Shown here: one piece after another, positions 1 to 64,000 of the stretch | Layout: every line of letters starts with the position of its first letter | Position numbering within the stretch: position 1 is the first letter of the stretch | NCBI RefSeq assembly: GCF_021272185.1 | Contig: NZ_JAJSEC010000003.1 | Coordinates: 62,001-126,000 of the forward strand | DNA: 64,000 bases | Source of the DNA: Roseivivax sp. GX 12232 | GTDB lineage: Bacteria; Pseudomonadota; Alphaproteobacteria; Rhodobacterales; Rhodobacteraceae | Direction of reading: 5' to 3' | Position numbers and translations under genes: made by a program | Notes under the pieces: model-generated | Told to the model about the DNA's origin: nothing | The model's database searches: none | Seen by the model: the letters and a program-made list of their open reading frames with translations, nothing else

Positions 1-495
1 AACCTGCAGCTCCTGGGCCGGGTGGTGCCGGAGATCCTGAAGATCCAAGTGCCGACCCTGCCGCGCGCCGCGGCGCGCTGGATCTCGGGCCATGCCATCG
101 ACGCCTATCTGATCTCGGAGGATCTGCCCGATCCGGAAAGCCGGGTCACGCTTGCGGGCGGAGAGATCCGGCTGGCCTGGCGGCGCTCCAACATGGTGGC
201 GCACCGCAAGCTGGTGGCCAGGGCGCGCCAGACCTTCCGGGCGGCGGGCTTCCCGATCGTGCTGTCGCGGCTCTTCGACGGGCGGGTGCCCTCGCACCAA
301 TGCGGCACGCTGCGGATCGGCGCGGATCCGGCCTGCTCGGTCGCCGATCCCGAGGGCCGCGCCTGGGACCACCCCAACCTTTTCATCGCCGATGCCGGCG
401 CCCTGCCGACCTCGGCCGCCGTGAACCCGGCGCTCACCGTGGCCGCGCTGGCGCTGCGCGCGGCGGATACCATCAAGAAGGACCTTGCAGCATGA
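1..495 (+). CDS. GMC family oxidoreductase, C-terminal part (5' end outside window)
   Basis: The reading frame is open from the first base of the window, so this is the end of a longer gene. The visible ~164 residues are the GMC C-terminal substrate-binding/FAD domain (PF05199 type): a HQCGTLRIG segment with the catalytic-type His, then DPEGR, NLFIADAGALPTS and NPALTVAALALRAAD, the usual closing motif. GMC enzymes use FAD to oxidise alcohols, including sugars and polyols. The stop overlaps the start of the following SDR gene by 4 bp (ATGA), so the two are translationally coupled. Substrate cannot be read from this fragment; glucoside or polyol dehydrogenase is plausible from the operon. Confidence 0.85.
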   Translation, partial: NLQLLGRVVPEILKIQVPTLPRAAARWISGHAIDAYLISEDLPDPESRVTLAGGEIRLAWRRSNMVAHRKLVARARQTFRAAGFPIVLSRLFDGRVPSHQCGTLRIGADPACSVADPEGRAWDHPNLFIADAGALPTSAAVNPALTVAALALRAADTIKKDLAA

Positions 496-1250
496 CCCGT
501 GTCGCATTGATCACCGGCGGCCAGAGAGGCATCGGCCTCGGCATCGCCGAGACCCTGGCCGAGGCGGGCTTCGCCGTGGCGCTGGCCTCGCGCAGCCCCG
601 CCGACAGCCCCGAGGTGCAGGACGCGCTGGACCGGCTCGGCCCGCAGGCGCGCTACTACGCCCATGACCTCCAGGCGATCGAGGGGCACGCGGGCCTGCT
701 CGACCGGGTGGAGGCCGACCTCGGGCCGGTCACCTGCCTTGTCTCCAACGCGGGCGTGCCCGCCAAGCGGCGCGGCGACATGCTGGAGATGGAGCCCGAC
801 AGCTTCGATTTCGTGCTGGGCGTGAACCTGCGCGGCGCCTTCTTCCTGGCCCAGGAAGTGGCGCGGCGGATGCTCGCCCGCCCCGAGGAGAGCTACCGCT
901 CGATCAGCTTCGTGACCTCGGTCAGCGCCGACATGGTGTCGGTGGAACGCGCCGAATACTGCATCTCCAAGGCGGGCGCGGCGATGATGTCCGAGCTCTT
1001 CGCCGTGCGCCTCGCACCGCATGGCATCGGCGTCTTCGAAATCCGCCCCGGCATCATCGAGACCGGCATGACCGCCGGCGTGAAGGACACATACGACAGC
1101 CGCATCGCCGGCGGGCTGGTGCCCGCGGCGCGCTGGGGACGGCCCGGCGACATCGCCGACGTGGTGCTGCCCATCGCCGAGGGCCGCATGGCCTTTGCCA
1201 CCGGCAGCGCGATCCGGGTCGACGGCGGCCTCTCCATTCCGCGGCTCTGA
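492..1250 (+). CDS. SDR family oxidoreductase (FabG-like, sugar/polyol or 3-ketoacyl type)
   Basis: A 252-residue classical short-chain dehydrogenase. The N-terminus has the TGGQRGIG dinucleotide-binding motif and VSNAG (NNAG equivalent). The active site is Ser in FVTSVSA and YCISK (YxxxK), and the C-terminus is the usual GSAIRVDGG. It would interconvert an alcohol and a carbonyl using NAD(P)H. The ATG overlaps the stop of the upstream GMC gene, which fixes the start. It lies between two GMC oxidoreductases, so it probably acts on a product of one of them; automated names such as 3-ketoacyl-ACP reductase should be treated as family labels only. Confidence 0.88.
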   Translation: MTRVALITGGQRGIGLGIAETLAEAGFAVALASRSPADSPEVQDALDRLGPQARYYAHDLQAIEGHAGLLDRVEADLGPVTCLVSNAGVPAKRRGDMLEMEPDSFDFVLGVNLRGAFFLAQEVARRMLARPEESYRSISFVTSVSADMVSVERAEYCISKAGAAMMSELFAVRLAPHGIGVFEIRPGIIETGMTAGVKDTYDSRIAGGLVPAARWGRPGDIADVVLPIAEGRMAFATGSAIRVDGGLSIPRL

Positions 1251-1259
1251 GGACGGACC

Positions 1260-2852
1260 ATGGCAGACGGATACGATTTCATCATCATCGGCGGCGGCAG
1301 CGCGGGCTGCGTGCTGGCCGCAAGGCTCTCCGAGGACCCCGCCGCGCGGGTCCTGCTGCTCGAGGCGGGCGGGCGCGACCGGCATCCCTTCTACCACCTG
1401 CCCGTGGGCTTCGCGAAGATGACCAAGGGCATCGGCAGCTGGGGCTGGAGCAGCGTGCCGCAGCGCCACATGCAGGACCGGGTCTTCCGCTACACCCAGG
1501 CCAAGGTGATCGGCGGCGGCTCCTCGATCAATGCGCAGATCTACACCCGCGGCAACCCGCTCGATTACGACGAATGGCGCCAGAAGGGCTGCACCGGCTG
1601 GGGCTATGACGACGTCTTGCCCTATTTCCGCAAGGCCGAGGACAACGACAGTTTCGACGACCGCTACCACGGGCGCGGCGGCCCGCTGGGGGTCTCGCAG
1701 CCGCGCGCGCCGCTGCCGGTCTGCCAGGCCTATTTCGAGGCCGCCGCCGAGCTCGGCATCCCGCGCAACCACGACCTGACCGGCGCCAGCCAGGACGGCG
1801 TGGGCTTCTACCAGCTCACCCAGCGCGACGCGCGGCGCTCCTCGGCGGCAATGGCCTATCTCGCGCCGAACCGCGACCGGCCCAATCTGACCGTGCGGAC
1901 CGGCGCGCAGGTGCGGCGGATCACCGTCACCCAGGGCCGCGCCCGGGGCGTCGAGATGATCGACGGCAGCCGCATCACCGCCGCGGCCGAGGTGATCCTG
2001 GCCTCGGGCGCCATCGGCTCGCCGCGGCTTCTGCAGCTTTCGGGCATCGGGCCCGCCGACGCGCTGCGCGAGCTGGGCATCACACCCGTGTGCGACCAGC
2101 CCGGCGTTGGCGCGGAGCTGCAGGATCACCTCGATCTCTACTGCATCTCCGAGCTGACCGGCCCGCACAGCTACGACCGCTATGCCAAGCCGCATTGGTC
2201 GGTGCTGGCGGGGCTGCAATACCTGGTCTCGCGCAGCGGGCCGGTGGCCTCGAGCCTCTTCGAGACCGGCGGCTTCTGGTATGCCGAGCCGGGCGCGCGC
2301 TCGCCGGACCTGCAGTTCCACTTCGGGCTCGGCACCGGCATCGAGGCGGGCGTCGAGGCCATGCCCGACGGCGGGGTGACGCTGAACTCCTGCTACCTGC
2401 GGCCGCGCTCGCGCGGGTCGGTCCGGCTGCGCAGCGCCGATCCGGCGGAGGCGCCGCTGATCGACCCGAACTACCTCGCCGATCCGCATGACCGCGAGAT
2501 GTCGATCCGCGGGCTGAAGCTCACGCAGGAGATCATGGCGCAGGCCCCGCTGAAGCCCTTCGTGCGCGCCGAGCGGCTGCCGGGGCCGGAGGTGCGGACG
2601 GAGGCGGAGTATTTCGACTTCATCTGCCGCCACTCCAAAACCTCGCACCACCCCGCCGGCACCTGCCGGATGGGCAGCGACCCCGGGGCCGTGCTCGACC
2701 CCCGGCTGCGCTTCAACGGCATCGAGGGGCTGCGCGTCGCCGACGCCTCGATCATGCCGACGCTGATTTCGTCCAACACCAACGCCGCGGCGATCATGAT
2801 CGGCGAAAAGGCCGCCGACATGATCCGCGCCGACCATGGAGTGCCCGCATGA
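1260..2852 (+). CDS. GMC family oxidoreductase (choline/alcohol dehydrogenase-like)
   Basis: A full-length 530-residue FAD-dependent GMC enzyme. The N-terminal FIIIGGGSAGCVLAARL is the ADP-binding fold, GGGSSINAQIYTRG is GMC signature 1, and the C-terminal HHPAGTCRMG plus SSNTNAAAIMIGEKAAD carry the catalytic His and the second conserved polar residue. Length and motifs match choline, alcohol and aryl-alcohol dehydrogenases. The start follows a GAGGA-like site by few bases. Its 3' end overlaps the next gene (ATGA). It differs from the enzyme truncated at the window edge, so the operon encodes two separate GMC flavoenzymes. The real substrate is unknown; choline is unlikely given the sugar-type neighbours. 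Confidence 0.9.
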   Translation: MADGYDFIIIGGGSAGCVLAARLSEDPAARVLLLEAGGRDRHPFYHLPVGFAKMTKGIGSWGWSSVPQRHMQDRVFRYTQAKVIGGGSSINAQIYTRGNPLDYDEWRQKGCTGWGYDDVLPYFRKAEDNDSFDDRYHGRGGPLGVSQPRAPLPVCQAYFEAAAELGIPRNHDLTGASQDGVGFYQLTQRDARRSSAAMAYLAPNRDRPNLTVRTGAQVRRITVTQGRARGVEMIDGSRITAAAEVILASGAIGSPRLLQLSGIGPADALRELGITPVCDQPGVGAELQDHLDLYCISELTGPHSYDRYAKPHWSVLAGLQYLVSRSGPVASSLFETGGFWYAEPGARSPDLQFHFGLGTGIEAGVEAMPDGGVTLNSCYLRPRSRGSVRLRSADPAEAPLIDPNYLADPHDREMSIRGLKLTQEIMAQAPLKPFVRAERLPGPEVRTEAEYFDFICRHSKTSHHPAGTCRMGSDPGAVLDPRLRFNGIEGLRVADASIMPTLISSNTNAAAIMIGEKAADMIRADHGVPA

Positions 2853-3166
2853 TCCGCCACATCGTCCTTGTCCGCTTCGCCCCCGGCACCACAGAGGCAA
2901 AGATCGCCGGGCTCTGGGAAGAGCTGCACCAGATCGAGGGCCAGCTGCCGGGGCTTCTCGGCATCGCCTCGGGCCAAAGCGAAAGCCCCGAGCAGATCGA
3001 ACGCGGCTACATGCACGGCTTCACCGCCGATTTCGCCGATTGGGAGGCGCTGGCCGCCTACCAGGCGCATCCCGACCACATCCGCTTCGGCCAGCGCCTG
3101 ACCGCCCATGCCGAGGGCGGGCGCGACGGCCTCCTGGTCTTCGACCTGCCCGTCGCCGACCGCTGA
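2849..3166 (+). CDS. Dabb (stress-responsive alpha/beta-barrel) domain protein
   Basis: A 105-residue single-domain protein starting MIRHIVLVRF, typical of the Dabb family (PF07876), which forms dimeric ferredoxin-like alpha+beta barrels. Other family hallmarks are YMHGFTADF and the HPDHIRF segment near the end of the domain. The start overlaps the GMC stop by ATGA. Such proteins often sit in oxidative catabolic operons, where they may help process reactive intermediates, but no reaction can be assigned here. Confidence 0.82.
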   Translation: MIRHIVLVRFAPGTTEAKIAGLWEELHQIEGQLPGLLGIASGQSESPEQIERGYMHGFTADFADWEALAAYQAHPDHIRFGQRLTAHAEGGRDGLLVFDLPVADR

Positions 3167-3189
3167 TCCTGTCCCTGCCGGAGAGCTCC

Positions 3190-4353
3190 ATGCTGACCCT
3201 GCCCACCGCCGACCGCCGCCTGGAAGCCTATGCGCTTTCCGGCACGCCCCTGACCCCGCGCGCCCCCGAGGTGCCGCTGACCCGCACCGCCTTCGCCGCG
3301 GCGCATATCGTCTCCGACCCCTTGGGCGAACGCGACCCCTGGGTCGGCGCGCCGGCGGTCGACTGGGAGAACACGCTCCGCTTCCGGCACTGGCTCTGGG
3401 ACCAGGGACTGGGCCTGGCCGAGGCCATGGACACCGCGCAGCGCGGCATGGGCACCGATTGGCCGACCGCGCGCGAGCTGATCGCGCGGACCATGCGCGA
3501 GGCGAAGGCGCATCCCCTGAAGCCGCGCGTCGCCTGCGGCGCGGGCACCGATCAGTGTCCGCCCGAGGACCTGCGCGACGAGAGGGCCATCATCGCCGCC
3601 TATGCCGAACAGATGGAGGCGATCGAGGCCGAGGGCGGGCAGGTCATCCTCATGGCGACCCGGACGCTGCCGGCCATGGGCGCCGATGCCGAGACCTACG
3701 CCCGGGTCTACGGGCGCCTGCTCGACCAGGCCACGGAGCCGGTGATCCTGCATTGGCTGGGCGAGATGTTCGACCCGGCGCTGGCCGGTTACTGGGGCGC
3801 GCGGGACGTGGCCGCCGCCTCGGATGCCGTCCTCGCGATCATCGAGGCCCATCGCGACAAGGTCGACGGGATCAAGATTTCCCTGCTCGACCAGGCCCAT
3901 GAGGAAGCTTTCCGCGCCCGGCTGCCCGCGGGCGTGCGGCTCTATACCGGCGATGACTTCAACTACGCCCCGCTGATCGAGGGCGACGGAGCGCATCATT
4001 CCCACGCGCTTCTCGGGGCCTTCGCGGCCATCGGCCCGGCGGCGAGCCAGGCGCTCGAGGCGCTGGCCCGGGACGACCGCGAGACCTATCACGCGCTTCT
4101 CGCCCCGACGGTCCCGCTCTCGCGCGAGATTTTCAAAGCGCCGACGCGCTTCTACAAGGCGGGCATCGCCTTCCTGGCCTGGCTCAATGGCGCGCAGGAG
4201 CATTTCATCATGCCCGCGGGCTTCCAGTCCTCGCGCGAGATCACCCATTACGCCGAGATTTACCGCCTCGCCGACCAGGCGCGGCTCCTGGCGCGGCCCG
4301 ATCTGGCCGAGGACCGCATGGGCTGCCTGCTGAAACTGCACGGGCTTGGCTGA
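3190..4353 (+). CDS. DUF993 family protein (dihydrodipicolinate synthase-like aldolase fold)
   Basis: A 387-residue protein resembling the DUF993 family (PF06187), which is related to DHDPS/NAL class I aldolases of TIM-barrel fold. Recognisable segments are RVACGAGTDQ, VILHWLGEMFDP, DGIKISLLD (candidate Schiff-base lysine in a barrel strand) and LYTGDDFNY. The ATG at the start follows GGAGAG by 4 bases. DUF993 genes are often found with sugar or inositol-type dehydrogenases, so a retro-aldol cleavage of an oxidised sugar acid is a reasonable guess. That would suit the glycerate kinase downstream, but the chemistry is not established. Confidence 0.8.
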   Translation: MLTLPTADRRLEAYALSGTPLTPRAPEVPLTRTAFAAAHIVSDPLGERDPWVGAPAVDWENTLRFRHWLWDQGLGLAEAMDTAQRGMGTDWPTARELIARTMREAKAHPLKPRVACGAGTDQCPPEDLRDERAIIAAYAEQMEAIEAEGGQVILMATRTLPAMGADAETYARVYGRLLDQATEPVILHWLGEMFDPALAGYWGARDVAAASDAVLAIIEAHRDKVDGIKISLLDQAHEEAFRARLPAGVRLYTGDDFNYAPLIEGDGAHHSHALLGAFAAIGPAASQALEALARDDRETYHALLAPTVPLSREIFKAPTRFYKAGIAFLAWLNGAQEHFIMPAGFQSSREITHYAEIYRLADQARLLARPDLAEDRMGCLLKLHGLG

Positions 4354-4357
4354 GACC

Positions 4358-5368
4358 ATGCCGCGCCGCGCCACGATCCGCGATGTCGCCCAGCGGGCGG
4401 GGGTGTCGAAATCCACCGTCTCGCTGGTCCTGCAGGGCTCGCAGCTGGTGCGCGACAGCACCCGGGCGCAGGTCGAGGTGGCCATGGCGGAGCTCGACTA
4501 CGTCTACAACCGCGCCGCGGCGGGGTTGCGCGGCGCGGCCAAGGGGCTCGTGGGCCTGGTGATCAACGACCTGCGCAACCCTTTCTTCACCGAGTTCGCC
4601 GCCAGCGCGCAGATGGGCTTCGCCGAACGCGGCTTCGCCACGGTGATCGCCAATACCGACGAGGACCCGGCGCTTCAGGCCCAGGTGATCGACTCGATGA
4701 TCGAACACGGGGTCACCGCCATGGTGATCTCGCCGGCCTATGGCGACCCTTCCGGCTTCGACCGCATCGCCCGGGCCGGGGTGCCCTGCATGCAGGTCTT
4801 GCGCATGGTCGATCCGCGCACCGATCTCTTTCCCTTCGCCTCGCTTGATTACGCCGAGGGCGGGCGGCTCGCGGCACGGCACCTGGTCGAGGCGGGTGCC
4901 CGGCGCATCGCCTTCGTCGGCGGGCTCGAGGACCGGCCGATCACGCTCGAACGCATGCAGGGCTACGCGGGCGTCATGGAGGCCGAGGGCCGCGCGCCCC
5001 GGGTCTTCCCGGGCCGGCCCTCGCGCAGCTTCGGCCGCGAGCTGGCGCTGGAGCTGGCGCGGTCCCACCCCGAGGTCGACGCGGCGGTCTGCTTTAGCGA
5101 CCTCGTGGCGCTGGGCATGCTCTCGGGCTTCGCCGAGGCCGGCGTGCCCCTGGGCGAGGCCTTCCGCCTCGTCGGTTTCGACGACATCGAGGAATGCTCG
5201 CTGGTCTATCCGCAGCTCAGTTCCGTGCGCTGCAACACCACCCGTTTCGGCCGCGACGCGGCGCGGACGCTGCTGGCCTGGATCGACGACGGCGAACGCC
5301 CGCCCGACACCCGCCGCCTGCCGGTGGAGCTTGTGGCCCGCCGCTCGAGCCTGGGAGAGACGCGATGA
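4358..5368 (+). CDS. LacI family transcriptional regulator (operon-internal)
   Basis: A 336-residue LacI/GalR regulator. The N-terminal HTH reads TIRDVAQRAGVSKSTVSLVL followed by the YVYNRAAAGLRG hinge region, and the rest is a periplasmic-binding-protein-like sugar sensor domain (GLVINDLRNPFF, LVGFDDIEECSLVYPQL). The ATG four bases after the DUF993 stop gives a normal N-terminus; a TTG 12 bases upstream is possible but unnecessary. The gene is embedded in the catabolic operon and its 3' end overlaps the kinase gene (ATGA), so it probably autoregulates the operon in response to a sugar-like ligand. Confidence 0.9.
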   Translation: MPRRATIRDVAQRAGVSKSTVSLVLQGSQLVRDSTRAQVEVAMAELDYVYNRAAAGLRGAAKGLVGLVINDLRNPFFTEFAASAQMGFAERGFATVIANTDEDPALQAQVIDSMIEHGVTAMVISPAYGDPSGFDRIARAGVPCMQVLRMVDPRTDLFPFASLDYAEGGRLAARHLVEAGARRIAFVGGLEDRPITLERMQGYAGVMEAEGRAPRVFPGRPSRSFGRELALELARSHPEVDAAVCFSDLVALGMLSGFAEAGVPLGEAFRLVGFDDIEECSLVYPQLSSVRCNTTRFGRDAARTLLAWIDDGERPPDTRRLPVELVARRSSLGETR

Positions 5369-6624
5369 CCCAAGAGCCCGAGACCCTATTGCGCGCGCTC
5401 TTCGACGCCGCCGTGGCCGCCGCCGACCCGATGCGCTGCCTGCCGCGCGCGCTGCCGCCGCGCCCGCCCGGGCGGCCGCTGGTGGTGGGCGCGGGCAAGG
5501 CCGCCGCCCGCATGGCCGAGGCGGTCGAGGCGGCCTGGGGCCCCTGCGAGGGACTGGTGATCACCCGCGACGGTTACGAGCGGAGAACCGAAGGCATCGA
5601 GATCCTCTCGGCCGCCCATCCCGTGCCGGACGCGCGCGGCGAAGAGGGCACCCGCCGGATGCTGGCGCGGCTCAAAGCGCTCGGCCCGGACGACCAGGTG
5701 CTGGCGCTGATCTCCGGCGGGGCCTCGGCGCTGCTGGTGGCGCCCGCCGGGCGGGTCACGCTGCCCGAAAAGCGCGCGATCAACGAGGCGCTCCTGGCCT
5801 CGGGCGCGCCCATCGAAGAGATGAACACCCTGCGCAAGCATCTGAGCGCGGTGAAGGGCGGGCAGCTTGCCGCCGCGGCCGCGCCGGCGGCGATGACCGC
5901 GCTGGTGATCTCGGACGTGGCGGGGGATGCGCTCCCGGCCATCGCCTCGGGGCCCACGGTGGGGGACCATTCGACCCCGGCGGAGGCCCGGGCGATCCTT
6001 GACCGCTATCGCATCGCGGTGCCGCCCTCGGTCGAGGAGCTGCTCTCCGGTGAGACCGGCGTGATCCCGCCCGGCGATGCGCGGCTCGCGCGCGCCGAGA
6101 CCCGGCTCATCGCCGCGCCCTCGCAATCGCTGGAGGCCGCCGCCGAGCTCGGCCGCAAGGCCGGATGCCGGGTCGAGATCCTGGGCGATGCGCTCGAAGG
6201 CGAGGCCCGCGCGCTGGCGACAGAGCAAGCCCGGCTGGCTCGCGCGCGGCAGGCGGGCCTGCGCCCCGGCGAGGCGCCGCTCCTGCTGCTCTCGGGCGGC
6301 GAATGCACCGTGACCCGGCGCGGCGCGGGCTCGGGCGGGCCGAACGCCGAGTTCGCCCTGGCCCTGGCGCTGGCCCTCGACGGACAGCCCGGCATCTCCG
6401 CCATCGCCTGCGATACCGACGGGGTCGACGGCGCCGCCGAGGTCGCGGGCGCGGTCATCGGCCCCGAGACGCTGGCCCGTGCCCGCGCGGTGGGGTGCGA
6501 GCCGGAGGCGGCGCTGGCCAGCAACGACGCGCATGGCTTTTTCGGGGACATCGGCGGGCAGGTGGTCACCGGCCCGACGCTGACCAATGTGAACGACTTC
6601 CGCGCGATCCTGGTGACGGGCTAG
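5365..6624 (+). CDS. Glycerate 2-kinase (MOFRL/GckA-TtuD family)
   Basis: A 419-residue member of the type-2 glycerate kinase family (DUF4147 plus MOFRL). Typical segments are VVGAGKAAARMAEA near the N-terminus, SAAHPVPDARGEEGTRR, LISGGASALL, EEMNTLRKHLSAVKGG, and the C-terminal MOFRL portion with LLLSGGECTVT, GSGGPNAEFALALAL, DTDGVDG and SNDAHGFF. It phosphorylates D-glycerate to 2-phosphoglycerate, linking oxidative sugar or tartrate breakdown to glycolysis. The start overlaps the upstream regulator stop (ATGA). Older annotations call this family hydroxypyruvate reductase (TtuD). It is the last gene of the operon and ends 5 bp from a convergent LacI gene. Confidence 0.9.
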   Translation: MTQEPETLLRALFDAAVAAADPMRCLPRALPPRPPGRPLVVGAGKAAARMAEAVEAAWGPCEGLVITRDGYERRTEGIEILSAAHPVPDARGEEGTRRMLARLKALGPDDQVLALISGGASALLVAPAGRVTLPEKRAINEALLASGAPIEEMNTLRKHLSAVKGGQLAAAAAPAAMTALVISDVAGDALPAIASGPTVGDHSTPAEARAILDRYRIAVPPSVEELLSGETGVIPPGDARLARAETRLIAAPSQSLEAAAELGRKAGCRVEILGDALEGEARALATEQARLARARQAGLRPGEAPLLLLSGGECTVTRRGAGSGGPNAEFALALALALDGQPGISAIACDTDGVDGAAEVAGAVIGPETLARARAVGCEPEAALASNDAHGFFGDIGGQVVTGPTLTNVNDFRAILVTG

Positions 6625-6629
6625 GGGCC

Positions 6630-7655
6630 TCAGCCCGCGCCGCAGGAGGCGCGCACCACCAGGCGCGTCGGCAGGATCGTCTCTTCGGGCACCGTCTCGC
6701 CGCTGATCCGGGACAGGAGTGCCCCGGCGGCGGCGCGGCCCAGCTCGTCGATCTGCACGTCGACCGTGGTCAGCGGCGGCGCGTGATGCGCGGTCTCGGC
6801 GATATTGTCGAAGCCCGTCAGCGCGATGTCGCGGCCGATGCCGAGCCCGCGGGCTTGTAGCGCCGCGCCGACGCCGAAAGCCACGATGTCGTTGTAGGCC
6901 ACCAGCGCGCCGGGCCGCGGGCCGCCTTCGGTGCGCTCCAGGAGCGCTTGTGCCGCCTCGTGCCCGCCCGCCCGCGAGGGCAGGGCGTCGACGACCTCCA
7001 CGACGCGGTCGGGATCGAGCCCTGCCTCGGCGAGCCCCGCGCGCAGGCCCGAGAGCCTCTCGCGCTGGGTCGCCATGCCCGCCATGCCGCCGAGGAAGGC
7101 CAGGTGGTCATGCCCGAGCCCGACCAGGTGCCGCGCAAGCTGGCGCGCGCCATCACCGTTGTCCGGCCCGACGTAGGGCAGACCTGAGCCCGGGGCGGGT
7201 CGGCGCATCATGGTCACGATGGGCAGGCCCAGCTCGGCCAGGTGTGCGCCGTCCGAGCCCTGCGCGGGGCTGATCATCACGCCTGCCGCCCCGTGTTCGC
7301 GCATCGAGCGCAGAAGCTCGCGCTCGCGCGCCGGGTCGTCGTTGGTATTGGCCAGAAGCGGCACGAAACCCCGGGCCGAAAGCGCCTCTTCCACGGCGAC
7401 GGCGAGCTGGGCGAAGAAGGGGTTCACCAGGTCCGGGATCACCAGCGCCACGAAGGAGCTGCTGGCCGAGCGCAGCGCCGCCGCGCCGCGGTTGTAGACA
7501 TAGCCGATCCGCTCGGCCGCGGCGGTGACCCGGTCGCGGGTCTCGGAATTGACCAGCGAGGAGCCGCGCAGCACCAGCGAGACGGTGGATTTCGAGACGC
7601 CGGCCTCGCGCGCGACGTCGAGGATGGTGATCCGGCGCTGGGAGCTGTCGGGCAT
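6630..7655 (-). CDS. LacI family transcriptional regulator (convergent to the GMC operon)
   Basis: A 341-residue LacI/GalR regulator with HTH ITILDVAREAGVSKSTVSLVL, a hinge (YVYNRGAAALR) and a sugar-binding effector domain (ALVIPDLVNPFF, LTGFDNIAETAHHAPPLTTV). It is clearly paralogous to the LacI protein inside the neighbouring operon, sharing the VSKSTVSLVL recognition helix almost exactly, so the two may bind similar operators. The ATG gives a compact N-terminus. It is transcribed alone, towards the glycerate kinase gene, and its promoter must lie in the ~190 bp before the divergent DNA glycosylase gene. Confidence 0.9.
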   Translation of the reverse strand: MPDSSQRRITILDVAREAGVSKSTVSLVLRGSSLVNSETRDRVTAAAERIGYVYNRGAAALRSASSSFVALVIPDLVNPFFAQLAVAVEEALSARGFVPLLANTNDDPARERELLRSMREHGAAGVMISPAQGSDGAHLAELGLPIVTMMRRPAPGSGLPYVGPDNGDGARQLARHLVGLGHDHLAFLGGMAGMATQRERLSGLRAGLAEAGLDPDRVVEVVDALPSRAGGHEAAQALLERTEGGPRPGALVAYNDIVAFGVGAALQARGLGIGRDIALTGFDNIAETAHHAPPLTTVDVQIDELGRAAAGALLSRISGETVPEETILPTRLVVRASCGAG

Positions 7656-7841
7656 CGTATGTCCTGGGGTCGGAGGCGGGTTAGGGCGGCTCGGCGCAGT
7701 ATGGCGGCTCGGGCGCGGCGGTAACAGGGGGGATTGGCGGTGGGCGCTTGGCGGCGACAAGGGGCGGCGTTGGGCGTGCGGGCAAGGCGCCAAGCCCAAA
7801 GCGCCCCTTCCCCCTGCCGCCCGGCGCGTTAGGCTGCGCGG

Positions 7842-9038
7842 ATGACCCTCGACCGGCTCGACAACGCCACCGCGCGGCGACTCTTCCTCGACCGTCACCT
7901 GCTGCTCGCGCCGGGCGGCGGGCCGGGGCGCGGCCAGGACCTCGAGACGGTGCTCGACCAGCTCGGCTTCGTGCAGGTCGACAGCGTCAACACGCTGGCC
8001 CGGGCGCATGACCTGATCCTCTGGGCGCGGCGCGGGCGCTACCGGCCGGCGGCGCTCTCGCGCCTCGTGTCGCACCGCCGCAGCGCCTTCGAGCATTGGA
8101 CCCATGACGCCTCGGTGATCCCCATGGCGGCCTATCCGATGTGGCGGCTGAAGTTCGAGCGCGACCGCGCGCGCATGCTGGCGCGCTGGCCCGCCGCCCG
8201 CCGCGCTGGCTGGCAGGAGGAGCTCGAGGGAGTTCTGGCCCATATCGCAGAGCATGGCCCGGCGGCTTCGCGCGATCTGGGCGGCGACGCCCCCAAGGGC
8301 TCCTCGGGCTGGTGGGACTGGCACCCCTCGAAGACCGCGCTGGAGTTTCTCTGGCGCTCGGGGCGGCTCTCGGTCTGTCACCGCGCGGGTTTCCAGAAGG
8401 TCTACGACCTGGCCGAGCGGGTGATCCCGCCCGAGGCGCTCAACGCCTTCGTGCCGGACGCCGGGGTGATCGACTGGGCCATGTCGGCGGCCTTGGCGCG
8501 GCTGGGCTTCGCCACCAGCGGCGAGCTTGCTGGCTTCTTCGAGATCGTCACCCGCGCCGAGGCCCGCGACTGGTGCGCCCGGGCGCTTGCCGAGGGCCGC
8601 ATCCGCGAGGTCGAGGTGGCTTTGGCCGACGGCAGCCTCCGACGGAGCTACACCACCGAGGACGCGCTGGCCGAGGCGCGGGCCCTGCCGCAGCCCTCGG
8701 CGCGGGTGCGGCTCCTGTCGCCCTTCGATCCCGCGCTGCGCGACCGCGCCCGGGCCGAGCGGCTGTTCGGCTTTCACTACCGGATCGAGATCTTCACGCC
8801 CGAGGCCAAGCGGCGCTACGGCTACTACGTCTTCCCGGTGCTGCAGGGCGACCGGCTGATCGGGCGCATGGAGGTGAAGCGCAGCGGTTCGGCGCTGGAG
8901 CTGCGCGCCTTCTGGCCCGAGGCCGGGGTCGCTATGGGCAAGGCCCGCCGCGCGGGGCTGTTCTCGGAGCTGGAGCGGGTGCAGGGGTTGGCGGGCACCG
9001 AGCGGCTGGAGGTCGCGCGGGATTGGCTGCGGGGGTGA
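7842..9038 (+). CDS. YcaQ/AlkX family winged-helix DNA glycosylase
   Basis: A 398-residue protein of the crosslink-repair DNA glycosylase family (PF06224; E. coli YcaQ = AlkX, Streptomyces AlkZ). The N-terminal GFVQVDSVNTLARAHDLIL contains the QxD catalytic motif, the middle has the WDWHPSKTALEFLWRSGRL winged-helix segment, and the C-terminus shows LLSPFDPALRDR followed by RRYGYYVFPVLQGDRLIGR. Family members excise bulky alkylated bases and unhook N7-guanine interstrand crosslinks. It stands alone, divergent from a LacI gene, with no operon partner. Confidence 0.9.
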   Translation: MTLDRLDNATARRLFLDRHLLLAPGGGPGRGQDLETVLDQLGFVQVDSVNTLARAHDLILWARRGRYRPAALSRLVSHRRSAFEHWTHDASVIPMAAYPMWRLKFERDRARMLARWPAARRAGWQEELEGVLAHIAEHGPAASRDLGGDAPKGSSGWWDWHPSKTALEFLWRSGRLSVCHRAGFQKVYDLAERVIPPEALNAFVPDAGVIDWAMSAALARLGFATSGELAGFFEIVTRAEARDWCARALAEGRIREVEVALADGSLRRSYTTEDALAEARALPQPSARVRLLSPFDPALRDRARAERLFGFHYRIEIFTPEAKRRYGYYVFPVLQGDRLIGRMEVKRSGSALELRAFWPEAGVAMGKARRAGLFSELERVQGLAGTERLEVARDWLRG

Positions 9039-9424
9039 GGGGGGCATTCCGGCGGTTGGCTGGGAGCCTCCGCGCCTCAGCCTTCCTTGCGGCCAACGCC
9101 ACAGCGCCCACCGCACACACGCGCCTTCCTTGCGCCCGAATAGCACCGAAGGTGCCGGGCGCGCGCCGGACCGGCCCCTTGGGCCGGCGCTTCTTGGGGT
9201 GACGTGCCTAGCCTACAGCGAGCAATGACCTTGCCGGGATAAAGCGCCTAGCTTGCAGGTCGGAAGCGCCGGCCCCCGGTCCGGCGCGCGCCCTCTGGTG
9301 GTTTAGGGTGAGAGGGAAGCGGGGCTTGGGGGAGGTCGTCATGTGGGCTTTGCGTGGTGGCTTCAGAAATGCGCCGCGTGAGGTGACGCTGAGTTCAGGC
9401 AAACACAGAGCGGACCGCCACCCC
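9039..9424. other. Convergent intergenic region between the glycosylase and marR genes
   Basis: No gene is visible in this 386-bp stretch. It is dominated by one copy of the 169-bp structured repeat described separately. The remaining flank (about 9298-9424) is GC-rich with no clear terminator. Confidence 0.7.
9129..9297 (+). repeat. 169-bp structured intergenic repeat, copy A
   Basis: One of four 169-bp copies in this window that align without a single gap (others start at 47414, 52305 and 52600). It opens with a small hairpin (GCACC, loop GAA, GGTGC), then an 18-bp left arm (9157-9174) whose perfect reverse complement is the right arm (9276-9293), exactly 101 nt apart. A second hairpin, CCGGCC/GGCCGG, follows the left arm, and the conserved GGGATAAAGCG lies in the right half. 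It sits between convergent genes. Function unknown; structured RNA, REP/ERIC-like element or termination structure are possible. Confidence 0.85.
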
Positions 9425-9865
9425 TCACAAATCCTCCGCCATCACCCGGTCCAGCGCCCTGTGCAGCGCGTCGAGCTCCTCGGACAGCAGCGCCTCCAGC
9501 CGGGCCTGGTAGTCCGCGGCCAGGGGCAGGAGCTCGGCCATCAGCGCGCGGCCCTTGTCGCTCAGTGACAGGCGCAGGAGCCGGCGGTCCTCGGGGTTGG
9601 GGATCTTGGTGATATAGCCGTCCTGCGCCAGCCGGGCGGCGGCGCGGCTGGCCTTCGATTTCTCCAGGCTCACCCGGCGTTCGAGGTCGCGGATCGAGAC
9701 CGCGCCCTCGTCGGCCAGATGCACCAGCACCCGCCATTCCGCGACCGAGATGCCGAAGTCCTGCCGGTAGCGCCGGGCGAGCCCCGCGCTCAACCGGTCG
9801 CCGGCCACGGTCAACCGGTAAGGCAGGAAGCGGGCAAGGTCGAAATCCGGCAGGTCTTTGGTCAC
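9425..9865 (-). CDS. MarR family regulator, probable controller of the hmgA operon
   Basis: A 146-residue winged-helix MarR protein: helix-rich N-terminus ([20 protein letters not shown]), recognition region ([20 protein letters not shown]) and wing ([21 protein letters not shown]). The GTG start is chosen because GAGGA precedes it by about ten bases and the longer alternative adds an unrelated N-terminus. It is divergent from hmgA, and a near-perfect 20-bp palindrome lies in the spacer of the hmgA promoter. MarR regulators beside aromatic-catabolic genes typically repress until a pathway intermediate, here perhaps homogentisate or maleylacetoacetate, is bound. The assignment to hmgA is contextual. 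Confidence 0.85.
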
Positions 9866-9995
9866 GGGGCAGGGGTCCTCCGAGGGTCCTTCGGGCGCCG
9901 GGGCAAAAGGCCCGCGCCCAGGCAACATAACCAACCGCAAAAGAGCGGCGCAGCGCCGCCAGCATCCCCGGATTTCATCTCATTTGCAACGAATA

Positions 9996-10024
9996 TTGAC
10001 TTCATTGCACATGCAACGAATACT
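9996..10024 (+). promoter_or_regulatory. hmgA promoter with embedded MarR-type operator
   Basis: A -35-like TTGACT (9996-10001) and -10-like AATACT (10019-10024) are spaced by 17 nt. The palindrome TTCATTGCACATGCAACGAA (10001-10020) fills the spacer, with one mismatch between its half-sites. A related half, TTTGCAACGAATATT, lies just upstream (from 9983), giving a GCAACGAATA direct repeat. The hmgA ATG is about 37 bp further on. Position and symmetry fit repression by the divergent MarR protein. Confidence 0.6.
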
Positions 10025-10060
10025 GCCACGGCGATTCCGGCGAGTTTGGGAGGAGACCCG

Positions 10061-11422
10061 ATGACCCAGCAGGAGCTGCCCGAAGGCATGATCCGCGCCC
10101 CCCACAGCGGCGGCACGGTGGAGGGCTACATGCCCGGCTTCGGCAACGATTTCGAAACCGAGGCCCTGCCCGGCGCGCTGCCCCAGGGCATGAACAGCCC
10201 GCAGAAGTGCAACTACGGGCTCTACGGCGAGCAGCTCTCGGGCACCGCCTTCACCGCGCCCGCGCATCAGAACGAACGCACCTGGTGCTACCGGATCCGG
10301 CCCTCGGTGAAACACTCCGGCCGCTACCAGCGCATCGATCTGCCCTATTGGAAGACCGCGCCGCATGTGCCCGAGGGGGTCACGAGCCTCGGCCAGTATC
10401 GCTGGGACCCGGTGCCGCACAGCGACGCGGCGCTGACCTGGCTCACGGGCATGCGCACCATGACCACGGCGGGCGACGTGAACACCCAGGTCGGCATGGC
10501 GAGCCATATCTACCTGGTCACCGACAGCATGCGGGACGCCTATTTCTACTCCGCCGACAGCGAGCTGCTGGTGGTCCCGCAAGAGGGCCGGTTGCGGTTC
10601 TCGACCGAGCTGGGCGTCATCGACCTCGCGCCGCAGGAGATCGCCATCATCCCGCGCGGGCTGGTCTACCGGGTCGAGCTTCTGGAGGGCCCCGCCCGCG
10701 GCTTCGTCTGCGAGAACTACGGCCAGAAGTTCGACCTGCCGGGCCGCGGCCCGATCGGCGCCAACTGCATGGCCAACCGGCGCGACTTCAAGACGCCGGT
10801 GGCGGCCTTCGAGGACCGCGAGACGCCCTCGACCCTGACGATCAAGTGGTGCGGGCAGTTCCACACCTGCGAGATCGGGCATTCGCCGCTCGACGTGGTG
10901 GCCTGGCACGGCAACTACGCGCCGGTGAAATACGACCTGACCACCTATTGCCCGGTGGGCGCGGTGCTCTTCGACCATCCCGACCCGTCGATCTTCACCG
11001 TACTGACCGCGCCCTCGGGCGTCGAGGGCACGGCGAACATCGATTTCGTCTTGTTCCGCGACCGCTGGATGGTGGCGGAGGACACCTTCCGCCCGCCCTG
11101 GTACCACAAGAACGTCATGTCCGAGCTGATGGGCAACATCTACGGCCAGTATGACGCCAAGCCGCAGGGCTTCGTGCCCGGCGGCATGAGCCTCCACAAC
11201 ATGATGCTGCCGCATGGGCCCGACCGCGAGGCCTTCGAAGGCGCCTCGATCGCCGAGCTGAAGCCGCAGAAGCTGGCCGACACGATGTCCTTCATGTTCG
11301 AGACCCGCTTCCCCCAGCATCTGACCGAGTTCGCCGGCCGCGAAGCGCCGCTGCAGGACGATTACGTCGATTGCTGGGACGGCATCGAGAAGAAGTTCGA
11401 CGGGACCCCGGGCCCCAAGTGA
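10061..11422 (+). CDS. hmgA: Homogentisate 1,2-dioxygenase
   Basis: A 453-residue homogentisate dioxygenase, close to the usual length. It opens the ring of homogentisate to maleylacetoacetate in tyrosine/phenylalanine breakdown. The N-terminus has the family signature [19 protein letters not shown], and the Fe(II) ligands by family spacing are His349 and Glu355 (in [14 protein letters not shown]) and His385 (MMLPHGPD). The ATG follows GGAGGAG (about 5 bases). It is first in an operon with an MBL-fold protein, a flavin monooxygenase and a DUF2783 protein. No fumarylacetoacetase or maleylacetoacetate isomerase gene follows here. Confidence 0.97.
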
Positions 11423-11461
11423 GGCCGCCCACCCGCATCACGCAAGACAGGAGACGCTGAC

Positions 11462-12412
11462 ATGGCCAAGGCTTTCGCCTCTGCCGGAGACATGGACGAG
11501 AAACAGGTGAGCTTCACCGAGGTGGGCGAGGGGCTCTATGCCTTCACCGCCGAGGGCGACCCCAACACCGGCGTGATCATCGGCGACGAGAGCGTGATGA
11601 TCATCGAGGCCCAGGCCACGCCGCGGCTGGCCCGCAAGGTTATCGACTGCGTGCGCTCGGTCACCGACAAGCCGATCAGCCACCTGGTGATGACCCATTA
11701 CCACGCGGTGCGGGTGCTCGGCGCCTCGGCCTATGGCGCGCGCGAGGTGATCATGTCGGAGGCTGCCGCCGCCATGGTCGAGGAGCGCGGCCAGGAGGAC
11801 TGGGACAGCGAGTTCGCCCGCTTCCCCCGGCTCTTCCAGGGCCACGAGGAAATCCCCGGCCTGACCCGGCCCACCACCACCTTCCGCGACCGCATGAGCG
11901 TCTATCTCGGCAAGCGGCGCGTCGACCTGATGACCCTCGGGCGGGCCCATACCGCCGGCGACGCGGTGATCTGGGTGCCCGACGCCGAGGTGATGTTCAC
12001 CGGCGACATCGTGGAATACCACTCGGCCTGCTACTGCGGCGACGGCCACCTGCAGGACTGGGGTCCGACGCTCGACCGGATCGCCGCCTTCGAGCCGCGC
12101 GCCATCGCGCCGGGCCGGGGCGACGCGCTGGTCGGCGACGAGATGGTCGCCGCGGCCATCGCCAACACGCGCGACTTCGTCGAGAGCACCTACAAGCCCG
12201 CCGCCCGCGTGGTCGGCCGGGGCGGCACCCTCAAGGAGGCCTGGGACGCGGTGCGCGCCGAATGCGACCCGAAGTTCGCCGATTACGCGATCTACGAGCA
12301 TTGCCTGCCCTTCAACGTCGCCCGGGCCTACGACGAGGCGCGCGGCATCGACACGCCGCGGGTCTGGACCGCCGCCCGCGACAAGGAGATGTGGGAGGCC
12401 CTTCAGGGCTGA
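11462..12412 (+). CDS. MBL-fold hydrolase-like protein with incomplete metal site
   Basis: A 316-residue metallo-beta-lactamase-fold protein following hmgA. The HxHxDH signature is present only as THYHAVRVLG: His79 and His81 remain, but the Asp and third His positions are Val83 and Arg84. His163 (GRAHTAGD) and the bridging-type Asp182 (MFTGDIV) are kept, while the final loop His is Arg219 (PGRGDA). Classical dinuclear zinc binding is therefore doubtful; a single metal, altered chemistry or a non-catalytic role is possible. The start follows GGAGACGCTGAC. Its place between hmgA and a ring hydroxylase suggests a role in aromatic catabolism, but the substrate is unknown. Confidence 0.85.
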   Translation: MAKAFASAGDMDEKQVSFTEVGEGLYAFTAEGDPNTGVIIGDESVMIIEAQATPRLARKVIDCVRSVTDKPISHLVMTHYHAVRVLGASAYGAREVIMSEAAAAMVEERGQEDWDSEFARFPRLFQGHEEIPGLTRPTTTFRDRMSVYLGKRRVDLMTLGRAHTAGDAVIWVPDAEVMFTGDIVEYHSACYCGDGHLQDWGPTLDRIAAFEPRAIAPGRGDALVGDEMVAAAIANTRDFVESTYKPAARVVGRGGTLKEAWDAVRAECDPKFADYAIYEHCLPFNVARAYDEARGIDTPRVWTAARDKEMWEALQG

Positions 12413-12488
12413 CGGGCCTCAAGGGGGGCGCCGGGCGGCCCTGCCGCCGCGCCCCCGGCCCCACCCGCAGGCGCCGAGGGAGGACGCC

Positions 12489-14114
12489 ATGCTAGACGAC
12501 AGATACGACCTGGCCTTCCGGCTCTACCCCTATGAACGCTCCGCCGACCAGGACGCGGCGACGCCGGTGCGCCACCCGGTGGTGGTGCTCGGCGGCGGGC
12601 CGGTCGGCGTGGCGATGGCGCTCGACCTCGGTCTGCGCGGCGTGCCGGTGGTGCTGCTCGACGACCACGAGGGTGTGGGCCAGGGCAGCCGCGCGATCTG
12701 TTTCGCCAAGCGCACGCTCGAGATCTGCGACCGTTGGGGCGCGGCCCTGCCGATGGTCGAGAAAGGCGTGGTCTGGAACCTCGGCAAGGTCTTCCACGAG
12801 GACCGGAAGGTCTATGAATTCAACCTCTTGCCCGAAGAGGGCCACCGCTTCCCGGCCTTCATCAACCTGCCGCAGCCCTGGTTCGAGCGTTACCTGGTCG
12901 AACGCATCCGCGCGGCTCAGGCGCAGGGCGCGCCGATCGAGATCCGCGGTAGGAACCAGGTCACCTCGGTCGAGGTCGACGAGGATCACGCCCGGCTCGA
13001 GGTCGAGACCCCCGAGGGGCCCTACAGCCTCGAGGCCGACTGGCTGATCGGCTGCGACGGCGCGGGCTCGCCTCTGCGCAAGCGGATGGGGCTCGACTTC
13101 GAAGGCCGCGTCTTCGAGGACAACTTCCTCATCGCCGACATCCGCATGACCGCGGATTTCCCGACCGAGCGCTGGTTCTGGTTCGAGCCGCCCTTCAAGT
13201 CCTCGGGCGCCTCCTGCCTCTTGCACCGGCAGCCCGACGACATCTGGCGGGTCGATTTCCAGATCGGCTGGGACATCGACCGCGAAAAGGAGCTGCGCGA
13301 GGAGAACGTGCGCGCCAGGCTCGACGCCATGCTGGGCGAAGGCGTCGACTACGAGATCGTCTGGACCTCGATCTACCGTTTCCAGTGCCGCAGGATGCGC
13401 CGCTTCCGCCACGGCCCGGTGATCTTCGCGGGCGATTCCGCGCATCAGGTCTCGCCTTTCGGGGCCCGCGGAGCGAACTCCGGCATCCAGGACGTCGACA
13501 ACCTGGGCTGGAAGCTGGCCGCGGTGCTGCAGGGAGCCGCGCCCGAGGCCCTGCTCGAGAGCTACGACAGCGAGCGGCGGCAGGCGGCGGACGAGAACAT
13601 CCTGAACTCCAGCCGCTCGACGGATTTCATCACGCCCAAGTCGCAGATCAGCCATGTCTTCCGCAACGCGGTTCTGGACCTGGCCGAGGCCTTCCCCTTC
13701 GCCCGCCCGCTGGTCAATTCGGGGCGGCTGTCGCTGCCCTGCACCTATGACGGCAGCCCGCTGAACGGCGCCGATGCGCTGCCCGGCGGCCCCGCGCGCA
13801 CCCGACCCGGCAGCCCTTGCCCCGACGCGCGTCTGGGTCAGGGCTTTCTGCTCGGCCGGCTGGGGCAGGGAGTGACGCTTCTGACGCTGGATTGCGCGCT
13901 GCCCGAGGGGGCGCTGCCCGAGGGCGTGACCCACCTGGCACTGTCTTCGGATGATGACGCCAGCGGCGCGCTGGCCGCCCGCTACCTCGGAGAGGCCGCG
14001 CAGGCGGTCTACCTGATCCGCCCCGACCAGCATGTCGCCGCGCGCTGGGCGGCCCCGGAGGCGGAGGCCATCCGCGTCGCCTGCGACAGGCTTTTCGGAA
14101 GGGAGATGACATGA
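12489..14114 (+). CDS. FAD-dependent aromatic monooxygenase (MhpA-like)
   Basis: A 541-residue class A flavoprotein hydroxylase. It has the Rossmann motif VVVLGGGPVGVAMALDLGLRG, the second FAD/NADPH motif WLIGCDGAGSPLRK (DG), and the GD motif FAGDSAHQVSPFGARGANSG. Family members (MhpA, 3-hydroxybenzoate or resorcinol hydroxylases) hydroxylate phenolic rings using NAD(P)H and O2. The ATG follows GAGGGAGGACGCC. The stop overlaps the DUF2783 start by ATGA. Being in the hmgA operon, it may feed a hydroxylated aromatic acid into homogentisate, for example by hydroxylating a phenylacetate derivative; that is inference. Confidence 0.9.
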   Translation: MLDDRYDLAFRLYPYERSADQDAATPVRHPVVVLGGGPVGVAMALDLGLRGVPVVLLDDHEGVGQGSRAICFAKRTLEICDRWGAALPMVEKGVVWNLGKVFHEDRKVYEFNLLPEEGHRFPAFINLPQPWFERYLVERIRAAQAQGAPIEIRGRNQVTSVEVDEDHARLEVETPEGPYSLEADWLIGCDGAGSPLRKRMGLDFEGRVFEDNFLIADIRMTADFPTERWFWFEPPFKSSGASCLLHRQPDDIWRVDFQIGWDIDREKELREENVRARLDAMLGEGVDYEIVWTSIYRFQCRRMRRFRHGPVIFAGDSAHQVSPFGARGANSGIQDVDNLGWKLAAVLQGAAPEALLESYDSERRQAADENILNSSRSTDFITPKSQISHVFRNAVLDLAEAFPFARPLVNSGRLSLPCTYDGSPLNGADALPGGPARTRPGSPCPDARLGQGFLLGRLGQGVTLLTLDCALPEGALPEGVTHLALSSDDDASGALAARYLGEAAQAVYLIRPDQHVAARWAAPEAEAIRVACDRLFGREMT

Positions 14115-14314
14115 GCGAGTTCGTCACCGACCCCAATCTGGCCGACCCCGACGGCTTCTACGCCGACCTCCTCGCCGCCCATGAGGGCCTGAGCGAGGAG
14201 GAAAGCGCCGCCTTCAACGCGCGGCTGATCCTGGTGCTGGCCAATCAGATCGGCGCGCCCGAGACCCTGCGCGCCGCGCTTGCCGCCGCTGCCGAGGCGG
14301 GCGCGCGCGGCTGA
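14111..14314 (+). CDS. DUF2783 small protein
   Basis: A 67-residue acidic helical protein of the DUF2783 family (PF10932): it contains LADPDGFYADLLAAHEGLSE and SAAFNARLILVLANQIG. The ATG overlaps the monooxygenase stop. DUF2783 genes are habitually found directly after flavoprotein aromatic hydroxylases in Rhodobacterales and Burkholderiales, suggesting a dedicated partner or subunit. The function is not established. Confidence 0.85.
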   Translation: MSEFVTDPNLADPDGFYADLLAAHEGLSEEESAAFNARLILVLANQIGAPETLRAALAAAAEAGARG

Positions 14315-14327
14315 GGCCCCGCGCCGC

Positions 14328-15059
14328 TCAAGTCGAGATGAAGCGCACCTCGCCCGCCTCGACGATGCCCGCGGTCAGCCGGCCCGTCGCATAGGCCCCG
14401 GTGTCGAGCGCCACGCGCCCGTCCTCGGCGCTCGGCGCATCGACGATCGTATGGCCGTGCACCACCCAGGTCCCGTCCTGGCGCGGCACCTGCAGGAAGT
14501 CGCGGTGTCCCCAGATCAGCGTCCGCTTGTCCGCCGCGCTCAGCGGCTTGGCCGGATCGGCGCCCGCGTGCAGCACCGCGACATTGCCGGTCTCGTGCAG
14601 GAGCGGCAGTTCGCGCACCCAGGAGATCAGCTCCGCGCCCATCTCCTCGGCCATGCGGTGACGCGCCTCGATCAGCGGCTCTCCCTGTGTGGTCTCGCTG
14701 ATCCCGCGCACGCCGATGTCGGCCAGGGTCTGCAGCCCGCCGTTGCGCAGCCAGCGCGGGCCGCGCTCGTCGGGGCGGTCGATGAAGTCGAGCAGCATGT
14801 CCTCGTGGTTGCCCTTGAGGCAGAGGATCTCGGGGTGGTCCTTCAGGAAACGCAGGGTGTTCACGGAGGCCGGGCCTCGGTCGACGTAATCGCCGACGCA
14901 GATGATATGCAGATCCTGCGGCAGCTTGGGCAGCAGCTCCTCAAGCAGGTCGAGCCGTCCGTGAATGTCGCCCACCGCGGCAAAGGGCACCTCGGGCGCG
15001 GGCGGCTCGAAGCGCGCGCCGGCGGGTTTGCGGAAGCGGTCGAGAAGCGATTTGATCAC
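14328..15059 (-). CDS. PPP-superfamily serine/threonine phosphatase-like metallophosphoesterase
   Basis: A 243-residue calcineurin-type phosphoesterase with all PPP motifs: GDIHG, GDYVDRG, GNHE, LHAG and VVHGHT, in the order and spacing of lambda-phosphatase/PrpA-type enzymes. It probably dephosphorylates phosphoproteins or nucleotides in the cytoplasm using two metal ions. A GTG start is used. It is divergent from the exopolysaccharide export operon; a connection is conceivable (for instance opposing a tyrosine or serine kinase) but nothing proves it. The gene converges with DUF2783, only 13 bp away. Confidence 0.88.
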   Translation of the reverse strand: MIKSLLDRFRKPAGARFEPPAPEVPFAAVGDIHGRLDLLEELLPKLPQDLHIICVGDYVDRGPASVNTLRFLKDHPEILCLKGNHEDMLLDFIDRPDERGPRWLRNGGLQTLADIGVRGISETTQGEPLIEARHRMAEEMGAELISWVRELPLLHETGNVAVLHAGADPAKPLSAADKRTLIWGHRDFLQVPRQDGTWVVHGHTIVDAPSAEDGRVALDTGAYATGRLTAGIVEAGEVRFIST

Positions 15060-15312
15060 GCGGGGGCCCTTCGGATTTTTTCGGGTCCGCCCCTGTTACC
15101 AATCCGGGCGCCGAAAGGCCACGGGGGCGGGGCTTGGCCTGGGGTCACAGGGGCGTCAGGCGCCCTGCCTGTGGATAACTTTCCAGATTATTCGGAACTG
15201 TGTCCGCCCCGCCACAACCGGCGGTTTGGCGCCGGCGCCGCCCGCCCCCCGGGGGTGCCGCGCGCCCGGGGATGCACTAAGCACGAGGAGACGTCCAAAG
15301 GGGGGAATTGTC

Positions 15313-17412
15313 GTGAAGCGTCTCGCCGCCATCGCGGTCCTGTTCTGCGCGGCCGGCTCGGCCGCGGGCGCGGAGACCTTCGAGACCTGGCGCAACAACT
15401 ACGGCCTGCCGGGCCTTCTCGACATGCCCAACGCGCTGAGCTTTCCCGACGCGGACCTGTCGGTCACGGATGCCTATTTTGGCGGGACGAACCGCCTGAC
15501 GGGCTCGTTCCAGATCCTGCCGCGGGTGACGGGGTCGTTTCGTTACACGCGCATCGAGAACTTTCGAGGCGGGACCACCGGGCGCGACACCAACTACGAC
15601 CGCTCCTTCTCGCTGCACCTGAAGCTGCTCGAAGAGCGCGAATACCGCCCGGCGCTGGCGGTCGGCGTGAACGACCTGATCGGCACCGGCCTTTACGCCT
15701 CGGAATACCTGGTCGCCACCAAGCACCTGACGCCGCGCGTGCGGGTCTCGGGCGGCCTGGGCTGGGGGCGGTTGGCCTCCAACAACGGCTTCACGAACCC
15801 CTTGGGCGTGTTGAACGAGAACTTCGAGACGCGCCCCGCCCGGACCACTGGTGTTGGTGGCGAGGCCGAATTCGACCAGTTCTTCCGGGGGGACGCAGCC
15901 TTCTTCGGCGGGATCGAGGTCAGGGCCACCGACAAGCTGGGCTTCGCGGTGGAGTATTCCTCGGACGTCTACAGCTTCGAAGACGGCCCCACCTTCGACT
16001 ACCGCTCACCCTGGAACTTCGGCCTGCGCTACGCCCTGCGCGACGGCGTGAACCTCACGGCAAGCTACATGTATGGCTCCGAGGTCGGGGTGAACCTGAC
16101 CTTTGCCCTCAACCCCAAGAACCCGCCTTATTACGGCGGCGGCGATGCGGCGCCCTACCCGGTCACGCCGCGCGGCGAAGTGGATGCCGAGGCGCTGGGC
16201 TGGACCCTCGACGACGGCGGCGCCACGGCGACCGACCAGCTGGCCGAGGTGCTCGAGGCCGAGGGCATCTTCCTGCACGGCCTCTCGATCCAGGGCGGCA
16301 CCGCGCGGGTCGAGATCGAGAACAACCGCTGGCGCGCCAATGCCCAGGCGATCGGGCGCACGGCGCGGATCCTGACCGCCTCCATGCCGGCCTCGGTCGA
16401 CACCTTCGTGATCGTGCCCATGGTCACCGGGCTCGCCGGCTCGCAGGTCACCATCCGCCGCGCGGACATGGAAGAACTGGCCTTCTCGCTCGACAATTTC
16501 TGGGAAAGCTACGCCCGCGCGGGCATCGCGCCGGTGACCCAAGGGCCCGCGCCGCGTCCGGGCACCTATCCGCGGTTCGAATACGACATCTCGCCCTACC
16601 TCCAGCCGAGCCTCTTCGACCCCGACGCACCGGTCCGGCTCGATGCGGGCGTGCAGCTCAAGGCCACCGCCGAGCCCGCGCCGGGCGTGGTGCTGCGGGG
16701 CGCGGTGCGCCAGAAGGTCTTCGGCAACCTCGACGAATCCACCCGGGTCTCGAACTCAGTGCTGCCGCGGGTCCGCAGCGAAACCAACATCTACGAGCGC
16801 ACCGGCCCGCTCGACCTGACCGATCTGACCGCCACCTATTTCTTCAAGCCCGGCCGGGATCTCTACGGGCGGGTCACCGTGGGCTACCTCGAACGCCACT
16901 TCGGCGGCGTCTCCTCGGAGCTTCTCTGGAAACCGGTCGACAGCAGCCTCGGCCTCGGGCTCGAGGCCAACTACGTCAAGCAGCGCGCCTTCGACCAGGG
17001 CTTCGAGTTCCGCGACTACGAGACCGCGACCGGCTTCGCCTCGGTCTATTACGAATGGGACAACGGCTTCGAGGCGCAGCTTGACGCCGGGCGCTACCTG
17101 GCCGGCGACTGGGGCGCGACACTGACCCTGCAGCGCGGCTTTGCCAACGGCTGGAAGGTCGGCGCCTATGCGACGCTGACCGATGTGCCCTTCGAGGAGT
17201 TCGGCGAAGGCTCCTTCGACAAGGGCATCCTGATCACCATCCCGATCGACTGGGCGCGCGGCGATCCGACCCGGCAGACCTTCGGCTACAACCTCAAGCC
17301 GATCCTGCGGGACGGCGGCGCGCGGCTGACGATCCGCGACCGGCTCTACCAGCGGGTCAACCAGAATCAGCGCGACGCCCTGCGCAACGGCTGGGGGAGG
17401 TTCTGGAAATGA
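15313..17412 (+). CDS. YjbH/GfcD family exopolysaccharide outer-membrane protein
   Basis: A 699-residue exported protein, almost the same length as E. coli YjbH. The N-terminus is a signal peptide (KRLAAIAVLFCAAGSAAGAE) followed by NNYGLPGLLDMPNALSFPDA, the YjbH-family entry motif, and the C-terminus is rich in alternating beta-strands typical of a porin-like barrel (YDLSPYLQPSLF-like region and RGDPTRQTFGY). YjbH/GfcD proteins take part in export of extracellular polysaccharide and group 4 capsules. The GTG start follows AAGGGGGG by seven bases. The stop overlaps the YjbF start, and a Wza homologue is downstream. Confidence 0.88.
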   Translation: MKRLAAIAVLFCAAGSAAGAETFETWRNNYGLPGLLDMPNALSFPDADLSVTDAYFGGTNRLTGSFQILPRVTGSFRYTRIENFRGGTTGRDTNYDRSFSLHLKLLEEREYRPALAVGVNDLIGTGLYASEYLVATKHLTPRVRVSGGLGWGRLASNNGFTNPLGVLNENFETRPARTTGVGGEAEFDQFFRGDAAFFGGIEVRATDKLGFAVEYSSDVYSFEDGPTFDYRSPWNFGLRYALRDGVNLTASYMYGSEVGVNLTFALNPKNPPYYGGGDAAPYPVTPRGEVDAEALGWTLDDGGATATDQLAEVLEAEGIFLHGLSIQGGTARVEIENNRWRANAQAIGRTARILTASMPASVDTFVIVPMVTGLAGSQVTIRRADMEELAFSLDNFWESYARAGIAPVTQGPAPRPGTYPRFEYDISPYLQPSLFDPDAPVRLDAGVQLKATAEPAPGVVLRGAVRQKVFGNLDESTRVSNSVLPRVRSETNIYERTGPLDLTDLTATYFFKPGRDLYGRVTVGYLERHFGGVSSELLWKPVDSSLGLGLEANYVKQRAFDQGFEFRDYETATGFASVYYEWDNGFEAQLDAGRYLAGDWGATLTLQRGFANGWKVGAYATLTDVPFEEFGEGSFDKGILITIPIDWARGDPTRQTFGYNLKPILRDGGARLTIRDRLYQRVNQNQRDALRNGWGRFWK

Positions 17413-18017
17413 AGCCTCTCGCGTCTCTCTCGGCACTGGCGGCACTGGCGCTCCTGGCGGGCTGCGCGGCACAGCCGCCCTTCGGCGCCTTCCGGGCCGG
17501 GCTCACGCAGGAGCTCGTCGATACCGTCGACAACCCGCTGCTTTATGTCGGCGTCGAGGGGCTGGGCCGCGAATCCACCGTGCAGCCGCTGCAGGAGCTC
17601 GACGGGGTCACCACCTGGCGCACCCCCGACGGCACCTCGGCGATCTCCACGCGCGACGGGCTCGTGGTCTCGACCCGCTCGCTGGGCGACGACCTCATGG
17701 CCGCGGATATCGCGGGCTCGGTCGCGGCCTCGAAAGGGCAGGGGGGCGGCGGCTATTACCCGCGCTTCCACACCACGCTCGACGGGCTTTCGCAGCCCGA
17801 GTTCGAGGCCTTCCAGTGCCGGGTCAGCGCCCGGACATCGGAAGACATCGTTATCCTGGGGCGCGCCCGTGCCTCGGTGCGCACCGACGAGACCTGCACC
17901 ACCCCGGGCCGCGAGGTCACCAACAGCTACTGGCGCGCCGCCGACGGCACCATGCTGCGCGCGCGGCAGTGGATCAGCGAAGGCGTGGGTGTCATCATAA
18001 CCGAAAGACTGAACTGA
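17409..18017 (+). CDS. YjbF/GfcB family lipoprotein
   Basis: A 202-residue lipoprotein precursor: signal sequence with lipobox LLAGC (about residues 17-21), then a domain like YjbF/GfcB (DUF2886). It starts within the end of the yjbH-like gene (ATGA) and precedes the Wza-like gene, the order expected for a yjb/gfc operon. The protein should sit at the inner leaflet of the outer membrane and assist secretion of polysaccharide; its molecular role is not known. No YjbG/GfcC homologue lies between it and its neighbours. Confidence 0.85.
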   Translation: MKPLASLSALAALALLAGCAAQPPFGAFRAGLTQELVDTVDNPLLYVGVEGLGRESTVQPLQELDGVTTWRTPDGTSAISTRDGLVVSTRSLGDDLMAADIAGSVAASKGQGGGGYYPRFHTTLDGLSQPEFEAFQCRVSARTSEDIVILGRARASVRTDETCTTPGREVTNSYWRAADGTMLRARQWISEGVGVIITERLN

Positions 18018-18054
18018 CCCCGCCAGACAGGGACGGAAGATGAGGGACTATCAG

Positions 18055-19431
18055 ATGAACAAAGCTCTGTTCGGATCGGCGCTGGCCGTCGCCGTACTGG
18101 CGCTGACGGGATGCGGCGTATCCTACACGAGCCCCTCGGTGAGCCGCCAGGCCGGTGGCGCCGAAGTGCGCGTCGTGGATGTCGACCCCGAGACGGTGCT
18201 GGTCGCGAACCGCGCGCCCTATGCGCCGAAGACCCTGCCCGAGGTCTTCTACCAGGCCGCCGGCGGCGGCCAGCTGCGCGGCGTGGGCGCGCTGCCCGAG
18301 GAACCCTATCTGCCCGACGAGCGCCGCCAGGCGCTGGAGCTGCGCGTGCCGCCGCAGGTCCCGGCCGAGCCCTACCGCATCGGCGTCGGCGACGTGCTGC
18401 TGCTGGCGACGAAATCCGCCGGCTCGACCGTCGAGGAGCTGTCCGGCCTCCTGGCCGCGCAGAACTCCCGGCAGGGCTATACCGTGCGCGACGACGGGGC
18501 CATCGCGATCCCCGACATCGGGCCGGTGCAGGTCGCGGGCATGACCATAGACGAGGCCGAGGCGATGCTCTTCGACTCGCTGGTCTCGAACCAGATCGAC
18601 CCGGCCTTCTCGCTCGAGGTGGCGGAGTTCAACTCCAAGCGGGTCGTGGTCGGCGGCGCGGTCGGCAACCCGACGCTGGTGCCGATCACGCTCAACACGC
18701 TGGACCTGGGCGAGGCGGTCACCGCCGCGGGCGGCATCCGGGTCACCAACGAGGAGTTTGCCTCGATCCGCATCTACCGCGACGGCACGCTCTACCAGAT
18801 CCCCTACGAGGAGTTCCTCTCGCGGCCGGACCTGCAGCGGGTGCGTCTGACCGACGGCGACGCGATCTATGTCGACACGAGCTACGACCTCGAGCAGGCC
18901 CTGGAGTTCTACCGCTCGCGGATCGACGTGATCACCGTCCGCCAGGAAGCGCGGCGCAACGCGATCCAGGAGCTTCAGGCCGAGGTGGCCCTGCGCCGCG
19001 GCCAGCTCTCCGAGGTGCGCGACAACTTCAGCGCGCGGCTCGAGCTGGGTGCCGAGGACCGCGACTTCGTCTACCTGGCGGGCGAGGTGAGCGAGCAGAG
19101 CCGCTACGTCATGCCCTACAACCAGCAGGTCACCCTGGCCGATGTGCTTTATGACAGCGGCGGTTTCCCGACCACAACAGGCGATCCGTCCGAGATCTAC
19201 GTGCTGCGCGCCTCGGCCAATCCGGCCGAGTTCGGAGCGGTCACCGCCTGGCATCTGAACGCCGCCAACGCGGTGAACCTGACCCTGGCGACGCGCTTCG
19301 AGATGCGTCCGAACGACGTGGTCTTCGTCGAGGAACAGCCGATCACCAAGTGGAACCGCGCGCTCCAGCAGGTCTTCCCGACGCTTCTGAACACCACCGC
19401 GGGTGTCGTGCGCACCGGGCTGACGCAGTAA
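18055..19431 (+). CDS. Wza/GfcE-type polysaccharide export lipoprotein
   Basis: A 458-residue outer-membrane export protein. It has a short signal peptide with lipobox LTGC, a poly-export (PES) domain beginning PYRIGVGDVLLL around residue 110, and two SLBB-type repeats (KRVVVGGAVGNPTLVPI and FVYLAGEVSEQSRYVMPY). The C-terminal NRALQQVFPTL resembles the amphipathic Wza helix that inserts in the outer membrane. An ATG 15 bases upstream also has a good ribosome site; the chosen ATG (GAGGGA, 7-base gap) gives a cleaner signal peptide. A strong terminator follows. The matching inner-membrane autokinase is 15 kb away. Confidence 0.92.
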   Translation: MNKALFGSALAVAVLALTGCGVSYTSPSVSRQAGGAEVRVVDVDPETVLVANRAPYAPKTLPEVFYQAAGGGQLRGVGALPEEPYLPDERRQALELRVPPQVPAEPYRIGVGDVLLLATKSAGSTVEELSGLLAAQNSRQGYTVRDDGAIAIPDIGPVQVAGMTIDEAEAMLFDSLVSNQIDPAFSLEVAEFNSKRVVVGGAVGNPTLVPITLNTLDLGEAVTAAGGIRVTNEEFASIRIYRDGTLYQIPYEEFLSRPDLQRVRLTDGDAIYVDTSYDLEQALEFYRSRIDVITVRQEARRNAIQELQAEVALRRGQLSEVRDNFSARLELGAEDRDFVYLAGEVSEQSRYVMPYNQQVTLADVLYDSGGFPTTTGDPSEIYVLRASANPAEFGAVTAWHLNAANAVNLTLATRFEMRPNDVVFVEEQPITKWNRALQQVFPTLLNTTAGVVRTGLTQ

Positions 19432-19449
19432 GATCAAGCGCTTGAGCGG

Positions 19450-19484
19450 AAAGGCCGCGGGGCAGACCCCTGCGGCCTTTCTAT
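19450..19484 (+). terminator. Rho-independent terminator of the yjb/wza-like operon
   Basis: A 9-bp perfect stem (AAAGGCCGC with GCGGCCTTT) around a 13-nt loop, followed by CTATTTCT. It lies 18 bp after the wza-like stop and before the signalling genes. Confidence 0.85.
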
Positions 19485-19624
19485 TTCTGCAACGCTGGGT
19501 TTACCGGATTGCGTTGAATGCGACGGTGAATCCCCTTTTTCGCCTCATTTCGATCACGATTAACCACGAGGTTGGTCGCATCCGGTAGGACAATTCCGTC
19601 TTGCCGACCGACTGGAGGCAACCG

Positions 19625-20626
19625 ATGCGCATTCTGGCAGTAGATGATGATCCGATCATCCTCGACCTGTTGCGGACGGTTCTGAGTGAAGCCGGTTACA
19701 CCGACCTCGCCACCGCAAGTTCCGCCGAAGAAGCGGTGAGCGTGATCGAACGGACCGACCGCGGGTTCGACTGTTTTCTTTTCGACATTATGATGCCGGG
19801 CATCGACGGCGTGGCCCTGACCGGGGCGGTGCGCGCGATGCCGCAATACGCGCAGACGCCGATTCTCATGGTGTCGCGCCTCGATGACAAACATCACTTC
19901 GACCGGGCCTTCGCGGCCGGGGCGAGCGACTATGTGACCAAGCCCTTCGAGCCGACCGAGCTGAAGGTGCGCCTGGGTCTGGCCGAACAGGTCAGCCGCC
20001 AGCAGAAGGCGCTGGCCGCCGCCGCCGTGGACGCGCCGCAGACGCCGCTGCCGCGCCTGGCCGAGCCCTTTCAGCTCGACGACGTGCCCTATGCGATCAA
20101 CAACCACGCGCTGGAAAGCTACCTGCAAAGCGTGCCGGTTGGCAGCTCGGGCATGCTGTTCTTCGCGCTCAAGCTGGTCAACGCCAGCGAGCTGCACCGC
20201 AAGTCGACGGGCGATGACTACCACTTCATCATCAACTCGCTGGCCGATGCGGTCACCGACGTGCTGTCGGGCGCCAACTACTTCATCTCGCATGCCGGCA
20301 ACGGCGTGGTGAGCTTCGTGGTGCATGGCGGCACCGACATGACCGAGGAGGAGATCATCCATTCGATCATGTCCGACGCCTCGGGCCTCGACGTGACGCT
20401 CGCCTCGGGCGAGGAGGTGGTGCTCGACATCGTGGTCGGCTCGTCCAGCGCATCGCGGATCACCTCGCGCGGGGCCCGGATCGAGGCCATGCGTGAAGCG
20501 GTCCTCAGCGCCGAGGGCATCGCCGAGGCGATGGTGGCGCGCGAGCTCGGCCTTGCCGCCGTCCATCCCATGCCGAAGCGTAGCGGCGGTCTGTTCGACC
20601 GTCTGTTTGGAGGTATCGCAGCATGA
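19625..20626 (+). CDS. Response regulator with degenerate GGDEF-like output domain
   Basis: A 333-residue protein. Residues 1-120 are a receiver domain (ILAVDDDPIILDLL, phosphoacceptor Asp54 in FLFDIMMPG, Lys in YVTKPFEP). After a linker, residues from about 165 to 300 look like an eroded GGDEF fold: LKLVNASELHRKSTGDDYHF and the IINSLADAV stretch align with the FKxIND/GD segment of diguanylate cyclases, but the signature loop reads HAGNGVVSF instead of GGDEF. It therefore probably cannot make c-di-GMP. GGAGG precedes the ATG by six bases, which fixes the start. It overlaps the Hpt gene by ATGA. Confidence 0.82.
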   Translation: MRILAVDDDPIILDLLRTVLSEAGYTDLATASSAEEAVSVIERTDRGFDCFLFDIMMPGIDGVALTGAVRAMPQYAQTPILMVSRLDDKHHFDRAFAAGASDYVTKPFEPTELKVRLGLAEQVSRQQKALAAAAVDAPQTPLPRLAEPFQLDDVPYAINNHALESYLQSVPVGSSGMLFFALKLVNASELHRKSTGDDYHFIINSLADAVTDVLSGANYFISHAGNGVVSFVVHGGTDMTEEEIIHSIMSDASGLDVTLASGEEVVLDIVVGSSSASRITSRGARIEAMREAVLSAEGIAEAMVARELGLAAVHPMPKRSGGLFDRLFGGIAA

Positions 20627-20982
20627 ACATGCAGGCCCGTGAGGTTCAGCCGGACCCGGCGATCACCGCGATCCGTGAAAAGTTCCTCTCGGGCCTGGAG
20701 ACCCGGCTCGCCGAGCTCGACTCGTTGTCGGGGCTGCTCAAGGGCGAGGCCAACCGCGCCCGCGTCTGGGAAGAGATCCGCCTCAGGGTCCACCGGATCG
20801 CCGGGGTCGCGGGCTCGCTGGGCTTCGCCGCGCTGGGTGCACGTTCGGGCCGTCTTGATACCGCGATCGAGCATTACCTGAACAAGCCCGCCAATCCGCG
20901 CGACGAGGCCACGCTGTCGGCCGCGCTGGAAGGGCTTCTGGACGACATCGACCAGATCCTCGAGGAGCAGGCCGCGGCCTGA
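20623..20982 (+). CDS. Hpt-domain histidine phosphotransfer protein
   Basis: A 119-residue all-helical protein with the Hpt signature VHRIAGVAGSLGFAALG; the phosphorylatable His is His57. It would shuttle phosphate between a hybrid or partner kinase and receiver proteins. It is coupled to the preceding response regulator by ATGA overlap and is convergent with a single-domain receiver, so these are likely partners. None of the two kinases nearby carries its own receiver domain, which makes a multistep route through stand-alone proteins more likely. Confidence 0.87.
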   Translation: MNMQAREVQPDPAITAIREKFLSGLETRLAELDSLSGLLKGEANRARVWEEIRLRVHRIAGVAGSLGFAALGARSGRLDTAIEHYLNKPANPRDEATLSAALEGLLDDIDQILEEQAAA

Positions 20983-21021
20983 TCCCCTCTGATCTATTGT
21001 GGTGCGCGCGGGCCCCGAGGC

Positions 21022-21402
21022 TCAGCGCGCCGCCAGCATTTCCCGCAGTTGATCGGCAAGCGTCATCGGGTCGAACGGCTTGGTGACAAAGCCCACCGCG
21101 CCGGTGCGTTCGACCAGCGAGGCCGAGCTGTCCTCGGTCTGGGCGGTCATGAAGATCGCCGGCACATCCTTCAGATGCGGGAAATTGCGCAGCGCCAGCA
21201 GCGTTTCCTCGCCGCTCATGTTCGGCATCATCTGGTCGAGCAGCAAAAGATCCGGGCTCAGCGTTTCCGCGTCCGACAGCGCCAGGGTGCCGTCGGAATA
21301 CTGCGTGACGGTCAGCCCGCCGATCATCTCGAGCGCCAGACGGGCGATTTCCTGGATGTCGGCGTCATCCTCGATGTGCAGGATATGGGAAAGCTCGCTC
21401 AC
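21022..21402 (-). CDS. Single-domain response regulator (CheY-like)
   Basis: A 126-residue stand-alone receiver domain: acidic pair in ILHIEDDADIQEIA, phosphoacceptor Asp56 in LLLLDQMMPNM, Thr in IFMTAQT and Lys in FVTKPFDP. There is no output domain, so it acts by protein contact or as a phosphate sink. The GTG start follows AAAGGAC with normal spacing. It is divergent from the sensor kinase with the eroded ATPase domain and convergent with the Hpt gene. Confidence 0.9.
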   Translation of the reverse strand: MSELSHILHIEDDADIQEIARLALEMIGGLTVTQYSDGTLALSDAETLSPDLLLLDQMMPNMSGEETLLALRNFPHLKDVPAIFMTAQTEDSSASLVERTGAVGFVTKPFDPMTLADQLREMLAAR

Positions 21403-21606
21403 GGTCCGTCCTTTTTTCCGGGACTGTGGCAGAGCCCGCGCGCAATTGCCAACGACAAAAAACGCCCGCCGTTGATTTCGCGCAACAATGTCGGAACTCG
21501 GCCCGGATAGGGGATAGGCCGGGCGGAGATTTGGCATCACGGTGCCGTGAACGCGCCTCGACGCGCGACGAGCAGAAAAAAGCGAACGATATCGGGCCGA
21601 ACCTGA

Positions 21607-23616
21607 ATGCGCGCATCCATCCTCAAGACCTCGTGGCGCCACGCCGTGGTCGCCGCGGAACTCGTCGTGGTGATCCTGGTCGCGACGGCCTTCACCGTGT
21701 CGCTGCTGGTCGACCGCCAACGCGCCGAGCAAGAGCTGCAGACCCGCGAGCAGGCCGAGATGATCCGCGCCGAGCTCGATGCCTCGGTGCAGCAGATCCT
21801 GCAGGCCGCGCGCGGCGTCGCCACGGCCATCGCCCGCGACACCACCATGGACCAGGAGGTCTTCGCCCGGATCGCCCGCAGCTTCAGCCCCGAGGGCCCC
21901 TCGGACAATCGGCTGCGGCTGATCAACATCGGCGCCTCGGACGGCTACGTGATCCGCTACGTCTACCCGCTCGAGGGCAATACCTCGGTGCTGGGCGTCG
22001 ACTACCGCGACCTGCCAGGCCAGCTGCCCAACGTCGAGGCCGCGATGCGCAGCGACGACGTGGTGATGATGGCGCCGGTCAACCTGATCCAGGGCGGGCG
22101 CGGCATCATCGCCCGCATCGGCGTGACCGAGATCGGCGGCGACGAGGTCTTCGGCGTCGTGGGCGTGGTGGCGCTGCTCGAGGATCTCTTCTCGGGCGCG
22201 GTCGAGATGGCGCGGACCGCCAAGCTGGAGCTGGCGATCTCCAAGCAGGAGGCGCGCCAGGAGGGTCGGCAGCAGATGTATGGCCCGGCCAACCCCGAAG
22301 AGGGCGAGCCGGTCATGGTGCAGCTCGTGGTGCCGGACGGGCTTTGGTATCTCTCGGTCGTTCCCTCCGAGGGCTGGCCGACCTGGACCGATTTCGCCGG
22401 GCGCATCCTCCTGGGCTATTTCGGCATCGGGGCACTGGTCTTCATGGTCTACCTGCTGCTCGACCGCGCGGCGCGGGCGCGGCGCAGCGCCGAGGAGCAG
22501 CTGACCACCGCGATCGAATCCATCGACGACGGCTTCGCGCTCTACGACCCCGAGGACCGGCTGGTCCTGTGTAACGAGACCTACCGCCGCTACTACCCGC
22601 GCTCGGCGCGGATCATCCAGCCGGGCGTGCGCTTCCAGGATCTCCTGGAATACGGCGTGGCGCGGGGCGAATACGCCGACGCCAAGGGCCGCGAGCCGGA
22701 GTATATCCGCGAGCGGCTGAACGCCCGGATGCACCCCGAGCGGCATTTCATCCACGAGCTGGCGGGCGGGCGCTGGATCAAGGTCTCCGACCACCGGCTG
22801 TCGGACGGCAGCACCGTGGGCCTGCGGGTCGACATCACCGAGCTGGTCGAAGCGCGCCGCGCCGCCGAGGCGGGCAGCCGCGCCAAGTCGGTCTTCCTCG
22901 ACCGGATGAGCCACGAGCTGCGCACGCCCCTGGCGGTGCTCATGGGCTCGGCGGCATTCCTCGAACGGCCCGAGCGGCTCGCCACCCGGGCGGCGCTGGC
23001 GGCGCGGATCGAGGGCGGGGAGCTGACCGCCTTCGAGGGCGAGATCACCGGCCACGCGGGGCGAATCGGCAAGTCCGCGCGGCACCTCATGGCGCTGATC
23101 GACCGGCTGCTCGACGTGGCGCGCGCCGAGCGCGAGGCGCCCGACAGCGGCGAGGTGCTCCTGGGCGAGCTGCTGGAAGAGCAGCGCACGCTCTTCGACG
23201 CGGCGCTGCCGCGCGGCATGACGCTGGACCTGCGCCACGCCAAGGGGCCGCTGCCGGTGCCCTACGGCGAGACGGTGCGCAACGCGCTGGGCGCGATCCT
23301 GCGCCACGGCCGCGACGGCTTCGCCGAAAGCAAGGCCGAGCTGAGCGTGGCCGCCACCGACCGCCATGTGTCGCTGGCCTTCGTGATCTCGGGCAAGCGC
23401 ACCGAACCGGTGCTGACCGAGCGATTCTTCGGACCCGCCTCCGACGACCTGGACCGCGCCGGCGCCGCCGATCTGACGCTGGATCTGGCCGTGGCCGAAC
23501 GGCTGGTCAGCCGCGCCGGCGGCACCTTCCGTTACCGGAAGGTCAACGAATCGAAGGACTTCGTCGACATAACCTTCCCTCGGAGAAAGGACGAAGACCT
23601 TGTCGCTGTCTCGTGA
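21607..23616 (+). CDS. CHASE-PAS sensor histidine kinase with eroded ATPase domain
   Basis: A 669-residue membrane protein. A first membrane segment (VVAAELVVVILVATAFTVSL), a periplasmic CHASE-like region (NIGASDGYVIRYVYPL and PVNLIQGGRGIIARI), a second membrane segment near residue 280 and a PAS domain (AIESIDDGFALYDPEDRLV) precede a normal H-box, [18 protein letters not shown], with His436. The C-terminal HATPase-like part lacks the usual boxes: the N-box is RNALGAILRHG, the G1 position is ISGKRTEP and no GxGLGL is found. It may be a phosphatase, a scaffold or a substrate of another kinase rather than an active autokinase. The start ATG has a weak ribosome site. Confidence 0.83.
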   Translation: MRASILKTSWRHAVVAAELVVVILVATAFTVSLLVDRQRAEQELQTREQAEMIRAELDASVQQILQAARGVATAIARDTTMDQEVFARIARSFSPEGPSDNRLRLINIGASDGYVIRYVYPLEGNTSVLGVDYRDLPGQLPNVEAAMRSDDVVMMAPVNLIQGGRGIIARIGVTEIGGDEVFGVVGVVALLEDLFSGAVEMARTAKLELAISKQEARQEGRQQMYGPANPEEGEPVMVQLVVPDGLWYLSVVPSEGWPTWTDFAGRILLGYFGIGALVFMVYLLLDRAARARRSAEEQLTTAIESIDDGFALYDPEDRLVLCNETYRRYYPRSARIIQPGVRFQDLLEYGVARGEYADAKGREPEYIRERLNARMHPERHFIHELAGGRWIKVSDHRLSDGSTVGLRVDITELVEARRAAEAGSRAKSVFLDRMSHELRTPLAVLMGSAAFLERPERLATRAALAARIEGGELTAFEGEITGHAGRIGKSARHLMALIDRLLDVARAEREAPDSGEVLLGELLEEQRTLFDAALPRGMTLDLRHAKGPLPVPYGETVRNALGAILRHGRDGFAESKAELSVAATDRHVSLAFVISGKRTEPVLTERFFGPASDDLDRAGAADLTLDLAVAERLVSRAGGTFRYRKVNESKDFVDITFPRRKDEDLVAVS

Positions 23617-23717
23617 ACAGTGCGTTTCCAGCGCTGCCAAAGTTATGCCCAAATCTCGGGTTAACTTCCGGACAAATCAAAAATGGTCTTTGGTTCGATT
23701 TTGGTAAGGGTTTTTAA

Positions 23718-25397
23718 ATGTACAGGGCAGTGAAACGGGTGTTCTCCGTTAGAAACAAACAGGCCTTCGCGCTTCGACTGGTGATGGTCGGACTGCTGGC
23801 CACCTTCATCGTCACAGCCTTTGCCACCGTCGAATCCGAAGAAGCCCGATCTCCCGACATCTACCTTCTGCTGACCGCCTTTCTGTTCGTGGCGGTGGGG
23901 GCCTTCTACAAGCTCCAGCAGACCAGCCTGCGCCGCGACCAGATGCTGATGATGCAGCGCAAGGAAAACGCCGCGATGCGCGTCGCGCTCGACACCCATG
24001 CGATCGTTTCGGTCACCGATGCGGTGGGCACGATCATCGACGTCAACGAGCGCTTCGTGGAGCTGACGGGCTACACCCGCAGCGAAGCCATCGGCCGCAC
24101 CCCGCGCTTCCTGCACGAATGCGCCGAGGGCGAGAACACCTTCCACGTCATCCGCAAGTCGCTGGACCAGGGGCTCAGCTGGCACGGCGAGCATTGCTCG
24201 GTCACCAAGAACGGCGAGCGGCGCTGGTTCGAGGTCACCGTGGTCCCGATGATGGACCGCCGCGGCAAGCTGATGAAGGCGATCTCGGTGCGCACCGACG
24301 TGACCGAGCAGCGCGCCGCCGAGGGTGACCGCCAGATGCGCGCGATCCTCGACAACCTCCAGGACGAGGTCTTCATCTACAATCTCGACGACACCTCGCT
24401 GCGCTACATGAACCGCGCGGCCTGCGACCGCTTCGGCTGGGCGCTCGACGAGGTGGCGGGCAAATCCATGCGCGACATCCGCGAGGACTTCGAGATCGAC
24501 CGCTTCCGCGCCCATGTGGCGCCGCTGCTGGAAGGCAAGGTCGATGCGACCTACGCCCAGGGCAAGCTCGCGGGCTCGCCGGTCGAGGTCTCGACCAGCA
24601 TCCTCGAGACCGCCGACGGCGAGCGGGTCTTCATCTCGATCCTGCGCGACATCCGCGAGCGCCATGCGCTGGCGCGGGCCAAGCTCTCCTCGGTCTCGGT
24701 GGTCAGCCACGAGCTGCGCACGCCGCTCACCGCCATTTCCGGCGCCATCAAGATGCTGCGCGGCCGCTTCGACCAGGACATGAGCCGCGAGGCCGCCGGC
24801 GTCGTCGAGATCGCCGAGCGCAACTGCGACCGGCTTTTGTTTATCGTCAACGACATCCTCGACCTCGAGAAGATCGAGGCCGGCAAAATGGCCTTCGACA
24901 AGAAGCACATCGACCTCAACGGCCTGGTGAACGAGGCGGTGACCACGCTGCAGACCTATGCCAGCGGGCTCAACGTGCGGATCGCGCTCGAATCCGACTG
25001 CGACAGCGCCATGGTCGAAGCCGACCAGGCGCGCCTCATGCAGGTCATGTCGAACCTGGTCTCGAACGCGGCGAAATATTCCTCCTCGGGGGATGTCGTG
25101 ACCGTGTCCCTGGCCGACAACGGCAATTGCTGGCGGGTGGCGGTGCGCGACAGCGGCCCCGGCATCAGCCGCGAGAACCAGAAGAAGCTCTTCGACACCT
25201 TCGCGCAGATCTCGGCCGCCGACGGCAAGAAGCGTCTCGGCACCGGGCTCGGCCTCGCCATCACCCGGCGCATCCTCGACAACCACCAAGCCAGGATCGC
25301 GGTGCAGAGCGAGATCGGGAAGGGCTCGACCTTCTACTTCGACATCCCCAAGCTGGTCGACGATGGCAGCAACCGGATGCGGGTGATCGCGGCCTGA
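23718..25397 (+). CDS. PAS-PAS membrane sensor histidine kinase
   Basis: A 559-residue kinase with two N-terminal membrane segments ([19 protein letters not shown] and [15 protein letters not shown]), two PAS domains ([18 protein letters not shown] and [13 protein letters not shown]), the H-box [15 protein letters not shown] with His331 and a complete HATPase domain ([24 protein letters not shown]). Unlike the kinase before it, all ATP-binding boxes are present. AAGGG precedes the ATG by eight bases, in an AT-richer 100-bp gap likely to hold a promoter. The output partner may be the Hpt/receiver proteins upstream. Confidence 0.92.
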
Positions 25398-25521
25398 GCG
25401 CCGCCTCTTTCACCGCCTGATACCTGTCATCGGCGCCGGGGGCGCCTTGCCCTCCCGGCCCCGTGGACCCGGGCGGAATTGTCTTGTAGTGGTCTCGGCG
25501 AAACCTGCACAGGACGAGGCC

Positions 25522-27744
25522 ATGACCGACAAAGCATATCCGGATATTGTGTATACAAAGGTAGACGAAGCGCCCGAGCTTGCCTCGCATTCGCTTCTGC
25601 CGATCATCCGCAGCTTCACCGATGCCGCAGGCGTGAGCGTCGGCATGAAGGACATTTCGCTTGCCGGGCGCATCCTCGCGGCCTTCCCCGAAAAGCTGAC
25701 CGAGGCGCAGCGCCGCAGCGACGACCTGGCCGAGCTGGGCCGGATCGTGAAGGAGCCGCAGGCCAACGTCATCAAGCTGCCGAACATCTCGGCCTCGGTG
25801 CCGCAGCTCGTCGCCGCGGTGCGCGAGCTGCAGGGGCAGGGCTACGACATTCCCGATTACCCCGAGTCCCCCGAGAGCGACGCCGAGAAGGACGCCCGCG
25901 CGCGCTACGACGCGATCAAGGGCTCGGCGGTGAACCCGGTCCTGCGCGAGGGCAACTCCGACCGCCGCGCCGCCAAGCCGGTGAAGAACTACGCCATGGC
26001 GAACCCGCATTCGATGGGCAACTGGTCGGCCGAGAGCAAGACCACCGTGGCCAGCATGTCGGGCGGTGACTTCTACTCGAACGAGACCTCGACCACGCTC
26101 AGCGGCGCCCAGGCCGGCAAGGCGAAGATCGAGCTCGAGGCGGAGGACGGCAGCGTCACGGTGCTGAAGGAAGGCGTGGACTTCCCCGAGGGCACCGTGG
26201 TCGACGCGACCTTCATGTCGGCGCAGAAGCTCGACGCCTTCCTGGCCGAGCAGATCGCCGCCAGCAAGGCCGAGGGCGTGCTCTTCTCGCTGCACATGAA
26301 AGCGACGATGATGAAGGTCTCCGACCCGATCATCTTCGGCCACGCGGTGAAGGAATTCCTCAAGCCGGTCTTCGAGAAATACGGCGACGCGCTGAAATCC
26401 GCGGGCGTCGATCCGAACTCCGGCATCAAGGACCTGATGGCGCGTCTGCCCGAGACCGGCAAGGCCGAGGAGATCGAGGCCGAGATCAAGCGCGTCATGG
26501 ACGAGCGGCCGCCGATGTACATGGTCGACAGCTCCAAGGGCATTTCCAACCTGCACGTCCCCTCGGACGTGATCATCGACGCCTCGATGCCCGCGGTGAT
26601 CCGCGCCGGCGGTAAGGGCTGGGGCCCCGACGACGCCCAGCATGACGTCAACTGCGTGATCCCCGACAGCTCTTATGCGCCCGTCTACGACGAGACCATC
26701 GCCTACTTCAAAGAGACCGGCGCGCTGGATCCGACCACCTCGGGCACGGTGCAGAACATCGGCCTGATGGCGCAGAAGGCCGAGGAATACGGCTCGCATC
26801 CCACCACCTTCGAGATCCCCGCCAAGGGCAAGGTGCGGATGACCGCCGCCAACGGCGAGGTGATCCACGAGCACGCGGTCGAGCCCGGCGACATCTGGCG
26901 TTCGGCCAGCGCCAAGAAGGCGCCGATCGAGGACTGGGTGAAGCTGGCCATCGAACGCCAGCGCGCCGAGGGCTGCGAGGCGATCTTCTGGCTTGACGCC
27001 AAGCGCGCCCATGACGCCGAGCTGATCCGCTTCGTGAAGCCGATCCTCGAGGCCGAGGGCGTGGCCGACAAGTTCGCGATCATGGCCCCGCGCGAGGCGA
27101 CCCGGCAGACGCTGGAGACCATCCGCCGCGGCGAGAACTCCATCGCGATCACCGGCAACGTGCTGCGCGACTATCTCACCGACCTCTTCCCGATCCTCGA
27201 GCTCGGGACCTCGGCTAAGATGCTCTCGATCGTGAAGCTGATGAACGGCGGCGGCCTCTTCGAGACCGGCGCCGGCGGCTCGGCCCCGAAGCACGTCCAG
27301 CAGCTGGTGGAGGAAAACCACCTGCGCTGGGACAGCCTCGGCGAGTTCTGCGCCCTGGGCGAGAGCCTGAAGTTCCTGGCCGACCAGCAGGGCAACGCCA
27401 AGGCGCGGGTCCTGGGCCAGGCGGTGGAAGCGGCGACGCAGGGCGTGCTCGACAACGACCGCTCGCCCTCGCGCAAGGTCGGCCAGCCCGACAACCGCGA
27501 CAGCCACTTCTGGTTCGCGCTCTACTGGGCCAAGGCGCTGGCCGACCAGGGGGAGGACGCCGAGATCGCGGCGCATTTCGCCCCGATCGCCAAGGCGCTC
27601 GAAGAGAACGCCGAGACCATCACCGGCGAGCTGGCCGCCGCGCAGGGCCAGGCGGTGGACCTCGGGGGCTACTACAACACCGACGAGGCCAAGACCTCGG
27701 CGGTGATGCGCCCCTCGAAGACGCTGAACGAGATCCTCGGCTGA
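25522..27744 (+). CDS. icd: NADP-dependent isocitrate dehydrogenase, monomeric type
   Basis: A 740-residue monomeric (IDH-II) isocitrate dehydrogenase, the full expected length. Starting [20 protein letters not shown], it contains the family segments [39 protein letters not shown] and [19 protein letters not shown]. It converts isocitrate to 2-oxoglutarate and supplies NADPH in the TCA cycle. The gene is monocistronic: a promoter region of about 120 bp precedes it and a strong terminator follows. Confidence 0.97.
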
Positions 27745-27770
27745 CGCCGAGAGGTCTTGGCGACACGACG

Positions 27771-27806
27771 CCCGCCGGTCCCGGAATGGGGGCCGGCGGG
27801 TTTTTT
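27771..27806 (+). terminator. Rho-independent terminator after icd
   Basis: An 8-bp stem (CCCGCCGG with CCGGCGGG) with a 14-nt loop followed by six T. It is 26 bp downstream of the icd stop. Confidence 0.88.
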
Positions 27807-27884
27807 GTTGGGGGGAGGGGGCCGTCGGCGGATGCGCGGGGCAGGGTGTCGGCGCGCGCCCGCAGCCCCTTCCCAGCGCCGCAG

Positions 27885-27987
27885 CCCGCCCCTAGGCTCC
27901 GCGACCCTGACCCCCGGAGCCCCCCTTCCCACCGTCGCACCCCGCCCCTAGGCTCCGGGCATCCCGACCCTGACCCCCGGAGCCCCC
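27885..27987 (+). repeat. Tandem duplication of a gene leader
   Basis: Two copies of a ~40-bp block beginning CCCGCCCCTAGGCTCCG and ending CCCTGACCCCCGGAGCCCCC lie in direct repeat (27885-27925 and 27941-27987); the second carries a 6-bp insertion. The second copy ends directly at the ATG of the next gene, so its CGGAG is probably the ribosome site. The first copy has no ORF attached and looks like a duplicated leader. Confidence 0.75.
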
Positions 27988-29016
27988 ATGCGCGCCTTCT
28001 TCGACGACCGCCAAAGCCGTCACGACCCGCAAACCTTCCTGGTCGCGGGGATCCTGCAGCCCTCGCCGGAACAGCCCGAGCGGGCGGCGCGGCTGAAGCG
28101 CGGGGCAGAGGCGGCGGGCTGCACCTTCGAGGCCCCCTCGGATCACGGCATGGCGCCGCTCGCAGCGGTGCATGGCGCCGACTACCTGCGCTTTCTCGAG
28201 ACCATCCATACCCGCTGGGCGCGGCTGCCGGGCGCGGGGCCCGAGGTGGTGCCGAACGTGCATCCCGCCAACCGCAGCGACAGCTACCCGGCCTCTCCGG
28301 CGGGGCTCGCGGGCTATCATCAGGCCGATACCGCCTGCCCGATCGGGGCCGAGACCTGGGGCTCGGCCTATTGGTCGGCGCAGACCGCCGTCTCGGCCGC
28401 CCAGGCGCTGGCCCGCGCGCCCGGAGAGGGGCTGGTCTACGCGCTCTGCCGTCCGCCCGGGCACCACGCCTTCGCCGATCTCGCCGGCGGCTTCTGCTTT
28501 CTCAACAATGCCGCCATCGCCGCCGAGGTGCTGCGGTCCGAAGGACGCCGGGTGGCGATCCTCGACGTCGACGTGCACCACGGCAACGGCACCCAGGGCA
28601 TCTTCTACGCGCGCGGCGACGTGCTGACCGTCTCGGTCCACGCCGATCCGGCGGGCTTCTATCCCTTCTACTGGGGCCACGCCCACGAGCGCGGCGAGGG
28701 GGCCGGGCGCGGGGCCAACCTGAACCTGCCGCTGGCGCGCGGGGCGGACGACGCGGCTTTCCTCAAGGCGCTCGAGCGCGGGCTCGCCACGGTCCGGGCC
28801 TTCGGGGCGGATGTGCTGGTGGTGGCGCTGGGGCTCGATGCCCATGAGAGCGATCCGCTGCAGGGCATGGCGGTCACCACCCCGGGCTTCACCCGGATCG
28901 GCGCGGCGCTGGCCGCGGCGGGGCTGCCGATGCTGCTCGTGCAGGAGGGCGGCTATCTCTCCGACGCGCTCGAACACAACCTGACCGCCGCGCTGGAAGG
29001 CGTGCAGGGCGGGTGA
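27988..29016 (+). CDS. Histone deacetylase-family protein (acetylpolyamine amidohydrolase-like)
   Basis: A 342-residue arginase/deacetylase-fold enzyme. Zinc and catalytic motifs are intact: RPPGHHAFADLAGGFCFLNN (His-His charge relay), LDVDVHHGNGTQ (zinc ligands Asp and His), and GLDAHESDPL (zinc Asp). The N-terminus MRAFFDDRQSRHDP matches bacterial acetylpolyamine amidohydrolases (AphA) rather than AcuC. It would remove acetyl groups from acetylated polyamines or another small amine. It is transcribed after a duplicated leader and stands apart from both neighbours. Confidence 0.88.
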   Translation: MRAFFDDRQSRHDPQTFLVAGILQPSPEQPERAARLKRGAEAAGCTFEAPSDHGMAPLAAVHGADYLRFLETIHTRWARLPGAGPEVVPNVHPANRSDSYPASPAGLAGYHQADTACPIGAETWGSAYWSAQTAVSAAQALARAPGEGLVYALCRPPGHHAFADLAGGFCFLNNAAIAAEVLRSEGRRVAILDVDVHHGNGTQGIFYARGDVLTVSVHADPAGFYPFYWGHAHERGEGAGRGANLNLPLARGADDAAFLKALERGLATVRAFGADVLVVALGLDAHESDPLQGMAVTTPGFTRIGAALAAAGLPMLLVQEGGYLSDALEHNLTAALEGVQGG

Positions 29017-29228
29017 GCCGCAAAGCCCTCGCGCCGCGCGCCCAAGCGTGCCGCCCATGCACCGCTTGGCCGGGCGCGCGCGCCCTGCGGGCATACTTTT
29101 GCCGCCGCCCGGCCTAGACTACCCGGAACCCCGCCCGCGTCCCGGGGCGCCGGCCCGTGCGTGTTGTGCCGGTCGCACCCAGGGCGTATAGGCGCGGCAT
29201 GTTGGCGTGGGCATCATAGGCGGCGGCG

Positions 29229-30173
29229 ATGCGGCTATCTCGGACGCAACTCCGCGTGATCCAGATCCTGGTGAGCCTCACCCTGCTCACGCTGCTCTGG
29301 CTCGCGGTGGACGGCCAGCAGGCGCTGCGGATCCTGCGCCGCGCGGACCTGGGCTGGATCGCGCTGGCCTGGCTGGTGATGAGCGCCCAGACCATCCTCT
29401 CGGCGGTGCGCTGGAAGCTGATCGCCGGGCGGCTCGGCCAGGTCTTCGGGCTGAAACACGCGCTGGCGGAATATTACCTCTCGCAATTCGTGAACCAGTC
29501 GCTGCCGGGCGGCATGGTGGGCGACGCGGGCCGGGCCTTCCGGGCCCGCAAGGCGGCGGGGCTCCTGCGCGCGGCCCAGGGCGTCTTCTTCGAGCGGCTG
29601 ACCCAGCAGGCGGGCATCTTCGCGATCTTCGCGGTGACCTATGTGGTGACCACGGTGCAGCCCGGGGGCCTGCGCTGGCCGGTCTGGCTGACCTCGATCA
29701 CTGCGCCCTTCCTGCTGATCTGCCTGGCGCTGCCGGTGCTTCTCTGGTTCGGCTGGCTGCTGCCCGGACCCCAGCGCCGGGCGCTGCAGGACCTCTGGTC
29801 GGCGCTCGAGGCCTCGCTTCTGAAACCGCGCATCCTGGCCTACCAGGTGCCGCTGGCGCTGATCACCGCGGCCTGCAACATCTTCGCCTTCTACGCCTGC
29901 GCCCGCTCCATCGGCACGGAATTGCCGCTCGCTGCGGTGCTGGGGTTGGTGCCGCTCATCCTCTTCATGATGCTGGTGCCGGTGACCGTCTCGGGCTGGG
30001 GCCTGCGCGAGGGCGTGGCCGCGGCGCTTTTCCCGGTGGCGGGCGCCAGCGGCTATTCGGGGCTCGCGGCCTCGATCGCCTTCGGGCTGGTCTTCCTCGC
30101 GGCGGTGCTGCCCGGGGTGCTGCCGATCCTTTTCCGCCGCAAGCGTGTTGAGGAAGACCCGGACCCGACCTAG
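29229..30173 (+). CDS. Flippase-like integral membrane protein (LPG synthase TM region, UPF0104)
   Basis: A 314-residue polytopic protein with about eight hydrophobic segments (VIQILVSLTLLTLLWLAV; WIALAWLVMSAQTIL; IFAIFAVTYVVTTV; FLLICLALPVLLWFG and others) and the family motif FVNQSLPGGMVGDAGRA. It belongs to the lysylphosphatidylglycerol synthase transmembrane family (PF03706) without the soluble transferase domain. Such stand-alone proteins are thought to flip or transfer lipid-linked groups. It is upstream of, and oriented with, a PhoD-like phosphatase gene. Confidence 0.85.
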   Translation: MRLSRTQLRVIQILVSLTLLTLLWLAVDGQQALRILRRADLGWIALAWLVMSAQTILSAVRWKLIAGRLGQVFGLKHALAEYYLSQFVNQSLPGGMVGDAGRAFRARKAAGLLRAAQGVFFERLTQQAGIFAIFAVTYVVTTVQPGGLRWPVWLTSITAPFLLICLALPVLLWFGWLLPGPQRRALQDLWSALEASLLKPRILAYQVPLALITAACNIFAFYACARSIGTELPLAAVLGLVPLILFMMLVPVTVSGWGLREGVAAALFPVAGASGYSGLAASIAFGLVFLAAVLPGVLPILFRRKRVEEDPDPT

Positions 30174-30253
30174 CTGGCAATGCGGCGCCGGGCCCGCGGA
30201 TCCGCCCGGCCGTTGTTCCGCCCGGCGCCCAGCCGGGCTCCGAGGAGTGCCCC

Positions 30254-31669
30254 ATGCCCGTGACCGCCGGCCCCGTCCTGATCTTCCGCGCGCTCGACGA
30301 CAGCGTGCTGCGGCTTGCCGCCCTGGTCCTGACCGACAGCGCCGAGAGCCCGCCGCCCGAGCTCGAGACCGAAGCGGGGCGCGTGGCGCCGCGGCTCCTG
30401 GCCGAGATCGGCGGCGAGGGCGTCTGGCGCTTCGACTTCGCCCTGCCGCGCGGCGGACGGCCGAGTTACAGCTTCGACGGCGTGAGCCACCGCGTCGCCA
30501 CGGATTTCGACGGCGATCTGCGCATCGGCTTCGTCTCCTGCAACGGCGAGGAACACGGCGACCTCGACCGCGACGAGGCCGAGCGCAACGCCATGTGGCG
30601 GCACATGCGCGAGGCGCATCTGCAGTCGCCCTTCCACCTGATCCTGCACGGCGGCGACCAGGTCTATGCCGACGAGGTGACCCGCGGCCACGCGCTGAGC
30701 GAGAGCTGGCCCGAGGACCTCGAGGAGGCCCCGGGCGCCGAGGCCCTCGACGACCTCGAGGACCACCTGCGGCGCGGCTTTCTCGAACGCTACCGGCTGA
30801 CCTACGCCGGGGCGGGCTTTGCCCGGATGGCTGCCGAGGTGCCCGCGCTGATGATCTGGGACGACCACGACATCTGCGACGGCTGGGGCTCGCTAGGCGA
30901 GGAGCTGGCCGCGCATCCGATCGCGCGGCGGCTCTTCCGCGCCGCGCGCGAGGCCTTCCTGCTGTATCAGCAGGCCGCGACCGAGGACGATGTGCCGGCG
31001 CTTTTCCTCGACCCCAAGGGCCGCTCCCTGTCCTTCCGGCGCGACCTGCCCGGGGTCAGCGTGATCGCCCCCGACCTGCGCTCGGAGCGCGGCATGGAGC
31101 GGATCATGGGCCCGGCGGGCTGGCAGGGCTTCGAGACGGCGGCCGAGGCCCCCGAGGAACGCGTCCTCCTGGTCTCCAGCGTGCCGCTTCTGGGGCCCCG
31201 GCTCTCGATCCTCGAGCGGCTGATGAACGCCATCCCGACCATGCAGAAATACGAGGACGACCTGCGCGACCAATGGCAGAGCCGCGCGCATCGCGCCGAA
31301 TGGCAGCGCATGTTGCGCCGGGTCCTGGAGATCGAGGCCGGCGGGTCCGATGTCACCGCGCTTTCGGGCGAGATCCACCTGGCGACCCGCGCCACGCTCG
31401 ACAGCCCGCGCGGCCCGGTGCACCAGCTGGTGGCCTCGGGCATCGCCCATCGCGCCCCGCCCAAGGCCTGGGCCTGGATGCTCGGCACGCTGGCGCGGCT
31501 CGGTGAGGCGCCGCTGCCCGAGCACCCGATCCGCATCGCGCCCCTACCGGGACGTGGCACCAATTACACCGCCGAGCGCAACTACCTGATGCTCGAACGC
31601 GAGGGCGGCGTCTGGTCGGCCCGCTGGGCGCTCGAGGAGAGCGGGGTGACCCCGGCGCTGCCGATCTGA
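30254..31669 (+). CDS. PhoD-like phosphatase/phosphodiesterase
   Basis: A 471-residue metallophosphoesterase of the alkaline phosphatase D type. Motifs seen are IGFVSCNGEE, LHGGDQVYADEV, MIWDDHDICDGWGS, VSSVPLLG and ALSGEIHLATRA, which supply the metal ligands. No signal peptide is visible, so it is probably cytoplasmic, unlike secreted PhoD. Its substrate (phospholipid, teichoic-like polymer or nucleotide) is unknown. GAGGAG precedes the ATG. The gene follows the flippase-like gene by 80 bp and may share a transcript. Confidence 0.87.
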   Translation: MPVTAGPVLIFRALDDSVLRLAALVLTDSAESPPPELETEAGRVAPRLLAEIGGEGVWRFDFALPRGGRPSYSFDGVSHRVATDFDGDLRIGFVSCNGEEHGDLDRDEAERNAMWRHMREAHLQSPFHLILHGGDQVYADEVTRGHALSESWPEDLEEAPGAEALDDLEDHLRRGFLERYRLTYAGAGFARMAAEVPALMIWDDHDICDGWGSLGEELAAHPIARRLFRAAREAFLLYQQAATEDDVPALFLDPKGRSLSFRRDLPGVSVIAPDLRSERGMERIMGPAGWQGFETAAEAPEERVLLVSSVPLLGPRLSILERLMNAIPTMQKYEDDLRDQWQSRAHRAEWQRMLRRVLEIEAGGSDVTALSGEIHLATRATLDSPRGPVHQLVASGIAHRAPPKAWAWMLGTLARLGEAPLPEHPIRIAPLPGRGTNYTAERNYLMLEREGGVWSARWALEESGVTPALPI

Positions 31670-31708
31670 GGGTTGGACTTCAGGGCGGTCGGTTGGTGTT
31701 TTTTGCTG

Positions 31709-31810
31709 GGTCCGGGCCGCCTTCGGCGCCCCGGACCGGGGGAGGGGGCGCTGCCCCCTCTGCGGGCGTGCCGCCCGCATTCACCCCCGAGGTATTTGGA
31801 CAAGCTGAAG
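31709..31810 (+). repeat. Three-hairpin intergenic element with conserved tail
   Basis: Three perfect stem-loops follow each other: GGTCCGGG/CCCGGACC with an inner CGCC-TTC-GGCG (31709-31737), AGGGGGC-GCT-GCCCCCT (31743-31759), and TGCGGGC/GCCCGCA (31761-31779). They are followed by CCCCGAGGTATTTGGACAAG. From memory, this hairpin-plus-GAGGTATTT arrangement is a common intergenic motif in Rhodobacterales genomes; I cannot check this here. It lies between convergent genes (phosphatase and trkH). Confidence 0.6.
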
Positions 31811-31957
31811 CATGGGGTGGGGCGCGTCGGGAGAGGGTGCGGCGCTGTTTTGGGAGCGGTTGCGTGTTGGGGGGGAGCGGCGCTTGTGGAGGGCGGCGGC
31901 GCGCCGTGGTGACGGGGACGCGCCGCTTTTCATGGGTATGCGAAGGGAGGCGGGCGC

Positions 31958-33307
31958 TCAGCCGAGGTAGATCCGGCCTTTGGGGTAGCGCACCCGCACG
32001 GCGCTGTGGGTGGCGAGGAAGAAGCCCAGCGTCAGCGGGCCGACCCGGCCGAGGAACATCACCACCATGATCACCGCGCGCCCGAGGGCGTCGAGCTCTC
32101 CGGTCGCGCCGAGCGAGAGGCCGACGGTGCCGAAGGCCGAGACCACCTCGAAGGCGAGGCTGATGAAGCTGCCCTCATAGGTGATCGAGACCAGGAAGAG
32201 CGCCAGGAAGACGATCAGGATCGAGACCGTGGTCAGCGCCAGGACCTTCATCACCTCTTCGAGGCCGAGGCTGCGCCCGAAGGCATGCAGCTCGGTGCTC
32301 TTGCGGAAAAACGCGATGGTGGCGAGCACCAGCACGATGGCGGTGGTGACCTTGATGCCGCCCGCCGTCGAGGTCGAGCCGCCGCCGACCAGCATGAGCG
32401 TCATGGTCATCAGCGTGGTGGCGTTCTCCATGCCCGCGGTGTCGAGCGTGTTGAAGCCCGCGGTGCGCGGGGTGACCGCCTGGAACCAGCTGGCGAGGAT
32501 CTTCGCGCCGGTGCCCTCGAGCCCGCCGAGGGTCGCGGGGTTGCGCCATTCCAGCGCCGCGAAAAGCGCCCAGGCGGCGAGGATCAGGCAGAGCGTGCCG
32601 TAGAGCATGATCTTGCTGTGCAGGGTCAGCGCCCGCCAGCGCCGGGCCTCGTAGAGATCGGCCAGGACCACGAAGCCCAGCCCGCCGAGGATGAAGAGGA
32701 GCGGGATCACCAGGTTGATCACCGGGTTGCCGACCCAGGGCATCAGCGAGCCGTCGTCGAGCCCGAAGCCCGCGTTGTTGAAGGCCGAGACCGCGTGGAA
32801 GACCGCGTACCAGCCGCCCTGGGCCCAGCCCATCTCGGGCACGAAGACCGTCATCAAGAGGAGCGCGCCGAGGGCCTCGCAGGAGAGCGAGACCACCAGG
32901 ATCACCCGCACCAGGCGCAAAAGGTCGCCGAAGGAGGACTGGTTGAGGTCCTCGCGCAGGACCAGCCGCTGGCCGAGGCCGACCTTCACCCCGATGGCCG
33001 AAAGGACGAAGACCGCGAAGGTCATCAGCCCGAGGCCGCCGAACTGGATCAGAAGCGCGATCACCAGCTGGCCGAAGAAGGTGAAATCCTGGCCCGTGGA
33101 GACCACCACGAGCCCTGTCACCGTGACCGCCGAGGTCGAGGTGAAGAGCGCGTCGTAGAGCCCCACGCCGCCGCTCTGCGAGATCGGCAGCGCCAGGAGC
33201 CCCGCGCCGAGGACGATCACGCAGAGATAAAGCGCCACCAGGAGCATCGGCGGCGAGAGCCGCACGACGCGGTCGAGGAGCCGCGAGCGCATGCCGATGA
33301 GCGCCAT
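31958..33307 (-). CDS. TrkH/KtrB family potassium channel subunit
   Basis: A 449-residue membrane protein with the fourfold pore architecture of Trk/Ktr K+ transporters: pore-like segments TSTSAVTVTGLVVVSTG, FHAVSAFNNAGFGLDDGS, FQAVTPRTAGFNTLDTAGM and SAFGTVGLSLGATG each place a Gly in the selectivity filter. It starts one base after the TGA of the upstream ktrA-like gene, so both are cotranscribed. It takes up K+ together with that regulatory subunit, relevant to osmotic balance. Confidence 0.92.
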   Translation of the reverse strand: MALIGMRSRLLDRVVRLSPPMLLVALYLCVIVLGAGLLALPISQSGGVGLYDALFTSTSAVTVTGLVVVSTGQDFTFFGQLVIALLIQFGGLGLMTFAVFVLSAIGVKVGLGQRLVLREDLNQSSFGDLLRLVRVILVVSLSCEALGALLLMTVFVPEMGWAQGGWYAVFHAVSAFNNAGFGLDDGSLMPWVGNPVINLVIPLLFILGGLGFVVLADLYEARRWRALTLHSKIMLYGTLCLILAAWALFAALEWRNPATLGGLEGTGAKILASWFQAVTPRTAGFNTLDTAGMENATTLMTMTLMLVGGGSTSTAGGIKVTTAIVLVLATIAFFRKSTELHAFGRSLGLEEVMKVLALTTVSILIVFLALFLVSITYEGSFISLAFEVVSAFGTVGLSLGATGELDALGRAVIMVVMFLGRVGPLTLGFFLATHSAVRVRYPKGRIYLG

Positions 33308-33308
33308 G

Positions 33309-33971
33309 TCAGAGGCTCGCCGCGAAGCGCCGCAGGTCGGCGCGCTGGCCGAGCAGCAGCAGCAGGTCGTCGCTCTCGAAGGTGCAGGCCTCGCCGTCCT
33401 GGGCGATGAACTTGGTGCCGCGCATCACGCCGACGCAGCGCAGGTTGAACTTCTCGCCATGCGCCAGGTCGCCGAGGCTCTTGCCTTCGAGGCTCTTGGG
33501 GATGCGGAAGTTCACCACGTAGAAGCCGTTGCCGAGGCTGATGTAGTCGCGGATCAGCGGGTTGTGCAGCACCTGGGCGATGTGCTGGCCGACCTCGACC
33601 TCGGGGTGCACGATCCGGTCGACGCCGAGCCGCGAGAGGATCCGGTGGTGGGTCTTGGTCCGGGCCTTGGCCCAGATCTTGTCGACGCCGACGAGCTTGA
33701 GGTTGATCGCCGAGAGGATCGAGGCCTCGAGATCCGAGCCGAGCGCCACCAGCGCCACGTCGCAATCGCCCATGCCGGCCTCCTTCAGGGCCTGGTCGTC
33801 GCGGGCGTCCACGATCAGCGCCTGGGAGAGCTTGTCGGCATGCGCCGAGACCCGCGTCTCGTTGATGTCGATGCCGATGACCTGGTTGCCGAAGCGGGTG
33901 AGCTCGCGGGCGACGGTGGAGCCGAAATTGCCCAGGCCCACGACGCCGAAGATGCGGGATTTCTCTGCCAT
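33309..33971 (-). CDS. KtrA/TrkA family potassium uptake regulatory protein
   Basis: A 220-residue RCK protein: N-terminal Rossmann domain with VVGLGNFGSTVARELTRFG and the acidic GIDINE that binds nucleotide, followed by a TrkA-C domain (SFNLRCVGVMRGTKF and the terminal hydrophobic segment DDLLLLLGQRADLRRF). It forms the cytosolic gating ring on the KtrB-like pore encoded immediately downstream. The short length (a single RCK module) fits KtrA rather than the double-module TrkA. Confidence 0.92.
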   Translation of the reverse strand: MAEKSRIFGVVGLGNFGSTVARELTRFGNQVIGIDINETRVSAHADKLSQALIVDARDDQALKEAGMGDCDVALVALGSDLEASILSAINLKLVGVDKIWAKARTKTHHRILSRLGVDRIVHPEVEVGQHIAQVLHNPLIRDYISLGNGFYVVNFRIPKSLEGKSLGDLAHGEKFNLRCVGVMRGTKFIAQDGEACTFESDDLLLLLGQRADLRRFAASL

Positions 33972-34077
33972 GATGGAATGCTGTCCTAGCTTGGAAGGCG
34001 GCCCTCGGGCCTGTCCGCGGCTGAGGGTGGCGCGCCCGGGCCCGAAGGCAAGGCGCGGGCACCGCGGGGCGGGTGGC

Positions 34078-34623
34078 TCAGGCCTCGATTTTCTCGAGAT
34101 AGACGGCGGGCACCGTGACGCGGGTCTTTTGGCCCATGAACTCCATCAGGAGCCGGATCCGGTCGTCGTCGCCGAGCGCCTCGATGCGGCTGACCAGCAT
34201 GGCCATCGGGCCGTTGATGACCCGTACGAGGTCACCCTCGGCGAAGGCCGGCACGGTCTCCAGCACCTCGTCGCGGTCGCAGCGCGCCAGGAGGCCCGCC
34301 ATAAAGTCTTGGGGCAGGGGGCGGGGGTGGCGCGGGTCGTCCAGCACCACCCGGGTGAGCCCGCGCGTGGCGTTGAGCTTGCGCCAGTCGGCGCCCGCGG
34401 GGTCGAACTGCACGAAGACATAGCCCGGGAAAAGCGGCCGCGGGCGGCTGGTGAGCTTGCCCGCGCGGCGCGTGGTCTCCATCCGCCGCGGCGCGAAATG
34501 CGCGAAGCCCTGGCGGGCGAGGTTGCGTTCGGCCAGCGTCAGCCCGTTGGGCTTGAGCTGGGCCGCGAACCAGTTCCGGGGATTCTGCGTGTCGCTGTTC
34601 CTGTCCATCGCGTCTGTGTCCAT
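34078..34623 (-). CDS. NusG-like (RfaH-type) antitermination factor
   Basis: A 181-residue protein with an NGN domain (NWFAAQLKPNGLTLAERNLA, then PLFPGYVFVQFDP) and a C-terminal KOW region (FAEGDLVRVINGPMAMLVS). It is a NusG paralogue of the RfaH/UpxY kind, which helps RNA polymerase read through long polysaccharide operons. It follows the Wzc-like kinase directly, as these factors often do. The ATG chosen gives MDTDAMDRN; an internal ATG 15 bases later or a TTG upstream are alternatives, and no strong ribosome site decides. Confidence 0.87.
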   Translation of the reverse strand: MDTDAMDRNSDTQNPRNWFAAQLKPNGLTLAERNLARQGFAHFAPRRMETTRRAGKLTSRPRPLFPGYVFVQFDPAGADWRKLNATRGLTRVVLDDPRHPRPLPQDFMAGLLARCDRDEVLETVPAFAEGDLVRVINGPMAMLVSRIEALGDDDRIRLLMEFMGQKTRVTVPAVYLEKIEA

Positions 34624-34649
34624 GACATCAATCGCAGGGCTTTGGGGCC

Positions 34650-36809
34650 TCAACTGTCGTAGTAGCCCGCGCCATAGGCACCATAAGCGCCGTATTTGCC
34701 GCCGTAGCCGTAGCGCTTCATGCCCTTGTGGTCGATCTGGCTCAGCACCAGGCCGGTGACCGGCACGTTCACGGTGGCGAACTGGCGCATGGCCTCGCTG
34801 ACCTGGGACTTGGTGGTGCGGTCCCAGGCGGTGGTGAAGGCGATGGCGTCGACATGCTGGCCGATCACCCGGGCGTCGGGCACCACGAGCACCGGCGGGG
34901 TGTCGATGATGATCGTGTCGTAGATGCCGCGCATCTTCTCGAGGAACTGCTTGAAACGCTCCGAGGAGAAGACGTCGGCGGCGTTGAGGCTGGACTTGTC
35001 GCCCATCAGCACGTCGACCTTGAGGCGCGGGTCGCGCACCAGCGCGTCCTCGACCGAGGCTTCCTCCATCATCACCGCGACGAGGCCGGGCTGGTTCGCG
35101 GGCACCTCGAAGTATTCCTGGAAGGTCCGGCGGCGGATGTCGGCCTCGATCAGCAGGACCTTGCGGCCGAGGCCGGCGAGGTTATGCGCCAGCGAGATGG
35201 CCTGGGTGGTCTTGCCCTCGCCGGGCAGCGAGGAGGTCGACATGATGAGCTGCGGCGGGTGGTCCACATCCGAGAGCAGCACCGAGGTCCGCAGGTTGCG
35301 GATCGCCTCGGCGGCGGCCGAGGTCGGCTTGTCGTTGAGATACTGGATGAGGCCCTGCCGCTTCTTGATCGGCATCTTGGGGATCTGGCCGAGGATCGTG
35401 CGGCCGGTATGCGCCTCGAGGTCCTCGGCGGTGCGGAAGCCCTGGTGCAGGAACTGCCGGCCCAGCACCACGGCGGCGCCGATCATCAGGCCGAGGATCA
35501 TGGACAGCGCCAGGATCAGCCCCTTGCGCGGCTCGACGTAGCGGCCCGGCGTCGCCTCGGAAAGGACGCGGCTGTCGGCGTTCATCAGCCCGCGCTGGAC
35601 CGTGGCCTCCTTCAGGCGGGCCAGGAAGGTCTCGTAGAGCGTGCGGGTGGTCTCGATCTCGCGGTTGAGCTGTTCGAGCGCCGAGAGGTCCTCGGATTGG
35701 GCCTGAAGCTCGTTCTCCTGGCGCCGCATCGAGGCCTCGAGGGCGGCGGACTGCGAGCGCAGGCGTGCGAGCGTGGTCTCCTGCCGGGAGACCAGCATCT
35801 CGGCACGGTCGAGGAAGCTCTGGCGCGCCTCCGCGTCGCCGGCCTGGGCCTCGGAGCGCAGGCGGGTGAGGATCGGGTCGTCCAACTCCTCGGCCAGAAG
35901 TGCCAGGTCTTCATTCTCGAGCGCGCCGGTCAGCATGGCGACCTCGGCGGCCTGGGCGTCGACATCGGCGCGGGTCTCCTCGAGACGGTTGCGCACGTCG
36001 ATGAGCTGGCGGTTCACCGCCTGCAGCGCCTCGGGGGTGATCAGGTCGGTCTCTGTGCGCAGCTGCTGAAGCCGGTCCTCGCCGTCGTTCAACTCCTGCT
36101 CGAGCTCGGTGACGCGCTCGGAAAGCCAGGTCACCGCGGTCTCCAGGCTGTCGAACTTCGCCTGCACCTGGTCGTCGATATAGACCTCGGCGAGGGTGTT
36201 CACGACCTGCTGGGACTTCGCCCGGCTGGTGGTCGTGGCGGAGACGTTGAAGACATAGGTGTCGCGCTTGACGCTGGCGGAGATGGCGGCGCGGAGGTTC
36301 TCCACGGTCTTGTTGAGGATGTCCTCCTCGGTGAGCGCCTCGCCGGTGTTGGCCGTGGCGCCGGTCAGGCCCGCGACGACCTCCATCACGTTGCCGATCG
36401 AGAAGGCGGGCTCGGGCCGCAGGGCGGCGTTGAACTCCGGGTCATCCAGCAGGTCCAGCCGCTCCACCAGCTGCAGGAGCACATTGCGCGAGAGCAGGAT
36501 CTCGAGCTCGGTGTTCATGCTGGCGTCTTCGGTGGAGACGCCGCTCACGATCGATTCGATGTCGGCGATGGGCGAGGATTGGACCGAGATCGCGACGGTG
36601 GTGGTCGAAGTGTATTTCGGCACCGCCACGACATAGGCGTAATAGGCCCCGATGAAGAGCGCGATGAGCGCCGCGCCCGCCAGCATCAGCTTGCCGCGCC
36701 AAAGCGTGCCGGCCAGTTCCAGAAGGTCGATCTCGTCGTCCTGGTCCGCCGGTTGCGGCGGAGGCGTGACGCTCGGCCTGTTCTGGAATGCGGAGTAGCT
36801 TTTATTCAC
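34650..36809 (-). CDS. Wzc-type polysaccharide tyrosine autokinase (BY-kinase)
   Basis: A 719-residue co-polymerase/kinase. It has a Wzz domain with two membrane segments (LMLAGAALIALFIGAYYAY near residue 45 and LILALSMILGLMIGAAVVLG near 425), a long coiled coil between them, and a C-terminal BY-kinase domain with Walker A (SLPGEGKTTQ, about 527-536), Walker A' (LLIEADIRR) and Walker B (IIIDTPPV). The last 20 residues hold seven tyrosines for autophosphorylation. It controls chain length and export with a Wza partner, presumably the one encoded at 18 kb. GTG start. The rfaH-like gene follows. Confidence 0.94.
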   Translation of the reverse strand: MNKSYSAFQNRPSVTPPPQPADQDDEIDLLELAGTLWRGKLMLAGAALIALFIGAYYAYVVAVPKYTSTTTVAISVQSSPIADIESIVSGVSTEDASMNTELEILLSRNVLLQLVERLDLLDDPEFNAALRPEPAFSIGNVMEVVAGLTGATANTGEALTEEDILNKTVENLRAAISASVKRDTYVFNVSATTTSRAKSQQVVNTLAEVYIDDQVQAKFDSLETAVTWLSERVTELEQELNDGEDRLQQLRTETDLITPEALQAVNRQLIDVRNRLEETRADVDAQAAEVAMLTGALENEDLALLAEELDDPILTRLRSEAQAGDAEARQSFLDRAEMLVSRQETTLARLRSQSAALEASMRRQENELQAQSEDLSALEQLNREIETTRTLYETFLARLKEATVQRGLMNADSRVLSEATPGRYVEPRKGLILALSMILGLMIGAAVVLGRQFLHQGFRTAEDLEAHTGRTILGQIPKMPIKKRQGLIQYLNDKPTSAAAEAIRNLRTSVLLSDVDHPPQLIMSTSSLPGEGKTTQAISLAHNLAGLGRKVLLIEADIRRRTFQEYFEVPANQPGLVAVMMEEASVEDALVRDPRLKVDVLMGDKSSLNAADVFSSERFKQFLEKMRGIYDTIIIDTPPVLVVPDARVIGQHVDAIAFTTAWDRTTKSQVSEAMRQFATVNVPVTGLVLSQIDHKGMKRYGYGGKYGAYGAYGAGYYDS

Positions 36810-36955
36810 GGCGCGCTCTCGAATTTCTGGGGCAAATTCTTTTGCGAAACTTTTATCAGGTGTCGGCTGACAGTGAAGGGCCTAGGGCTGGATTGGGTGC
36901 AGAATAGCAAGAAATCCGGGTGCCAGGTGCGGAATATACACCCCTCACAAACAGA

Positions 36956-36981
36956 AAAGGTGGCCCGGGGGGGCCACCTTT
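36956..36981 (-). terminator. Bidirectional hairpin terminator before the Wzc gene
   Basis: An 11-bp perfect stem (AAAGGTGGCCC with GGGCCACCTTT) with a GGGG tetraloop. On the minus strand it is followed by TTTCTG. It lies 24 bp after the small exported-protein gene and separates it from the Wzc gene. Confidence 0.8.
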
Positions 36982-37004
36982 CAAATCCTGTGCTGATCGG
37001 CCGA

Positions 37005-37343
37005 TCAGTCGGTGCCGCCGGTGCCCGACGTGCCCGAGGTTGCCGAGCTGGAGGATCCGTCGCCGTCGCCGCCAAGCGCTGCGATGATCGCCACGAAGGT
37101 CAGGCCGGCCACGGCGGTGCCGGTCGCACCCAGCGTGCCGCCGAGATCGCCGCCACCGGCGCGCAGGCAGACCACGCGGACGTTGCCGTTGGGCAGGAAC
37201 TCGGCCGACTGGATCGACGCCCCGCTTCCGCATGCGTTCTGTGCCTGAGCAATTTGCAGGGCTTCCGCGTTGGTGCCCTGAGCGGCTGCTGCGCTCGCCG
37301 TCACGGCGAGTGCGAGGGATGCGGTAATCGCACGAATAGACAT
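37005..37343 (-). CDS. Small exported protein, GfcA/YjbE-like
   Basis: A 112-residue precursor with a clear signal peptide (MSIRAITASLALAVTASAAAAQ), two cysteines (NACG and VVCL) and a C-terminal part made of a hydrophobic Gly/Ala segment (AVAGLTFVAIIAALGG) followed by a Gly/Ser/Thr/Asp-rich tail. This layout resembles E. coli YjbE and GfcA, the small first genes of yjb and gfc polysaccharide operons. AAGGAG seven bases before the ATG fixes the start. It is transcribed upstream of the Wzc gene and has its own terminator, so it may be expressed at a higher level. Function unknown. Confidence 0.75.
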   Translation of the reverse strand: MSIRAITASLALAVTASAAAAQGTNAEALQIAQAQNACGSGASIQSAEFLPNGNVRVVCLRAGGGDLGGTLGATGTAVAGLTFVAIIAALGGDGDGSSSSATSGTSGTGGTD

Positions 37344-37594
37344 GGCCAAGCTCCTTAGGTTCGAAGACTCGAAAAAATGAATAACGTTCTGGCTGTCCAA
37401 GGCATAGCTCAAAACCGGCTCTCGTCACAAGCTTGACGATTATTTTTTGAGGAATCCCGGTTAAGCCCGCGAATTGGGCGGGAAGTCGCCGGGGCGGATG
37501 CGGAATTCTTCGGAAAATTGCGAAAATTCAGGCGATAAGCCTGTGGCGGGCGGGTCACGGGCCGGAACGATTCGGCCCGGACCGGTGCCCGCGC

Positions 37595-38593
37595 TCAGCC
37601 CAGAACGAAGATCGCGCCAAGCGCCACGAAGCCCGCGAGGAAGACCGTCTCGAGGCAGAGCATCAGCATCGCGGCGCGGCCCACCTGCATGAGTTTCGGC
37701 AGCGAGGTCTTCATGCCCACCGCCGCGATGGCGGTCAGCAGGGCCCAGCGCGACAGGTCCGAGGCCAGAGCATTGACCGTGTCGGGCACCACGCCGGTCG
37801 AATTCACCCCGGCCAGCACCAGGAAGGCCAGGACGAAGCCCGGCAGGAGCGGCGGGCGGCTGCCGGTCTCGGCGCTGCGGCGGAAGGCCAGCGCGGCCAG
37901 AAGCACCACGGGCGCCAGGAGGCTGACGCGGATCAGCTTGACCAGCGTGGCCACGTCGCCGACCTCGTCGCTGACCGAATAGCCCGCGCCGACGACCTGG
38001 GCGACGTCGTGGATCGTGCCGCCCAGGAAGACCCCGGTCACGGTGGCGTCGAAGCCCAGCCAGGCGGCCAGCATCGGGTAGAGAATCATCGCGAAGGTCG
38101 ACAGGACGGTGACGCCCACGACGGTGAAGACGATGTCCTGTTCGGAGCGTTCGTCGCGCGGCAGCACCGCGGCGATGGCCATGGCCGCCGAGGCGCCGCA
38201 GATCGCCACCGAGCCGCCGGTCAGCAGCGCGAAACGCTGGCGCCGCCCGAAGAGCGGCGCGGCCAGGAGTGCCACGCCGATGGTCGCCGCGGTGGCCAGC
38301 ACGATCAGCCCGACGAAGCCGAAGCCCAGGTCGGCCACCAGCCCCGCCGAGATCCGCAGCCCCAGAAGCGCCACCCCGAAGCGCAGCACCACCTTGGCGG
38401 CGAAATCGACACCCGGCGCGGTGCGCCCCTCCTCGGAGAGGAAATGCAGCGCGATGCCCAGGAGGATCGCCATCAGCATGGCCGGCGCGCCGTAATGTTC
38501 CGACAGGAAGGCCGCCGTCACCGCGACCAGCGCGGTCACCGCGAGGCCGGGGAAGATCGTCTGGAAGCGGTCGCGCAGCGTCTGGGTCGTCAT
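37595..38593 (-). CDS. YeiH-type putative sulfate/sulfite exporter
   Basis: A 332-residue membrane protein with about ten hydrophobic segments, belonging to the conserved YeiH family (PF03601) annotated as putative sulfate exporters. Recognisable pieces are GVALLGLRIS, TGGSVAICGASAAMAIAAV, FLGGTIHDVAQVVGAGYS and VGMKTSLPKLM. The ATG has GGAG seven bases upstream. It is the last gene after the TRAP genes, separated from dctP by a GC-rich hairpin. If the upstream flavin monooxygenase releases sulfite from a sulfonate, removal of sulfite is the obvious role of this exporter. Confidence 0.85.
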   Translation of the reverse strand: MTTQTLRDRFQTIFPGLAVTALVAVTAAFLSEHYGAPAMLMAILLGIALHFLSEEGRTAPGVDFAAKVVLRFGVALLGLRISAGLVADLGFGFVGLIVLATAATIGVALLAAPLFGRRQRFALLTGGSVAICGASAAMAIAAVLPRDERSEQDIVFTVVGVTVLSTFAMILYPMLAAWLGFDATVTGVFLGGTIHDVAQVVGAGYSVSDEVGDVATLVKLIRVSLLAPVVLLAALAFRRSAETGSRPPLLPGFVLAFLVLAGVNSTGVVPDTVNALASDLSRWALLTAIAAVGMKTSLPKLMQVGRAAMLMLCLETVFLAGFVALGAIFVLG

Positions 38594-38681
38594 CTCGGCT
38601 CCGGGTCTGGGCAATAGCTCGGGTGCGGCCGGGGGCCGGCGCGGCTGCCGTTTACGCATGTGGGAAAGCGGAGAAATGGGT

Positions 38682-38708
38682 GGCCCCGCGCGTCCATGGC
38701 GCGGGGCC
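38682..38708 (-). terminator. Hairpin between dctP-like and exporter genes
   Basis: A 10-bp perfect stem (GGCCCCGCGC with GCGCGGGGCC) and 7-nt loop, just after the dctP-like stop. It has no strong T-run, so it may attenuate rather than end transcription, or stabilise the upstream mRNA segment and so raise expression of the binding protein. Confidence 0.55.
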
Positions 38709-38716
38709 CGCGGACC

Positions 38717-39778
38717 TTACTGGATATCGGCCGCGATTTCGGCGTCGATGCGCTCTTCGGCCTCGGCGACGCTGTCGCGCAGCGCCTGGAGCACCTCTTC
38801 ACCGCCGTCGACGTTCTGCGCGAACCAGTCGTAGACCGGGGTCACGGCCTCGGAGAAGGCGTCCATCTCCTCGGCGGTGGGCACGTAGATCTCGCCGCCG
38901 GCCTCGGTGAAGGCCTGGTAGGCCGAGATCTGCTTGCGCTTGGGGCTGGCAAAGGTCGCCTGCTGCAGCTCCTTGAAGCCGTTGACGACCACCGTGCGCA
39001 GCTCTTCCGGCATGGAGGAGAAGCGCTCGTTGTTCATCACCCAGATGGCGGCCATATAGGCGTGCCCGTCAAGCGTGAGATGCTTCAGCCCGGCATCGGT
39101 GAACTTCATGTTCATGATGTCGGTCACGCCGTTCTTGGTGCCTTCCACCACGCCGGTCTGCAGCGAGGTGAAGAGTTCCGGCCACGGGATCGGCGTCGGC
39201 GAGGCGCCGAGCGTCTTGACCAGCTCCTGCGGCAGGTCGGCGACCACGGTGCGCATCTTCATGCCTTCGAGGTCCGAGGGCGAGGCGATGCGCTTCTGGG
39301 TGTTCGCGAAGTTCCGCCAGCCGCCGGTGTTGCCGATGGTCATGATGCGGATCGCGTCGCCGGAATCCTCGAGCCCCATCTCGCGCAGGGTGCGGGTGAA
39401 GGTGCCGTTGGTCAGGACCGCCTCGGCGATGCGGTCGTCGCGCATCAGGTAGGGCAGGTCGAAGACCTGGACGTAGGGGAAGATCCCCGCGGCGCCGCCC
39501 GAGGTGGTCACGAAGATGTCGATCGAGCCGTCGGCCACGCCCTGCAGGCACTCGGTGCCGTTGCCGCAAAGCTGGGTGCCGATGAAGAGCTCGACCTCGA
39601 TCGCGCCGTTCGAAGCCTTCTCGACGTAGTCCTTGAAGACCACGAGGCCGTCGTAGTCCTCGTCCTGGTCGTTGGAGTTGGCGGTGGCGCGCAGGGTGTA
39701 TTCCTGCGCCTGGGCCACACCCGCGGAGAGGCTGAGCGCCGCCGCGAGGCCGAGGCCGGTGAGGGTCTGTTTCAGCAT
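38717..39778 (-). CDS. TRAP transporter solute-binding protein (DctP family)
   Basis: A 353-residue periplasmic binding protein with signal peptide (LGLAAALSLSAGVAQAQ). The DctP fold is shown by GTQLCGNGTECLQGVADGSI (with two cysteines), GGWRNFANTQKRIASPSDLEG and MKMRTV, PELFTSLQTGVVEGTKNGV and HLTLDGHAYMA. GGAGGA precedes the ATG. It captures an organic acid-like ligand for the DctQM permease encoded upstream. The Arg in the SDLEGMKMRTV segment usually binds a carboxylate, or here possibly a sulfonate. Confidence 0.92.
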   Translation of the reverse strand: MLKQTLTGLGLAAALSLSAGVAQAQEYTLRATANSNDQDEDYDGLVVFKDYVEKASNGAIEVELFIGTQLCGNGTECLQGVADGSIDIFVTTSGGAAGIFPYVQVFDLPYLMRDDRIAEAVLTNGTFTRTLREMGLEDSGDAIRIMTIGNTGGWRNFANTQKRIASPSDLEGMKMRTVVADLPQELVKTLGASPTPIPWPELFTSLQTGVVEGTKNGVTDIMNMKFTDAGLKHLTLDGHAYMAAIWVMNNERFSSMPEELRTVVVNGFKELQQATFASPKRKQISAYQAFTEAGGEIYVPTAEEMDAFSEAVTPVYDWFAQNVDGGEEVLQALRDSVAEAEERIDAEIAADIQ

Positions 39779-39807
39779 GGTAGTCCTCCCTGTTTTTTGG
39801 ATGCTGA

Positions 39808-41283
39808 TCAGTTCACGAATCCCGCAAGTCGCGGAATGGTGAGGGAAATCGCGGGGACATAGGTGATCAAGAGGATCACCAGCACCTCCACCGCGAGGAA
39901 GGGCAGGATCGCCCGCGAGATGGATTCCACCTTCTCGCCTGACACCGATGAGGCGACGAAAAGCACCAGCCCCATGGGTGGCGTTGCCAGCCCCACGGTC
40001 AGGTTCACCGACATGATGATGGCGAAATGCACCGGGTCGACGCCGAGCGAGGTGAAGACCGGCCCGAGGATCGGCCCGAGGATGATGATCGCGGGCCCTG
40101 CGTCGAGGAACATGCCCACGATGAACAGCAGGATGTTGATCAGGAACAGCAGGGTCAGCGGGTTCTCGGAGAGCGCCAGGATGAACTCGGCCATGATCTC
40201 GGGCGCATGGCTGAGGCTGACGACGGTCTTGAAGCTGACCGCCGCGCCCACCAGCAGCAGCACCGTGGCCGAGGCGATGGCCGAGCGGCGCAGCACGTCG
40301 GCCAGATCGGCCAGCGTCATGGCCCCCAGCACCCCGTAGGAGATGATCAGCGCGTAGAGGACCGCGATGGCCGCCGCCTCGGTGGGCGTGAAGACGCCCA
40401 GGAGGATGCCGCCGAGGATGATGATCGGGGTCTGCAGCGGCGCCACGGCCTTCTTGCAGACGATGCGGAAATCCGCGTCCACGCGCTTGCGGTAGAAGAC
40501 CAGCAGGAAATGCGCGGGGATCAGGAGGCCGATGTAGACGGCGATGCCGCCCACCGCCATGCCCTCGGGCAGGAGGCCCGCGAGCAGGTAGAAGATGCCC
40601 GCGAGGTTCAGCCGCAGGAGCGCGAAGCTCACCCAGCTTTCGACCCGGCCGATCTTGGCGCCGCGGGCGACGATGCGCTCGGCCTTGGGCAGATCGAAGC
40701 GGTCGGCGAGGATGCGCACCATGACCATGAGCCCGAGGCCCACCAGGATGCCCGGCACGATGCCCGCGAGGAAGAGCGCCGCGACCGACTGGCCCATGAC
40801 ATAGGCGTAGATGATCATGATGCCCGAAGGCGGGATGATCGGCCCGATCACCGAGGAGGCCGCGGTGATCGCCGCGGCGAAGCGGCGCGAATAGCCCTGC
40901 CGCTCCATCGCGGGAATGAGCGTCGAGCCCAGCGCCGAGGTATCGGCCACCGCCGAGCCCGAGAGCCCCGCGAAGAGGATCGAGGACAGGATGTTCACAT
41001 GCGCGAGCCCGCCCCGCAGGTGACCCATGAAGGCCTGGGAGAACAGCACCAGCCGCTCGGTGATGCCGCCGCGGTTCATGATCTCGCCCGCGAGCAGGAA
41101 GAAGGGCAGGGCCATCAGCGGGAAGCTGTCCATGCCGTTGTAGAGATTGCGGTAGAGAAGCGCGAGGTCCCGCTCCTGGCCGTTCAGCCAGAGAAGCGCC
41201 CCGGGCGCGAAGAGCAGCGCGAAGAAGACCGGCAGGCCGATCATCAGGAGCAGCAGGAACAGCGGCAGGAACCAGACAAGCAT
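39808..41283 (-). CDS. TRAP transporter large permease (DctM family)
   Basis: A 491-residue polytopic membrane protein with the DctM signature (LSGSAVADTSALGSTLIPAM, PPSGIMIIYAYVMG, GVFTPTEAAAIAVLYAL). It is the ion-coupled translocation subunit. The ATG overlaps the dctQ-like TGA (TGATG); the GTG one codon earlier is an alternative start. It belongs to the monooxygenase operon. Confidence 0.93.
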   Translation of the reverse strand: MLVWFLPLFLLLLMIGLPVFFALLFAPGALLWLNGQERDLALLYRNLYNGMDSFPLMALPFFLLAGEIMNRGGITERLVLFSQAFMGHLRGGLAHVNILSSILFAGLSGSAVADTSALGSTLIPAMERQGYSRRFAAAITAASSVIGPIIPPSGIMIIYAYVMGQSVAALFLAGIVPGILVGLGLMVMVRILADRFDLPKAERIVARGAKIGRVESWVSFALLRLNLAGIFYLLAGLLPEGMAVGGIAVYIGLLIPAHFLLVFYRKRVDADFRIVCKKAVAPLQTPIIILGGILLGVFTPTEAAAIAVLYALIISYGVLGAMTLADLADVLRRSAIASATVLLLVGAAVSFKTVVSLSHAPEIMAEFILALSENPLTLLFLINILLFIVGMFLDAGPAIIILGPILGPVFTSLGVDPVHFAIIMSVNLTVGLATPPMGLVLFVASSVSGEKVESISRAILPFLAVEVLVILLITYVPAISLTIPRLAGFVN

Positions 41284-41870
41284 CACTCGGCCTCCGGCAG
41301 GTCGGCGGGGACCAGCGGCGACAGCTCGTCACCGCGCCCGGCCAGGATCAGGATGCGGCGCAGGATCAGCTCGATGTTGACCAGCGCGAGCAGGATCATC
41401 CCCAGGAAAACGGACATATACATCCAGGCGAGTTTGACCTTCACGACCTCGCCGCCGATCAGGTCGAGCGGCACCCGCAGCGAAGACGAGGCGAAGAGCC
41501 AGCCGGAATTCACATGCGTGTGGCCGAGCTGGACGCCCATGGCCAGGACGCTCATCGACATGAACAGCAGGACCAGGATCACCGTGTCGGCGAGCTTGCG
41601 GGGCAGGGCCTCGGTGATCATGTCGATCGCCACGAAGCCGCCCCGGCGCAGCCCCGAGGGTGCGGCCAGGCCGGTCATCCAGAGCATCAGGAAGCGCGCG
41701 GCCTCGTCGGGCCAGGGCAGGGCGTTGTTCAGCACGTAGCGGAACCAGACCTGCGCGAGGATCACCACCACCATGATGCCCAGCGCCAGGAGCGCCAGCC
41801 AGCGCCCGAGCGCCAGCGCCCAGGTGTTGAACAGCTCGAGCGGGACGAGCAAAGCCCGGATCAGCCCCAT
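41283..41870 (-). CDS. TRAP transporter small permease (DctQ family)
   Basis: A 195-residue protein with four membrane segments (WLALLALGIMVVVILAQVWF near residue 24, and three more) and the DctQ hallmarks RYVLNNALPWPDEAARFLML and GGFVAIDM. It pairs with the large permease. GAGGAG lies just before the ATG. It starts 82 bp after the flavin reductase gene, so readthrough from the enzymatic genes is likely. Confidence 0.9.
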   Translation of the reverse strand: MGLIRALLVPLELFNTWALALGRWLALLALGIMVVVILAQVWFRYVLNNALPWPDEAARFLMLWMTGLAAPSGLRRGGFVAIDMITEALPRKLADTVILVLLFMSMSVLAMGVQLGHTHVNSGWLFASSSLRVPLDLIGGEVVKVKLAWMYMSVFLGMILLALVNIELILRRILILAGRGDELSPLVPADLPEAE

Positions 41871-41952
41871 CTGTCTCCTCCCCTGCCTGCGCGCAGCGGG
41901 GCGCGCGCCGGTCCAAGTCTCCCGCGCCCCGTCCCGGGGCGCCGGGCCGGTG

Positions 41953-42471
41953 TCAGTCGAACGCCTGGAAGGCGCCGTAGCGGCCCTGCAGGAACAGCAG
42001 CGGTTCTCCCTCCCGCATGCGGACCCGCTGGACCCGGCCGACCACGATGACGTGGTCGCCGCCGTCGTGCACCGCCTCGCGGGCGCATTCGAAATGCGCC
42101 AGCGCCGATTCGATCAGCGGCACGCCGTTCTCGTTCTCGGTCAGGTCGCCGGGGCGGAAGCGCCGCGCGTCCTTGGCCACCTCGCCGCAAAGCGCGGCCT
42201 GGTCGGTGGCGATGACATGGATCGCGAAGTGCTGCGCCTCGGCAAAGGGCTTGAAGCGGCTCGAGGCCTTGGCCGGCGACCAGAGCACCAGCGGCGGATC
42301 GAGCGACAGCGAGGCAAAGCTGTTCGCGGTGATCGCGATCGGCCCGTCCTCGGTCTGGGTGGTCACGATGGTGACCCCGGTCGCGAAACGGCCCAACGCG
42401 TCGCGGAAGTCGCGCTCGCGGCCCGGTCCGGGCTCGAAGATCTCGTCCATCGTGCTCATGCCACCATCCAT
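41953..42471 (-). CDS. Flavin reductase family protein (candidate SmoA function)
   Basis: A 172-residue flavin reductase-like protein (FMN-binding split barrel): RDALGRFATGVTIVTT, AITANSFASLSLDPPLVLW and HFECAREAVHDGGDHVIVVG are all typical. It would supply FMNH2 to the LLM monooxygenase of the same operon, as SsuE- or SmoA-type reductases do. The ATG one base after the aldo/keto reductase TGA, with GAGG upstream, suggests translational coupling; internal Mets at residues 5 and 8 are alternatives. Confidence 0.88.
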   Translation of the reverse strand: MDGGMSTMDEIFEPGPGRERDFRDALGRFATGVTIVTTQTEDGPIAITANSFASLSLDPPLVLWSPAKASSRFKPFAEAQHFAIHVIATDQAALCGEVAKDARRFRPGDLTENENGVPLIESALAHFECAREAVHDGGDHVIVVGRVQRVRMREGEPLLFLQGRYGAFQAFD

Positions 42472-42472
42472 G

Positions 42473-43369
42473 TCAGGGCACCTCGTGGCCCAGCGCAAGG
42501 GTATAAAGCTCGAACCACGTCTCGCGGTCGATCTCAACCTTTTCGGCGGCCCCGAGGCCCTTGATCCGCTCGAGGTTGTTGGTGCCCATCACCGGCAGGA
42601 TCCGCGCGGGATGGCGCAGGAGCCAGGCCACCGCCACCGCCGCCGCGTCGACGCCCTGCGCGGTCGCGATCTCGTCGAGCTTGGCGCGCAGCCGCGCCGA
42701 GCTTTCGGCAAAAAGCGAGCCGCCGCCCAGCGGCGACCAGGCCATGGGCGCGATGCCGCGTTCCTGCAGGAAGGCCACGTCGCCGTTGGTGAAGCCCTCA
42801 TGCGCCAGCAGCGACAGCTCGATCTGGTTGGTCACCAGCGGCGTCTTCATCGCCGATTGCAGCAGCGTCCAGTCGTAGGGGCGGAAGTTCGACACGCCGA
42901 CCTGGCCGACCTTGCCCGAGGCCACCGCCTTGTCGAGCGCCGCGCCGGTCTCCTGGTGGTCCATCAGCGGGTCGGGGCGGTGGATCAAGAGAAGGTCGAT
43001 ATGCTCGATCCCCATCAGCCGCAGCGAATGGTCGACCGAGGCCTCGATATGCGCCGCGGAGGTGTCGTAATATTTCACCCGACGGTCGGCGTAGCGCCCC
43101 GCCGGCGCGACGATGTCGCACTTGGTGACGATTTCGATCTTGTCGCGCAGGTCCGAGCCCTTGAGCGCCTGGCCCAGCACCTCCTCGGCCTCGTAGCCGC
43201 CGTAGATGTCGGCCTGGTCCATGGTGGTGATGCCCTGCTCGAGGCAGGCTTCGATCTTGGCCTGCACATGGACCGGCGAGGTGTCGCTGTCGTCCGACAG
43301 CCGCCACATGCCGTAGACGATGCGGCTGAGGCTAAGATCCTGGGCGAGTTGGACGCGGGACACGGTCAC
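42473..43369 (-). CDS. Aldo/keto reductase, AKR11-like (candidate SmoB function)
   Basis: A 298-residue (alpha/beta)8 aldo/keto reductase. The catalytic tetrad is visible as Asp51 and Tyr56 (MDQADIYGGY), Lys83 (VTKCD) and His130 (LLLIHRPD). VGVSNFRPYDW and ELSLLAHEGF are close to the YdhF/AKR11 group. The GTG start overlaps the monooxygenase TGA by 4 bp (GTGA) and follows GGAGAG. In the sulfoquinovose monooxygenase pathway, an NADPH aldo/keto reductase turns 6-dehydroglucose into glucose; gene order suits that job, though other aldehydes are possible. Confidence 0.9.
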   Translation of the reverse strand: MTVSRVQLAQDLSLSRIVYGMWRLSDDSDTSPVHVQAKIEACLEQGITTMDQADIYGGYEAEEVLGQALKGSDLRDKIEIVTKCDIVAPAGRYADRRVKYYDTSAAHIEASVDHSLRLMGIEHIDLLLIHRPDPLMDHQETGAALDKAVASGKVGQVGVSNFRPYDWTLLQSAMKTPLVTNQIELSLLAHEGFTNGDVAFLQERGIAPMAWSPLGGGSLFAESSARLRAKLDEIATAQGVDAAAVAVAWLLRHPARILPVMGTNNLERIKGLGAAEKVEIDRETWFELYTLALGHEVP

Positions 43370-44523
43370 TTGCGCTCTCCTTCTGCGAGGGGGGTCGCGG
43401 GGGTCTCGCTCGGCACCCGGCCATAGACATGGGGCAGCGAGCAGGTTTCGAGGTTCGGGAGCACCTTCTCGCCGAAGTGGCGGCATTCGTCGAGATGCGG
43501 ATATCCCGAGAAGATGAAGGCGCGGATGCCCATCTTCTTGTAGCGTTCGATCTTGGACATGACCTGGTCGACCGAGCCGACAAGGGCCGCGCCGCAGCCC
43601 GAGCGCGCCCGCCCGATGCCGGTCCAGAGGCCGGGCTCCACGTAGCCGAACTGGTCGGCCAGCTCGCGCGCCCGCGCCTGGTGGCTGACCCCGAGCGATG
43701 TGGCGTCATGCGAGCGTTCGCGGATCAGCCGGCCGTATTCGTCGTCGAGCTTGGAGACGATGTAATCGGCGTATTCCCGCGCCTCCTGTTCGGTGTCGCG
43801 CACGATCATGTGCACCCGCAGCCCGTAGTCGAGCGTCCGTCCGTAGCGTTCGGCCACCGCGTTCACGTCGCGCATGCGCTGGGCGAGCTGCTCCTCGGGC
43901 TCGGGCCACATCAAGTAGACGTCGCAGTGCTGGCCGCAGAGCTCGAGCGCGTGGGGCGAGTAGCCGCCGAAGTAGAGGAGCGGCCCGCCGTTCTGCTGGT
44001 AGGGCTTGGCGGGGTCGGTCCAGAGGTTCTTGAAGTTGTAGACCTCGCCCTCGTAGTTGATCTCGTCGCGGGTCCAGGCCTGCTTGAGGATCTCCACCAC
44101 CTCGCGCGAGCGCTGGTAGCGGAAGGCGCTGTCGGCCTTCTCGCCGGGGAAGTCCGAGGAGATGACGTTCAGCGTCAGCCGGCCCTTCATCATGTGGTCG
44201 ATGGTCGCCACGGTGCGCGCCAGCATGATCGGCTGCATCTCGCCGCAGCGGATCGCGGCGAGCATGTTGATGTCCTTGGTCACCTGCGCGCCCGCGGCCA
44301 CGAAGGACAGCACGTCCTGGCCGACCTGGTAGGACGAGGGACACAGGATGTTGCGGAAGCCCTGGGCCTCGGCCTCCTTCAGGATTGAGGAGCAGTGGTC
44401 CCAGCTCGAACGCAGCCGCCCTTCGGGCACGCCGAGGAACTGGTAGTCGTCCGAGCAGAGCGCGGCGAACCAGGACACCTCGGCGGCGTCGAGATCGGCG
44501 GAGGTGACGGGCACTACGGTCAT
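43366..44523 (-). CDS. LLM-class FMNH2-dependent monooxygenase (candidate sulfoquinovose monooxygenase)
   Basis: A 385-residue bacterial-luciferase-like monooxygenase of the SsuD group. Family features include DYQFLGVPEGRLRSSWDHC, SFVAAGAQVTKDINMLAAIR, GRLTLNVISSDFPGEKADSA and the C-terminal MGIRAFIFSGYPHLDE region. SsuD-type enzymes cleave C-S bonds of sulfonates with O2 and FMNH2, giving an aldehyde and sulfite. The operon supplies a flavin reductase, an aldehyde-reducing AKR, a TRAP importer and a sulfite exporter, which together match the SmoC role. The ATG follows GAGGAA by five bases. Substrate identity is inferred, not shown. Confidence 0.85.
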   Translation of the reverse strand: MTVVPVTSADLDAAEVSWFAALCSDDYQFLGVPEGRLRSSWDHCSSILKEAEAQGFRNILCPSSYQVGQDVLSFVAAGAQVTKDINMLAAIRCGEMQPIMLARTVATIDHMMKGRLTLNVISSDFPGEKADSAFRYQRSREVVEILKQAWTRDEINYEGEVYNFKNLWTDPAKPYQQNGGPLLYFGGYSPHALELCGQHCDVYLMWPEPEEQLAQRMRDVNAVAERYGRTLDYGLRVHMIVRDTEQEAREYADYIVSKLDDEYGRLIRERSHDATSLGVSHQARARELADQFGYVEPGLWTGIGRARSGCGAALVGSVDQVMSKIERYKKMGIRAFIFSGYPHLDECRHFGEKVLPNLETCSLPHVYGRVPSETPATPLAEGERK

Positions 44524-44571
44524 GTGATTCCTCGGAAGCTCGGCGTGAATTGGCCCTTGCGTAGCATCGTC

Positions 44572-44598
44572 ATTGATGTGCATCAATAGTGTATCAAT
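44572..44598. promoter_or_regulatory. Probable GntR operator between divergent operons
   Basis: The palindrome ATTGATGTGCATCAAT (44572-44587; 7-bp half-sites around TG) is followed by a third half, GTATCAAT (44591-44598). It sits in the 92-bp gap between the monooxygenase and gntR genes and would overlap promoters of both directions. It is a natural target for the adjacent GntR protein. Confidence 0.6.
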
Positions 44599-44615
44599 TT
44601 TTCGCCGCAGAATCG

Positions 44616-45317
44616 ATGCCCGACGAAACAGCCCTTCCCCGCTACCTCCAGGTGGCCGAAACCCTGATCCGCGAGATCGCGGCGGGGCGGCTGGCCGATG
44701 GTGCGCGGCTGCCGCCCGAACGCGAGATGGCCGCCGAGCGCGAGGTCTCGGTCGGCACCCTGCGCAAGGCGCTGGCGCGGCTCGAGGAGGCGGGGCTTCT
44801 GGAGCGCATCCAGGGCTCGGGCAACTACGTGCGCCACGCCCCGCAGGAGCTGGGCCTCTACGCCTTCTTCCGGCTCGAACTGGTGGAGGGCGGCGGCTTG
44901 CCCACTGCCGAGCTGATCACCGTGGAGCGCCGCGGCAAGGAGCCGGCGATGCCGGACTTCGGCCCGGCCCCCGAGGGCCACCGCATCCGCCGCCTGCGCC
45001 GCATCGGCGGCATTCCCGCGGTGCTCGAGGAGATCTGGCTCGACGGCGCGGCGGTCGCCGAGATCGACCGTTCGGACCTCTCCGAGAGCCTCTATCTTTA
45101 CTACCGCGAGCGGCTGGGCCTGGTGATCACCCGGGCCGAGGACCGGCTCGGCGTGGCGCCGGTGCCCGATTGGGTGCCCGGCGCCGCCACGCTGACGTCG
45201 GGCGAGACCGCCGGTTTCATCGAACGCGTGAGCCAGGCCGCCGACGGCGCCCGGGTGGAATATTCCCGCACCTGGTTCGACAGCCGCCACGTCCGCTACG
45301 TGGCACGCCTCAGATAA
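44616..45317 (+). CDS. GntR family regulator (HutC/UTRA type)
   Basis: A 233-residue regulator: winged-helix N-terminus (GARLPPEREMAAEREVSVGT, LARLEEAGLLERIQGSGNYV) and a UTRA ligand-sensing domain (HRIRRLRRIGGIPAVLEEIW, YYRERLGLVITRAEDRL). HutC-type members usually sense sugars or carboxylates. The ATG gives MPDETALPRYLQV; a GTG 27 bases upstream lies inside the operator, so is unlikely. It is divergent from the monooxygenase operon and precedes a Gfo/Idh/MocA gene, so it probably controls both. Confidence 0.9.
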   Translation: MPDETALPRYLQVAETLIREIAAGRLADGARLPPEREMAAEREVSVGTLRKALARLEEAGLLERIQGSGNYVRHAPQELGLYAFFRLELVEGGGLPTAELITVERRGKEPAMPDFGPAPEGHRIRRLRRIGGIPAVLEEIWLDGAAVAEIDRSDLSESLYLYYRERLGLVITRAEDRLGVAPVPDWVPGAATLTSGETAGFIERVSQAADGARVEYSRTWFDSRHVRYVARLR

Positions 45318-45335
45318 CGAAGGGACGACTTGAGC

Positions 45336-46418
45336 ATGGTTAACTACGGCATCATCGGCGCCGGCATGATGGGGCAGGAGCACATCCGCAACATCCAGCT
45401 TCTGGGCGGGGCGCGGGTCGACGCGATCTTCGAGCCGGACGCCGAGATGCGCGGCCGGGCCGGGGCGCTGGCGCCCGATGCGGCGCTCGTCGGCAGCATC
45501 CCCGAGATGCTGCGCCGGAACACGCTCGACTGCCTGCTGATCGCCTCGCCGAACAACCTGCATGTGTCGCAGATGGAGGAGGTCGCCGCGATCCGCCCGC
45601 TGCCGATGATCGTGGAGAAGCCGCTTTACACCAGCGAGGCCGAGGCCGCCCGCGTCGAGGTGCTGGCCCGCGACTATCCCGCGCCGATCTGGGTGGCGAT
45701 GGAATACCGTTACATGCCGCCCATCGCGATGATGCTCGAGCGCGCCGAGGCCGAGACCGGCGGGCTGAAGATGCTGACCATCCGCGAGCACCGTTTTCCC
45801 TTCCTCGACAAGGTGCAGGCCTGGAACCGCTTCAACGCCACCTCGGGCGGCACGTTGGTCGAGAAATGCTGCCATTTCTTCGATCTCATGCGGCTGGCGA
45901 CCGGGGCCGAGCCGGTGCGGGTCATGGCCTCGGGTGGCCAGTCGGTGAACCACCGCGAGGAAAGCTACGACGGCCGCGCCCCCGACATCTGGGACAACGC
46001 CTATACGATCGTGGATTTCGACAACGGCGCGCGGGCGATGCTCGAGCTTTGCATGTTCGCCGAGGGCTCGAAGTATCAGGAGCACCTGAGCGCCGTCGGC
46101 CCGCGCGGCAAGATCGAGGCGCTGGTGCCGGGACCGACGCGTTTCTGGCCCGAGCATCTGGGCCCCGCGCCGGTGCCGCAGGTGGTGCTGAGCCCGCGCA
46201 ACCCCTCGGGCGAGCAGGTGCTCGACGTGCCGGTGGACCCGGCGCTGCTGGATGCCGGGGATCACAACGGCTCGACCTTCTACCAGCACCGCCGCTTCCT
46301 CGAGGTGATCCGCTCGGGCGGGCCGGTCGAGGTCTCGCTGAGCGACGGCGCCAAGGCGGTGCGCATGGGGCTGGCCGCGCAGCGCTCGGCCGAGACCGGC
46401 GCGGCGGTCGCGCTTTAG
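45336..46418 (+). CDS. Gfo/Idh/MocA family NAD(P)-binding protein (candidate NAD-dependent sulfoquinovosidase)
   Basis: A 360-residue Gfo/Idh/MocA protein: dinucleotide motif GIIGAGMMGQEH at the N-terminus, IVEKPLYT (EKP motif), EYRYMPPIAMML and a C-terminal substrate domain (VEKCCHFFDLMRLATG, where the His of the CHFFD motif is catalytic in many relatives). Most members are sugar or inositol dehydrogenases. A related NAD-dependent glycosidase family (CAZy GH188, as I recall) cleaves sulfoquinovosides, and this operon lacks a GH31-type sulfoquinovosidase, so that role is worth testing. It is 18 bp after gntR. The TTG six bases upstream is an alternative start. Confidence 0.85.
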   Translation: MVNYGIIGAGMMGQEHIRNIQLLGGARVDAIFEPDAEMRGRAGALAPDAALVGSIPEMLRRNTLDCLLIASPNNLHVSQMEEVAAIRPLPMIVEKPLYTSEAEAARVEVLARDYPAPIWVAMEYRYMPPIAMMLERAEAETGGLKMLTIREHRFPFLDKVQAWNRFNATSGGTLVEKCCHFFDLMRLATGAEPVRVMASGGQSVNHREESYDGRAPDIWDNAYTIVDFDNGARAMLELCMFAEGSKYQEHLSAVGPRGKIEALVPGPTRFWPEHLGPAPVPQVVLSPRNPSGEQVLDVPVDPALLDAGDHNGSTFYQHRRFLEVIRSGGPVEVSLSDGAKAVRMGLAAQRSAETGAAVAL

Positions 46419-46620
46419 CGGCCCGGGGTGCGGCCTCGGGTCGCCGGTTATCGCCTAACACACAAGAGGCATGGTCAAATTCCCGGGCTGCGCTAGAGTT
46501 TCCGCCGTGGGAACCGAAGGAGGAGACCCAGACCGCAAGGTCGGCCCGGCCCGGCACAAGGGCGCGTCCGACCCGACCGGCTGGATTTCCGTGTCGCATC
46601 AGTCTGAGGAAAGAGAGATC

Positions 46621-47055
46621 ATGTTCAACAAACTTCTCGCCGCGAGTGTCCTTGCCATGCTGCCCGCCGGGATGGCCTGGGCCGAAAGCCACGAATCCGG
46701 CGAAGGCATGGAGATCACCGGCGATCCCGAGGCCGGCGAGCGCGTCTACCGCAAGTGCATGGCCTGCCACATGGTGGGCGAGGACGCGCAGAACCGCGTC
46801 GGCCCGCAGCAGAACGGCGTGGTCGGCCGCGATGTCGCCGCGGTCGAGGGCTTCAACTACTCCGACGCGTTGATGGAGAAGGGCGAAGAGGGCGTGGTCT
46901 GGACCCCCGAGAACCTCGACGCCTTCCTCGAGAACCCGCGCGAATGGGCGCCGGGCACGAAGATGTCCTTCGCCGGTCTGCGCAAGGAGGAAGAGCGCGC
47001 GGATGTGATCGCCTACCTCGCGACGTATAACGCGGACGGCACCCGGGCGGAGTGA
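46621..47055 (+). CDS. Class I c-type cytochrome (cytochrome c2/c550-like)
   Basis: A 144-residue periplasmic monohaem cytochrome c with signal peptide (LLAASVLAMLPAGMAWA), haem site CMACH (Cys46, Cys49, His50) and axial Met115 in PGTKMSFAG. The GPQQNGVVGR and FLENPREWAPGTKM segments are those of cytochrome c2-like electron carriers. AGGAAAGAGAG precedes the ATG. It is monocistronic and ends with a strong terminator. It may carry electrons between the bc1 complex and oxidases or periplasmic dehydrogenases. Confidence 0.93.
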   Translation: MFNKLLAASVLAMLPAGMAWAESHESGEGMEITGDPEAGERVYRKCMACHMVGEDAQNRVGPQQNGVVGRDVAAVEGFNYSDALMEKGEEGVVWTPENLDAFLENPREWAPGTKMSFAGLRKEEERADVIAYLATYNADGTRAE

Positions 47056-47149
47056 GCCGGGGGCGGGCGTGGGTGTCGCCGCTGGTGACGCGCCGCGCCG
47101 CGCAAGGTCACCGACGTCGCGCAGCCCTGCGCGCCTAGGCTGAGATAAG

Positions 47150-47183
47150 AACGCCCGGTGGACCTCCGCCGGGCGTTTTTCTT
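47150..47183 (+). terminator. Rho-independent terminator after the cytochrome c gene
   Basis: A 9-bp stem (AACGCCCGG with CCGGGCGTT), 10-nt loop and TTTCTTT tail, 95 bp after the stop codon. Confidence 0.85.
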
Positions 47184-47260
47184 TGTTGTCTAGGCGGAGC
47201 GGGGCCTGTCGTCGGCGCGGAGTGGGGCCACGGGTTGCCTGCCCATAGCTGGGGCTCGAG

Positions 47261-47305
47261 CCTTCACCGCCTTCACCGCCTTCACCGCCTTCGCCAACTT
47301 CACCA
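47261..47305. repeat. Nonamer tandem repeat (CCTTCACCG)
   Basis: Three perfect copies of CCTTCACCG followed by two imperfect ones. Scattered CCTTCACC remnants continue to about 47392. A slippage-type microsatellite in non-coding DNA. Confidence 0.8.
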
Positions 47306-47413
47306 CACACGCAGCCTTCACCATCATCGACACCCGCACCGCCCGGGCCGCCTTTAGCACCTTCACTCCCCACACCGCCTTCACCGCTTGGCACAAACGG
47401 AGACGCCCCTCCT

Positions 47414-47582
47414 CTTGCGCCCGAATAGCACCGAAGGTGCCGGGCGCGCGCCGGACCGGCCCCTTGGGCCGGCGCTCCTTGGGATGGCGTGCTTAGATCG
47501 TCGCTAGCCCTGACCTTGCATGGATAAAGCGCGCCGCTCGACTGTCAGCAGCGCCGGCCCCCGGTCCGGCGCGCGCCCTCTG
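47414..47582 (+). repeat. 169-bp structured intergenic repeat, copy B
   Basis: Gap-free alignment with copy A (start 9129). The first ~60 bp, including GCACC-GAA-GGTGC, the 18-bp left arm and the CCGGCC hairpin, are identical to copy A; the middle differs strongly. The right arm is a perfect complement. GGCGTGCTT and AAGCGCGCC inside the loop can also pair (one T-G wobble). Located between convergent genes, cytochrome c and ynjD-like. Confidence 0.85.
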
Positions 47583-47695
47583 TTGCGAGGGGTGAGAGGG
47601 GCGCGAGGCGAGACGCACCCTCTGTTGCGAGAGCGGAGAGAGGCGAGACACACCCTGTGTGGCAAGGGGTGAAAGGGGCGTGGAGTGAGACGCGG
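47576..47695. repeat. Three imperfect ~40-bp tandem repeats
   Basis: Units at 47576-47617, 47618-47652 and 47653-47695 each start CCCTSTGTKGC and end GAGTGAGACGC or similar (core GCGAGACGCA). They begin within the right end of the 169-bp element, suggesting local duplication next to it. Confidence 0.6.
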
Positions 47696-47922
47696 CCTCT
47701 ATTTCGACCGGTGCTCGGGGCGGCTAGGTCTGCGGATCGGCTCACAGCCAGGTCAAAGCGCAGCGTGAGGGGGCTGCTCACGTTCTCGGAGGGAGGCGGC
47801 AACTAGGACGTCGGAAAGAGGCGCCACCCAGGCCGGTGCGCCATCTCGGCACGAATGGGACCGCGCGCCGCTCCACAGACAGCGCCCCGCACCATCCAGC
47901 CCCACGCCAACCGGCCCAAACC

Positions 47923-48573
47923 TCACCCCCCAGACCCCCCAGACCCCAGGTCCACCACCCGGCCGCCGGCGGCCTCGGCGTCCTCGGGGTCGTGGGTCAC
48001 CATCAGCACCGGCAGCGCCCGGGCGCGGGCGTGCTCGAAGACCAGCCGGCGCATCTGCGCGCGCAGGCCCTGGTCGAGGCCGGAGAACGCCTCGTCGAGC
48101 AGCAGCGCCCGGGGATCGGACAGCAGCATCCGCATCAGCGCCACCCGCGCCTTCTGCCCACCCGAGAGCGTCGCGGGATCGCGCGGCCCGAAGCCCTCGA
48201 GGCCGATCTCGCAGAGGCCCTCCTCGATCCGGGCGCGGCGCGCGGCGCGGCTGCCGCCGGGGGCCAGCCCGAAGGCGAGGTTCTGCGCCACCGAGAGATG
48301 CGGGAACAGCAGGTCGTCCTGGAACAGGATCCCGATCCGCCGCGCCTCGGCGGGTTTCGCGGTGATCTCCTCGCCGTCGAGCAGCACCCGGCCCTCGAAG
48401 TGGAAGACCGGCGCCAGCGAGCCGGTGATCAGCGACAGGATGGTCGACTTGCCGACCCCCGAGGGGCCCATGACGCTCAGCACCTCGCCGGGGCGCACCG
48501 CGGCGTCGAGCGACACCAGCGGCGCGCCGCCCTGGCAGATCACCACCTCTTCGAGCCTCAGCCCCTCAGCCAT
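47923..48573 (-). CDS. ABC transporter ATP-binding protein (YnjD-like)
   Basis: A 216-residue ABC ATPase with Walker A MGPSGVGKST, Q-loop FQDDLLFP, signature LSGGQKARVAL, Walker B ALLLDEAFSGLD and switch His (MVTHDPED). It is the last of a ynjB-ynjC-ynjD-like set. It overlaps the permease gene by 8 bp. Energises uptake of an unknown solute; ThiQ-like similarity is family-wide and does not prove thiamine transport. Confidence 0.9.
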   Translation of the reverse strand: MAEGLRLEEVVICQGGAPLVSLDAAVRPGEVLSVMGPSGVGKSTILSLITGSLAPVFHFEGRVLLDGEEITAKPAEARRIGILFQDDLLFPHLSVAQNLAFGLAPGGSRAARRARIEEGLCEIGLEGFGPRDPATLSGGQKARVALMRMLLSDPRALLLDEAFSGLDQGLRAQMRRLVFEHARARALPVLMVTHDPEDAEAAGGRVVDLGSGGSGG

Positions 48574-50275
48574 GCAGCCCCCTGCGGTTGCGGTAGATCA
48601 GCGCCGGCAGCATCAGCGCGGCGGCGAAGGGCACCATGACCGCCAGCGTCTGGGCGACGCCATAGACCCCGATCGCCCGCCGGTCGCCGCCCGAGGCCAG
48701 CGCCACGGCCTCGGTTGTGAGCGTCGGCACCCGCCCGCCGCCGACCAGCAGCGTCGGCAGGTATTGCCCGACGCTGACCGCCACGCCCACCGCCGCGGCG
48801 GTCAGGAGCGGGCGGATCAGCATCGGCAGACGGACGCGCAGGAGCACCCGCAGCGGCCCCGCGCCGAGCGCCCGCGCCACGGTGCCCGCGCGGCCGTCCC
48901 AGGCGCGCCAGGGATCGCCGAGCGAGAGGAAGACGTAAGGCAGGACGAAGACCAGGTGGCCCAGGATCACCGGCCCCGGCCCGGCCCCGAAACCCAGCAC
49001 CAGAAGCAGCGTCTGCAGCCCCGGCAGGAAGGCGATCTGCGGCACCAGGAGCGGCAGGTAGATGAGCCAGAGCCCGGCCTGGCTCAGCGCCCGCCCACGG
49101 CGGTATTCGGCCTCGAGGCAGCCCACCACCAGTGCCAGCGCCAGGCCGACCGAGGCCAGCGCCACCAGCGCGGTGAGCCCCGTCGCCTCCCAGGCGCCCG
49201 GGCCATGGCGCATCCAGTTCTGCGCGGTGAAACCCCGGGGCAGCGGTTCGGGAAAGCTCCAGAAGCCCGCGAGCGACCAGACCGCGAGCCCCGCGAGCCC
49301 GGCCAGGATCACCGCCGCCGAGAAGCCGCCCGAGACCACGCCGAGGGGGCGCAGCACCCGGTCGGCAAGCCGCGCGCGGGCGCCGCGCTCGATCCAGGCG
49401 AGCCCGAGCCGGGCCACCAGCGCCTCGCCCAGCCGCCAGAGCGCGAGCGCGCCGAGGACCAGCGCCAGCTGCAAAAGCGCCGCCGCCGAGGCCACCAGCC
49501 GCATCGAGAGGTCCGGGTCGCTCATCCAGCGCACCACCTGCACCGACAGCGGCGGCGGCGTCGAAGGCCCGAGGATCAGCGCCACGTCGACGACGCTCAT
49601 GGAATAGGCAAGCACCACGTAGACCGGCAGCCGGATCTGCGCGTAGATGCCCGGGAAGACCGCCTTCAGCCAGCCCGCGACTCGCCCGTAGCCCGCCGCC
49701 TGGGCCACCCGCAGCCGCCGCCGCGCGTCGGTCTGGCCAAGCGCCGCCAGGGCCATCAGCAGCAGGAAGGGCATCTCCTTGGCGACCAGCCCCATGGTCA
49801 GCGCGATGCCCCAGGGGTCCTGCACGATCAGAAGGTCGGGCGGCCGCTCCCAGCCCGTGGCCCAGGGCGAGAGCGCCCGGGCGATCCAGCCCGAAGGCGC
49901 GATCAGGAAGGCCAACCCGAAGGCCATGGCCGCATGCGGCACCGACAGGAGCGGCGACAGGAGGCGTTCAAGCGCGCGGAAGGCGCGGGTGCCCGACCAG
50001 CCGGCGAAGAGAAGCGCCACGCCCCCCAGCGCCAGAAGCGTCGCCGCAAGCCCGGTGGTCACCGAAAGGCGCATCGCGGGCCAGAGCCCGGGCCAGTCGG
50101 CCAGGTCGCGGAAGGGATCGAGCGAGACCGCGTCGAGCCCCGCCGCCGGCAGGTAGCCGAAGGCCGGCAGGAGCGTGCCCGCCAGCCCCGCCGCCACCGG
50201 GCCCAGCATGACCAAGACGGTCAGGACCGGCGCGGCGGCGAACGGCCCCGCTCCGCTGATCGTCCGGCGGCTCAT
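48566..50275 (-). CDS. ABC transporter permease, fused two-domain (YnjC-like)
   Basis: A 569-residue permease with about twelve membrane segments in two homologous binding-protein-dependent halves, as in ThiP and YnjC. EAA-type cytoplasmic loops appear as AAGYGRVAGWLKAVFPGIYA and ARALGAGPLRVLLRVRLPM. It follows the binding-protein gene by 4 bp and overlaps the ATPase gene. Confidence 0.88.
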   Translation of the reverse strand: MSRRTISGAGPFAAAPVLTVLVMLGPVAAGLAGTLLPAFGYLPAAGLDAVSLDPFRDLADWPGLWPAMRLSVTTGLAATLLALGGVALLFAGWSGTRAFRALERLLSPLLSVPHAAMAFGLAFLIAPSGWIARALSPWATGWERPPDLLIVQDPWGIALTMGLVAKEMPFLLLMALAALGQTDARRRLRVAQAAGYGRVAGWLKAVFPGIYAQIRLPVYVVLAYSMSVVDVALILGPSTPPPLSVQVVRWMSDPDLSMRLVASAAALLQLALVLGALALWRLGEALVARLGLAWIERGARARLADRVLRPLGVVSGGFSAAVILAGLAGLAVWSLAGFWSFPEPLPRGFTAQNWMRHGPGAWEATGLTALVALASVGLALALVVGCLEAEYRRGRALSQAGLWLIYLPLLVPQIAFLPGLQTLLLVLGFGAGPGPVILGHLVFVLPYVFLSLGDPWRAWDGRAGTVARALGAGPLRVLLRVRLPMLIRPLLTAAAVGVAVSVGQYLPTLLVGGGRVPTLTTEAVALASGGDRRAIGVYGVAQTLAVMVPFAAALMLPALIYRNRRGLHG

Positions 50276-50279
50276 GCGG

Positions 50280-51503
50280 TTACTGGACGACGCCGTAGCG
50301 TTCGATCCATTCCTCGGTGACGCGGGTCATCCAGCTCGGATGCGGCTCGGGCTGGACCCGGCCCAGTTCGGCGGGCGAGAGCGTGGCGACGCCCAGCTCC
50401 AGCGCGTCGAAGGCGGCGCGTTGTTCGTCAGAGAGCGCCTGCATGTCCAGCACGGTGTTGTAGCCCAGCACCTCGGGGTCCTGCGCCCGGACCTGCGCCT
50501 CGGGCGACATCAGGTAGTTGGCCACCACCATGGCGCCGGCCTTGGAGCCCGAGTTGTAGGGGATCGCCACGAAGGAGGCATTGCCCAGCGTGCCGTCCTC
50601 GAGGACGAAGGTGCGGATCGTCTCGGGCAGCTTGAACTGCGCGATGTTGCGCGAGGCCTCGTTGGGATTGAAAGAGATCGCCAGGTCGATCTCGTCATCG
50701 GCCAGAAGCTGGATCTGCGCCGGCCCCGAGGCCGGATAGGCCCGGCCCTGGCGCCAGAGGTTCGGCGTCAGCGCGTCGAGGTAGTCCCAGAGCGGCGCGG
50801 TGACCGCCTGGAAGTCGGCCTCATCGACCGGGGCGCCCAGCACCGCGTTGTCGTCGACCAGCTCGATCAGCGTCTGCTTGAGGAAGGTGGCGCCCAGGAA
50901 GTCGGGCGGCTGCGGATAGGTGAAACGGCCCGGGTTGTTCGCCGCCCAGTCGCGGATCGCCTCGGCCGAGGGCAGGGGGCCCTCGATATCGGCGGTGTCA
51001 TACATGAAGACCACCTGCGCCATGGCCCAGGGCGCCTCGAGCCCCTCGGTCGGCACGGTGAAATCGGTCTGCACGGTCTTGCCGTCGACATCGACGTATT
51101 GCCAGTTCGGCAGGTCCTCGGCGAAGGGGCCGAAGAGGATGCCGGCATCCTTCATGGCGGCGAAATTCGGCCCGTTGATCCAGATCAGGTCGACCGCGCC
51201 GTCCGCGTCCTCGCCGGCCTGTTTCTCGGAGAGGACGCGGGTGACCGCGTCGCCGGTGTCCGAGAGCTTGACGTGTTCGAGGGTGACGCCGTGTTCGGCC
51301 ATGACCCGGTCGCCGACCCAGGAGATGAAGTCATTGGTCGCGGTGTCCCCGCCCCAGGCGTGCCAGTAAACCGTCTGGCCCTCGGCGGCCTCGGTGACCT
51401 GGGCCCAGTCGGCGGGATCGGGAGCTTGGGCCAGGGCCAGGGGCGCGGGCAGGGCGAGCGACGCCGCGAGGGCAAGCGTCCGGGCGGTCTGGAACGGGGT
51501 CAT
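50280..51503 (-). CDS. ABC transporter substrate-binding protein (YnjB-like)
   Basis: A 407-residue periplasmic protein with signal peptide (TLALAASLALPAPLALAQAP). Features of the YnjB family include VYWHAWGGDTATNDFISWVG, VDLIWINGPNFAAMK and DLAISFNPNEASRNI. The family is iron/thiamine-binding-like and recognises an unidentified ligand. The start overlaps the CDP-alcohol transferase stop (ATGA). Confidence 0.9.
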   Translation of the reverse strand: MTPFQTARTLALAASLALPAPLALAQAPDPADWAQVTEAAEGQTVYWHAWGGDTATNDFISWVGDRVMAEHGVTLEHVKLSDTGDAVTRVLSEKQAGEDADGAVDLIWINGPNFAAMKDAGILFGPFAEDLPNWQYVDVDGKTVQTDFTVPTEGLEAPWAMAQVVFMYDTADIEGPLPSAEAIRDWAANNPGRFTYPQPPDFLGATFLKQTLIELVDDNAVLGAPVDEADFQAVTAPLWDYLDALTPNLWRQGRAYPASGPAQIQLLADDEIDLAISFNPNEASRNIAQFKLPETIRTFVLEDGTLGNASFVAIPYNSGSKAGAMVVANYLMSPEAQVRAQDPEVLGYNTVLDMQALSDEQRAAFDALELGVATLSPAELGRVQPEPHPSWMTRVTEEWIERYGVVQ

Positions 51504-52123
51504 TGTCTCTCCTTGGGGTCGGTGAACACACCGGAGGCGGCCCAGAGCCTGAGCCCGCCGGTCAGATAACAGAGCGCCCCGAAGATCCAGGCGAGCGCCG
51601 GGAACTGGGACGGCAGAAGGCAGAGTAGCACGAAGAAGCCGATGGTCTCGGTGCCTTCGAGGATGCCGTTGGAGAAGTAGAGCGACTTGGAGCCCTGGGC
51701 CTCGGTGGTCAGCCCGCGCTTGGCCGCGAGGATCGCGTAGCCCAGGAAGCTCGCGCCGTTGAAATAGAAGGCGGCGAGCAGGAAGGCGCCCGCCAGGCCG
51801 TTCCGCGCGGGATCGAGCAGCACGAAGGCCAGCGGCACCGCGCCGTAGAAGAGGAAGTCGCAGGTGATGTCGAGATAGCCGCCGTAGTCGGTCTTGCGGC
51901 TGGCCCGCGCGATGGCCCCGTCGAGCCCGTCGGCAAGCCGCGAGACGAGGAGCGGCAGGAGCGCCCAGGTTACCGCGCCGACCGCGATCATCGCGGCGGA
52001 TGCGAGGCCGAGCGCCAGGCCCGCCAGCGTGACGGTATTGGCCCCGATCCCCATATCCGCCAGCCGCCGCCCGGCCGCGTTGAGCGGCGGGTCGATCAGC
52101 GGCCTGAGACGGGCATCGAGCAT
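51500..52123 (-). CDS. CDP-alcohol phosphatidyltransferase family protein (YnjF-like)
   Basis: A 207-residue integral membrane enzyme with about six hydrophobic helices and the CDP-alcohol motif DGAIARASRKTDYGGYLDIT (the second Asp follows shortly). The gap between AR and the Gly is seven residues, one shorter than the textbook motif. It would join a CDP-linked lipid to an alcohol. GGAAGG precedes the ATG; the upstream TTG is not needed. It leads the YnjB-C-D transporter genes, as ynjF stands beside them in E. coli. Confidence 0.88.
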   Translation of the reverse strand: MLDARLRPLIDPPLNAAGRRLADMGIGANTVTLAGLALGLASAAMIAVGAVTWALLPLLVSRLADGLDGAIARASRKTDYGGYLDITCDFLFYGAVPLAFVLLDPARNGLAGAFLLAAFYFNGASFLGYAILAAKRGLTTEAQGSKSLYFSNGILEGTETIGFFVLLCLLPSQFPALAWIFGALCYLTGGLRLWAASGVFTDPKERQ

Positions 52124-52304
52124 GGGCGGCAACCTTCCAGCGTTGGATGCGGCCAATCAATGCACCCGGGCGCCGGACCCGTCCATCGGTTCAACGGGAA
52201 CGTGATGGGTCGTAATGCGGGGGGAGTTGGGGGTGGGAGGATGGCTTGCCGCCTACCGGCACCGTTGACCTGCACATCTCAGCACTGAAGGTGACGCCGC
52301 GCCT

Positions 52305-52473
52305 CTTGCGCCCGAACAGCACCGAAGGTGCCGGGCGCGCGCCGGACCGGCCCGATGGGCCGGCGCTCTTGTGGGCGAAGCGCTTAGATCATCGCTAGCC
52401 CTGACCTTGTTGGGATAAAGCGCTTCGCTCAGCCGTCGGCAGCGCCGGCCCCCGGTCCGCCGCGCGCCCTCTG
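52305..52473 (+). repeat. 169-bp structured intergenic repeat, copy C
   Basis: Aligns without gaps to copies A, B and D. The inner hairpin is CCGGCCC-GAT-GGGCCGG here. GCGAAGCGCTTA and TAAAGCGCTTCGC in the loop region pair over about 11 bp, the best internal stem of any copy. The right arm has one mismatch (CCGGTCCGCC). About 50 bp upstream of it (TGCACATCTCAGC...) is also shared with copy D. Confidence 0.85.
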
Positions 52474-52599
52474 TTGCGCGGAAGGGGACCGGGGTGTTGT
52501 GGAGATGGGGAGGCCAGGCTTCACCGCGTCACGGCCTCGCCCTTCCTCCAATGCACCGCCGTCCTGCACATTTCAGCCCAGGAGGCGACGCCGCACCCC

Positions 52600-52768
52600 C
52601 TTGCGCCCGAATAGCATCGAAGATGCCGGGCGCGCGCCGGACCGGCCCCTTGGGCCGGCGCTCCTTGGTATGGCGTGCCTAGCTCACAGTGAGCCCTGAC
52701 CTTGCCGGGATAAAGCACCTAGCCCAGAGGTCAGCAGCGCCGGCCCCCGGTCCGCCGCGCGCCCTTAC
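52600..52768 (+). repeat. 169-bp structured intergenic repeat, copy D
   Basis: The first hairpin is GCATC-GAA-GATGC instead of GCACC-GAA-GGTGC: both sides of one base pair changed together. GCTCAC-A-GTGAGC forms an extra perfect hairpin in the middle. The right arm has the same mismatch as copy C. It ends two bases before pqiC, which is transcribed towards it. Confidence 0.85.
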
Positions 52769-52769
52769 C

Positions 52770-53336
52770 TCACAGCCCCTCCCGCGCGATCTGCTCGGCG
52801 AGGCGGGCGACGGCGCGGCCGCGGGCGGTGGCGATGGCGGCCGCGGAGCCGGTGTCGCCCTGGATCGGCTCGACGATGGCGAACTGCCCCGCCGTCGCCC
52901 GCCCGCCGGCCTCGGGGGCGACGAAATACTGCCCGGCGAGCCGGAAGGTGCCCTCGGAGGTCGCCAGCATCTCCTCGAGCCGCACGTCCACCCGCGCGGC
53001 GGGGAAGGGCCGGAAGGGCCAGGGCTCGGGCGCCACGGTCACCCCGGTGATCACCGCGAGGTCCCGCGACAGCTGCAGCGTGATCGCCCGCGCCGGCAGG
53101 TCGGCCCAGAGCGTGCCCGCCGGCGCGATCGCCCCGTCGGCGCCGCGCTGGAAGATCTGCTCGTCGGCGGCATAGGAGGGCAGGGTGACCTCCACCACCT
53201 CGAGGCTCGGAAAGGCCGAGGCGACCCGCGCCTCGGGTGGGCTGATCGGGCTGGCAAAGCGCGGTTCCGGCCCGCAGGCCGCGACGAGGAGGCCAAGGCC
53301 AAGCGCGGCCAGCCGCGAGAGTTTCAACATCGTCAT
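52770..53336 (-). CDS. pqiC: PqiC-like ABC-type transport auxiliary lipoprotein
   Basis: A 188-residue lipoprotein with lipobox LLVAAC and a DUF330/PqiC-type domain (VEVTLPSYAADEQIF, VDVRLEEMLATSEGTFRLAG). It is the outer-membrane partner of the Pqi intermembrane lipid-transport system and lies 4 bp after pqiB. The first of two nearby ATGs is used. Confidence 0.86.
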   Translation of the reverse strand: MTMLKLSRLAALGLGLLVAACGPEPRFASPISPPEARVASAFPSLEVVEVTLPSYAADEQIFQRGADGAIAPAGTLWADLPARAITLQLSRDLAVITGVTVAPEPWPFRPFPAARVDVRLEEMLATSEGTFRLAGQYFVAPEAGGRATAGQFAIVEPIQGDTGSAAAIATARGRAVARLAEQIAREGL

Positions 53337-53340
53337 GTGA

Positions 53341-55797
53341 TCACCGTCCCAGGATGAGCGAATTGGGTTTGCGGTCGATGGTCCGGGCCAGCCGCTCGAT
53401 CGCCGCCGCCGCCGCCTCGATCTGGCGGATGGCCTGCTGCGTGTCGCGCGAGAACTCGGACTCACGGCCGTAGTTGCTGAGCGTGGCGCCGGCCTGGTTG
53501 GCGACGCTGCGCAGCTGCGTGGCGATGCCGGGCAGAAGCTGCGTCGCCTCTTCCACCGCCGCCGCCGCGTCGCGGGCCGAGACCAGCGTGGCATTGGCGT
53601 TCTCGGCCACGCCGCCCTCGCGCAGCTCCTCGAGCATCAGCCGCAGCTCCGAGAGCGCGCCGTTCAGCTCGCCCGGCAGCTCGCGGGTGGAGGGCTGGTC
53701 GAGGATCGCCTCGGCCGAGGCCAGAAGCTCGGAGGTGCGGTTGGCCAGCGTCTCGAGCGGCACCTCGCCGGCCTCGGTCAGGATGCCCTCGGCCTGGTCG
53801 ACCAGGCCCGGCAGCCCTTCCGCCGAACGCTGCACGTCCTCAAGCGTCGCGGTCAGCCGCGCGGCGATGTCCTCGCGCTCGAGCTCGGAGACGATGGTGT
53901 TGAGCGAGCCCGAGATCTCCTCGAGGTCGCTTAGCACCGCGGCGATCTGGTCGGGCGCGCCCTGCACCGCCGCGCCGCCGGTCAGCCCGCGGACATCGGC
54001 GAGGATGGCCTGCACCTCGTCCATGGCGGCGACCAGCTCGTCGGGGATCGCCTGGGTGGCGGGCTTGTCGACATAATCCTGCACCGAGGCCAGCAGCGCC
54101 CGCACATCGGCGCTGAGCGCATCGAGCGGCACCTCGCCCGCGCGGGCGACCACGGCGTCGACCTCCTCGACCACGCCCGGCAGCCCCTCGGCCGCCCGGC
54201 CCAGGTCCGCCACCGCGCCGGCGAGCGTCTCGGAGATGCCCTGGCGCTCGAGCTCGGAGAGGATCGCATTGAGCGAGCCCGAGATCTCCTGCAGGTCGCC
54301 GACCAGCCCCGAGACCTGCCCGGGCAGGCCCTGCACGTCCTGGCTTTCGGCCACGCCGCGCACCGCCGCGAGGATGCCCTGCAGCTCGTCCGGCGCCTCC
54401 TGCAGCGCCTGGCTGCCAACGAGCGCGGTGGCATTGTCGAGGAAGCCGATGGCGGATTGCATGACCTCTTCGATCGGCAGGTCGCTGACGCGCTGCAGCA
54501 CGCCCTGGGCCGAGGTTGAGATGTCGGTCACATCCGCCCGGGTGGTGGGGATCTGCGGGTAGGGATCGGCGGCGCGCTCGAAGCGTGCCTCGCTGGCGGT
54601 CCCGGTCTCGACCAGCACGATTTTCAGACCGCCGGTCAGGATCGAGGCATTGGTGAGCTGCGCGCGCAGCCCGTCCGCGACCCGCGAGGTGAGGTAGTCG
54701 AAGAGCTCCTCCTCGCCCGCGCCGTCGCCAAGACCGATCCGGCCGGGGTTGATCCGCACGGTGGTCAGGAGCCGCACGTCCTCGTCGCCGAAGCGCTCGG
54801 CGTCGACCAGCCCGGTGATCGCGGTGACCTCGCCGACGCGCAGGCCGCCCAGTTCCACCGCCGCCCCGGTCGAAAGCCCCGAGAGGTTCTGCTCGAAGAC
54901 CATGGACATGGTGACGCTGCGCCCGTCGCCCTCGACCAGGAAGTCGTCGCGCGCGGCCTCCTCGTCGGGGAAGAGGTCGAAGACCGCCCCGTCGGCCAGC
55001 GGTGCGCCGCCCGAGCCCATGTTCTCGAAGGTGATGCCGCCCGAGATCAGCGAGGCGAAGCTGTCGAAGTTCAGCCGCGCCCCCGAGGCCCCGAGCGAGA
55101 AGGAGAAGCCCGAGACGTCCCAGAACCGCGTCGTGTCGGTCACGAGCCGCGTGTAGGGCTCGTAGATCACCGCCTCGGTGGCCACGCCCGAGCCGTCCTG
55201 GTTGATCTCGGCGGCGGCCACCTGGCCGACCTCGACGCCCTTGAAGTAGATCGGCGTATTGGCCGCGGGCAGCCCCTGGGCCGAGCGCAGGCGGAAGGCC
55301 ACGCCTTCCTGGTCGGCGCCCAGAAGCGGCGCGTTGGGCAGGCCCTCGAAGCGGCTGGCGAAGCCGCCGGGCTCGCTGTCCCAGGCGCCCTGGATGTAGA
55401 CGCCCGACAGCACCGTATCGAGCCCGCTGACACCCCGGGCCGAGACCTCGGGACGCACCACCCAGAAGCGCGAGTCGCCGTCGATGTAATCGGCCAGGTC
55501 CTTCTCGATGCGGACCTCGACCACGACCTTCTCGAGGTCGGCGCTGAAGCGCACAGTCTCGACCAGGCCGACCTCGATGTCGCGGTAGCGCAGGAGCGTC
55601 TCGCCGGCCTTGACGCCCGCGGCATTGTCGAAGGTGATCTCGACCAGCGGGCCCTGGTCGGCGTAGTTGCGCCAGGCCGCCCCCAGCGCCACGGCCAGGG
55701 CCACCAGCGGGATCAGCCAGATCAGCGACAGGCGTTCGCGGAGCGGCGGCTTGCCCTCTTCAAGGGGCACGGCATCGGGTTCGGGACGGTCGGTCAT
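53341..55797 (-). CDS. pqiB: PqiB-like MCE-domain intermembrane transport protein, extended
   Basis: An 818-residue protein, longer than E. coli PqiB (about 546). One N-terminal membrane anchor (LSLIWLIPLVALAVALGAAW) precedes three MCE domains (starting near residues 50, 165 and 290; for instance GVKAGETLLRYRDIEVGLVE). The C-terminal ~340 residues are a helical, coiled-coil region with two similar ~150-residue units, each containing DLxEISGSLN and GEVPLxxL blocks. MCE proteins form tunnels for lipid transfer; a longer needle may span a wider periplasm. The gene starts 7 bp after the pqiA2 stop. Confidence 0.9.
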   Translation of the reverse strand: MTDRPEPDAVPLEEGKPPLRERLSLIWLIPLVALAVALGAAWRNYADQGPLVEITFDNAAGVKAGETLLRYRDIEVGLVETVRFSADLEKVVVEVRIEKDLADYIDGDSRFWVVRPEVSARGVSGLDTVLSGVYIQGAWDSEPGGFASRFEGLPNAPLLGADQEGVAFRLRSAQGLPAANTPIYFKGVEVGQVAAAEINQDGSGVATEAVIYEPYTRLVTDTTRFWDVSGFSFSLGASGARLNFDSFASLISGGITFENMGSGGAPLADGAVFDLFPDEEAARDDFLVEGDGRSVTMSMVFEQNLSGLSTGAAVELGGLRVGEVTAITGLVDAERFGDEDVRLLTTVRINPGRIGLGDGAGEEELFDYLTSRVADGLRAQLTNASILTGGLKIVLVETGTASEARFERAADPYPQIPTTRADVTDISTSAQGVLQRVSDLPIEEVMQSAIGFLDNATALVGSQALQEAPDELQGILAAVRGVAESQDVQGLPGQVSGLVGDLQEISGSLNAILSELERQGISETLAGAVADLGRAAEGLPGVVEEVDAVVARAGEVPLDALSADVRALLASVQDYVDKPATQAIPDELVAAMDEVQAILADVRGLTGGAAVQGAPDQIAAVLSDLEEISGSLNTIVSELEREDIAARLTATLEDVQRSAEGLPGLVDQAEGILTEAGEVPLETLANRTSELLASAEAILDQPSTRELPGELNGALSELRLMLEELREGGVAENANATLVSARDAAAAVEEATQLLPGIATQLRSVANQAGATLSNYGRESEFSRDTQQAIRQIEAAAAAIERLARTIDRKPNSLILGR

Positions 55798-55803
55798 GGG
55801 CGG

Positions 55804-56418
55804 TTAATCGGTCCTCTTGGCCTCGCGCGAGCGGGCATCCCAGATGAGACGCGGATCGAAGGCCTGCGCGGACAGCATGGTGAAGATGACGGAAAGGGCG
55901 AAGGTGAAGGCCGCGGGTCCGGGCCGGATCGAGGCGACCACGGAAAGCTGGACCAGCGACGACAGGATGGCGACCACGAAGACGTCGATCATCGACCAGC
56001 GGCCGATGAACTCCACGACCTCGTAGAGATGGGTGCGCTTGCGCGCCGGCACGGTCGAGCCGCGCCGCGCCGAGATGGCGAGAAAGGCGATGGCCAGGAA
56101 CTTGCCGACCGGGATCAGCACGCTGGCGATGAGGATGATCGCCGCGACCCCGTAGGAGCCGTGGCTGGCGATCTCCACCGCGCCGCCGACGATGGTATTC
56201 TCGGAGGAGGAGACGATCGTCCGGGTGCTGAGCATCGGGTAGATGTTGGCCGGGATATAGGCGATCACCCCGGCGATCCACCAGGCCCAGACCCTTTGCA
56301 GGCTGGTCGGATCGCGCGAGACCAGGTGGCTGCCGCAGCGCCCGCAGCGGTCCTGGCCCATCGGCCAGACCCGGGCGCAGCGGCGGCAGGCCACCAGACC
56401 CGCCTCGCGGGCGGTCAC
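55804..56418 (-). CDS. PqiA family membrane protein, second half
   Basis: A 204-residue paraquat-inducible protein A domain: a zinc-ribbon pair (CRRCARVWP and CGRCGSHL) followed by four membrane segments (WAWWIAGVIAYIPANIYPML, VAAIILIASVLIPVGKFLAI and others). The GTG start overlaps the stop of the first PqiA-like gene (GTGA). In E. coli these two modules are one protein; here they are two proteins. Confidence 0.87.
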   Translation of the reverse strand: MTAREAGLVACRRCARVWPMGQDRCGRCGSHLVSRDPTSLQRVWAWWIAGVIAYIPANIYPMLSTRTIVSSSENTIVGGAVEIASHGSYGVAAIILIASVLIPVGKFLAIAFLAISARRGSTVPARKRTHLYEVVEFIGRWSMIDVFVVAILSSLVQLSVVASIRPGPAAFTFALSVIFTMLSAQAFDPRLIWDARSREAKRTD

Positions 56419-57056
56419 TCTTCTTCCAGTTCCAGCGATTTCCATACCGACCAGGTGCACAGGTAGTTGTCGTTGAAGAGGACCAGGATCACCAGCACGG
56501 CGAACATCCAGAAGGCGGGGCCGAAACCGATCTGCGCCAGATCGGCGACCTTGACCAGGGCCACGGCGCAGCCGATGGCGAAGATCTCGGCCATGGCCCA
56601 GGGCTTCAGCTCCTGGCTCAGGCGAAAGGCCCGGCGGGCCTGCGGGAAGGGCCGGCGGTCGGCCACCACCGGCACCAGCACATAGAGGATCAGCAGCGTG
56701 CGGATCAGCGGGATCACGATGATCCCCGCGGCCACCACCACCGACAGGAAGGTCATGTAGCCCGAGCGGAAGCTCGAGGCGGTGTCGAGGATCGAGGTGG
56801 AATTGCCGAAGCCCCGCGCGTTGATGTCGAGGAAGGGGAAGAACAGTGCCCCGACCACGAGGATCATCACTGCCAGCGTCAGCGCGATGATCCGCGCGCC
56901 GGCCTTGCGGCGGGGCGAGATCAGCACCGTGTGGCAGTCGCGGCAGACCGCGCGGCCGCCCTTCTCGGGCATCCGCGCCACGTAGAGCGCGTCACAATGG
57001 GGGCAGGCGATCAGCTCCTCGATCGGCCGGCCGCCCAGGGGCGCGTCGGTGGTCAT
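56415..57056 (-). CDS. PqiA family membrane protein, first half
   Basis: A 213-residue PqiA domain with zinc ribbon (ACPHCDALYVARMPEKGGRA, CRDC) and four membrane segments (IIALTLAVMILVVGALFFPF, YMTFLSVVVAAGIIVIPLI and others). It is the first gene of a PqiA1-A2-B-C operon for intermembrane lipid transport or membrane-stress tolerance. The ATG giving MTTDAPLGG has AGG five bases upstream; an ATG 12 bases earlier is also possible. Confidence 0.87.
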   Translation of the reverse strand: MTTDAPLGGRPIEELIACPHCDALYVARMPEKGGRAVCRDCHTVLISPRRKAGARIIALTLAVMILVVGALFFPFLDINARGFGNSTSILDTASSFRSGYMTFLSVVVAAGIIVIPLIRTLLILYVLVPVVADRRPFPQARRAFRLSQELKPWAMAEIFAIGCAVALVKVADLAQIGFGPAFWMFAVLVILVLFNDNYLCTWSVWKSLELEEE

Positions 57057-57391
57057 CTCTGCCTGCATCTGGGCGGCTCTCTCCCCGGGGGTTAAACCCG
57101 CGCATCGGGCGGGTGCGGCAACCGAAGGTGAAGACTAGGGGCAGTTGGCCACAAGGAAAAGGCCGCGTGCCCTTTGTGCGTGCCCTCGGGGCGGGTTGGG
57201 CGCCCGTCCGGCCCGTCACGATCGCGTCAGGGGCCGCTCGGGACGGGCTTTCGCGGTGCGGGGCCGCAAAGCGGCGTTTGGTCGCAAAGAGGCACGCCGG
57301 GGTCGCCTTGCGACAGGCGGGGCCGGGCGCTTTGGCGGATTGCTCGGGGCCAGAGCCGCCCTCGGGGCGGCGCCCAGAGAGGGGAGGTCCC
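57057..57391. other. Divergent intergenic region before the Rieske operon
   Basis: No gene is seen in this 335-bp interval. It should contain the promoters of the pqi operon and of the Rieske operon. I could not pick out convincing boxes in the very GC-rich sequence. Confidence 0.55.
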
Positions 57392-57751
57392 ATGTCACAC
57401 CGTTCCGGTCCCGCGCCCCGCCGCCCCCGGCGCATCCGCTCCGTGCCGGCTTGCGCGCCCGGCCGTGCCGAGGGCCTGCGCCCCGCGCCGGGTCTCCGCC
57501 CTGTGCTGGGCCGCCGCCCCGTGCCGGGTCTCGCAACCTGCCGCCGCGGGAGCTTTCGCCTCGCGCCCGCTGCGGCACCTCAGAGCTTCGCCACGCGAAC
57601 GCGCCCCGCGCCCGCTGCGGCACCCGAAAGCCGCACCCCGCGTAAGCACCCCGCGCTTGGTATCGCGCCCCCGGGCCGCACCCCGCACAGCCACCCCGCG
57701 CCCGCCCCGGCCTCTCTGAACCCCACCCCGCGCAAAACTGGAGCCGCCTGA
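57392..57751 (+). CDS. Hypothetical Pro/Arg-rich protein, uncertain
   Basis: A 119-codon frame with a consensus GGGGAGG ribosome site 4 bases before its ATG and a stop that overlaps the oxygenase ATG (TGATG). The product is low-complexity Pro/Arg/Ala with repeated APAAAPxS blocks, and is unlike any family I know. The DNA carries a repeated CGCGCCCGCTGCGGCACC block. It could be a leader peptide for translational coupling, or chance. The start signals favour translation; the composition argues against a folded protein. Confidence 0.3.
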   Translation: MSHRSGPAPRRPRRIRSVPACAPGRAEGLRPAPGLRPVLGRRPVPGLATCRRGSFRLAPAAAPQSFATRTRPAPAAAPESRTPRKHPALGIAPPGRTPHSHPAPAPASLNPTPRKTGAA

Positions 57752-58986
57752 TGACCGCCCGCTCCGACATGCTGGCCCACCTGATGAGCCGCAGCCCCGG
57801 CTACACGCTGCCCCGCGCGCTCTACCGCGACGCCGACCTTTTCGAGGTCGACATGGAGCAGATCTGGTATCGCGACTGGCTGCTGATCGGCGCGGGCGCC
57901 GAGATCGCCAAGCCCGGCGCCCATATGACGCTGCAGATCGGCGCCTATTCGGTGATCGTCGTGCGCGGCGCCGACGGGCAGGTGCGGGCCTTCCACAATT
58001 CCTGCCGGCACCGCGGCTCGCGGCTCTGCAAGACCGGCAAGGGAGCGAGCCCCAAGCTCGTCTGCCCCTACCACCAATGGACCTACGACCTCGACGGGCG
58101 GCTGCTCTGGGCGCGCGACATGGGGCCCGACTTCGACCCTTCCCGGCACGGGCTGAAGCCGGTGCATTGCCGCGAGGCGGCGGGCATCCTGTTCCTTTCG
58201 CTCGCCGCCGAGGCGCCCGCCTTCGACGCGCTGGCCGCCGCCGCGCGGCGCTACGCCGGGCCGCACGGGCTCGAGGGCTGCAAGCTCGCCCATGAGACCA
58301 CCATCATCGAGAAGGCCAACTGGAAGCTGGTGATGGAGAACAACCGCGAGTGCTACCACTGCTCGGGCAGCCATCCCTCGCTCTGCGTCAGCTTCGACGA
58401 CAACCCCAATATCGCGGGCGACGGCTCGGGCCGGGACGATCCCGCCATCGCCGCGCATCTGGCCAAATGCGAAGGCGCGGGCCTGCCCTCGGGCTTCACC
58501 ATCGCGCCGGACGAGCAATGGCGCTTCGTGCGGGTGCCGCTTCTGGGCAAGGCGGTGAGCTACACGCTCGACGGCGGCCCCTCCTGCGAGAAGCTGGTGG
58601 GCGATGTGGCGATCCGCGACGCGGGCTCGCTGCTGTTCTTCCACTATCCCAACAGCTGGAACCACTTCCTCTCGGACGTGGTGATGTTGTTCTCGATGAT
58701 GCCCATCGGCCCCGAGGAGACCGCGGTCACCACCAAGTGGTTCGTCCGGGGCGACGCGGTCGAGGGGCAGGACTACGACCTCGAGCGGCTGACCACGGTC
58801 TGGCGGCACACCAACGACGAGGACCGCGCCATCGTCGAGGAGAACCAGCTGGGGGTGAACTCCCCGGCCTATGAGCCCGGGCCCTACAGCCCGGCGCAGG
58901 AAAGCGGCGTGTCCCAGTTCGTTGACTGGTACTGCCGGGTGATGACCGCGCGGCTGACCGGCCGGGCGCTCTACGTGGCCGAATGA
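57751..58986 (+). CDS. Rieske aromatic-ring-hydroxylating-type oxygenase, GbcA-like (glycine betaine/stachydrine demethylase)
   Basis: A 411-residue Rieske oxygenase alpha subunit. The Rieske centre is SCRHRGSRL (CxH) and VCPYHQW (CxxH), and the mononuclear iron site lies in MENNRECYHCSGSHP with two His. The SHPSLCVSF and YEPGPYSPAQESGVSQF segments are typical of glycine-betaine monooxygenase (GbcA) and related N-demethylases of quaternary amines. It works with the reductase encoded next. The ATG overlaps the stop of the small upstream frame. Proline betaine is an alternative substrate. Confidence 0.88.
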   Translation: MTARSDMLAHLMSRSPGYTLPRALYRDADLFEVDMEQIWYRDWLLIGAGAEIAKPGAHMTLQIGAYSVIVVRGADGQVRAFHNSCRHRGSRLCKTGKGASPKLVCPYHQWTYDLDGRLLWARDMGPDFDPSRHGLKPVHCREAAGILFLSLAAEAPAFDALAAAARRYAGPHGLEGCKLAHETTIIEKANWKLVMENNRECYHCSGSHPSLCVSFDDNPNIAGDGSGRDDPAIAAHLAKCEGAGLPSGFTIAPDEQWRFVRVPLLGKAVSYTLDGGPSCEKLVGDVAIRDAGSLLFFHYPNSWNHFLSDVVMLFSMMPIGPEETAVTTKWFVRGDAVEGQDYDLERLTTVWRHTNDEDRAIVEENQLGVNSPAYEPGPYSPAQESGVSQFVDWYCRVMTARLTGRALYVAE

Positions 58987-58994
58987 GAGGGGAC

Positions 58995-60044
58995 ATGGCG
59001 GATCACTGGACCGACGAGGAACCGCTCGACTGCGTGATGGTGGTGCCCGAGGCGCCGGGGGTGAAGACCTTCGCCTTCCGCGCGCCCTCGGGGCGGCCCT
59101 TCGCCTACCGCCCAGGGCAGTTCATCACGCTCGAGCTGCCGTTGCCCGGCGGGCCGGTCGAGCGGACCTACACGATCTCCTCGAGCCCTTCGCGGCCGCT
59201 GGTCCTCTCGGTCACGGTGAAATGCCAGGCCGAGAGCCAGGGCACCCGCTGGATGTTCGAGCACCTGCGCCCCGGCATGCGGCTCCGGGCCTACGGGCCG
59301 GCGGGGCAGTTCCAGCTCGGATCGCCCGAGCGGAAGTATCTCTTCATCGCCGCGGGCTCGGGCATCACGCCGATGATGTCCATGGCGAGCTACCTCTACG
59401 ACTACGGCCACGAGCCCGACGCGCGGCTCATCGCCTGCGCGCGGCGGCCCTCGGACCTGATCTTCCGGCAGCGGCTCATTCACATGGCCTCGCGGGTGCC
59501 CGGGCTGCACCTGAGCTTCGCGGTGACCGAGGAAGAGCCCTACGAGGTCTGGACCGGCTACCTCGGGCGGATGAACCAGCTCATGCTTGGCCTCATGGCG
59601 CCCGACTACCTCGACCGCGAAATCTACTGCTGCGGGCCCGAGGACTTCATGACCATGGTGCGCGAGGCGCTGGTGGGCATGGGCTTCGACATGGAGCACT
59701 ACCACCAGGAAAGCTTCGCCGCGCCTGTGGCCCTGGCCGAGGACGTGCCGGACTACGAGCATCTCGCGCCCCAGGAGGCCGAGGAGGCCGAGGTGGTCTT
59801 CGCCCGCTCCGGCGTCTCGGTGCCCTGCCACCAGACCGACACGGTGCTGTCGCTGTCGCGGGCCAACGGGCTGCGCATCCCCTCGGGCTGCACCTTCGGG
59901 ATCTGCGGCACCTGCAAGGTCCGCAAATCCGCGGGCGAGGTGCTCATGGTGCACAACGGCGGCATCTCCGAGGAGGACATCGCCGCGGGCTACATCCTGG
60001 CCTGCTGTTCGCATCCGGTGGGCCGGGTCGAGGTCGAGGCCTGA
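58995..60044 (+). CDS. Ferredoxin-NAD(P)H reductase of the Rieske system, GbcB-like
   Basis: A 349-residue reductase: FAD domain (PGQFITLELPL, RTYTISSSP), NAD(P)H domain (FIAAGSGITPMMSM, YCCGPEDFM) and a C-terminal plant-type [2Fe-2S] domain with CTFGICGTC and a later Cys (ACC). It passes electrons from NAD(P)H to the oxygenase. An upstream ATG overlaps the oxygenase stop (ATGA); the chosen ATG has AGAGGGG just before it. Together with GbcA it demethylates glycine betaine to dimethylglycine and formaldehyde. Confidence 0.9.
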   Translation: MADHWTDEEPLDCVMVVPEAPGVKTFAFRAPSGRPFAYRPGQFITLELPLPGGPVERTYTISSSPSRPLVLSVTVKCQAESQGTRWMFEHLRPGMRLRAYGPAGQFQLGSPERKYLFIAAGSGITPMMSMASYLYDYGHEPDARLIACARRPSDLIFRQRLIHMASRVPGLHLSFAVTEEEPYEVWTGYLGRMNQLMLGLMAPDYLDREIYCCGPEDFMTMVREALVGMGFDMEHYHQESFAAPVALAEDVPDYEHLAPQEAEEAEVVFARSGVSVPCHQTDTVLSLSRANGLRIPSGCTFGICGTCKVRKSAGEVLMVHNGGISEEDIAAGYILACCSHPVGRVEVEA

Positions 60045-60114
60045 GCGTCGAATTGCGCTTCCCGCGGGGCTCGGTCAGACTGCGCCCAAACTTGTCTGCG
60101 CAAGGGAGGGCGCG

Positions 60115-61329
60115 ATGCCACGCGACACAGCCGACGATCCGATCCTGATCTGCGGGGCGGCCCGCACGCCGCTCGGGGCCTTCCAGGGGGCCTTCTCCGG
60201 GGTCTCCGCCACCGAGCTGGGCGCGGCCGCGATCCGCGCCGCGCTCGAGCGCGCGGGCCTCGCCCCCGAGGCGGTGGGCGAGGTGCTCATGGGCAACGTC
60301 CTGCCCGCGGGCCTCGGCCAGGCGCCGGCGCGGCAGGCGGCGATCGGGGCGGGGCTGCCGGTCTCGGTGCCCTGCACGACCGTCTCCAAGGTCTGCGGCT
60401 CGGGCATGAAATCGGTGATGCAGGCCTTCGACGCCATGCGCGCGGGCTCGGTCGGCGTGGCCGTGGCGGGCGGCATGGAGAGCATGACCAACGCGCCGTA
60501 TCTCCTGCCGCAGGGCCGGGCGGGCGCGCGGCTCGGGCATTCGCGGATGCTCGATCACATGATGCTCGACGGGCTCGAGGACGCCTATGACATCGCCCCC
60601 GACGGCACGCGCCGCTCCATGGGCACCTTCGGCGAGGATTGCGCCGAGGCCTACCAGTTCACCCGCGACCAGCAGGACGCCTATGCCATCGAAAGCGTGA
60701 CCCGGGCCAAGCGCGCCTCGGACAGCGGCGCCTTCGGCTGGGAGCTGGCGCCGGTCGAGGTGAAAAGCCGCAAGGGCGCGGTCGAGGTGGGCCGCGACGA
60801 GGGGCCGGACCGGATCGACCCGGCGAAGATCCCCAACCTGCGCCCGGCCTTCAAGAAGGAGGGCACGATCACCGCGGCGTCTTCTTCTTCGATCAACGAC
60901 GGGGCGGCGGCGCTGGTGCTGGCGCGGGCCTCCGAAGCCGAGCGGCTGGGGCTCGAGCCCATCGCCCGGATCGTCGGCCACGCGGCCTATGCGGGCACGC
61001 CGGGCTGGTTCACCACCGCGCCGATCCACGCCAAGCGGGCGCTCTTCGACAAGCTCGGCTGGAGCGTCGAGGACGTCGACCTCTTCGAGATCAACGAGGC
61101 CTTCGCGGTGGTCGCCATGGCCGCCATGAAGGAGCTCGACATCCCGCACGAGAAGCTCAACGTGCACGGCGGCGCGGTGGCGCTGGGCCATCCCATCGGC
61201 GCCTCCGGCGCACGGATCCTGGTGACGCTCCTGGGCGCCATGCGCGAGGCCAAGGCCAAGCGCGGCGTGGCCTCCATCTGCATCGGCGGCGGCGAGGCGA
61301 CCGCCGTGGGTGTGGAGATGCTGGGGTAG
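60115..61329 (+). CDS. Acetyl-CoA C-acyltransferase (thiolase)
   Basis: A 404-residue type II thiolase: nucleophilic Cys in VSKVCGSGMKSVM, His in NVHGGAVALGHPIGASGAR, and second Cys in CIGGGEATAVGVEML. It makes or splits acetoacetyl-CoA or 3-ketoacyl-CoA, for polyhydroxybutyrate or fatty-acid metabolism. GGGAGG precedes the ATG. It follows the Rieske reductase by 70 bp but its role is unrelated to betaine, so it is probably a separate unit. Confidence 0.95.
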   Translation: MPRDTADDPILICGAARTPLGAFQGAFSGVSATELGAAAIRAALERAGLAPEAVGEVLMGNVLPAGLGQAPARQAAIGAGLPVSVPCTTVSKVCGSGMKSVMQAFDAMRAGSVGVAVAGGMESMTNAPYLLPQGRAGARLGHSRMLDHMMLDGLEDAYDIAPDGTRRSMGTFGEDCAEAYQFTRDQQDAYAIESVTRAKRASDSGAFGWELAPVEVKSRKGAVEVGRDEGPDRIDPAKIPNLRPAFKKEGTITAASSSSINDGAAALVLARASEAERLGLEPIARIVGHAAYAGTPGWFTTAPIHAKRALFDKLGWSVEDVDLFEINEAFAVVAMAAMKELDIPHEKLNVHGGAVALGHPIGASGARILVTLLGAMREAKAKRGVASICIGGGEATAVGVEMLG

Positions 61330-61692
61330 GGGGCTGCGGCGCGCGGTGCTGTCCGCTGGCCTGGGAATGGCTCGCAGCACCTCGGGCAGCTGATGTCCCG
61401 TCGGGGAGGCGACAGCTGACCCTCACACCCGAACTCACCCGGCGCGGAACAAGGCCGCAGGCCGCCGCGCCAGCGCCGTCCCGCCCCGATGGGGCGGCGC
61501 TTTTGATAGGGACACGCACAGGGCGTGGGGCGGAGGTATTTGTCTGCCATAAAGCGCGCCGCTCCGCTGTCGGAGGCGCCACCCCGCGGGACGGCGCTGG
61601 CGCTCTGGTCGCGCGGGGTGAGGCGGTCGCGGGCGCGTCTGACGCGTCCGGGCTCCACCCTGACGCTGCGCCTGAAACAATGCGCCGCGTCG
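61330..61692. other. Convergent intergenic region with the diverged element
   Basis: No gene is visible. It carries copy E of the structured repeat and little else. Confidence 0.7.
61453..61603 (+). repeat. Diverged copy E of the structured repeat
   Basis: Left arm GCGCCAGCGCCGTCCCGC (61467-61484) and its exact reverse complement (61586-61603) are 101 nt apart, the same arm length and gap as in copies A and B, yet the arm sequence is different. ATAAAGCGCGCCGCTC lies at the same offset (82 nt from the left arm start) as in copy B. The inner hairpin is CCGCCCC-GAT-GGGGCGG. A GGCC-GCA-GGCC mini-hairpin stands where the GAA-loop hairpin is in other copies. Confidence 0.75.
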
Positions 61693-62337
61693 CTACTCCG
61701 CCAGCCGCGCGATCCGGTCGGTCAGTTCGCCGAAATCCGAGAAACGCCCGGCCTGCGGCAGCTCCTCGGCGGGCGTCTTGCGGTAACCTTCGGTGTAGAG
61801 AAGGAAGGGCACCCCGGCGCGCTGGGCGGTCTCGGCGTCGACCTCGCTGTCGCCGATGTAGAGGCAGGGCCCGGAGCCCATGGCCCCGAGCGCGGCGAGA
61901 AGCGGCGCGGGGTCGGGCTTGCGCACCGAGAGGCTGTCGCCCCCGAAGACCGCCGAGAAGATCCCCGTCAGCCCCAGATGCGCCAGCACCGCCCGGGTCG
62001 GGCCGATCGGCTTGTTGGTGCAGAGCCCCAGCCGGTGGCCCGCCGCGGCAAGTGCCTCGCGCGCCCGGGGCACCCCGGGATACAGCCGGGTCAGCCCGAA
62101 GCTCACCTCGTAGCGGGCCTCGAAGCGGGCGCGCAGGTCTTCCTGGGCGCTCTCGGGCAGGTCGCGGGCGGCGCGCATCCGGGCGATGAAGACGCCCGCG
62201 CCGCTGCCGATGAAGCCGGTGGCCTCGGCCAGGCTCAGGGGCGCGCGGCCCTCCTCGGCCAGGATCCCGTTGGCGATGCCGCGGATCTCGGGGGCGCTGT
62301 CGATCAGCGTGCCGTCGAGGTCGAAGGCGATCCTCAC
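61693..62337 (-). CDS. gph: Phosphoglycolate phosphatase-like HAD hydrolase
   Basis: A 214-residue HAD phosphatase: motif I FDLDGTLIDSAPEI, motif II LCTNKP, motif III Lys in VRKPDP and motif IV YIGDSEVDAETA. Length and motifs fit Gph, which hydrolyses 2-phosphoglycolate. The GTG start overlaps the rpe stop (GTGA), so both are coupled; rpe-gph is a familiar pair in proteobacteria. Confidence 0.9.
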   Translation of the reverse strand: MRIAFDLDGTLIDSAPEIRGIANGILAEEGRAPLSLAEATGFIGSGAGVFIARMRAARDLPESAQEDLRARFEARYEVSFGLTRLYPGVPRAREALAAAGHRLGLCTNKPIGPTRAVLAHLGLTGIFSAVFGGDSLSVRKPDPAPLLAALGAMGSGPCLYIGDSEVDAETAQRAGVPFLLYTEGYRKTPAEELPQAGRFSDFGELTDRIARLAE

Positions 62338-63014
62338 CGGCCGGCCGCCGCGCGGATCGCCGCGATGTTCTCGCCGTAGACGCCGGGCGCATCCGCCGAG
62401 CCGCCCTTGAAGACCGCCGAGCCCGCGACCAGCACGTCGGCGCCGGCCTCGGCGACCAGCGGCGCGGTGGTGGTGTCGACCCCGCCGTCGATCTCGATGT
62501 GGGTCTCGCGGTCGCCGATCATCGCGCGCAGCCGGCGCACCTTCTCGGTCAGGTCGATGAACTTCTGCCCGCCGAAGCCCGGGTTCACGGTCATCACGCA
62601 CACGAGGTCGGCGAGCGGCAGAAGATGCTCCACCGCCTCGGCCGGGGTGCCGGGGTTCAGCGCGACGCCCGCCTTCATGCCCGCGGCGCGAATCGCCTGC
62701 AGGGTGCGATGGGTGTGCGGGCCGGCCTCGACATGGGCGGTCAGGATGTCGGCGCCGGCCTCGGCATAGGCCTCGATGTAGGGATCGACCGGGGCGATCA
62801 TCAGATGCACGTCCATGACCGTTTTCACATGCGGGCGGAAGGCCTTCACCGCCGGCGGGCCGAAGGTGAGATTGGGCACGAAATGCCCGTCCATGACGTC
62901 GATGTGCACCCAGTCGGCGCCCTGGTCCTCGATGGCGCGGATCTCGCGGCCGAAGTCGGCGAAATCGGCCGAGAGGATCGAAGGGGCGATCTTGATCGAA
63001 CGGTCGAACGGCAT
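62334..63014 (-). CDS. rpe: Ribulose-phosphate 3-epimerase
   Basis: A 226-residue TIM-barrel epimerase: KIAPSILSADFADFGREI, HIDVMDGHFVPNLTFGP, DVHLMI, MTVNPGFGGQKFI and EIDGGVDTTT give all the metal and catalytic residues. It interconverts ribulose-5-phosphate and xylulose-5-phosphate in the pentose phosphate pathway. GAGGGAC precedes the ATG. Confidence 0.96.
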   Translation of the reverse strand: MPFDRSIKIAPSILSADFADFGREIRAIEDQGADWVHIDVMDGHFVPNLTFGPPAVKAFRPHVKTVMDVHLMIAPVDPYIEAYAEAGADILTAHVEAGPHTHRTLQAIRAAGMKAGVALNPGTPAEAVEHLLPLADLVCVMTVNPGFGGQKFIDLTEKVRRLRAMIGDRETHIEIDGGVDTTTAPLVAEAGADVLVAGSAVFKGGSADAPGVYGENIAAIRAAAGR

Positions 63015-63174
63015 GGTCTGTCCCTCTTGTGGGTCTGGATCGGCCCGCTTCTGGCACGCCGGGCCGCCCAGGTCGAGAGCGGCGCGCGGCGGGCCCTTGC
63101 CGAGTGTCATGGCAGCGTCACGGGGCTGAGCTAGGTCACGCGGCAGAGATGGATCGGATCCGGGGGACCGAGAG

Positions 63175-63285
63175 ATGATGGAGCTGAACCCGCTGCGCTA
63201 CGTGCTGACCTGCTGCTTCGCGGCCTCGCCGAGCGGCCCGATCGCCCGGCTCCTGGGCCGGCCGCGGCCGGACCTCTTCGACTGA
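63175..63285 (+). CDS. Possible 36-residue small protein
   Basis: A 37-codon frame with GGGGGA eight bases before a tandem ATG-ATG. The peptide begins [15 protein letters not shown] and ends RPRPDLFD, with two adjacent Cys. No relative is known to me. It sits between divergent rpe and aroQ, in the direction of aroQ, and might be a small regulatory or leader peptide. Short length makes chance possible. Confidence 0.35.
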
Positions 63286-63409
63286 GCTGGCCTCGGGCCC
63301 CGCGCGGCGGTTTTTCCGCCACAGCGCGGGGGCCGACCGGCGCCCGCCCCTTGCCGGGCGGGGCAGGGAGGCCCCACAAGGGCGGCATTTGCCGCGCGAG
63401 GGGCCAGCC

Positions 63410-63847
63410 ATGAGCACACAGATCACTCTTCTCAACGGGCCGAACCTGAACCTGCTCGGCCAGCGCCAGCCCGAGATCTACGGGTCCGAGACGCTGGCGG
63501 ATGTGACCCGCGACTGCACCCAGCTGGCCGAGCGGCTGGGCTTTGCGCTGAAGGCGCGGCAGTCGAACTCCGAAGGGCAGCTGGTCGACTGGATCCAGGA
63601 GGCGCGGCTCGACTCCGCGGGGCTGGTGATCAATCCCGGCGCCTATTCGCATACCTCCGTGGCGATCCTCGATGCGCTCAACGCCTTCGAGGGACCGGTG
63701 ATGGAGGTGCATATCTCCAACATCCACAAGCGCGAGAGCTTCCGCCACCACAGCTATGTCTCGCACCGCGCCGATGCGGTGATCGCGGGGGCGGGCACGC
63801 AGGGATACCTCTTCGCGCTGGAGCGGCTGGCGCGGCTCCTGGGCTGA
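63410..63847 (+). CDS. aroQ: 3-dehydroquinate dehydratase, type II
   Basis: A 145-residue type II dehydroquinase, normal length. [18 protein letters not shown] carries the catalytic Tyr and Arg loop, [12 protein letters not shown] binds substrate, and [20 protein letters not shown] includes the catalytic His. It acts in the shikimate pathway (or in quinate use). The ATG giving MSTQITLL is chosen over an ATG seven codons upstream because it matches the family N-terminus. Confidence 0.96.
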
Positions 63848-64000
63848 AGGGCCCCGGGCGGGTTTTCAGGAAAATTTTGCGAAAGCGGTGGCGCGGGGCC
63901 GGGCGCCTGCGCCCCCGGTCCCGCGTCGTAAGTCCCTACTGCGGCAGCGCGGCGCAATGCGCGCCGCCGGCGCTCTCGTTGCTGCCCCAGGCGATGGCGG

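Follow-up and report, generated by a model that had tools for sequence, protein, structure and literature searches.

A predicted sulfo-SMO operon with a TRAP importer and a GH188 sulfoquinovosidase in Roseivivax sp. GX 12232

The window analysed here, a whole stretch of 64,000 nucleotides from Roseivivax sp. GX 12232, contains at positions 37595-46418 what is very likely a sulfo-SMO operon for sulfoquinovose (SQ) and its glycosides, which would be imported by a TRAP transporter, cut by a GH188 sulfoquinovosidase and desulfonated. SQ desulfonation of the sulfo-SMO type rather than alkanesulfonate use had been proposed in an earlier note on this DNA, and sequence, tree and neighbourhood agree with it. 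We assign the enzymes by homology and residue conservation, and infer the import substrate, the sulfite route and the regulation. We further consider it probable that the importer represents a TRAP family of Roseobacteraceae and certain Rhizobiaceae that is dedicated to SQ or SQ-glycerol; it would replace the ABC importer, accompany GH188 in both SMO and sulfo-EMP-like pathways, and stand under GntR control at TTGATNNNNATCAA in SMO clusters.

Organisation of the locus

All nine genes were open, and each gave a Pfam match above the gathering score. The minus strand carries, in order of transcription, the genes for the LLM monooxygenase, the aldo/keto reductase, the flavin reductase, DctQ, DctM, DctP and YeiH, and the GntR and Gfo/Idh/MocA genes diverge from these seven on the plus strand; the open reading frames and Pfam matches thus bear out the order, strands and divergence given in the earlier note. 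The features are as follows.

37595..38593, minus strand: YeiH-like putative sulfate/sulfite exporter (PF03601 over gathering score)
38717..39778, minus strand: DctP, solute-binding protein of the TRAP transporter, predicted to bind SQ/SQ-glycerol (PF03480; fold; neighbourhood of SQ genes)
39808..41283, minus strand: DctM, TRAP large permease (PF06808; TIGR00786 over cut-off)
41283..41870, minus strand: DctQ, TRAP small permease (PF04290)
41953..42471, minus strand: flavin reductase in the SmoA position (PF01613)
42473..43369, minus strand: aldo/keto reductase of SmoB type, predicted to convert 6-dehydroglucose to glucose (GTG start; PF00248; best PDB matches 7bby/7bbz)
43366..44523, minus strand: predicted SQ monooxygenase of SmoC/SquD type, FMNH2-dependent LLM (385 aa; PF00296; identity to 7oh2/7olf)
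44573..44586, no strand: operator predicted for GntR, TTGATGTGCATCAA, in the gap separating the divergent genes (genome-unique TTGATGNNCATCAA; conserved TTGATNNNNATCAA)
44616..45317, plus strand: GntR/UTRA regulator (PF00392 and PF07702)
45336..46418, plus strand: GH188 NAD+-dependent sulfoquinovosidase by sequence, Gfo/Idh/MocA fold, predicted cytoplasmic (GFO_IDH_MocA; best PDB matches 8zn9, 8qc3, 8qc2)

The overlap described earlier for the three enzyme genes held for one junction, at which a GTGA sequence combines the stop codon of the monooxygenase with the GTG start of the aldo/keto reductase, and failed for the other, at which the aldo/keto reductase and the flavin reductase lie one base apart (TGA-C-ATG). 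A TGATG overlap joins DctQ and DctM. For comparison, related loci were taken as the best 80 of at least 566 confirmed candidates, picked by identity to the window, so that distant monooxygenases are under-sampled and, because the loci share ancestry, their counts are not independent. By tblastn, the aldo/keto reductase accompanied the monooxygenase in 80 of these best 80 loci, and the flavin reductase and the TRAP genes were also present in 49 of them; the gene order is therefore not due to chance.

Probable enzymes of sulfoquinovose desulfonation

The monooxygenase shared 306 and 304 of 384 residues (79-80%) with PDB entries 7oh2 and 7olf, which we take to be SQ monooxygenases, the names of the PDB entries being different, and 34-35% identity with the SsuD/MsuD rows. 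In a tree with SsuD references, as the earlier note had proposed, it fell into a group of 16 rows with 7oh2 and 7olf (support 90/94), and SsuD/MsuD were split from it with support of 100/100. Its start is probably the ATG at 44523, since 7oh2 starts there and the annotated start in a related locus (L117) is at the same place; consequently, the stretch from 44523 up to 44586, which holds the predicted operator, is probably non-coding. The best NCBIfam model of the protein was TIGR03565, whose 241.5 bits against a cut-off of 518.2 place it below the SsuD threshold. Membership of the SsuD superfamily, this best model, and the existence of isethionate TRAP importers, with IseP among the nearest folds of the modelled DctP, would suit a locus that desulfonates simple alkanesulfonates with SsuD/SsuE-like enzymes and imports them through the TRAP system. 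That reading is extremely improbable, and plain alkanesulfonate use was rejected on a TIGR03565 score far under the cut-off and on the identity values and separate tree branch that set the protein apart from SsuD/MsuD; it would, moreover, leave no role for a SmoB-type reductase or a GH188 sulfoquinovosidase.

The aldo/keto reductase supports the sulfo-SMO assignment. Its best PDB matches were 7bby/7bbz (E about 3e-132), presumably SmoB under differing entry names, followed by 7twz (E 1.7e-65). The sulfo-SMO pathway is recognised in PMC13372026 by a SmoB-type reductase co-located with the monooxygenase, and here the two genes are adjacent and overlapping. The flavin reductase, found in all 49 TRAP-type loci among the best 80 of at least 566, scored 208.9 bits with the NCBIfam model FerA, under its cut-off of 260; its putative SmoA role is assigned by its domain and its position in the operon.

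The earlier note had described the locus as lacking a sulfoquinovosidase, which is correct in that the cluster contains no GH31 gene, but the neighbouring Gfo/Idh/MocA gene belongs to the SQ system and, on sequence grounds, encodes a GH188 NAD+-dependent sulfoquinovosidase, so that the annotation Gfo/Idh/MocA conceals a glycoside hydrolase. The protein shared 176 of 356 residues with 8qc3, and all eight SQ-contacting residues that could be placed are kept, namely the sulfonate-binding Arg166, Leu170 and Lys172 and the active-site Lys107, Tyr136, Glu189, His193 and His321 (numbering of PMC10755693); the same eight were kept in 76 of 76 GH188 copies from the best 80 of at least 566 loci. At the position numbered Glu163 in PMC10755693, 8qc3 has Val and the protein of the window Arg; in each of them the next residue is Glu. 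Of the 101 genomes searched, 28 had the monooxygenase, and 27 of these also had GH188 (the exception being G002). Sulfo-SMO with GH188 is described as near-universal among Roseobacter clusters (PMC10755693); this combination of enzymes is already published and common in Roseobacteraceae. The only GH31 match of the genome (C36) lies on another contig, near genes of the glucuronate-isomerase and mannitol-dehydrogenase families and a distant TRAP system of its own, and was rejected as the glycosidase of the SQ system because of that contig and neighbourhood.

It is very unlikely that the main substrate is another sulfosugar or a relative of SQ, such as sulfofucose or an SQ glycoside with a beta linkage. 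The GH188 enzyme of PMC10755693 cut both alpha and beta SQ glycosides, and Paracoccus has a sulfofucose pathway; against this, the sulfofucose pathway uses other enzymes and an ABC importer (PMC12421959), and GH188 retains its SQ-contacting residues here.

In the sulfo-SMO pathway we propose, the DctPQM TRAP transporter would bring in SQ-glycerol and/or SQ. The GH188 protein begins directly with the Rossmann fold, without a leader, so SQ glycosides would need to be imported before the cytoplasmic enzyme could free SQ through a transient NAD+-dependent oxidation. The SQ monooxygenase, supplied with FMNH2 by the flavin reductase, would then break the C-S bond, with sulfite and 6-dehydroglucose as products. 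From 6-dehydroglucose the SmoB-type reductase would form glucose, and sulfite would leave via YeiH or another route.

Importer, regulator and possible sulfite exit

DctP, DctQ and DctM are encoded together in one operon and score over their Pfam cut-offs, which identifies a TRAP transporter. The DctP model (mean pLDDT 78) had SiaP, the isethionate protein IseP and sugar-acid DctPAm entries as Foldseek neighbours; model and search place DctP only among the anion-binding TRAP proteins and do not point to its ligand. The placing of a TRAP importer in the desulfonation operon, as the earlier note had it, is supported by sequence, tree and a neighbourhood that recurs in 49 of the best 80 of at least 566 loci. 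Within 12 kb of the monooxygenase in these 80 loci, the importer was TRAP in 49, ABC in 14 and neither in 17, and both types were found together in 0; widening the range from 9 kb had raised ABC from 10 and lowered neither from 21. The 17 importer-less loci among those best 80 include one from a Roseivivax (L011), and only two of them, L027 and L029, clearly run into a contig end; L029 carries the esterase seen in ABC-type loci, so ABC importers may be more frequent than this count shows.

A close DctP (67-100% identity, the next best being 40%) occurred in 24 of the 101 genomes, in 18 of them on the same contig as the monooxygenase and within about 6 kb of it. In three (G009, G015 and G023), it was found in a set with a PfkB kinase, a DeoC/LacD aldolase, a fucose-isomerase-domain protein and GH188, families that match the sulfo-EMP kinase, aldolase and isomerase SqvD of PMC9594981, and in one (G048) it stood with a flavin reductase, a reductase, GntR and GH188. 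In G022, the close TRAP lies well inside a contig other than that of the GH188/PfkB/isomerase set and away from SQ genes; the importer near that set is a TctABC system. G056 has its close TRAP (DctP about 80%) beside a flavin reductase, with no monooxygenase and no GH188 match, and the stretch around L124 holds the monooxygenase and TRAP but lacks the reductase, the flavin reductase and GH188.

The occurrences apart from monooxygenase and GH188 in G022 and G056, the 17 of the best 80 of at least 566 loci with neither importer nearby, and the sialic-acid and sugar-acid binders among the nearest predicted folds of DctP would be consistent with a TRAP system that serves another anion, such as a sugar acid, in a locus whose enzymes act on SQ imported by different means. 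We regard this as unlikely, given the shared operon in 49 of those 80 loci, the 0 loci with both importer types, and the recurrence of the close TRAP beside GH188 in the three sulfo-EMP-like sets.

The predicted SQ operon is probably controlled, together with the divergent unit, by the GntR regulator acting at the palindrome at 44573-44586. The TTGATGNNCATCAA site between the divergent genes is its only copy in the 4.12 Mb genome, and TTGATNNNNATCAA is conserved at the operator position. With at most one mismatch, the operator was found in 52 of 82 loci that have GntR next to them, whereas shuffled regions contained it in 13 of 1640 cases; the other 30 of the 82 had two or more mismatches.

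As to sulfite, the YeiH-like protein scored well over the threshold of PF03601 and at 130.9 bits with TIGR00698, below its cut-off of 232.6. Among the 49 TRAP-type loci of the best 80 of at least 566, no more than 3 had a YeiH relative nearby; YeiH is a plausible, optional sulfite exit. For sulfite oxidation, the two families searched, PF03404 and PF04976, gave no match in the genome.

Comparison with known systems

The Agrobacterium sulfo-SMO system (sulfo-ASMO; SmoA-I) likewise encodes a monooxygenase, a SmoB-type reductase and a flavin reductase together, but has a GH31 sulfoquinovosidase in the cluster, whereas the window has GH188 and, in addition, the YeiH-like exporter. The SQ-glycerol importer of Agrobacterium is of the ABC type (PMC9594981), in contrast to the TRAP system found here.

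The isethionate TRAP importer IseP (PDB 8t9t, 8te9) resembles that of the window in predicted fold class and three-part build; it differs in operon and predicted ligand, with 23-24% identity to DctP in the structural match. The sulfo-EMP-like sets of G009, G015 and G023 share a close TRAP (DctP 72-74%) and GH188 in one set, but have isomerase, kinase and aldolase family genes in place of the monooxygenase, and their GH188 is only 48-54% identical.

SQ is an abundant sulfosugar of plants and algae, with a yearly output of about 10 billion tons (PMC10755693), and among its marine users are the Roseobacters. Liu and co-workers reportedly described sulfo-SMO clusters with GH188 from the Roseobacter clade in 2023, perhaps with their importer. 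TRAP import is sodium-driven, and such a route, if true, would alter both what import is expected to cost and which marker genes serve to find SQ users. For SQ or SQ-glycerol, ABC importers are given in PMC12421959 and PMC9594981, passages of PMC12890257 name only the exporters YihP and SqwE, and in literature judged mainly by titles and passages we found no report tying a TRAP importer to SQ uptake. Closest to our locus are the Roseobacter-clade clusters of Kaur et al. 2023 (PMC10755693), alike in enzyme set, sulfoquinovosidase and bacterial group; the main text of that paper, without figures and supplement, does not contain the words transporter, TRAP, uptake or permease. Uptake was the step of SQ use by Roseobacters that we found least documented, the pathway itself being known, and the TRAP importer and the predicted GntR operator are the newer, less documented elements beside the known sulfo-SMO and GH188 enzymes.

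Organization of the operon and its probable desulfonation enzymes

In the 4.12 Mb host genome, gene coordinates confirmed the order and strands described in the earlier note for the candidate sulfoquinovose (SQ) locus:

44523-43366, minus: SQ monooxygenase, first in transcription order
43369-42473, minus: aldo/keto reductase, second, after the monooxygenase
42471-41953, minus: flavin reductase, third, after the aldo/keto reductase
down to 37595, minus: DctQ, DctM, DctP (38717-39778), then YeiH, 3' of the flavin reductase
44573-44586, between the divergent genes: predicted GntR operator, palindrome TTGATGTGCATCAA
44616-45317, plus: GntR
45336-46418, plus: Gfo/Idh/MocA protein, after GntR

The coupling proposed for the enzyme trio held for the monooxygenase and reductase genes, which are joined by a GTGA overlap, but the reductase and flavin reductase genes are separated by one base; a TGATG overlap joins dctQ and dctM.

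The top match to the monooxygenase among the contig matches listed was from Roseivivax halotolerans (91% identity). The protein shared 306 of 384 residues with PDB 7oh2 and 304 of 384 with 7olf. We take both to be the sulfo-SMO enzymes that act on SQ; the PDB lists them under the names "alkanesulfonate monooxygenase" and "methanesulfonate sulfonatase". Plain alkanesulfonate use had been named as the main alternative, and in the 32-row tree with SsuD references the window monooxygenase, 7oh2 and 7olf fell inside one 16-row group (support 90/94, slightly below the tree program's certainty mark), apart from three SsuD/MsuD rows (34-35% identical) forming their own branch (support 100/100); the program warned that long branches join close to a group of 50%-identity relatives. 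For the aldo/keto reductase, the closest solved structures, by a wide margin over the next, were 7bby/7bbz, presumably SmoB.

Glycosidase, YeiH and predicted operator

The absence of a GH31 sulfoquinovosidase was borne out for the cluster, but the gap is filled by the Gfo/Idh/MocA protein, whose nearest PDB entries were 8zn9 and 8qc3/8qc2. Kaur et al. 2023 (PMC10755693) give the 8QC codes as structures of SqgA, on which glycoside hydrolase family GH188 was founded, and report GH188 as near-universal in Roseobacter sulfo-SMO clusters. All eight placeable SQ-contacting residues are kept in the window protein, as in 76 of 76 GH188 copies among the 80 loci compared (the best 80 of at least 566 by identity to the monooxygenase); no copy above 50% identity was found in the other four. 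Given these contacts and the published Roseobacter pattern, we expect this cluster to be capable of SQ glycoside use. A c-type cytochrome gene (46621-47055, plus strand; Cyt550-like, score under the family cut-off) lies 3' of GH188, and one likewise adjoins GH188 in a related locus, L009.

YeiH, proposed as the sulfite exit, adjoins the operon in six of nine Roseivivax-genus genomes (72-100% identity); the remaining three have their top match elsewhere in the genome (36-58%). Of the 49 TRAP-type loci from the same best 80 of at least 566, just three had a YeiH relative nearby, and a "putative sulfate exporter" lay within the stretch in four of nine plasmid records. Because of this patchy distribution, YeiH is optional to the operon. 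No PF03404 or PF04976 protein was found in the genome.

The window palindrome is the sole TTGATGNNCATCAA site in the genome. Across 80 contig and 9 plasmid loci, whose kinship makes the operator counts a non-independent sample, 82 had an adjacent GntR; the relaxed form TTGATNNNNATCAA occurred without mismatch in 44 of these and with at most one in 52 (in 45 of which it stands some 60-69 bases ahead of the monooxygenase match), while 30 differed from it at two or more positions. After two-base-block shuffling, 13 of 1640 reached one mismatch or fewer. The predicted operator was kept in one of seven loci lacking an adjacent GntR, L010; in this and two other Roseivivax loci, L011 and L013, no GntR separates GH188 from the monooxygenase, L010 carrying the exact operator and L011 a broken form only.

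Importers among related loci

Importers were classed by tblastn, the queries being the window TRAP and two sets of ABC importers, one encoded on a Marinovum plasmid and the other in a Rhizobiaceae locus. Near the monooxygenase, the best 80 of at least 566 loci had TRAP in 49, ABC in 14, neither in 17 and both in none; nine annotated plasmid records, out of 11 at 60% identity or more, had TRAP in eight and ABC in one. Among 101 genomes (own included), 28 had the monooxygenase, 32 GH188 and 24 a DctP at 67-100% identity, the next-best DctP being 40% identical; the close DctP adjoins the monooxygenase in 18 of the 24. A Cys71...Cys77 pair (counting the start Met as 1), a possible disulfide, is invariant in 64 of 64 SQ-type DctP rows and missing from the 39% identical DctP of L137.

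Three genomes (G009, G015, G023) carry one set of TRAP, MauG-type protein, PfkB kinase, DeoC/LacD aldolase, fucose-isomerase-domain protein and GH188, matching the families given for the sulfo-EMP kinase and aldolase, and for the isomerase SqvD, in PMC9594981. The same importer and glycosidase kind, yet with different downstream chemistry, argues for SQ or an SQ glycoside as the TRAP cargo. In SMO clusters as well as sulfo-EMP-like ones, TRAP is accompanied by a di-haem cytochrome c peroxidase/MauG-type protein (L129, 8046-9893), which lies within 9 kb of the monooxygenase in 28 of the 49 TRAP-type loci (from the best 80 of at least 566); in the window, YeiH rather than this protein lies 3' of dctP.

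Genome G048 (L132, 4223-10884) retains TRAP, flavin reductase, reductase, GntR and GH188; a search there for the monooxygenase found none, an apparent loss or unusual replacement. In G056 (L135, 6069-9778), close TRAP and flavin reductase genes adjoin AMP-ligase and cupin genes, and neither monooxygenase nor GH188 matches were found; this set may be a remnant or point to a second use of the TRAP. In G022, the close TRAP is on a different contig from the GH188, PfkB and fucose-isomerase-domain gene set, near which lie TctA, TctB and TctC genes (L134, 8856-17284) that may represent a third type of SQ importer. The G056 and G022 layouts count against strict linkage of TRAP to SQ genes. The window's own genome also holds, on contig C36 (L128, 4642-12804), GH31, UxaC, a mannitol-dehydrogenase-family protein and a separate TRAP, a GH31 set perhaps serving glucuronides.

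Comparison with known systems

Our literature search found no paper connecting TRAP with SQ uptake, the main Roseobacter study lying outside its reach. The locus is a well-supported example of a type already in the literature, the Roseobacter sulfo-SMO cluster with GH188; the part that may be unreported is the proposed import of SQ by TRAP, together with the interchange of TRAP and ABC.
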